Virus record (IMG/VR): IMGVR_UViG_3300049491_000303 | Location: 1-23,668 of that record | Source: a virus | Length of the DNA: 23,668 bases | Strand: one strand, 5' to 3' | The notes under the pieces: model-generated | Databases searched by the model: none | What the model saw: only the letters and a program-made list of their open reading frames with translations | Told to the model about the DNA's origin: nothing | Made by a program: the position numbers and the translations under genes | Shown here: positions 1 to 23,668 of the stretch, piece by piece | How the letters are laid out: each line of letters begins with the position of its first letter | Numbering within the stretch: position 1 is the stretch's first letter

Positions 1-2
1 CG

Positions 3-392
3 ACGGCCCGTCCGTCCCCGGACGCCACGGAACGCGCGGCGCGGGCCCTGGTCACAGCGCGCGCCCACGGCCGCTGTGAGACGGGCTGCGGGGCCAGCGC
101 CGCCGACTGGTCCCATCGGGCCGCCCGAGCCAGGGGAGGGGCGTGGACGGCATACAACGGCGTCCACCTGTGCCGCCCCTGCCACACCTGGTGCCACCAC
201 CAGCCCGATGCGGCCCGGGCGTGCGGGCTGATCGTGACCACCGGCACGGACCCCGCTGCCGTCCCGGTGTGGCTGAACCCCGCGACCGCCTGGCCCGGGT
301 GGTGGCTCCTCGACGACGACGGCATCTACGTGGCTGTCGACACCGACGACCCCGCACCCCACCTGTACCCGACCCGGAAGGCCATCCGATGA
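3..392 (+). CDS. HNH-like zinc-binding protein, 5' end cut off
   Basis: The frame is open from the window edge to a TGA at 390-392, giving about 129 residues with the N-terminus missing. It shows paired zinc-ligand cysteines (CETGC near the visible N-terminus, then LCRPCHTWCHH) around a WSHR segment. That is the arrangement of small HNH/zinc-ribbon proteins common in actinobacteriophages, where a C-x-C pair is followed by a histidine and a CH..H-type motif and an A...G helix. The canonical HNH catalytic pair is not clearly present, so nuclease activity is unproven. Its stop overlaps the methyltransferase start (ATGA), suggesting translational coupling. It could be a small HNH nuclease or simply a zinc-binding DNA-associated protein. 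Confidence 0.6.
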   Translation, partial: TARPSPDATERAARALVTARAHGRCETGCGASAADWSHRAARARGGAWTAYNGVHLCRPCHTWCHHQPDAARACGLIVTTGTDPAAVPVWLNPATAWPGWWLLDDDGIYVAVDTDDPAPHLYPTRKAIR

Positions 393-1618
393 TCCGCGTG
401 GGGTCACTCTTCACCGGCTACGGCGGCCTCGACCTGGCCGTCCATGAGGTCCTCGGCGGCGCCACGGCGTGGGTGTCGGACATCGACCCCGGCGCCAGGC
501 GCGTGCTCGCCCACCGGTACCCGGACGTACCGAACCTCGGTGACATCACCGTCGTGGACTGGGCGGCCGTGGAGCCGGTCGACGTCCTGACTGGCGGGAG
601 TCCCTGCCAGGACCTCAGCGCGGCCGGGAAACGCCTCGGGATGCGCCCGGACACCCGGTCCGGGCTGTGGTCACACATGGCCTACGCCATCAGTGTCCTG
701 CGGCCGGCAGTGGCCGTCTGGGAGAACGTGAGAGGAGCGACCAGTGCCGCAGCCGATTGCGACGTGGAACCCTGCGCGTGGTGTGTGGGAGGTGCCGGGG
801 ATGGAGAGCCTCCTCTGCGAGCACTCGGCTGTGTTCTCGGCGACTTGGCCGACCTCGGGTATGACGCGGCGTGGGTCGGTGTACGAGCTTCCGACATCGG
901 CGCACCCCACAGTCGGTACCGGATCTTCCTCACCGCGTGGCTGGAACCTGGCGACCCCCACGGCATCGAGCGCGACGGGTGGGAGGCCGCAGGACTCGCG
1001 CGGGAAACGGGACCTGCGGTTGGATCTGCTGCCGACTCCGACGGTGTCGGACACGAACGGGTCGGGGAGCCACGGCGACGGCGGTCCAGATCTCCGGACC
1101 GCCGGCGCCCTCCTGCCGACCCCGGATGCGACGCACGGCCGGAAGACGACCCGGACCAGCGTCCTGCTCCCTGGGGTCGTGGAGACGCTTCTGCCGAAAC
1201 CCAGAGCGACGGACGGCGAGAAGGGCGGCCCGAACCAGCGCGGGTCGCGCGGGGACCTGATGCTGACGAGCGCGGTGATACTGCTGCAGGTGATCTGCGA
1301 GCACGGGCTGCTACCGACTGGGGGCCGTTTCGCGCCGCCATCACCCGATGGGAACACGCCCTAGGCCGCCACGCCCCCGCACCCACCGAGCCGGGAGAAA
1401 ACGGACAGCCGATGCTGTCACCTCGGTTCGTCGAGTGGATGCAGGGACTCCCAGACGGGTGGGTCACCGACCCCACCATCTGGCGTGGCGTCCGCCCCGC
1501 CAGCGCCCGCCGGCAGCAGCTCAAGGCGTTGGGGAACGGGGTTGTCCCGCAGCAAGCCGTGCACGCCCTCCGGTCCCTGTTCCTCACCGTACCCACCCAA
1601 CGCCAGGAGGCGTCATGA
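389..1618 (+). CDS. C5-cytosine-specific DNA methyltransferase (phage Dcm type)
   Basis: This 409-residue protein would transfer a methyl group from S-adenosylmethionine to cytosine in DNA, probably to protect phage DNA from host restriction. Visible motifs are motif I (SLFTGYGGLD, residues 6-15), motif IV with the catalytic cysteine (GGSPCQDLS, Cys73), motif VI (WENVRG, 111-116), motif VIII (APHSRYRIF, 172-180), an LSPRFVEWMQGLP segment typical of phage enzymes, and motif X (ALGNGVVPQQA, about 380-390). The ATG at 389 overlaps the previous stop and begins just before motif I, so the in-frame ATG at 143 is too far upstream. Between motif VIII and the C-terminal block (about residues 190-320) the chain is Arg/Asp/Pro-rich with no clear target-recognition fold. 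This is exactly where a second frame (744-1364) is open. Confidence 0.93.
   Translation: MIRVGSLFTGYGGLDLAVHEVLGGATAWVSDIDPGARRVLAHRYPDVPNLGDITVVDWAAVEPVDVLTGGSPCQDLSAAGKRLGMRPDTRSGLWSHMAYAISVLRPAVAVWENVRGATSAAADCDVEPCAWCVGGAGDGEPPLRALGCVLGDLADLGYDAAWVGVRASDIGAPHSRYRIFLTAWLEPGDPHGIERDGWEAAGLARETGPAVGSAADSDGVGHERVGEPRRRRSRSPDRRRPPADPGCDARPEDDPDQRPAPWGRGDASAETQSDGRREGRPEPARVARGPDADERGDTAAGDLRARAATDWGPFRAAITRWEHALGRHAPAPTEPGENGQPMLSPRFVEWMQGLPDGWVTDPTIWRGVRPASARRQQLKALGNGVVPQQAVHALRSLFLTVPTQRQEAS
731..746 (+). promoter_or_regulatory. Internal ribosome binding site and GTG start of the nested frame
   Basis: AGAGGAG (731-737) is followed six bases later by GTG (744-746). The site lies inside the methyltransferase gene, where the same bases encode the ENVRG residues of motif VI. 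It is a near-ideal Shine-Dalgarno sequence at near-ideal spacing, and it is the main reason for taking the nested frame seriously. It could be a coincidence forced by the conserved V-R-G codons. Confidence 0.5.
744..1364 (+). CDS. Nested overprinted ORF with LPTPxAxD repeats inside the methyltransferase
   Basis: This 206-residue frame is in the +1 frame relative to the methyltransferase and wholly contained in it. It starts at GTG after a strong ribosome binding site. It reads like a real protein: an N-terminal ATWNPARGVW segment, then WPTSGMTRRGSVYELPTSA, then four degenerate repeats of a Leu-(Pro/Ala)-Thr/Lys-Pro-x-Ala-x-Asp-x-x-Gly-Gly type (LATPTASSATGG, LLPTPTVSDTNG, LLPTPDATHG, LLPKPRATDGEKGG), followed by NQRGSRGDLML. 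From memory, similar segments occur in phage cytosine methylases and in hypothetical proteins beside them, but no search was done. Possible roles are a separate small protein, a domain reached by +1 frameshifting, or a conserved-looking shadow. No function is assigned. Confidence 0.5.
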   Translation: MPQPIATWNPARGVWEVPGMESLLCEHSAVFSATWPTSGMTRRGSVYELPTSAHPTVGTGSSSPRGWNLATPTASSATGGRPQDSRGKRDLRLDLLPTPTVSDTNGSGSHGDGGPDLRTAGALLPTPDATHGRKTTRTSVLLPGVVETLLPKPRATDGEKGGPNQRGSRGDLMLTSAVILLQVICEHGLLPTGGRFAPPSPDGNTP

Positions 1619-2097
1619 CCCGCACCACCAGCCAGTGCTGGCAGATCGTCCCGCCAGACGAGGAATACGACCGGTGCTCGCCGTCCGAGGCCGCCGCCCG
1701 CGAGCACATCGCCAGCCTCATCGAAGACGGCTACGAGGACCACGCAGACGCGGACGTCAAGATCCGCCCCTACCTGTGCGTGGCCGTGCAGTGCGATCAC
1801 TGCGGCGAGTCCCTCCCCGACGACGGTGGCGCCGTCGGGAACGTGTTCGCCGGCGAGGACAACATGACAGCCACCATCGACCGGGTGGGCGTCGAACGTG
1901 ACCTCCTCGCAGAGCTCAAGCGGCTCACGGAGCCGTTCGGTCTCGCGGTCGACAACGTGTTCCTGCGGTCTGTGGAGCCGGACGCGAAGACCGCGCAGTC
2001 GTGGGAGCGGATGGCCACCAAGGCGATCGAGGCTGGGGTGTCGCTGTACACCGCGCCGTGCGGTTCCGCGACGCCCGTCGCGGCCGGCACCCGATGA
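1615..2097 (+). CDS. Hypothetical protein with a CxxC zinc-ribbon-like motif
   Basis: The protein has 160 residues. The ATG at 1615 overlaps the methyltransferase stop (ATGA) and has a good AGGAGG about six bases upstream; the frame stays open further upstream, but those codons lie within the methyltransferase. An acidic N-terminal half leads to a VQCDHCGESL zinc-ribbon-like motif (about residues 61-70). The C-terminal half is predicted helical (RDLLAELKRLTEPFGL, then SWERMATKAIEAG). An in-frame ATG at 1864 with a GAGG upstream could give a shorter product of the C-terminal half. I do not recognise the family. Its place between a methyltransferase and an exonuclease suggests an accessory DNA-metabolism gene. 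Confidence 0.75.
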   Translation: MTRTTSQCWQIVPPDEEYDRCSPSEAAAREHIASLIEDGYEDHADADVKIRPYLCVAVQCDHCGESLPDDGGAVGNVFAGEDNMTATIDRVGVERDLLAELKRLTEPFGLAVDNVFLRSVEPDAKTAQSWERMATKAIEAGVSLYTAPCGSATPVAAGTR

Positions 2098-2771
2098 TCG
2101 ACACCCCCTTCCTCCTCTGCGACGTGGAGACGTCCGGGCTCGACCCGCGCGGGGCCGTCCTCCTGGAGATCGGCCTAGCGGTCGTCTCCCCAGACCTCGA
2201 CATGGTCGACCGCCGGTCGTGGGTCGTCCCCTACATGCCCGCCTCGGTCGGACACGTCCGCGCGAAGGCTGACCCGATCGTGCAGGCCATGCACGACACG
2301 TCCGGGCTGTGGAAGGCATGCACGACCGACCTCCCCGGTCGAGGGCTGTCTCACCTCTCCGCCGCGCTGGACGCCGCCAGCGGGTTGTGGCGGTCCGCGT
2401 GGCCCGCCCACCAGGAGGTCCTCGACTGGGTCGCGGCGCACGCCGCTGATCCGGCGATCCCCCTCACCGGGTCGTCGGTGCACTTCGACCAGCGGTGGCT
2501 GGAGGTGTGGTTCCCGGAGATCCTCGAAGGCCGCACTCACCGGCTCCCGGACCCGTCCGGGCTGCGGGAGATGCTCGACCGGTGGAAGCCCTGCGGCCCG
2601 CAGATCGTCGCCGGCCGACCCCCCGCCAGGAAGTTGCACAGGGTGGACCCGGACATCGACGACACCCTGGGGGAGATGCGGCACTACCGGGACGCCCTCG
2701 GCCTCGGCCCCCGACCCGCGGGATCGGGTATCCCCAGCTTCGTCTCCGGCGGGCGGGTGACGATCCTGTGA
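2094..2771 (+). CDS. Oligoribonuclease-like DEDDh 3'-5' exonuclease
   Basis: This 225-residue protein starts at an ATG overlapping the previous stop (ATGA). Exo I is CDVETSGLD (Asp10, Glu12) followed by LEIGLAVV; Exo II is SSVHFDQRW (Asp132); Exo III is HRVDPD (His182, Asp187, five apart as in DEDDh enzymes). MHDTSGLW (about 66-73) and the terminal RHYRDAL resemble oligoribonuclease (Orn), which degrades di- to pentanucleotides with two metal ions. In a phage it could recycle nucleotides from degraded RNA or DNA. Typical Orn is about 180-200 residues; the extra length is in the middle (75-120) and in a short C-terminal tail. A general RNase T/DnaQ-type exonuclease is the alternative. Confidence 0.85.
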   Translation: MIDTPFLLCDVETSGLDPRGAVLLEIGLAVVSPDLDMVDRRSWVVPYMPASVGHVRAKADPIVQAMHDTSGLWKACTTDLPGRGLSHLSAALDAASGLWRSAWPAHQEVLDWVAAHAADPAIPLTGSSVHFDQRWLEVWFPEILEGRTHRLPDPSGLREMLDRWKPCGPQIVAGRPPARKLHRVDPDIDDTLGEMRHYRDALGLGPRPAGSGIPSFVSGGRVTIL

Positions 2772-2824
2772 GCGACCACACGAAGATCGAGTGGACGGAC
2801 CGGACATCGTGCCCGAGCCTCTGA
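2768..2824 (+). pseudogene. Stump of a DUF5131 (Gp37/Gp68-like) gene
   Basis: GTG at 2768 overlaps the exonuclease stop (GTGA) and opens an 18-codon frame reading MSDHTKIEWTDRTSCPSL before TGA. The first 11 residues match what I remember as the start of DUF5131 phage proteins (S/D-x-x-KIEWTDATWNP), and the frame then diverges and stops. The simplest reading is that the rest of the gene was deleted, leaving the coupled start. It might now act as a short leader peptide for the next gene. The match is short and rests on memory. Confidence 0.45.
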
Positions 2825-3048
2825 CACCCGAGCTGGTCGCTGAGATCATGGACGCGATCACCGCCGGTCACTACGTCAGCCACACCGCCCGCTGCGGGGC
2901 CTGTGAGTACCTCGACGAGCACCGCTACCCACCTGCCTGGCATACATGGGCCGGCCTCGATCGGGACGTCGCCCACGCGGCAGTCACGGGCCAGCCTGAC
3001 CCGAGCATGTTCCGGTGCGGGTGCTCCTGTGCGGTGGTGACCCCGTGA
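2791..3048 (+). CDS. Small cysteine-rich hypothetical protein
   Basis: The protein has 85 residues from GTG 2791. A second GTG at 2809 would remove the first six residues and may be the better start, because the first codons overlap the DUF5131-like stump and neither start has a strong ribosome binding site. It shows RCGACEYLDEH and a C-terminal RCGCSC, plausibly a metal site, with a PPAWHTWAGLDRDVAHAA helix between. The family is not recognised. The stop overlaps the next gene (GTGA), so it belongs to the same coupled string leading into the terminase genes. Confidence 0.65.
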   Translation: MDGPDIVPEPLTPELVAEIMDAITAGHYVSHTARCGACEYLDEHRYPPAWHTWAGLDRDVAHAAVTGQPDPSMFRCGCSCAVVTP

Positions 3049-3158
3049 GCGGGCAGACACCGATCGCCGTCTGGTCCGTCCGGTATCTCGCCGGGCTCGG
3101 ATGGCAGCCGATGATCGCCGACCTGATGAGCGACTCGCGGGGGACCATCACCTCATGA
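3045..3158 (+). CDS. Small hypothetical protein, 37 residues
   Basis: GTG at 3045 overlaps the upstream stop (GTGA), and the frame ends at TGA 3156-3158, overlapping the TerS start (ATGA). The peptide begins MSGQTPIAVWSVRYLAGLGW and continues with a predicted helix. The overlaps at both ends and the lack of any other use for these bases are the evidence that it is translated. It may mainly serve to couple translation to TerS. No family is recognised. Confidence 0.5.
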   Translation: MSGQTPIAVWSVRYLAGLGWQPMIADLMSDSRGTITS

Positions 3159-3787
3159 ACCCCTGCAAGATCTGCGGCCAGGTCCACGAGAAGTGCGCAG
3201 CGCACCGGAAGCGGACCGACCCGCCGACCCCGTGCGGTGCCTCCCCTGCACGTGGGGCGACGGTGTGCCGCACCCACGGCGGGAAGGCACCGCAGGTCGA
3301 GGCCGCCGCCGAGCGTGCCCGCCGCGACGCCGAAGCGGCCCGCGCGGTTGAACGGCTCACCCTCCGCCGGGACATCGACCCGGCGACCGCGCTTCTGGAG
3401 GAGGTCCAGCGAGCCGCCGGGGCAGTCGCGTACATCGAGGTGCGGATCGTCGAGCTCGATCCTCACGGGCTGGTCTGGGGGCAGACCCAGACCCGTGACG
3501 GCTACCAGGGCGAGAACAGGGTTTCGATCACCGTCGAGGGTCCGGGACTGAACGAGTGGATCAGGTGGTGGCATATCGAGCGCGACAAGCTCGTGAAGGC
3601 GTCCGCTGCGGCGATCGCCGCGGACTGCGACACCCGCCAGGTCCGTCTCGCTGAAGCGCAGGGCGCGCTCCTCGTCGAAGCGATCTCCGGGATCCTCGAC
3701 GACCTCGCGCTCACCACCCAACAACGCGCGCTCGTCGCCGCTGTCGTGCCCCGACACTTGCGGATCGTCGGGGGCCGCGCAGGGTGA
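3155..3787 (+). CDS. terS: Terminase small subunit
   Basis: The protein has 210 residues, ATG at 3155, with a GGGGGA stretch about a dozen bases upstream. The N-terminus has a cysteine/histidine zinc-binding region (CKICGQVHEKC, then C..THGGKAPQV) followed by an Ala/Arg-rich helix. This is the layout of actinophage small terminase subunits, which bind the packaging site on phage DNA and hand it to TerL. The middle (about 90-150) contains a WIRWWHIERDKLVKA helix, and the C-terminal third is helical (LLVEAISGILDDLALT). Its stop overlaps the TerL start (GTGA), which strongly supports the call. An HNH-type or other zinc protein is the less likely alternative. Confidence 0.75.
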   Translation: MNPCKICGQVHEKCAAHRKRTDPPTPCGASPARGATVCRTHGGKAPQVEAAAERARRDAEAARAVERLTLRRDIDPATALLEEVQRAAGAVAYIEVRIVELDPHGLVWGQTQTRDGYQGENRVSITVEGPGLNEWIRWWHIERDKLVKASAAAIAADCDTRQVRLAEAQGALLVEAISGILDDLALTTQQRALVAAVVPRHLRIVGGRAG

Positions 3788-5343
3788 CTGTCACGCTCGG
3801 CGCGGACCAGCCCCGCACCGGATGGGAGGCCGCCGCCCGCCGCTTCGAAACCACCACAGCAGCCGCCGAAGATGTGACGCCCCTCGCGGTCGGCATGCAA
3901 CTGGACCGCAGGCTCATCCGAACCCCCGCCCTCGACATGGTCGGCGCGGCGGTCGTCGACTGGTTCACCGGCCGGCACCTGCGGCAGATCGTGGTCCTCC
4001 CACCGCAGGAGGGGAAGACCCTGAGTGCCCGCTACGGGTGCATGCAGGGTCTCCGTCATGACCCGATGTTGCGGTTCGCGGTCGCGTCCTATTCGGATCG
4101 GATGGCCCGCCGGGTCCCGCGGTGGGTCCGTAACGACATCCGCGCCTACCCGACGCTGGGGCTGAGGCTCGCCCCGGATCAGCGGGCCGCGCACGACTGG
4201 CGCCTCGAGAACGGTGTCGGCGGGATGTACGCCGCCGGTGTCGGCGGGTCCTGGTCCGGTGAACCGGTCGACCGGCTCCTCCTGGACGACCTGTTCAAGG
4301 ACCGGAAGGCCGCTGACAGCCCGGTCGCCCGGGACACCGTGCAGGACTGGTGGAAGTCCACCGGTTCTACCCGCCTGTCGGAGGGCGGCGCGGTCCTGGT
4401 CATCAACACGCGGTGGCATCACGACGACCTGATCGGGTATCTCCTGGCGAACGAGCCGGGGGAGTGGCGGGTCCTGCACATTCCTGCGCAGGCTGACCCG
4501 AAGGTGATGGACCCGGACCCGTTGGGTCGGGCGCCGGGGGAGTTCCTGGTGTCGGCGCGTGGCCGGACCCCGGCGTCGTGGGCGAAGCGGAAGCGGTCCG
4601 CGGACGACGAGTGGGGGCCCGTCTACCAGGGCGCCCCGGTGGACCCGGGCGGGGAGACGTTCGACATCGACAAGCTCGCGTGGTGGCATCTCACCCCCGA
4701 CGGGCGGGGGATCTCGGTGGGCCCGGGAATGATCTGGAACCTCAGCGAGTGTTACCGGTTCGCGACCATCGACACCGCCACCTCGACATCCAGCTCGGCG
4801 GACTGGACGGTGGCGTCCGCGTGGGCTGTCCCCCCCGACGGCACGTTGGTCCTCCTCGACGTCCGGCGGGGGCGGGTCCCGGAACACAAACAGATCGACC
4901 TCGCCCGCCCCTTGGCGCAACGGTGGGCGTTGGATGTGCTGTGGGTGGAAGCCACCATGGCCGGCACCCGCCTCGTCCGTGCCGCTGTGAACGCAGGGCT
5001 GCGGATCGGGGACTTGAAAGCGGACCGCGCGAAGACGGTCCGCGCCGCCCTCGCGGCGCAGTGGGTGGATCAGGGCAGGGTGTGGTTCCCCGCGCCCGCC
5101 AGCCCGGGCGCGCTGCCAGCGCAGGTGTTGGAGGACGTCCTGGAGGAGCTCCGCCAGTTCCCGTCCGGCCGGCATGACGACTTCGTCGACACGTTGGCGT
5201 ATGCGGCGGCTGTGACGTGGGAGCAGTACTCCCCACCGGTGTCCGGTCGGGAGGACCGGCCGCTCAGGTCGGTGCATGACCGGCTCGTCGACACCGCGGT
5301 GGGCGGGCAGCCCCTCGACGACCTGATGACACGGCCGATGTGA
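3784..5343 (+). CDS. terL: Terminase large subunit
   Basis: This 519-residue protein is the ATP-driven packaging motor and headful/cos nuclease. GTG at 3784 overlaps the TerS stop. The ATPase half has a Walker A variant PPQEGKTLS (73-81), Walker B LLLDDLFKD (165-173) and a coupling motif VLVINTRWHHDD (204-215). The nuclease half has an RNase H-like fold with FATIDTA (Asp330), LWVEA (Glu389) and HDDFVDTLAYAA (Asp465/466, Asp469) as likely metal ligands. Length and motif spacing are normal for a phage TerL of the Terminase_6C type. It is followed by a 117-base gap carrying a promoter-like element. Confidence 0.96.
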   Translation: MTVTLGADQPRTGWEAAARRFETTTAAAEDVTPLAVGMQLDRRLIRTPALDMVGAAVVDWFTGRHLRQIVVLPPQEGKTLSARYGCMQGLRHDPMLRFAVASYSDRMARRVPRWVRNDIRAYPTLGLRLAPDQRAAHDWRLENGVGGMYAAGVGGSWSGEPVDRLLLDDLFKDRKAADSPVARDTVQDWWKSTGSTRLSEGGAVLVINTRWHHDDLIGYLLANEPGEWRVLHIPAQADPKVMDPDPLGRAPGEFLVSARGRTPASWAKRKRSADDEWGPVYQGAPVDPGGETFDIDKLAWWHLTPDGRGISVGPGMIWNLSECYRFATIDTATSTSSSADWTVASAWAVPPDGTLVLLDVRRGRVPEHKQIDLARPLAQRWALDVLWVEATMAGTRLVRAAVNAGLRIGDLKADRAKTVRAALAAQWVDQGRVWFPAPASPGALPAQVLEDVLEELRQFPSGRHDDFVDTLAYAAAVTWEQYSPPVSGREDRPLRSVHDRLVDTAVGGQPLDDLMTRPM

Positions 5344-5397
5344 GACCCCCGAGTGGCTGAACCCGCGCCGTAACCCCACACAGTCCGCCACCGCTGG

Positions 5398-5420
5398 CAT
5401 CATGGCTGCGGGGTCGGGAC
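5398..5420 (+). promoter_or_regulatory. Copy A of the recurrent promoter-like element
   Basis: CATCAT, five bases, then CGGGGTCGGGAC, in the 117-base gap between TerL and portal. It is the weakest -10-like hexamer of the four copies (only A2 and T6 of TANNNT are kept), but the downstream block is identical to copy B at ten of twelve or more positions. If it is a promoter, transcription would begin near the YGGGG block and give a leader of about 50 bases before the portal gene. A 7-bp inverted repeat follows (5415-5421 with 5437-5443). No common -35 box is visible. The rest of the gap holds only the portal ribosome binding site (GGAGG, 5445-5449). Confidence 0.5.
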
Positions 5421-5460
5421 GTCCGGAAGCCTGGATCGTCCCGCGGAGGCACGCACCGTC

Positions 5461-7524
5461 ATGCCGGTCAGCGACGCCCCCACCCGACCCCTCGGCACCC
5501 TCCACTCCGGTGGAGGCGGTTGGGGGTCCTGGTACGAGGACGCCCTGGAGCACGTCCCGGACGTCACCTACCCCGACAGCATCCGCACCTACGGTCGGAT
5601 GCGCCGCGACCCCACCCTCGCCTCGATCATCGCGGGGTACACCAACCCAGTCGTGGCCGGGCACTGGCATGTCGACCCGTCCGGCTGCACCGATCAGGTA
5701 GTGCGGGCGGTCGCGGACAGTCTCGGCCTACCCGTCCTCGGCGACGACACCACCGGCCCAGCCACGCCCGGCGCCGACCGGAACCGTGCCGTGCAGTGGA
5801 AGGCGCACCTGCGGATCGCCGCCCTCAAGCTCGTGTGGGGGCACATCGCCGCCGAGCCGTACTACCGGGTCGACAGCGGCCGCGCGATCCTCGCCGGGCT
5901 TCCAGAGCGGATGCCGTACTCGATCGACCGCATTCACGTGGACGAGAACACCGGCCAGTTCCTCGGGATCACCCAAACCTCGTCCACGACCAGGGTCTCG
6001 TCGGACACGCCGGAGCTCCGCGCGGACCGCCTCGTCTGGTACACCCACCAGCGGGAAGGCGCAGCCTGGTGGGGGCAGTCGATCTTGCGGCCGGCGTTCG
6101 GACCGTGGTTGCTCAAGGCCGAGGCGATGCGCGTTCACGCCACGAGCCTGCGTCGCTTCGGCGCCGGGACACCCGTCATGGAGCCGGTCGCGGGGACCGT
6201 CCCGACCCCCGCGCAGATCCAGCAAGCGCAGGCTGCCGCCGCTGCGGTCCGGGTCGGGGACACCGGGGGAGTGGCGACCCCCGGGTTCACGTTGCGGATC
6301 AAGGGCGTGGAGGGGGCCATCCCCGACGCTCTCCCGTTCCTGCGGTACCTGGATGAGCAGATGGCGCGGGCCGCGCTGATGTCGATCCTCGACCTCGGGT
6401 CTACAGCGAACGGGTCCCGGGCGTTGGGTGACAACTTCGCGGACATCCTTGCCATGGCCCTACAAGCGGTCGCGGATGACATCGCCACGGACGCCACCCT
6501 GCAGCTCGCGGGACCCATCGCCACGTTCAACGCCGGCCCAGCGGCGGCGGTCCCGCGGATCGTCGTCGGGGACGTCGCCGCCACCGAGCAGGCGTTGGCG
6601 GAGACCGTGGCCCGGTTGATCACGGCGGGTGCTCTGTCCAACGACCCGGACCTTGAGGCGTGGGTACGGCGGGCGTTCGACCTCCCGCCGAAGCCAGCAG
6701 GCGCTGCCCCGGTGGTGGCGCCCGTCAAAGCCAACCGGCGGCCGGTCCGCGCGGCGGGCGACCCAGTGTGGCCGTATCACCGGCAGCTCACCGCCGTCGA
6801 GGCGAAGGCCGGGCTGGACCCGCAGGCCATCGACGACGCCGCAACCCAGATCGTGGACGACGCGATGACCGGATGGCCGGACATCACCGCCGCCCAGTAC
6901 GACGCGCTCGTTGCAGCGGTCGTGGCCGCGCTGGTCGCGGGGGACCTGACCGCCCTGGCCGCTCTCACGGTGGACTCGACCGCGGCAGGGGACGCCCTCG
7001 CTGCGGCTGTCGAAGCTGCTGCGGCGGCCGGGGTGACCCTCGCGGTGGGGGAGGCCGCGACGGCCGGCGTGACCATCCCCGCGGCTGTGGTCGACACGGA
7101 GGCCCTGGCTGGGTGGGCGCGAGCGTTGGCCGCGTCCCTCGCGGAAGGCCTCGCCACCGCGGCGGGCCGGGAAGCGCTCCGGCTCGCCGGGCCGGACCCG
7201 GACCCGCAGGCCGTCGGGGACGCCGTCCGCGGCTGGCTCGACACCCTGACCGACGGTGCGCCCAGGGAGGCGGTGGAGGCGACCGTGCAGGCGGGGATCA
7301 ACGGCGGCCGGACCGCGGCTGTGGATGGTGGCCCGTCCGGCGCCCGCTACCACCACTCCGCGATCCGTGACCACGCTACGTGTGCGAACTGTCAGGCCGC
7401 GGACGGCGTCGAATACCCGGACTTGGACGCCGTGAAGGCCGCGTTCCCCACCGGCGGGTACCGGGATTGCTTGGGCCGGTTCAGATGCCGCTGCATCGCC
7501 GCGGTGACGTGGGGTGACGGGTGA
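5461..7524 (+). CDS. Portal protein fused to a MuF-like domain
   Basis: This 687-residue protein has two parts. Residues 1 to about 430 look like a Mu gp29/DUF935-type portal: YGRMRRDPTLASIIAGYTNP (44-63), a WWGQSILRPAFGPWLLKAEA segment near 205, and a LIL-type ending. The portal dodecamer forms the DNA channel at the head vertex. The rest, after an Ala-rich helical linker, ends in a MuF-type domain with HSAIRDHATCANC, DCLGRFRC and RCIAAVTW in the last 60 residues, cysteines likely binding metal. MuF (Mu gp30/SPP1 gp7) is a minor head protein usually encoded by the next gene, so this is a fusion. The ATG has GGAGG about eleven bases upstream. Confidence 0.9.
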   Translation: MPVSDAPTRPLGTLHSGGGGWGSWYEDALEHVPDVTYPDSIRTYGRMRRDPTLASIIAGYTNPVVAGHWHVDPSGCTDQVVRAVADSLGLPVLGDDTTGPATPGADRNRAVQWKAHLRIAALKLVWGHIAAEPYYRVDSGRAILAGLPERMPYSIDRIHVDENTGQFLGITQTSSTTRVSSDTPELRADRLVWYTHQREGAAWWGQSILRPAFGPWLLKAEAMRVHATSLRRFGAGTPVMEPVAGTVPTPAQIQQAQAAAAAVRVGDTGGVATPGFTLRIKGVEGAIPDALPFLRYLDEQMARAALMSILDLGSTANGSRALGDNFADILAMALQAVADDIATDATLQLAGPIATFNAGPAAAVPRIVVGDVAATEQALAETVARLITAGALSNDPDLEAWVRRAFDLPPKPAGAAPVVAPVKANRRPVRAAGDPVWPYHRQLTAVEAKAGLDPQAIDDAATQIVDDAMTGWPDITAAQYDALVAAVVAALVAGDLTALAALTVDSTAAGDALAAAVEAAAAAGVTLAVGEAATAGVTIPAAVVDTEALAGWARALAASLAEGLATAAGREALRLAGPDPDPQAVGDAVRGWLDTLTDGAPREAVEATVQAGINGGRTAAVDGGPSGARYHHSAIRDHATCANCQAADGVEYPDLDAVKAAFPTGGYRDCLGRFRCRCIAAVTWGDG

Positions 7525-7775
7525 ACGGGCGTCCGCCGTCCATCTGGGGTGACAGCCCACCGACGGCCCGGATGACCCGGCTGCCGACCCGCGCCCTGCA
7601 TGCCGACCCGGACCCGACATGGGTGGAGTTGCTGGGCATCCCGGAGCGGCCCGACCCGGCACCTGACCTGACGGTGGCGCGGGACGTCCTCGGTGCCCTC
7701 GCCGTGTTCCTCGGCTTCCTGCTGGTTGTCGCGTTCACCACGGCTGTCGTTGTCATCGTCGCGGGGGCCTGGTGA
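7521..7775 (+). CDS. Small C-terminally anchored membrane protein
   Basis: The protein has 84 residues, GTG at 7521 overlapping the portal stop (GTGA), and its own stop overlaps the protease start. Residues 1-53 are Pro/Arg-rich and hydrophilic (SIWGDSPPTARMTRLPTR). Residues 56-84 form one clear membrane helix (VLGALAVFLGFLLVVAFTTA) that runs to the C-terminus. No family is recognised. A single-span protein between portal and protease could tether procapsids to the membrane, but this is a guess from position. Confidence 0.7.
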   Translation: MNGRPPSIWGDSPPTARMTRLPTRALHADPDPTWVELLGIPERPDPAPDLTVARDVLGALAVFLGFLLVVAFTTAVVVIVAGAW

Positions 7776-9313
7776 TGGCCGCCCTCACCACGGTGCCAAA
7801 TGTCGAGCTCGCGACCGTGGGGGTCTGGTACACGTCGACGGGCGTGTGGGACTGCACACCGGAGCAGCTCGCTGACTGTGTCCGCGCCCAGGACGACCCG
7901 ACCTTCAGGACCGCGGTCCTGAAGGTCGGCCATCAGGACGGGCGGTTCAACGCGTCGGCGGATGGTGAGCCGGGCGTCGGCAGGGTCACGAACCTTCGCC
8001 TCTCACCGGACGGGCTGACTCTCCTCGGTGACCTGACGGGGGTCCCGGCGTGGCTCGCGGAGATCATCCCGTCGGCGTATCCGTCGCGGTCGATCGAGAT
8101 GAACCTTGACGTGGTCACCGCGACCGGCCAGACCTACGCGGGGGTCCTCACCGGATTGGCGCTACTCGGGGTGACCGCACCGGCCATCGAGTCGTTGGCG
8201 GACGTTGCGGCCCTCTACGAGCAGCCCACCGCCGTCGACGCGTGGGTGTCGGCCCGCGCGGTCGCCGCGTCCATGCAGCCGGCTGTGCGGTGGCCGCCGC
8301 TGCCTGACCTGTCCACCCCGATGACCAACCCAACCGACGGAGACCCCATGCCCGCCCCAACCGTCCCGGACACGGTGCGTGCCGCCGCGTCCATCGACAC
8401 CCTGCGGACCGCCTTCTACGACTGGGTGCAAACCCAAGAAGGTGACGCCACGATCTTGGATCGGTGGGCGTGGATCTGCGACGTGTGGACCGACGCGGTC
8501 GTCGCGGACGACGACGACGGCCACCTGTGGCGGACCCCGTACACCGAAGCGGACGGCGTGTTCACGTTCGGGACACCGACCCGGGTGACCATCACGTACG
8601 TCCCGGTCGCGGACACCGTCGCCGCCCGCGGCATCGCGGACGTGCACAGGCCGTTGTGGAAGCTCAGCCCCGACACGGACACGATCACCGCACGTGCCAT
8701 CGCAACGGGTGATCGGGCTGTACGCTCTGCTCGGGGTCGGGATGACCGTGCAGCTTCCGCGATCATCCCCAAGGAGCAGGCATTGCCTGACACGCCCGCC
8801 ATCGCGCAACAGGTGCGCGAGCGGCTGGGGCTGGCCTCCGATGTCGACGACGACGCGGTGCTGGCCGCGCTCGACGCACTGAAGGCCAAGCCCGCCGCCG
8901 ACCCAACCATCCCGTCTGTCACCGACCCGGTAGCCCCCGTGGTCGACGCTGACGCCTCGGATCTGGACGCACGGATCGCCGCCCGGGTCGCCGCCGCGCA
9001 GGCCCCGCTCCTCGCCCAGCTGACCACCATGTCGGGTGAGTTGGCGGCGCGGAAGGCCGCGGAGAAGGTCACCCGCCGGGAAACGGTCCTCGCGTCCGCT
9101 CTCGCAGCCGGGAAGATCACCCCCGCTAGCCGCGATGCGATCGCCGCCCAGTATGACGCCGCACCCGACGTGGTCGAGGCGATGCTCGGGGCGATCGCCG
9201 ACGGCACCGCGATGCCCGTCAAGGCGTCCGGGGTCGTCGGCGGCGAACCGGCATCCGACGACGACGCGTTCTACGCGTCCCTGTTCGGCGCTCCTGCCGC
9301 GAAGGCGGTGTGA
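7772..9313 (+). CDS. Capsid maturation protease with in-frame scaffold
   Basis: The protein has 513 residues; GTG 7772 overlaps the previous stop, and the ATG at 7775 could also start it. Residues 1 to about 150 form the protease: KVGHQDGRFN (His54) and SAYPSRSIEM (Ser107) are plausible catalytic residues of the herpes/HK97-type prohead protease fold, with VTNLRLSPDG and LTGLALLGVTAPAI as typical neighbours. A middle domain (about 200-280; WAWICDVWTDAVV, TFGTPTRVTITYV) is common in actinophage proteases. From residue 338 the protein is Ala/Asp-rich and helical, ending in DDDAFYASLFG, which is scaffold-like. An internal promoter-like element, ribosome binding site and TTG start make this part separately expressible. 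The protease should cleave scaffold and capsid N-termini after assembly. Confidence 0.85.
   Translation: MMAALTTVPNVELATVGVWYTSTGVWDCTPEQLADCVRAQDDPTFRTAVLKVGHQDGRFNASADGEPGVGRVTNLRLSPDGLTLLGDLTGVPAWLAEIIPSAYPSRSIEMNLDVVTATGQTYAGVLTGLALLGVTAPAIESLADVAALYEQPTAVDAWVSARAVAASMQPAVRWPPLPDLSTPMTNPTDGDPMPAPTVPDTVRAAASIDTLRTAFYDWVQTQEGDATILDRWAWICDVWTDAVVADDDDGHLWRTPYTEADGVFTFGTPTRVTITYVPVADTVAARGIADVHRPLWKLSPDTDTITARAIATGDRAVRSARGRDDRAASAIIPKEQALPDTPAIAQQVRERLGLASDVDDDAVLAALDALKAKPAADPTIPSVTDPVAPVVDADASDLDARIAARVAAAQAPLLAQLTTMSGELAARKAAEKVTRRETVLASALAAGKITPASRDAIAAQYDAAPDVVEAMLGAIADGTAMPVKASGVVGGEPASDDDAFYASLFGAPAAKAV
8721..8743 (+). promoter_or_regulatory. Copy B of the recurrent promoter-like element, inside the protease gene
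   Basis: TACGCT (a good TANNNT -10 hexamer), five bases, then CGGGGTCGGGAT. It lies within the coding sequence, 40 bases before the internal scaffold start at 8783. Its presence in a coding region, in the same layout as the three intergenic copies, argues for function and not for ordinary intergenic sequence. It would give extra scaffold transcript without protease. Confidence 0.6.
8771..8785 (+). promoter_or_regulatory. Internal ribosome binding site and TTG start for scaffold
   Basis: AAGGAG (8771-8776), six bases, then TTG (8783-8785), in frame with the protease. It is one of the best Shine-Dalgarno matches in the window and is not needed for translation of the protease itself. Confidence 0.65.
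8783..9313 (+). CDS. Scaffolding protein from an internal start (Nu3-like)
   Basis: This is a 176-residue product from TTG 8783, in frame with and ending at the same stop as the protease. The arrangement matches lambda C/Nu3, where the scaffold is made from an internal start in the protease gene. It begins MPDTPAIAQQVRERLGL, has a Pro/Ala/Asp-rich linker, then a long predicted coiled coil (DLDARIAARVAAAQAPLLAQ onward), a helical domain and an acidic/aromatic tail (DDDAFYASLFG) like those that contact capsid protein. Scaffold is needed in many copies, whereas protease is needed in few, which fits a separate promoter and start. It would guide assembly of the capsid shell and then be degraded. 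Confidence 0.65.
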   Translation: MPDTPAIAQQVRERLGLASDVDDDAVLAALDALKAKPAADPTIPSVTDPVAPVVDADASDLDARIAARVAAAQAPLLAQLTTMSGELAARKAAEKVTRRETVLASALAAGKITPASRDAIAAQYDAAPDVVEAMLGAIADGTAMPVKASGVVGGEPASDDDAFYASLFGAPAAKAV

Positions 9314-9316
9314 CCG

Positions 9317-9691
9317 GTGGCTGACTACACCGATTCCAACGTCCCCGGCTGGCACCGCACCTACACCGCCAGCGCCGCGATCACCGGTGCCGCTCTCGTG
9401 GTCCTCACCGCAGCGAACACCGTCACCACGGCAGCGGGCACCGCGAACGAGCCGGTCGTGGGGATCGCCGCCCACGACGCCGCATCCGGTGACACCGTCA
9501 CCGTCGCCCGCGGGGGAGTGCAGCGGCCCATCGCCGCCGGCACCATCACCCTCGGCTCCTACATCAAGTCCGCCGCGTCCGGGCAGGTCACCACGTTCGT
9601 CGTCGGCACCGACAACCCGGTCGCCGCCCTCGGAATCGCCATCGAGGCCGGCACCGCGTCGAACCCCATCCGCGTCCTGTGGTTCCACTGA
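9317..9691 (+). CDS. DUF2190-like head decoration protein
   Basis: The protein has 124 residues, GTG at 9317, three bases after the protease stop. It is Ala/Thr/Val-rich beta protein with VTVARGGVQRPIAAGTITLG and SAASGQVTTFVVGTDNPVAA, followed by ALGIAIEAGTASNPIRVLWF. These match my memory of DUF2190 proteins, which sit immediately before the major capsid gene and are thought to form trimers on the capsid surface that stabilise the shell. Position and length both fit. It might alternatively be annotated simply as a capsid-stabilising protein. Confidence 0.8.
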   Translation: MADYTDSNVPGWHRTYTASAAITGAALVVLTAANTVTTAAGTANEPVVGIAAHDAASGDTVTVARGGVQRPIAAGTITLGSYIKSAASGQVTTFVVGTDNPVAALGIAIEAGTASNPIRVLWFH

Positions 9692-9707
9692 GGAAGGAGT
9701 GAGTTAG

Positions 9708-10640
9708 ATGCCGTACACCTACCCACCGCTCGCTCCGACCCTGTCGGGCGACGTCCTCACCATCAACCGGTTCCTTTCCAGCCCGGCGATGGTGCAGCGC
9801 CGGCTCCGCACCCTCGCGGATCAGGAGTTCGTCGCCGACGCGATCCTCATCGGGAAGGTGAAGGCCTCCGGCGGCGCGATCGCCTATGGCATCTCCGAGT
9901 CCCCGTACACCGACCGTGTCCCGGAGTCGATCCGTGCAGGCTCCGAGTACCCCCGCGGGCTCGCCCCGACCGGATCCGCCGCCCTCGCGAACGTCACCAA
10001 GTGGGGTCAGGACGTCAAGGTCACCGACGAGGAAATCGGCCGCACCCAGAACATGCAGCCGATCGAACGGTCCATGCTGAAGGTCGTCAACCAGCTGGTC
10101 CAGCAGGTCGACACCGTCTGCCTCGCCGCGGTCGCTGCCGCGGTCACGCAGACGCAGGCGGCGGTCGCGACGTGGGCGACGATCGCGACCGCGGACCCGC
10201 TGCTCGACCTGCAGCTCGCCGCCAGCATCGCGGAAGACCTCGCACAGGGTTACAAGCCGGACACCGTCGTCATGACGAAGACCCTGTACGCGCGGCTCAC
10301 CAGCAACAGGAACCTGATCGCGGGCCTGCAGCGGGAATTAACGTCCACGGTCACGTCAGACGGGAACATCCAGACCATCGGTGGCCTCGCGGTCCGCGCG
10401 GTCCCCGCGGCGCGGATGCCGGCCGGCACCACCGTCATCGTGCTGGACTCCAACCAGCTCGGCGCCATCGGCTACGAGGAGATCCCGTCCCCGGAGTACC
10501 AGGGTGACCCGGCGAACGGCATCGAGTCGTGGGTCCGCCGCGACCCGGACGCCAACGACTCGTGGCTGATCCGTGGCCGCCGCCCGGTCGTCCCGGTCAT
10601 CCAGGAGCCGGCGTGCGCGGTGAAGGTGACGGGCGCCTGA
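9708..10640 (+). CDS. Major capsid protein (HK97 fold)
   Basis: The protein has 310 residues, ATG at 9708, with GAAGGAG eight bases upstream, the strongest ribosome binding site of the head genes, as expected for the most abundant virion protein. Sequence features typical of HK97-fold capsid proteins are an N-terminal arm and spine helix (SPAMVQRRLRTLADQEFVAD), GSEYPRG followed by KWGQDVKVTDEEIGRTQ (about 103-119), a long helix NQLVQQVDTVCLAAV, a P-domain/A-domain region VVMTKTLYARLTS, and VIQEPACAVKVTGA at the end. It follows protease, scaffold and decoration genes, the usual order. There is no obvious large cleaved delta domain, consistent with a separate scaffold. Confidence 0.92.
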   Translation: MPYTYPPLAPTLSGDVLTINRFLSSPAMVQRRLRTLADQEFVADAILIGKVKASGGAIAYGISESPYTDRVPESIRAGSEYPRGLAPTGSAALANVTKWGQDVKVTDEEIGRTQNMQPIERSMLKVVNQLVQQVDTVCLAAVAAAVTQTQAAVATWATIATADPLLDLQLAASIAEDLAQGYKPDTVVMTKTLYARLTSNRNLIAGLQRELTSTVTSDGNIQTIGGLAVRAVPAARMPAGTTVIVLDSNQLGAIGYEEIPSPEYQGDPANGIESWVRRDPDANDSWLIRGRRPVVPVIQEPACAVKVTGA

Positions 10641-10909
10641 TGGCTGCAGCGAAGACCGACACTTCGGTGGTGCCGGGTCGTCGGTGGATGGTCGTGTGGC
10701 CGTCGTGGTCCGTGCACCTCACCGTCGACGGCACCACGAAGGGCCCGGACCGCACCGAACCCGTCACCACGATCGACGGCCGCACCGTCGACGTCGGCGG
10801 CGCCGGCTGGGCGACATTCGGTGCCGGGTCGGTCATCGACACGGGCATCGGCTGCACGACGGAGCACCTGGACCTGATGGCCTCCCTGGGCGCCCTGAAG
10901 GGCGCCTGA
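10640..10909 (+). CDS. Small hypothetical protein downstream of the capsid gene
   Basis: The protein has 89 residues, ATG at 10640 overlapping the capsid stop (TGATG). It is mixed beta sequence with PGRRWMVVWPSWSVHLTVDG, DGRTVDVGGAGWATF and an ending LDLMASLGALKGA. The family is not recognised. Translational coupling to the capsid gene suggests a head-associated protein, such as a minor head or capsid-completion component, but nothing in the sequence fixes this. Confidence 0.7.
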   Translation: MAAAKTDTSVVPGRRWMVVWPSWSVHLTVDGTTKGPDRTEPVTTIDGRTVDVGGAGWATFGAGSVIDTGIGCTTEHLDLMASLGALKGA

Positions 10910-10911
10910 CC

Positions 10912-11064
10912 ATGGCAGACCGCACCGTCTGGGCGGTCTGCCACCGTGAGCGGTGCACCGGGCTGAGACGTCGAAGATGCGACCCCCCTCGACGGGGCCG
11001 CGTCCCGACCCCATCGGAGACGCCCGGCCCGGTGCACCTACACCCCAACCATCTGCCGCACTAG
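10912..11064 (+). CDS. Possible small Arg/Pro-rich protein overlapping a structured region
   Basis: ATG at 10912, two bases after the previous stop, opens 50 codons to TAG. The first 18 residues look protein-like (MADRTVWAVCHRERCTGL, with possible zinc ligands), but the rest is Arg/Pro/His-rich and resembles translated GC-rich non-coding sequence. There is no good ribosome binding site. The same bases hold two strong inverted repeats. It may be a small zinc peptide, or it may not be a gene at all. Confidence 0.35.
   Translation: MADRTVWAVCHRERCTGLRRRRCDPPRRGRVPTPSETPGPVHLHPNHLPH
10915..11038 (+). other. Strongly structured segment between capsid and downstream structural genes
   Basis: Three nested or adjacent inverted repeats are visible: a perfect 9-bp stem with 9-base loop (GCAGACCGC at 10915-10923 with 10933-10941), a perfect 12-bp repeat (GGTGCACCGGGC at 10952-10963 with 11027-11038), and inside the latter a GCGTC...GACGC hairpin with an inner CCGA/TCGG stem. 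No T-run follows, so it is not a classical intrinsic terminator. It may reduce read-through or be an RNA processing or stabilising element after the capsid gene. Confidence 0.5.
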
Positions 11065-11089
11065 GGCGCAAGGGGATCGTGGGATAGAG

Positions 11090-11749
11090 ATGCCGTTCAA
11101 CGACACCGCGAAGAACGCCGCACTGGACGGGCTCGACGAGTCGATCGCGGCCGGCGTCAAGTTCCTCGGCGTCTTCACCGCCTCCGACCCGGGGACCGGT
11201 AGCACGTACACCGGTACGGAGGCGTCCGGCGGGTCACCCGCCTACGCGCGGGTCGCGGTCACGTTTGGTGCGGCCGCGTCGGGGCAGAAGTCGAACACGG
11301 GCGCTGTGACCATCGACGTCGCCGCCGGAACGTACGGGTTCATCGGCTTCTTCAACACCAGCTCGGGGAACGCGGCGGGAAATTATCTCGGATACGCGCC
11401 CATCAATGGCAGCGTGAAGGGGTTCGGGGAGGTCGACTCCACCGGCGTCACGAACGACACGATCACCTCCAGCGGGCATGGTCTGACCACCGACGACCGG
11501 GTCGTCCTCTACAACGTGTTCGCTGAGTCCATCCCCGCCGGCCTGACTGAGGGCACCCTCTACTTCGTCCTCGCGTCGGGTCTGACCGCGGACGTCTTCA
11601 AGGTCGCGACGACGTCCGGTGGTGCCGCGATCAACATCACCGGTCAGGGGGAGTTGTACTTCCAAAAAGTGATACCTGAGGTGTTCGCGTCGCCGGGGCA
11701 GATCACGATCGCGGTCGGCCAGTGCATCCTTGATGCGACGGCGTTTTAG
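11090..11749 (+). CDS. Virion structural protein, Gp80/tail-fibre-like, with an inserted beta domain
   Basis: The protein has 219 residues, ATG at 11090. The N-terminal part (NDTAKNAALDGL, GVKFLGVFTASDPG, EASGGSPAYARVAVTFGAAA, VAAGTYGFIGFF) matches my memory of a family of actinophage structural proteins labelled phage tail fibre or mycobacteriophage gp80-like. Residues about 115-190 look like an inserted module (TITSSGHGLTTDDRVVLYN, then LTEGTLYFVLASG and VFKVATTSGGAAINIT), a beta-domain type found in many phage structural proteins. The original fold resumes at the C-terminus (PGQITIAVGQCILDATAF). The ribosome binding site is weak (GGGATAGAG). It is probably a minor virion protein. Confidence 0.7.
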   Translation: MPFNDTAKNAALDGLDESIAAGVKFLGVFTASDPGTGSTYTGTEASGGSPAYARVAVTFGAAASGQKSNTGAVTIDVAAGTYGFIGFFNTSSGNAAGNYLGYAPINGSVKGFGEVDSTGVTNDTITSSGHGLTTDDRVVLYNVFAESIPAGLTEGTLYFVLASGLTADVFKVATTSGGAAINITGQGELYFQKVIPEVFASPGQITIAVGQCILDATAF

Positions 11750-11752
11750 CCG

Positions 11753-12280
11753 GTGCGCACCTACTATCAGGCGCCGATCCCGCCGCTTCATGTCCTGGAC
11801 GGCGCGGCGTTCAACACGTTCACCACGTTCCAGTCGATCGCGCCCGCCCCCCCGATCGTGCTCCCCGCGAACATCCTGGAGACCGGGTCGGAGATCTGGT
11901 TGGAGTTCGACGCCGCGTTCTCCAACACGGGCACCCCGACCCTCGGCCTCGGGTTCCTGTACGGGGCGACTGTGCTCGCGGCGGGCACCGCGATCACGAC
12001 GACGACAGCGGCTGCGTCGTGGCCGGTCCACGCGGAGTGGAAGGGCCGGGTCCGGACGGTTGGCACCGCCGGGACGATCCAGGGGGCAGGTTTCTGGATG
12101 CTCGGCACGGCCCTGACGGCGTTCTCCACCGTCCAGGCGATGCCCGCCACTCTGGCTCTGCGCACGGTCACGATCGATACGACCGCCGCGACCGCGGTGT
12201 CGCCGGGCGCGGTGTGGGGAACGAGCTCGGCGAGCAACACCATCACGGTCAACCGTTTCAGTTGCACGCTGATCAGCTAA
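11753..12280 (+). CDS. Virion structural protein (beta-rich)
   Basis: The protein has 175 residues, GTG at 11753, three bases after the preceding stop. It has a regular beta pattern rich in Ala/Thr: APAPPIVLPANILETGSEIW, FSNTGTPTLGLGFLYG, AITTTTAAASWPVHAEW, GTSSASNTITVNRFSC. These phrases match my memory of a structural protein family found in Streptomyces phages near the head and neck genes. The fold looks like a jelly-roll or Ig-like sandwich. It may decorate the head or form a fibre. No enzymatic residues are apparent. Confidence 0.7.
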   Translation: MRTYYQAPIPPLHVLDGAAFNTFTTFQSIAPAPPIVLPANILETGSEIWLEFDAAFSNTGTPTLGLGFLYGATVLAAGTAITTTTAAASWPVHAEWKGRVRTVGTAGTIQGAGFWMLGTALTAFSTVQAMPATLALRTVTIDTTAATAVSPGAVWGTSSASNTITVNRFSCTLIS

Positions 12281-12290
12281 GGGGCCAAGG

Positions 12291-12578
12291 ATGGCTGTCG
12301 GGTTCCCGGCGCTCAAGACGGACGTCGACGCGCGGGCGGGGCAGCTCGCGCTGACCGTGCGGGACACCCTCCGCCAGGTGCAGATCTTCAAGGCGTGGGT
12401 CGACACGCAGACGGATGCCGCGCTGATCGCGCTCGGCTACGTCCAGGCCGACGTCGACCGGCTCCGGTCGTCGTTCGTGGACCTCGACAAGCTCCGGTCG
12501 ATCTACGAAGGGACCGCGACGCAGGCGAGCACGTACGACTTCCGGACGTTCGCGAAGCTGCTCGTCGGCCCGATCTGA
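12291..12578 (+). CDS. Small helical structural-module protein
   Basis: The protein has 95 residues, ATG at 12291, with GGGG and AAGG just upstream. It is mostly helical: GQLALTVRDTLRQVQIFKAW, TDAALIALGYVQADVDRLRS, FVDLDKLRSIYEG, FRTFAKLLVGPI. I recall similar proteins in actinophage structural cassettes without a known function. It has no signal peptide or membrane segment. It may be a chaperone or an oligomerising base for the fibre-like proteins encoded next to it. Confidence 0.7.
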   Translation: MAVGFPALKTDVDARAGQLALTVRDTLRQVQIFKAWVDTQTDAALIALGYVQADVDRLRSSFVDLDKLRSIYEGTATQASTYDFRTFAKLLVGPI

Positions 12579-12606
12579 GGTTTATGCCGGGACGGAGGAC
12601 GACGCA

Positions 12607-13305
12607 GTGCCATCACTGTCCACGTCGTTCAACGTCAACTCGGCCGCGAGTGACACGAGCACCCTGACGACGTCGTCGTTCACCCCGGACGCTGGGGACG
12701 TCATCGTCGTCAAGGGCCAGATCGACGACTCCGCGACGAACCTCAATACCCCGACGGACAGCCAGGGCAACACGTACACGCTGCGGGCGTCGGACGCGAC
12801 CGCCGGTCATGTGTGGGCCGGGCTATGGACGGCGGTGGCCGGGTCGGCCACATCGATGACGGTGTCTGTGACGATCGCGGGTGCGGGCGCGCACTGGCAT
12901 TCGATGACCGTCGAAGACTGGACCAACGCGGCCCTCGACGCCACACCCGTAACGAACGGGACCAAGACCGGTTCCGGGACGCCGTCGTCGACCATCGTGA
13001 CGTCGCAAGCGAACTCGATGGTCTCGTGGTGCTGCGGGGACTGGGACGCCAACGACCCCTCCGGGCGGACGTACAACACGACGTCGGCCACGCCGACGGA
13101 GGACGGTCTCCACGATGAGTCGCCGAGCTTCTATGTCGCGTACTACACGTGGCAGCCCGCCGGGACCGCCGGTTCCCAGACTCTCGGGCTGACCGCGCCC
13201 GGTAGCCAGACCTGGACGCTGCTCGGGGTGGAGATCCTGCATGTCGCCCCGGGCGGCGGGGGCGCCGCGGACCAGAACCAGTTCGGTCACTTCCCGTGGC
13301 AGTGA
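12607..13305 (+). CDS. Structural protein, upstream member of a tandem duplicated pair
   Basis: The protein has 232 residues, GTG at 12607, with GGAGG eight bases upstream. It is a beta-sandwich-like Ser/Thr-rich protein (SAASDTSTLTTSSFTPDAGD, VVKGQIDDSA, GAHWHSMTVEDW, RTYNTTSATPTEDGLHDESP, SQTWTLLGVEIL) ending in a short Gly-rich tail. Residues 6 to about 212 are paralogous to the first 210 residues of the next gene. 53 bases near the 5' end are identical in both, so the duplication or a later conversion was recent. It is probably a virion surface or carbohydrate-binding domain; no catalytic site is seen. Confidence 0.8.
   Translation: MPSLSTSFNVNSAASDTSTLTTSSFTPDAGDVIVVKGQIDDSATNLNTPTDSQGNTYTLRASDATAGHVWAGLWTAVAGSATSMTVSVTIAGAGAHWHSMTVEDWTNAALDATPVTNGTKTGSGTPSSTIVTSQANSMVSWCCGDWDANDPSGRTYNTTSATPTEDGLHDESPSFYVAYYTWQPAGTAGSQTLGLTAPGSQTWTLLGVEILHVAPGGGGAADQNQFGHFPWQ
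12631..12683 (+). repeat. 53-base direct repeat, first copy
   Basis: These 53 bases are identical to 13336-13388. They encode NVNSAASDTSTLTTSSF in both paralogues. Confidence 0.9.
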
Positions 13306-13311
13306 CCTGAC

Positions 13312-16188
13312 ATGCCGACGCCGGTCTTTTCGCAGAACGTCAACTCGGCCGCGAGTGACACGAGCACCCTGACGACGTCGTCGTTCACGCCTCCGCAGGG
13401 CGCGGTCATCGTCGTCAAGGGCCTCACCGAGGACGCCGCCGGGGCGCTGAACGCGCCGACGGACACGCAGGGCAACGTCTACACCTCGCGGGTGTCGGAT
13501 GCGACGGCGTCGCACGTGTGGGCAGGGATCTGGACGGCGACGGCCGCGAAGTCCACCTCGATGACGGTGTCGATCACGATCGGTGCGGCGCACTGGCATT
13601 CAATGACCGTCGAGGTGTGGGCGAAAGCCGCGCTGGCGTCGTCACCCGCGGTAAACGGGACCAAGACCGGCACCGGGACGACCGCGACGTCCACGATCAC
13701 GACGACGGCTGCGAACTCACGCGTCTCGTGGCTGTGCGGGGACTGGGCGGCGAACAGTCCCGCCTCCCGGACCTACAACACCACCTCAGCGACCCCCACC
13801 GAGGACGGCCTCCACGACCAGTCCCCGACGTTCTACGTCGCGTACCACGCCTACCAGACGGCGCTCTCGCCCGGTTCGCAGACGTTCGGTGTCGCGACCC
13901 CGACACCGCAGACGTGGACGCTGCTCGGGGTCGAGATCCTCGACGGCCCCGACCAGCGCGCATACGTCCCGGACAAGTGGCTGCGCTGGCAGCAGCCGTG
14001 GCTGGCCCGGAAGACAACCTATGAGCTGTTCGCGTCGCGGACCTACAAGCGGCTCACGTTCGACTTCGAGGCGGGCACCCTCGGTAACACGGTCGCGACG
14101 TCCGACCCGCCGTCGTCGGCGGACACGGCGTTCGACGCGGTCGTCAGCGCGGGCGCCACGTTCGTGTACGACGCGACGCAGGTCGCGCACGGCACGAAAG
14201 CCCTCAAGATCCAGGCCGCCGCCACCTCGGCCTACTCGCAGTGGAACGTCACTGGGATCGGCCTCACGGCCTACTTCCGGACCTACATCTACATCCCGTC
14301 CGCTGCGACGTTCTCCGCGAACTGGGACTTCATCCAGACCCGCGACAGCGCGACCCGCTCCCGGGTGCGGTACACCACCGCCGGGAAACTCGCGCTCGTC
14401 GACTCAGCCGGCACGGCCGTCGCTACCACGACGGCGAGCGTGCCGCTGGACACGTGGGTGCGGGTCGAGTCCAAGCTCGTGGTCAGCGCAACGGCCGGTG
14501 TCCTCGAACTGTCGTTCTACTCCGGTGACAGCGCTACAGCAACGGAAACGATCACCGCGACCGGCCTGTCCACCGTCGGCTCCACGGAGATCACCCAGGT
14601 CCGATGGGGCAATCCCTTCGCGTCCGTCGCGTCGCTCGGGCCGGTCTATCTGGACGACATCGGCCTGGCGTCCGACACCTACCTGGGGCCCGCTGGGGCC
14701 GCACCGACCGCGCGCGCTGTCGCTGTTGTCGGGGCCCTCGGGTTGGCCGGGACGCAGGCGGCCGTCAAGGTGTCACGGCCGGCCACGGTGGGTGCGGCGG
14801 GGCTGGCCGGGCTAGCCGCCGGCCGGAAGGTCGCTACGCCTGCCACGTCCGGCGCGTTGGGTGCGGTCGGCGTGGTCGGCGCGGTTAAGGTCGCGGCGCC
14901 GTCCCTGCTGGGTGCGGTCGGGTTGGCGAGCAACGTCATACGGTCCGCCGCCCACGCAGTGTCCGTGCTCGGCGCGCTGGGCCTCGCCGCGGTCGACACG
15001 GTCCGGAAGGTGTCGACCCCAGCCGCGACCGGGACCGCCGGGCTGGCCGGCGTCACGACACTGCGGAAGGTCAGCACGCCGTCGGCGACGGGTGCCACCG
15101 GGCTCGCTGGGGTGAGCACGGCACGGAAGGCGGCCCGGCCCAGCGCAACCGGGTCGACCGGACTCGCGGGCCTGCTCGCCGCCGTGAAGGTCGCACGCCC
15201 CAGCACGCCCGGCACGGTGGGCCTCGCGGGTTCGGCCGGGTCGCGGAAGGTCTCCACCCCGAACGCCACAGGCACGGCCGGGCTGGCCGGTCTGACGACA
15301 GCCCGGAAGGTGGCGACGGCGGGTGCCGTCGGTGCCCTGGGCCTGTCGGGCAACGTCATCCGCACCGCCGGCCGCGCCGTCGCCGTGGTGGGCGCGATGG
15401 GCCTCGCGGGACTGCAGACGGTCCGGAAGATTGCGACGTCGGCGGCGACCGGTAGCGCGGGGCTGGCCTCGACGGGAACGGTCCGGAAGGTCAGCACCCC
15501 GGCCGCGCGCTCGGCGGCCGGTCTGGGCGGGACGGTCGGCGCAGCGAAGGTGGCACGCCCGTCCCTGCTCGGCGCTACCGGCCTGACCGGCCAGGTGACG
15601 GCCCGCAAGCTTGCTGTCGCGGCCGTGGTCGGCGCGGTCGGCTTGTCGAGCAACGTGACCCGGACAGCGGCCCGCGCTGTCGCCGTCCTCGCCACTCTCG
15701 GTGCGGGCGCGGTAGCCACCGTCCGGAAGGTCGCCACACCGACCGCTCCCGGCGTCCTGGGGCTCTCCGGTACCGCCACCGGCCGGAAGGTGTCCACCCC
15801 GGCCGCGCGTGGCGTGGCGGGCATCACAGGCCTCACGTCCGCCCTGAAGAGGGTGCCGGTCGCCGCGACTGGCGCGCTCGGCGCCACCTCCACGGCGGCA
15901 GCCCGGAAAGTGTCCACGGCAAGTGCCCGCGCCGCGGTCGGCCTCGCCGGGTACGTCCTCCGCCAGGACATCCGCGCTATCACCGCCCGCGCGACACTCG
16001 CCCTGACCAGCCGGATCACCCTGCTGCGGCAGGCCGCGCGCGGGAGAATCACCGTGCTCACCCGAGGCCGCGCCGCCCCCACCGGCTCGGCAGGCAGCAT
16101 CACCGTCACACCCGGTCCCGCCGAACCGGCGGCAGGCAAGGCAGGCTCGATCACCGTCACACCCGGCAGCAACGTGGAGGTCCCCTGA
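13312..16188 (+). CDS. Large structural protein with jelly-roll domain and about 20 tandem 20-residue repeats
   Basis: The protein has 958 residues, ATG at 13312, six bases after the previous stop. Residues 1-212 are the paralogue of the upstream protein. After a linker (KWLRWQQPWLARK) residues about 243-463 form a lectin/polysaccharide-lyase-like jelly roll (RLTFDFEAGTLGN, FRTYIYIPSAATF, WVRVESKLVV, PVYLDDIGLASD). Residues about 466-883 are a repeat array with consensus KV(S/A)TPxATGxxGLAGxxxxR. The C-terminus has basic strands (RITLLRQAARGRITVLTRGR) and two copies of AGSITVTPG. The protein looks like an extended virion fibre or surface appendage with glycan-binding domains at its head. Its position before the connector suggests a head or neck fibre. 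No enzyme residues are evident. Confidence 0.8.
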   Translation: MPTPVFSQNVNSAASDTSTLTTSSFTPPQGAVIVVKGLTEDAAGALNAPTDTQGNVYTSRVSDATASHVWAGIWTATAAKSTSMTVSITIGAAHWHSMTVEVWAKAALASSPAVNGTKTGTGTTATSTITTTAANSRVSWLCGDWAANSPASRTYNTTSATPTEDGLHDQSPTFYVAYHAYQTALSPGSQTFGVATPTPQTWTLLGVEILDGPDQRAYVPDKWLRWQQPWLARKTTYELFASRTYKRLTFDFEAGTLGNTVATSDPPSSADTAFDAVVSAGATFVYDATQVAHGTKALKIQAAATSAYSQWNVTGIGLTAYFRTYIYIPSAATFSANWDFIQTRDSATRSRVRYTTAGKLALVDSAGTAVATTTASVPLDTWVRVESKLVVSATAGVLELSFYSGDSATATETITATGLSTVGSTEITQVRWGNPFASVASLGPVYLDDIGLASDTYLGPAGAAPTARAVAVVGALGLAGTQAAVKVSRPATVGAAGLAGLAAGRKVATPATSGALGAVGVVGAVKVAAPSLLGAVGLASNVIRSAAHAVSVLGALGLAAVDTVRKVSTPAATGTAGLAGVTTLRKVSTPSATGATGLAGVSTARKAARPSATGSTGLAGLLAAVKVARPSTPGTVGLAGSAGSRKVSTPNATGTAGLAGLTTARKVATAGAVGALGLSGNVIRTAGRAVAVVGAMGLAGLQTVRKIATSAATGSAGLASTGTVRKVSTPAARSAAGLGGTVGAAKVARPSLLGATGLTGQVTARKLAVAAVVGAVGLSSNVTRTAARAVAVLATLGAGAVATVRKVATPTAPGVLGLSGTATGRKVSTPAARGVAGITGLTSALKRVPVAATGALGATSTAAARKVSTASARAAVGLAGYVLRQDIRAITARATLALTSRITLLRQAARGRITVLTRGRAAPTGSAGSITVTPGPAEPAAGKAGSITVTPGSNVEVP
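13336..13388 (+). repeat. 53-base direct repeat, second copy
   Basis: Identical to 12631-12683, offset by 705 bases. It marks the tandem duplication between the two adjacent structural genes. Confidence 0.9.
14701..15960 (+). repeat. 60-base coding repeat array (20-residue period)
   Basis: About 21 units of 60 bases run in frame, nearly all starting with a CGGAAGGT-like sequence encoding R-K-V. Two-unit variants carrying N-V-I/T-R-(S/T)-A recur near 14930, 15350 and 15650 (7 units, then 5 units apart), which implies higher-order duplications. The period stays exactly 60 bases over more than a kilobase, while the sequence of the units has drifted. Confidence 0.9.
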
Positions 16189-16910
16189 TGTCCGCCTACC
16201 AGATCGGTGACGCGCCGCTCCTCGTGTACCGGCTCATCGACCCCAGCACGCGGCAGCCGGTCGACGGGACGGTGACGTGCACGGTCACGCCACCCACCGG
16301 GTCGGCGACCACCCCGACACCGGCGCACCCGTCGACGGGGACGTACCAGCACGCCCCGACCTTCACGGTGGAGGGCTTGTGGACGGTCCGGTTCGCCTCC
16401 ACTGGCACCGTGGTGGACGCGGAGACCATCTACCTGTTCGTCGGGTCCACGGACGCGCCACCGGTGTGGGCGCCGACCCTCGCGGACGTGGCGGCGCACA
16501 TCCCGACCCGGACCCGGGAGGTGGGTGTCGACAACGACTACCTGGGGACGTTCACCGCATCGACGCAGCCGACCGCCGACGAGGTCGCGACCCTCATCGG
16601 GCACGCGTGCGCATGGGTCGCCGGGCCCGCCGGGGACCCCGTCATGACCGCCGCCTACAGCCTGCTCGGCGCTGCCGCCGCCCTGCGGGCCGCCTACTGG
16701 GTGGAGGTCGCCTACCCGGAACGGGACGCCGACGTCGCCGTCTACGACCGCCTGAAGGACGACGCCGAGCAGATGGCGAAGGACGCCGCTACCGCGAACC
16801 GCGCCGCCGGCGGCGGCACGTCCCTCGACCCGTCGTCAGGGGAGCCCCTCGCCCTCGTCCAGTACACCTTCCCGGCCGCACCGGCGTGGGCTGACGTGAC
16901 GTTCATCTGA
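16188..16910 (+). CDS. Head-to-tail connector protein with an N-terminal Ig-like domain
   Basis: The protein has 240 residues, ATG at 16188 overlapping the previous stop (TGATG). Residues 1-90 look like an Ig-type beta domain (VTCTVTPPTGSATT, GTYQHAPTFTVEGLWTVRFA). Residues about 93-215 resemble the helical head-tail connector/adaptor family (VWAPTLADVAAHIPTRT, YLGTFTASTQPTADEVATLI, YSLLGAAAALRAAYWVEVAY, YDRLKDDAEQMAKDA). The connector would dock under the portal and join head to neck. The gene is displaced from the capsid gene by about 5.5 kb of structural cassette. The stop is followed by a 94-base gap with a promoter-like element. Confidence 0.75.
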   Translation: MSAYQIGDAPLLVYRLIDPSTRQPVDGTVTCTVTPPTGSATTPTPAHPSTGTYQHAPTFTVEGLWTVRFASTGTVVDAETIYLFVGSTDAPPVWAPTLADVAAHIPTRTREVGVDNDYLGTFTASTQPTADEVATLIGHACAWVAGPAGDPVMTAAYSLLGAAAALRAAYWVEVAYPERDADVAVYDRLKDDAEQMAKDAATANRAAGGGTSLDPSSGEPLALVQYTFPAAPAWADVTFI

Positions 16911-16944
16911 CGCGCACCTACCCCGTCGGGGAGGGTCCCGGCCC

Positions 16945-16967
16945 TAGCATGGTCGCGGGGTCCGGAC
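16945..16967 (+). promoter_or_regulatory. Copy C of the recurrent promoter-like element
   Basis: TAGCAT, five bases, then CGGGGTCCGGAC, in the 94-base gap before the SGNH hydrolase gene. The hexamer is identical to copy D. The block overlaps a perfect 10-bp palindrome (GGTCCGGACC, 16959-16968). A small CGCCT/AGGCG stem lies around the ribosome binding site (GGAAGG) of the next gene. Confidence 0.6.
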
Positions 16968-17004
16968 CGCCTGCTCGCTGGCCGCCTGGAAGGCGTGGAC
17001 GCCC

Positions 17005-18900
17005 GTGCCGACGTACGTCGTCAACGACACCCCAACCCGCATCGACGACGGCGCATCCACGTCCTTAGCTGTGACGAACACCGGCGCCTACCCGGTCCTC
17101 GTCCTCCCATCCGGGCGCAGACTCGGACCGGGGGAGTCCGGGACCGTCATCGGTTGGGCGCAGACCCCCACCACTGTGGTGTCCCCGGTCCGGTCCTCCA
17201 CCATCAGCGTCACCCTCACCCCAGGCAGCCCAGCCGCAGGGCCAGGCCCAGGGCCACTCATGGTCCAGCCCGCTGGGCGGCCCGTCACGGTGACCATTAC
17301 CGGGGCGACGCTCTACGCCGACGAGGGACTCACCCAGCCGATCACATTCCCGAAGACCATCACGGCGAACACGTCATACTGGCCGGCTGCGGCCGGCAAC
17401 ATCCTCGGCACTGCCACGGCGGGTGGTGTCGCTATCGGTGGGACGTTCGGTGCTCGCCTCAGTGGTCCATCCCCGGTCGCGTGGCGCCCCGGCGACACCT
17501 CATCCAGCGACGTCGCCCTCGGGGACCTCGGGGACGACGTCGTCGGATGGCTCACTGACGCGTTCGCAGCGGCACGCCCCCATCCAGCCGCCGCCGGGAT
17601 CGTTTCGACACTGCAGCGCGGCCGCAGGTCGGTGTGCATGCAGGCCACCGGCGACTCCACCGGCGACGCGAGCGACGAATGGCTCGGGATCCTCGGGCAA
17701 TTGCTCGCGACCCGATACCCCAGCTACACGGTGACTTGGCGGGCATGGAACGACACCAACCAGGCATACGACCGCGCCTCGACCGTACTGACGGCTGGCC
17801 TGTCCGGAGACCGGTACTACGACATCCGGTCATCTGCGGGGTTCCGGCTTGCCGGCCCGACCATCACCGGCGACTCCGAGCTCATGGCGCGCGTCCAGCC
17901 GGACGCCTGGACCGGCACCGTCCAGGCGATCGTCGGGAAGTACGACACAGCCAGCAACCAGCGTGGCGTCTACCTGTGGCTGTCCACCGACGGCAAGCTC
18001 AACCTGACGTGGTCCGCGGACGGCGTCACCCCGACGACCGCCACGAGCACCGCCGCAGTCCCGTTCACGACCGGCCAGGCCGGGTGGGTCCGCGCCCAGC
18101 ACGACGTCGACAACGGCGCATCCGGAAACAACGTGGTCTTCTACACGGGCACTGACGGCACGAACTACACCCAGCTCGGCGGGACCGTCACCACCGCTGG
18201 CGTGACCAGCCACTTCGCGAACAACACGGACTGGTCGATCGGGATGCGCAGCCCGACATCACCGGTCGACTTCTTCACGGGCCGGATGTACGAGGTCCGG
18301 GTGATGTCCGGCCTGTCGGCCGCCGCCTACGACGTGATGCCGACTCTCCCCGAGCTCTACGAGCCACTCAACGGGGTCGGCGGCACCGGATACACCATCG
18401 GCGGGGCGCCCGTCCTCGCCCTGCTCTCCGCGTCGGTCGGTGGGCAGAACGTCACCTACTTCGACAACTCGACCCGCAGGCCGAAGCTGTACCCCAACAT
18501 GGGTCAGCGGCTCCTGTTTACAAACACTGCCATGAACGACTCCGGGCTGTGGACGTGGACGGTCGGCGCGTTCCAGACGTGGCTGACGAACCTACGGGCG
18601 CTGCTCCCGGGCGTGCCTCTCGTGTGTCTCGGGCAGAACCCTGTCAGCACGGGTGCGCTGATCCCGACGCAGGACCACGTTGACGTCAGGTACGCCCGGA
18701 ACGCCGCGCTGCTGACGTGGGCTGCATCGGGTGCTGTGTCCGGGACGTGGCCTGTCGACATGTTCCCGGCGTGGCCGGCCACCTTCGACGCAAGCCTGTA
18801 CTCGGACGGCTATCTGCATCCTTCCGCCGGCCTGGCGGGCGGGTCTGGGCGGATGGCGTCACGCCTGCTGGCGGGTGTCTTCGGCAGCGCCACCGCATAG
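17005..18900 (+). CDS. SGNH/GDSL hydrolase with an inserted LamG-like domain
   Basis: The protein has 631 residues, GTG at 17005, with GGAAGG eleven bases upstream. The N-terminus (1 to about 195) has beta strands and a Pro/Gly linker and probably attaches to the virion. The SGNH block I is CMQATGDSTGDASD with candidate nucleophile Ser218. Instead of the usual continuation, residues about 270-440 form a concanavalin/LamG-like sandwich (LMARVQPDAW, GVYLWLSTDGKLNLTW, HDVDNG, GRMYEVRVMSGL). The hydrolase then resumes with LLFTNTAMNDSG (about 503-514, GxND-like), VPLVCLGQNP and block V SDGYLHPSAGL (Asp601, His605). The enzyme would hydrolyse esters, such as acetyl groups on host surface glycans. 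The context suggests a virion-borne receptor-modifying enzyme. Confidence 0.8.
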   Translation: MPTYVVNDTPTRIDDGASTSLAVTNTGAYPVLVLPSGRRLGPGESGTVIGWAQTPTTVVSPVRSSTISVTLTPGSPAAGPGPGPLMVQPAGRPVTVTITGATLYADEGLTQPITFPKTITANTSYWPAAAGNILGTATAGGVAIGGTFGARLSGPSPVAWRPGDTSSSDVALGDLGDDVVGWLTDAFAAARPHPAAAGIVSTLQRGRRSVCMQATGDSTGDASDEWLGILGQLLATRYPSYTVTWRAWNDTNQAYDRASTVLTAGLSGDRYYDIRSSAGFRLAGPTITGDSELMARVQPDAWTGTVQAIVGKYDTASNQRGVYLWLSTDGKLNLTWSADGVTPTTATSTAAVPFTTGQAGWVRAQHDVDNGASGNNVVFYTGTDGTNYTQLGGTVTTAGVTSHFANNTDWSIGMRSPTSPVDFFTGRMYEVRVMSGLSAAAYDVMPTLPELYEPLNGVGGTGYTIGGAPVLALLSASVGGQNVTYFDNSTRRPKLYPNMGQRLLFTNTAMNDSGLWTWTVGAFQTWLTNLRALLPGVPLVCLGQNPVSTGALIPTQDHVDVRYARNAALLTWAASGAVSGTWPVDMFPAWPATFDASLYSDGYLHPSAGLAGGSGRMASRLLAGVFGSATA

Positions 18901-18929
18901 ATGGACACGTCGCTGTCCGGCCCGGCATT

Positions 18930-18965
18930 TACCCTGACAGCACGCACCCCGAACCCTCTTGGAGG
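18930..18965 (+). promoter_or_regulatory. Possible weak promoter and ribosome binding site ahead of the small neck gene
   Basis: TACCCT (18930-18935) could be a -10 hexamer in the 70-base gap after the SGNH gene, and GGAGG (18961-18965) is the ribosome binding site for the ATG at 18971. The YGGGGTCSGGWY block of the other elements is absent, so this is not counted as a fifth copy. Confidence 0.25.
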
Positions 18966-18970
18966 ACACG

Positions 18971-19210
18971 ATGGCTGACACCAAGACCAGCAGCGAGGGC
19001 TTCGCGGAACCGACCGCAGGCCCCCCGACTGCCGCGTTCACGCAGGCCATCCTCGACGAACACCAGTGGCGGATCCCCCTCACGCACCCCGGCGTCGTCC
19101 ACTACCAGGGGGTCCCGACATGGGCGCCCGGCGAGGCCGTCGCCACCAGTCATCCCGGGTTCGCGGGCCTGCACGAGCAGGGCATCCTCGAACGCATCAA
19201 CCGCGGATAG
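18971..19210 (+). CDS. Small hypothetical neck-region protein
   Basis: The protein has 79 residues. ATG 18971 has GGAGG five bases upstream and is preferred over the in-frame TTG at 18959, which overlaps that site. The first 20 residues are Ser/Thr/Pro-rich and probably disordered; then come ILDEHQWRIPLTHPGVVHYQ, VPTWAPGEAV and LHEQGILERI. No family is recognised. It lies between the connector and the gp10-like gene, so it is probably a minor head-tail joining protein. Confidence 0.7.
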   Translation: MADTKTSSEGFAEPTAGPPTAAFTQAILDEHQWRIPLTHPGVVHYQGVPTWAPGEAVATSHPGFAGLHEQGILERINRG

Positions 19211-19213
19211 CCC

Positions 19214-19627
19214 GTGCCGAACTTCGGTGGCCTGCGCGTCGAGTTCGACGAGGCCGAGTACGCCAGGATCGTCCGCAGCCCGGCGGGCCCGGTCGCGAAG
19301 TACATTTTCGGGCTCGCGCAGCGCATCACCCAGGTGGCGAAGCGCCGCGCCCCGGTCGGCCGGAACTCGAAGACCCCCGAAGGGCACCCGTCGGGGTACC
19401 TCAGATCGCAGATGGAGTGGTCGGGGGGAGTGGACGGGGAAGGGGTGTACGCCGACCTCGGGAACCCCGCCCTGACCTCGAAGGCGAATCCGTTCCCCGG
19501 GGAGCCATACGCCGCGCACATCGAGTTTCCCGCCACCCGGCCGAGGAAACCACCACCCTTCGCCAGGGATGACCAGCCGTACCTCGTCCCGGCTGTCCTT
19601 GAAGTGTTCGCGCAGGAAGGCCACTGA
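19214..19627 (+). CDS. HK97 gp10-like neck/tail-completion protein
   Basis: The protein has 137 residues, GTG at 19214. The segment VAKRRAPVGRNSKTPEGHPS (about 36-55), YLRSQMEW, VYADLGNPA, PYAAHIEFPATRPRKPPPF and YLVPAVLEVF match the HK97 gp10-like pattern of an early helix, a P.G.L..S motif and a final helix. Members act at the neck between connector and tail terminator. The next gene overlaps its stop (TGATG) and is a tail terminator, as expected. The sequence length is normal for the family. Confidence 0.75.
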   Translation: MPNFGGLRVEFDEAEYARIVRSPAGPVAKYIFGLAQRITQVAKRRAPVGRNSKTPEGHPSGYLRSQMEWSGGVDGEGVYADLGNPALTSKANPFPGEPYAAHIEFPATRPRKPPPFARDDQPYLVPAVLEVFAQEGH

Positions 19628-20127
19628 TGGGTGTCGTCGTCGTCGACGTGGACGGCGCCGTCCGCGCGTGGGTGAACTCCCGGACAGCCACCCTCGTCGG
19701 GACCGGGAAACCCCTCCCGAACGGCCTCCACCACGGCACCAGATCACCCGCACAGGGTGCGTGGGGGGAGATCCGCGGACCATCATCCCGGCAGCTGACT
19801 GATGTCGCAGACATGCCGAGGGTCGCAATCGCCGTCAAGGCCGTCGGCGCGAAAGTCGACGGCGGCGCCTACGGTGCCGCGGAGCGCGCCGCGCGCGCTC
19901 TCGCTGTGGAGATCGGGGAACGCCACGGCGTCGGGACCGTCACCACCGCACGCGGCGACAAGATCCGGATCGTCGCGTTCGCGGACGTCCAAGGCCCCGT
20001 CTACTCCGGCAACGAAGGCGGCGAAGAAACCTTCCTGATCGACTTCGTGACCATCGCGCAGCCAGACACCGCCCTGTACCCGTCCAGCACCCTGTTCCCG
20101 TCCAGCACGCTGTACCCCGGAGGCTGA
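19627..20127 (+). CDS. Tail terminator protein
   Basis: The protein has 166 residues, ATG at 19627 overlapping the preceding stop. DVDGAVRAWVNSRTATLVG at the N-terminus, then DMPRVAIAVKAVGAKVDGG, a helix GAAERAARALAVEI, and GPVYSGNEGGEETFLIDF follow the pattern of actinophage tail terminators. These form the hexameric cap that stops tail-tube growth and binds the neck. The C-terminus carries a short repeat, LYPSSTLFPSSTLYPGG, a Tyr/Phe-Pro-Ser tail of unknown use. The call rests on the fold pattern and on position before the tail genes. Confidence 0.75.
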   Translation: MGVVVVDVDGAVRAWVNSRTATLVGTGKPLPNGLHHGTRSPAQGAWGEIRGPSSRQLTDVADMPRVAIAVKAVGAKVDGGAYGAAERAARALAVEIGERHGVGTVTTARGDKIRIVAFADVQGPVYSGNEGGEETFLIDFVTIAQPDTALYPSSTLFPSSTLYPGG

Positions 20128-20131
20128 CCCC

Positions 20132-21733
20132 GTGCCGTACACCCCCACGACGTTCCTGAACGGCGGCCCACCGGCGATCTCCGACACCGAGCTCAACAAG
20201 CTGGGGAACGGGATCGCCGGGCTGTGGTCGACGCTGCCGTCGATCAACGTGAAGGACTACGGCGCGGTCGGCGATGGAGTCACGAACGACACCGCCGCGA
20301 TCCAGGCGGCGCTCACCGCGGCGGCCACCTCCAACGGAATCCGCACGGTGGTGTTCCCGGCGCACACCTCCGGGCAGGGTTACCGGATCACCGCCTCCCT
20401 GTCGGTCGCGAACCGTGGCTTGAACCTGGTTGGACAGTCCCGGGCGCGGGGCACCAGCATCCTGTCGGAGGTCGCCGGTCCGCTGTTCACGAACGGGTCG
20501 GACAACGCGCTGCCCTGGGACGGCGCCTACTACGACGGCGTCCAGTCGATCTACCTGCGGGACCTGGCCCTGACCGCCGTCGGTGGGGTCACCGCGCTGG
20601 CGAACGGCACCGGGAACTACCTCGCCGGCAGTATCGGCCTCGCGGACTGGCGCGGCGGCGACGTCCAGCTGGAGCGGGTTACCTTCCAGGGGTTCGAGCA
20701 GGGTTTCTTCGGGGTCCAGTCGGACGTCAACCGGTGGACGGCCGTGGAGTTCGCCGGCTGCAAGACGGGCGCCTACCTCGGCCCGCGCTGCGACCAGCTG
20801 ACCGCAGTCGCCTGCTACGCGTTCAACTGCGACCGGGCCCTCGACCTGGACCGGGTGTCCGGGCACCGGTACATCGGCTGCCAGTTCGTCGGCAACGGGA
20901 CCGACACGATCAACCCGATCAGGGTCCGGTCGGCGTGGGCGACCGGCTCCAGCGAGATCGTCTTCGAGTCCTGCTGGTTCGAGCACTTCCAGGGCTTCTC
21001 CACCGCTGCCGTCGAGGCGTTCATCGAGGTCGGTGTCGGTGACTCCGTCACCAGCAACGGCGTCCACGTTCTGAACCCGACGATCGCGACGAACATCACC
21101 CCGACGAACCCCCGCGCCCGGTACCTGATCAAGGCGGATCGTGGGGACGACCTTTCGATCGTGAACCCCGGCGGGCAGTTCTGGAAGAACCTCGAACGGG
21201 CGATCAACTTCGTTGGGACCACCAGCCCGTCCGTGCTGCTGCAGGCCCGCAACGCTCTCGGCTCCAACGCACTCACCACCACGAACAGCGGCTCAGGGTC
21301 ACCGTCCGTGACGATCCTGCAGTGGGGTGCGCTCGGCACCAGCGGCGGGTTCACCGTCGGCGGGGGAGGGGTCACGGCAGGCGCTGGCCTGTTCTCCGGG
21401 CGGACCACAGCCGGGCTCGCCACGCAGACCCTCTCCAGCAACGGCGGTGTCACAGTCAACGCGCAGTCCGCGAACTGGCACCTCGTCACCCTGCAGGCCA
21501 ACGCCACCAGCACGACCATCACGAACGTCCCGGCGTCCAACACCTCAGTGCCGTTGACCATCGCGTACCGGCAGGACGCCACCGGCGGCCGCACCTACGC
21601 GTGGCCGGCGAACTGCAAGTTCGCTGCGGCCTCGGCGCCGTCGGACACCACCGCGTCCCGGACGACGTCCGTCACGTTCGTCTACGACGGCAGCAACTGG
21701 GTGGAGACGCACCGCGCTGTCGCCGTCGGCTGA
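20132..21733 (+). CDS. Tailspike-like protein with a pectate-lyase beta-helix
   Basis: The protein has 533 residues, GTG at 20132, with GGAGG eight bases upstream. NVKDYGAVGDGVTNDTAAIQ (39-58) is the hallmark start of the pectate-lyase-superfamily right-handed beta-helix used by tailspikes and depolymerases. The repetitive body (LVGQSRARGTSILS, IYLRDLALTAVGG, VQLERVTFQGFEQGFFGVQS, YIGCQFVGNG) fits helix rungs to about residue 400. A C-terminal beta-sandwich (WHLVTLQANATSTTITN, SVTFVYDGSNWVETHRAV) resembles trimer-tip domains. Catalytic residues cannot be chosen from sequence alone. It would bind or cleave a host surface polysaccharide. Its place between tail terminator and major tail protein is unusual and suggests a neck-attached spike or a recent insertion. 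Confidence 0.85.
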   Translation: MPYTPTTFLNGGPPAISDTELNKLGNGIAGLWSTLPSINVKDYGAVGDGVTNDTAAIQAALTAAATSNGIRTVVFPAHTSGQGYRITASLSVANRGLNLVGQSRARGTSILSEVAGPLFTNGSDNALPWDGAYYDGVQSIYLRDLALTAVGGVTALANGTGNYLAGSIGLADWRGGDVQLERVTFQGFEQGFFGVQSDVNRWTAVEFAGCKTGAYLGPRCDQLTAVACYAFNCDRALDLDRVSGHRYIGCQFVGNGTDTINPIRVRSAWATGSSEIVFESCWFEHFQGFSTAAVEAFIEVGVGDSVTSNGVHVLNPTIATNITPTNPRARYLIKADRGDDLSIVNPGGQFWKNLERAINFVGTTSPSVLLQARNALGSNALTTTNSGSGSPSVTILQWGALGTSGGFTVGGGGVTAGAGLFSGRTTAGLATQTLSSNGGVTVNAQSANWHLVTLQANATSTTITNVPASNTSVPLTIAYRQDATGGRTYAWPANCKFAAASAPSDTTASRTTSVTFVYDGSNWVETHRAVAVG

Positions 21734-21767
21734 GCGAGTCCCACCAGCACCGGGCGGGGCGCTGCCC

Positions 21768-21790
21768 TAGCATGGCCGTGGGGTCGGGTC
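21768..21790 (+). promoter_or_regulatory. Copy D of the recurrent promoter-like element
   Basis: TAGCAT, five bases, then TGGGGTCGGGTC, in the 132-base leader before the major tail protein. It is followed directly by two hairpins. An own promoter fits a protein needed in high copy number. Confidence 0.6.
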
Positions 21791-21829
21791 CGTAGCGGAC
21801 CCCGCTGTTCTCGCGTCCAGTAGCTGGGC
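21786..21829 (+). other. Two consecutive hairpins with TAG loops in the major tail protein leader
   Basis: GGGTCCG-TAG-CGGACCC (21786-21802) is a perfect 7-bp stem. GTCCAG-TAG-CTGGGC (21815-21829) is a 6-bp stem with one G-T pair. Both have the same three-base loop. If transcription starts at copy D, these would be the 5' end of the messenger and could stabilise it or bind a regulator. Confidence 0.45.
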
Positions 21830-21850
21830 GGCCAGGGACGGCACGACCCC

Positions 21851-21868
21851 AAGGGGTGATCACCCATT
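21851..21868 (+). promoter_or_regulatory. Extended ribosome binding site in a 12-bp palindrome, with ATT start
   Basis: AAGGGGTGATC (21851-21861) is close to the full complement of the 16S rRNA 3' end (AAGGAGGTGATC). It overlaps a perfect palindrome GGGTGATCACCC (21854-21865), which abuts ATT (21866-21868). The same GGGT can also pair with ACCC at 21846-21850, so two mutually exclusive structures could hide or expose the site. Confidence 0.5.
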
Positions 21869-22684
21869 CCCGCGATCACGATTCCCAACGACGCCATCAG
21901 CACGGGCCCGGGCAAGCTGTGGCGTGGTGCGTTCGGCACCCTCCCGCCGGCCGCGATCACCCAGACCGTGACGAACAAGGCCCTCACCTCGAACGTCGTC
22001 ACCCTCACCTTCTCCGCGAACACCATCGCGGTCGGCGCGACCGTCGTCGTATCGATCTCTGATGCGGTGTTCGACGGCGTGTTCGTCGTCACCGCCCAGT
22101 CGGGCACCACCATCAGCTACGCGAAGGTCAACGCGAACGTCACGTCCGGTGCGAGCTCAGGGACCGTTGTCGTCCCCGGCGGGATCGCAGCGTCCTCCGT
22201 GTTCACTGACGCGATCGCCGCCGCATGGACCCCCGCCGGGGTCACCGCCGAGGGGTCCGAGTTCAGTTACGAACTGGCCACGGACCCGATCACCGTCGCG
22301 GAGTACCTCGACCCGCTGTCGATCGTGTCGACCGGCCGCACCGGTGGTGTCGCGTTTGACGCCGCCCAGGACCACCTGAACACGTGGAAGATGGCGATGA
22401 ACGGCGGCACCATCTCCACCGTCGCTGGGTCCGGTGCCACCCTCGTCTCCCAGTACGCGCCGCCCGCCGTCGGCTCCGAGGTCCGGATCTCCCTGCTGTG
22501 GGAGTCCGACGACAACACCCTGCGGAAGTGGTACCCGCGCTGCTTCCAGACCGGCAGCCTGCAGGTGTCCCGGAAGAAGGGCTCCGACTTCGCCCGCTGG
22601 GGTGTCGCGTTCGGGTTGGAGCAGCCGTCCACGGGGCAGCCGTTCTACGGCTGGGCCGCTGGCTCGACCCGGGTCGGTTCCTGA
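21866..22684 (+). CDS. Major tail protein (tail tube), probable ATT start
   Basis: The protein would have 272 residues from ATT 21866. There is no ATG, GTG or TTG in this frame between the upstream TGA (21857) and GTG 21968. Starting at 21968 would delete PNDAISTGPGKLWRGAFG, which matches the conserved N-terminus of actinophage tail-tube proteins (TGPGKL...). The rest fits the family: SVFTDAIAAAWTPAGVTAEG, FSYELATDPITVAEYLDPLS, DHLNTWKMAMNGGTI, RISLLWESDDNTLR, QVSRKKGSDFARWGVAF. Residues about 31-103 are an inserted beta module (TNKALTSNVVTLTFS, VFDGVFVVTAQSG). The protein polymerises as the tail tube. ATT initiation is rare; a one-base deletion in the CCC at 21863-21865 would restore a GTG start at 21856, so a sequencing error is a rival explanation. 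Confidence 0.85.
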   Translation: MPAITIPNDAISTGPGKLWRGAFGTLPPAAITQTVTNKALTSNVVTLTFSANTIAVGATVVVSISDAVFDGVFVVTAQSGTTISYAKVNANVTSGASSGTVVVPGGIAASSVFTDAIAAAWTPAGVTAEGSEFSYELATDPITVAEYLDPLSIVSTGRTGGVAFDAAQDHLNTWKMAMNGGTISTVAGSGATLVSQYAPPAVGSEVRISLLWESDDNTLRKWYPRCFQTGSLQVSRKKGSDFARWGVAFGLEQPSTGQPFYGWAAGSTRVGS

Positions 22685-23229
22685 TGGCGCACCTCGGTGT
22701 GCTGTCCCCGGACCTCACGGTGGACGGCCTCGACGACGCCCCCGAGCTGGACACGTTCGAGTGGTTCGGGGAGGTGTTCACGGTCGCCCCGAACCTGTCC
22801 GCGCTGGCGATCCTGCGGTTCGCGTGGGACACGAAGGCCGCGGAGGGGCAGGAGCGGCGCGGGCAGTTGAACCGGCGCCGGGCCCGCACCGACACCGAAC
22901 GCGGCGAGGCCGAGGAGTTGATCGGTGGGGCTGCGGCCACGCAGATGTCCGCCGCGTACGGGTTCCTGAAGTCGGTGATCGGGCCGGGGGAGTGGCCGCG
23001 GTTCGAGGAGGTCACCGACCTCGCGTGCGCGAACGAGGACACCCTCGGTGAGCTGATCACGGCGCTCGTCGGTGTGATCACGGCGCGCCCTACCAGGCAG
23101 CCCTCCGCCTCTGCTGGTGGGCTGTCGACGACTGGCCCCTCATCGCAGGCCGCCTCACCCTCGCCGGTCTCGGTGACGGCGAAGGAACGCCAGGACGCGG
23201 AACTGTTCTACGCGGTGCAGGCGGTCTGA
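22684..23229 (+). CDS. Tail assembly chaperone G
   Basis: The protein has 181 residues, ATG at 22684 overlapping the major tail protein stop (TGATG). FEWFGEVFTVAPNLSALAIL (25-44), AAYGFLKSVIGPGEWPRFEE and ELITALVGVITARP match gpG-type chaperones, which coat the tape measure during tail assembly and are lost from the virion. The C-terminal 45 residues are a Ser/Pro/Thr/Ala-rich tail, as in other actinophage gpG proteins. A second frame opens within the last third, giving the GT fusion. Confidence 0.88.
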   Translation: MAHLGVLSPDLTVDGLDDAPELDTFEWFGEVFTVAPNLSALAILRFAWDTKAAEGQERRGQLNRRRARTDTERGEAEELIGGAAATQMSAAYGFLKSVIGPGEWPRFEEVTDLACANEDTLGELITALVGVITARPTRQPSASAGGLSTTGPSSQAASPSPVSVTAKERQDAELFYAVQAV

Positions 23230-23429
23230 CCCGACTGCCGGCGCCGGTGGGGTTGGACGTCCTGTACGCGCTGCTCGTCGACGGCATGGACGGGGAGGTC
23301 CGTGGGCGGGTCAACGACGCCCTGACCGCGGACCCGGAGCATGTCGAGCGGGGGACTGCGGCGCAGCGGTGGGCGGCCCGGGTCGCTGCTGGTCGGGCTG
23401 TGGCGCGGATCGAACCGGAAGGAGGGTGA
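22684..23429 (+). CDS. Tail assembly chaperone GT, made by -1 frameshift
   Basis: A -1 shift near 23088-23091 joins the first 136 codons of G to a frame reading YQAALRLCWWAVDDWPLIAG, then GLDVLYALLVDGMDGEVRG and ending at TGA 23427-23429, about 248 residues in total. The T frame is open back to 23052 (upstream stop TGA at 23049) and has no start with a ribosome binding site near its beginning; GTG 23247 would cut off the WWAVDDW part. The order gene G, shifted T, tape measure is near-universal in siphoviruses. The GT protein recruits the tape measure and tail-tube subunits. The exact junction residue is inferred. Confidence 0.75.
23088..23126 (+). other. Candidate -1 frameshift site and stimulatory hairpin
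   Basis: On GCGCCCT, tRNA-Pro on CCT (23089-23091) can re-pair with CCC one base back, and the next codon becomes TAC in the T frame. Four bases later an 8-bp stem can form (23096-23103 with 23119-23126, one G-T pair, 15-base loop), at the usual distance for frameshift stimulation. It is not a canonical X XXY YYZ heptamer, so efficiency cannot be judged. Confidence 0.5.
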
Positions 23430-23435
23430 CCCGCC

Positions 23436-23668
23436 ATGGCTAAGCCACTACTCCGCGCGTTCGTGCAGTTGCGGTCCGACGACACTGGCCTCAAGGCGGA
23501 CATGTCGCGGCAGGCCGCCGCGGCTGGGCAGGGCGCCGGGCAGTCCGGGTCGAGGGGGTTCGCCCGCGCGTTCACCGCCGGGGTCCGGGACGGGGTCCGG
23601 CAGGCCCTCGACACGAAACAGGAGGCCGCCCGCTCCGGGACCGCGTCCGGGCGGGCCGGGTCCCGGAG
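23436..23668 (+). CDS. Tape measure protein, N-terminus only
   Basis: ATG 23436 has AAGGAGG ten bases upstream, and the frame is open to the window end (77 codons seen). The start RAFVQLRSDDTGLKADM and the Gly/Ala/Gln/Arg-rich helix that follows (AAGQGAGQSG, GFARAFTAG, VRDGVRQAL) are typical of tape measure N-termini, where a beta strand is followed by a long amphipathic region. Its position right after the G/GT chaperones is diagnostic. The tape measure sets tail length and often carries lysis domains further on, which cannot be seen here. Confidence 0.8.
   Translation, partial: MAKPLLRAFVQLRSDDTGLKADMSRQAAAAGQGAGQSGSRGFARAFTAGVRDGVRQALDTKQEAARSGTASGRAGSR

Follow-up and report, generated by a model that had tools for sequence, protein, structure and literature searches.

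A gene overprinted on a phage C5-cytosine methyltransferase probably encodes its target-recognition subunit

The C5-cytosine methyltransferase gene of a GC-rich phage (A) contains in its +1 frame a second gene (B), which is probably a real, separately initiated overprinted protein that serves as the target-recognition (beta) subunit of a naturally split methyltransferase. This conclusion comes from comparative sequence analysis, in which conservation, start-codon covariation, and selection tests place B far above chance. Target recognition is the most likely role for B because relatives carry its LPTP modules in the frame of A between motifs VIII and IX, or carry motif IX, with or without motif X, in the nested frame.

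A second gene nested in the methyltransferase gene

The window analyzed here is the whole 23,668-nucleotide stretch of IMG/VR record IMGVR_UViG_3300049491_000303, a GC-rich phage fragment with terminase, portal, protease, capsid, and tail genes. All window features described below lie on the + strand. Gene A (389-1618, 409 aa) encodes a C5-cytosine methyltransferase among the relatives of M.HhaI. Its start overlaps the stop of an upstream HNH-endonuclease-like gene (3-392; phrog_740, E=4e-25) in the sequence ATGA, suggesting that the two genes may be translationally coupled. A contains the core motifs of a C5-methyltransferase: the SAM-binding motif I (GSLFTGYGGLDLA, within 401-439), the catalytic PCQ loop of motif IV (SPCQDLS, 599-619), the ENV of motif VI (WENVRG, 716-736), and motif VIII (GAPHSRYRIF, 890-928). 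A motif IX-like segment, LSPRFVEWMQGLPDGWV (1415-1465), and motif X, QLKALGNGVVPQQA (1517-1558), were both assigned by pattern; Pfam recognized neither motif in any protein of the A/B set. The Pfam match of A (PF00145, E=1.2e-27) covers residues 3-186 and ends there, and the matches to phrog_116 and phrog_363 span the whole length of the protein, C-terminus included.

Gene B (744-1364, 206 aa) lies wholly within A in the +1 frame. A sequence-only reading of the window had pointed out this frame and placed its start six bases after AGAGGAG, and both observations hold: the GTG start codon is at 744-746, and the Shine-Dalgarno-like site at 731-737 is supplied by the rare AGA Arg codon in the ENVRG of A. 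The first ~60 residues of B form an N-terminal domain, B1 (PQPIATWNPARGVWE...TWPTSGMTRRG), encoded in a double-coding stretch (744-946) that in frame A encodes a segment ending in motif VIII, so that the APHSRYRIF of motif VIII is read in the A frame inside the overlap, as had been noted. B1 is followed by LPTP-type modules (948-1244), which we propose to be a modular target-recognition region. The four repeats reported earlier as LPTPxAxD-type were all located (LATPTAS at 948, LLPTPTVSD at 1026, LLPTPDATH at 1110, and LLPKPRATD at 1188), but only two contain an exact LPTP and the other two are variants. LPTP-type sequence is absent from A in the window. As that reading had also stated, A turns rich in Arg, Asp, and Pro from about 940 to 1310 and has no clear target-recognition domain between motifs VIII and IX in its own frame; this spacer (938-1310) runs from motif VIII to the C-terminal domain, and the modules sit over it in frame B.

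The sequence of B found no match in Pfam, NCBIfam, or PDB, and an HNH domain in particular was not matched in Pfam, PHROGs, or NCBIfam. Against PHROGs, B matched phrog_1008, annotated 'DNA methyltransferase', with E=1.7e-29. The first part of phrog_1008 matches B of the window and its last part matches the C-terminus of A, so that the window matches it in two different frames, a relation not reflected in a family named only methyltransferase. A tblastn search with the 206-residue translation, which had been suggested as a check, found matches in 247 phage records, nearly all of them actinophages.

AlphaFold2, run on alignments built without rows from annotated phage records, predicted residues 1-50 of B at a pLDDT of 84-92. 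The LPTP modules reached only ~50 pLDDT and were unresolved in either frame, and a Foldseek search with the B model returned no structural match, so the DNA-binding role of the modules is one that we infer.

Selection acts on both reading frames

The earlier suggestion that both frames are constrained over the part encoding motif VIII is borne out by the silent sites of A. In 98 independent pairs, divergence at the 4-fold sites of A was 0.259 over B1, lower than the values of 0.391 for the upstream part (Wilcoxon p=2e-11) and 0.490 for the C-terminal part (p=3e-13). The LPTP region behaves differently. There the third codon position of frame B evolves faster than the other two in 61/61 independent pairs, indicating that B, not A, is the constrained frame and that A encodes a relaxed spacer. 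The nested frame thus dominates selection in this region, as had been proposed.

Methyltransferases of T4-like phages, in which the +1 frame is full of stops, were used as a control set without B. Over the corresponding stretch their silent sites are no more conserved than elsewhere (10/56 vs 27/134), although with three pairs this is a small control. The freshwater relatives of KashFlow were left out of the control set because they contain another conserved +1 frame. In six of these freshwater phage loci (L253, L254, L259, L268, L269, and L274) a second conserved nested +1 frame overlaps motif VIII, ending in three of them (L253, L254, and L274) in a YFLSPKACAGILRRAxxRGKxLPxxL-type segment, and the silent sites of A are strongly constrained at this frame too.

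A broken nested frame beside a conserved methyltransferase would speak against B, and such cases were found only where they are expected: in the T4-like phages, which have an ordinary in-frame recognition domain, and in one locus (L090) in which the LPTP modules have moved into frame A.

The length of the open frame carries less information. The open run of the nested frame in the window is 210 codons, compared to a mean of 194 after shuffling the synonymous codons of A (p=0.32). Since the length test reached significance neither in the window nor in most GC-rich loci, we dropped length as evidence there. At loci with a GC content of 0.43-0.55, open +1 frames measure 180-329 codons, with p=0.001-0.02 at each locus.

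The start signals of the nested gene covary

Of 170 non-identical loci, 76 can start B at the GTG/ATG position of the window. Another 66 have lost this first start, and in these the AAT Asn codon in the ENV of A creates an ATG six codons upstream. The remaining 28 loci have neither start, some having a start codon slightly further along. AAT is used in 66/94 loci without the first start but in 8/76 loci with it (p=7.6e-16; background 17%), and GGTGAT precedes the upstream ATG in 39/66 compared to 8/76 loci (p=9e-10). Conversely, the Arg of ENVRG is encoded by AGA or AGG in 58/71 loci with the first start and in 7/80 loci without it (p=4.8e-21), compared to an AGR share of 9.7% among the Arg codons elsewhere in A. 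The Fisher tests count related loci as independent, and because the loci are related these p-values overstate the independence of the observations. The two start alternatives replace each other across the locus set.

Homologues move modules and motifs between the two frames

We gathered more than 200 loci (230-odd) from viral contigs, bacterial genomes, and annotated phages. Nearly every one encodes B1 in the +1 frame relative to the part of A with motif VIII. When A alone was used as the query, all nine loci found (9/9) had B1 in this position. The loci fall into three layouts. In the first, the window type, A is complete and B, consisting of B1 and LPTP modules, is nested within it. In the second, A ends after motif VIII and B runs on into motifs IX and X; 36 loci have this layout, including those of Dorothy and Orcanus, and the overlapping genes 8 and 7 of Ryadel are arranged likewise. 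In three such two-gene phages (L003, L006, and L238) the modules are fused to motifs IX and X, which exist only in the B frame. In the third layout frame A itself encodes LPTP modules, either some or all of them, in the stretch separating motifs VIII and IX (L090, L094, L070, and others). The C-terminal domain is encoded in A in 143 loci, a count that includes the loci of the third layout. In five loci (L002, L005, L062, L070, and L081) LPTP modules occur in both frames, those of B first and those of A after the B stop, which suggests that the modules may be exchangeable cassettes.

The arrangement extends beyond Actinobacteria. At 43-55% GC, an open +1 frame is found in phage methyltransferases of Acinetobacter, Vibrio, Salmonella, Paenibacillus, Bacteroides, and Lacticaseibacillus, as well as on an Acinetobacter plasmid, a Leptospira plasmid, and a methanogen plasmid. 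Most of these non-actinobacterial frames have a B1-like start, at least one LPTP/WPTP-type module, and a motif IX-like segment (e.g., NPxWVEWLMGWPxGWT), and A retains motifs I-VIII and X. The motif IX-like segment is in B at L234-L236 and L239-L247. In a Stenotrophomonas phage, B is the only annotated one of the two genes. The two-in-one layout occurs, mostly unannotated, in phages and genomes across many bacterial phyla and on one archaeal plasmid. Together, the three layouts and the non-actinobacterial loci indicate that the family moves modules and motifs IX and X between the two frames, and that B is the half that completes the methyltransferase.

Several loci depart from these layouts. 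A prophage homologue in E. coli PCP07014 (L248, 1501-2262) has a stop in both frames and is annotated as a pseudogene. Two metagenomic loci (L025 and L055) encode the N part of the methyltransferase in the frame of B1 and the LPTP modules, with a different frame for motif VIII and the C part; these look like a one-base slip or a sequencing error. At about 32 chromosomal loci of the Streptomyces family (from a set of 33 that comprises L105, L110, and loci within L118-L176), frame A is broken in the catalytic loop by a conserved +1 shift at TG[TC] CAA A GAC, where skipping one A restores the consensus PCQDVS. This site is a candidate for programmed +1 frameshifting at a rare AGA codon, in which case three forward frames would be in use.

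Comparison to known split and modular methyltransferases

A literature search, mostly outside subscription journals, found no paper describing B. M.EcoHK31I may share the nested arrangement: Lee et al. in 1995 reportedly found its beta gene inside the alpha gene in another frame, and B is likewise nested in A in the +1 frame. M.EcoHK31I and M.AquI are established naturally split C5-methyltransferases made of two polypeptides (PMC3404938, PMC3439449), and natural splits are cited as exceptions among C5-methyltransferases (PMC3404938). In M.EcoHK31I (YGGCCR), the alpha subunit has motifs I-VIII and X as well as the recognition domain, and the small subunit has motif IX (PMC3404938). This division of motifs is that of the non-actinobacterial loci with motif IX in B (L234-L236 and L239-L247), but in the window IX and X stay in A and B consists of B1 and LPTP modules only. 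In M.AquI (CYCGRG), the second of the two polypeptides contains the distal recognition region together with motifs IX-X (PMC3404938), the same content as in the two-gene relatives L003, L006, and L238, whereas the second polypeptide of the window lies entirely inside A and ends short of both motifs. The window therefore matches neither system exactly, because its B has the recognition part only.

The methyltransferases of the Bacillus phages SPR, phi3T, and rho11s are multispecific C5 enzymes with several short modules between motifs VIII and IX. The window resembles them in having several modules in a phage orphan methyltransferase, its specificities being putative; their modules, however, are in the same frame and chain, and those of the window are on a separate overprinted protein. 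A hidden gene has also been described in mycobacteriophage methylases, the HNH endonuclease of the ShiLan domain (PMC11855218). It resembles B in being a second gene that lies out of frame within the DNA methylase gene of an actinophage and starts with GTG. However, ShiLan encodes an HNH, is a homing insertion, and has no detectable ribosome binding site; B, by contrast, shares its bases with the coding sequence of A as far as motif VIII, retains conserved signals for ribosome binding, and contains a putative recognition region. In gene 113 of Mycobacterium phage KashFlow (L249, 1480-3003), the +2 frame in the methylase is HNH endonuclease-like and of the ShiLan type.

Alternative explanations

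Conserved methyltransferase residues in GC-rich DNA could cast a shadow that resembles a second protein, and B1 does sit over conserved residues of A; genes as GC-rich as these also often have an open +1 frame (p=0.32 for the window). However, the LPTP region is conserved in B and unconserved in A, the silent sites of A show constraint in the overlap whereas T4-like methyltransferases lacking B show no such effect, the start signals covary, long open +1 frames persist at 43-55% GC, and motifs IX and X of the two-gene phages are in the B frame only, making such phantom conservation very improbable. We give still less credence to the idea that sequencing or assembly frameshift errors, or gene decay, have split a single methyltransferase. 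The two metagenomic loci L025 and L055 do resemble genes that slipped by one base somewhere between the N part and motif VIII, but many isolated phages and bacteria with finished genomes show the same relation of frames, and the codons are constrained in both frames.

Two further explanations accept that the nested frame is translated. In programmed frameshifting, which had been raised as a +1 shift from the methyltransferase start, ribosomes starting at A would move into the LPTP modules by a +1 shift once past motif VIII and return by a -1 shift ahead of motif IX, yielding one complete polypeptide. Such a chain is structurally possible, as the modules are in the frame of A in L090 and L094, and the CAAAGA site in motif IV of the ~32 Streptomyces-family homologues indicates that the family may frameshift elsewhere. 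On the other hand, the window would need two shifts, a scan of the B-to-C junction in 105 loci showed nothing conserved upstream that could act as a slippery site ahead of the C domain, and the start codon and Shine-Dalgarno site of B are conserved through covarying alternatives; this makes frameshifting the less likely course. Moreover, B1 lies upstream of any such shift and would be made only by independent initiation, and it is constrained and predicted to fold. We consider frameshifting unlikely, and find it equally hard, or slightly harder, to believe that B is a real protein with some other role (e.g., anti-restriction or DNA binding) for which the methyltransferase gene is only a vehicle. 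The hidden out-of-frame HNH genes known in phage methylases (PMC11855218), with one HNH-like frame in KashFlow, set a precedent for a passenger of this kind, and B of the window is without motifs IX and X. Nevertheless, no HNH or other known domain is found in B, many relatives within the B family have motif IX, with or without X, and in single-frame relatives B-type modules stand where the recognition domain would be.

A putative split methyltransferase and its implications

A target-recognition subunit encoded by B thus remains the favored explanation, and it agrees with the earlier proposal of an overprinted partner that sets target specificity: modules are at the recognition position in L090 and L094, and L003, L006, and L238 have B-type modules joined to motifs IX and X. 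In such an enzyme A would bring the SAM-binding and catalytic core, motifs I-VIII together with IX and X in the window phage, and B would bring the small B1 domain and a string of LPTP modules that replaces, in trans, the target-recognition domain between motifs VIII and IX. The conserved, covarying signals suggest that ribosomes would start B at GTG 744 from the internal Shine-Dalgarno site. The product would then fold through B1, whose conservation is observed and whose fold is predicted, and would bind A so as to put the modules at the site of the recognition domain, as the position of the modules and the fused and split relatives suggest. The A-B complex would methylate the phage DNA, presumably against restriction. 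Because A keeps motifs IX and X in the window phage, it could have some activity without B.

Overprinting could be the general design of a large, cross-phylum class of C5-methyltransferases of phages and mobile elements, a proposal that we advance tentatively and with slightly more doubt than belief. In this class the catalytic subunit would be fixed in one frame and accompanied by an independently translated, overprinted subunit with exchangeable modules, and modules, motif IX, and motif X would have moved between the frames many times. Specificity could then be changed with the catalytic chain untouched. If B is the common counterpart of such split enzymes, many annotated phage methyltransferases are half-annotated, the specificity subunit having no entry in the gene table, and an enzyme cloned from the annotated ORF alone may be inactive or wrongly specific. 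B and its homologues would then amount to a large family of overprinted genes in bacteria and their phages, with genuine double coding across a catalytic motif, and would allow a direct test of how recognition modules evolve.
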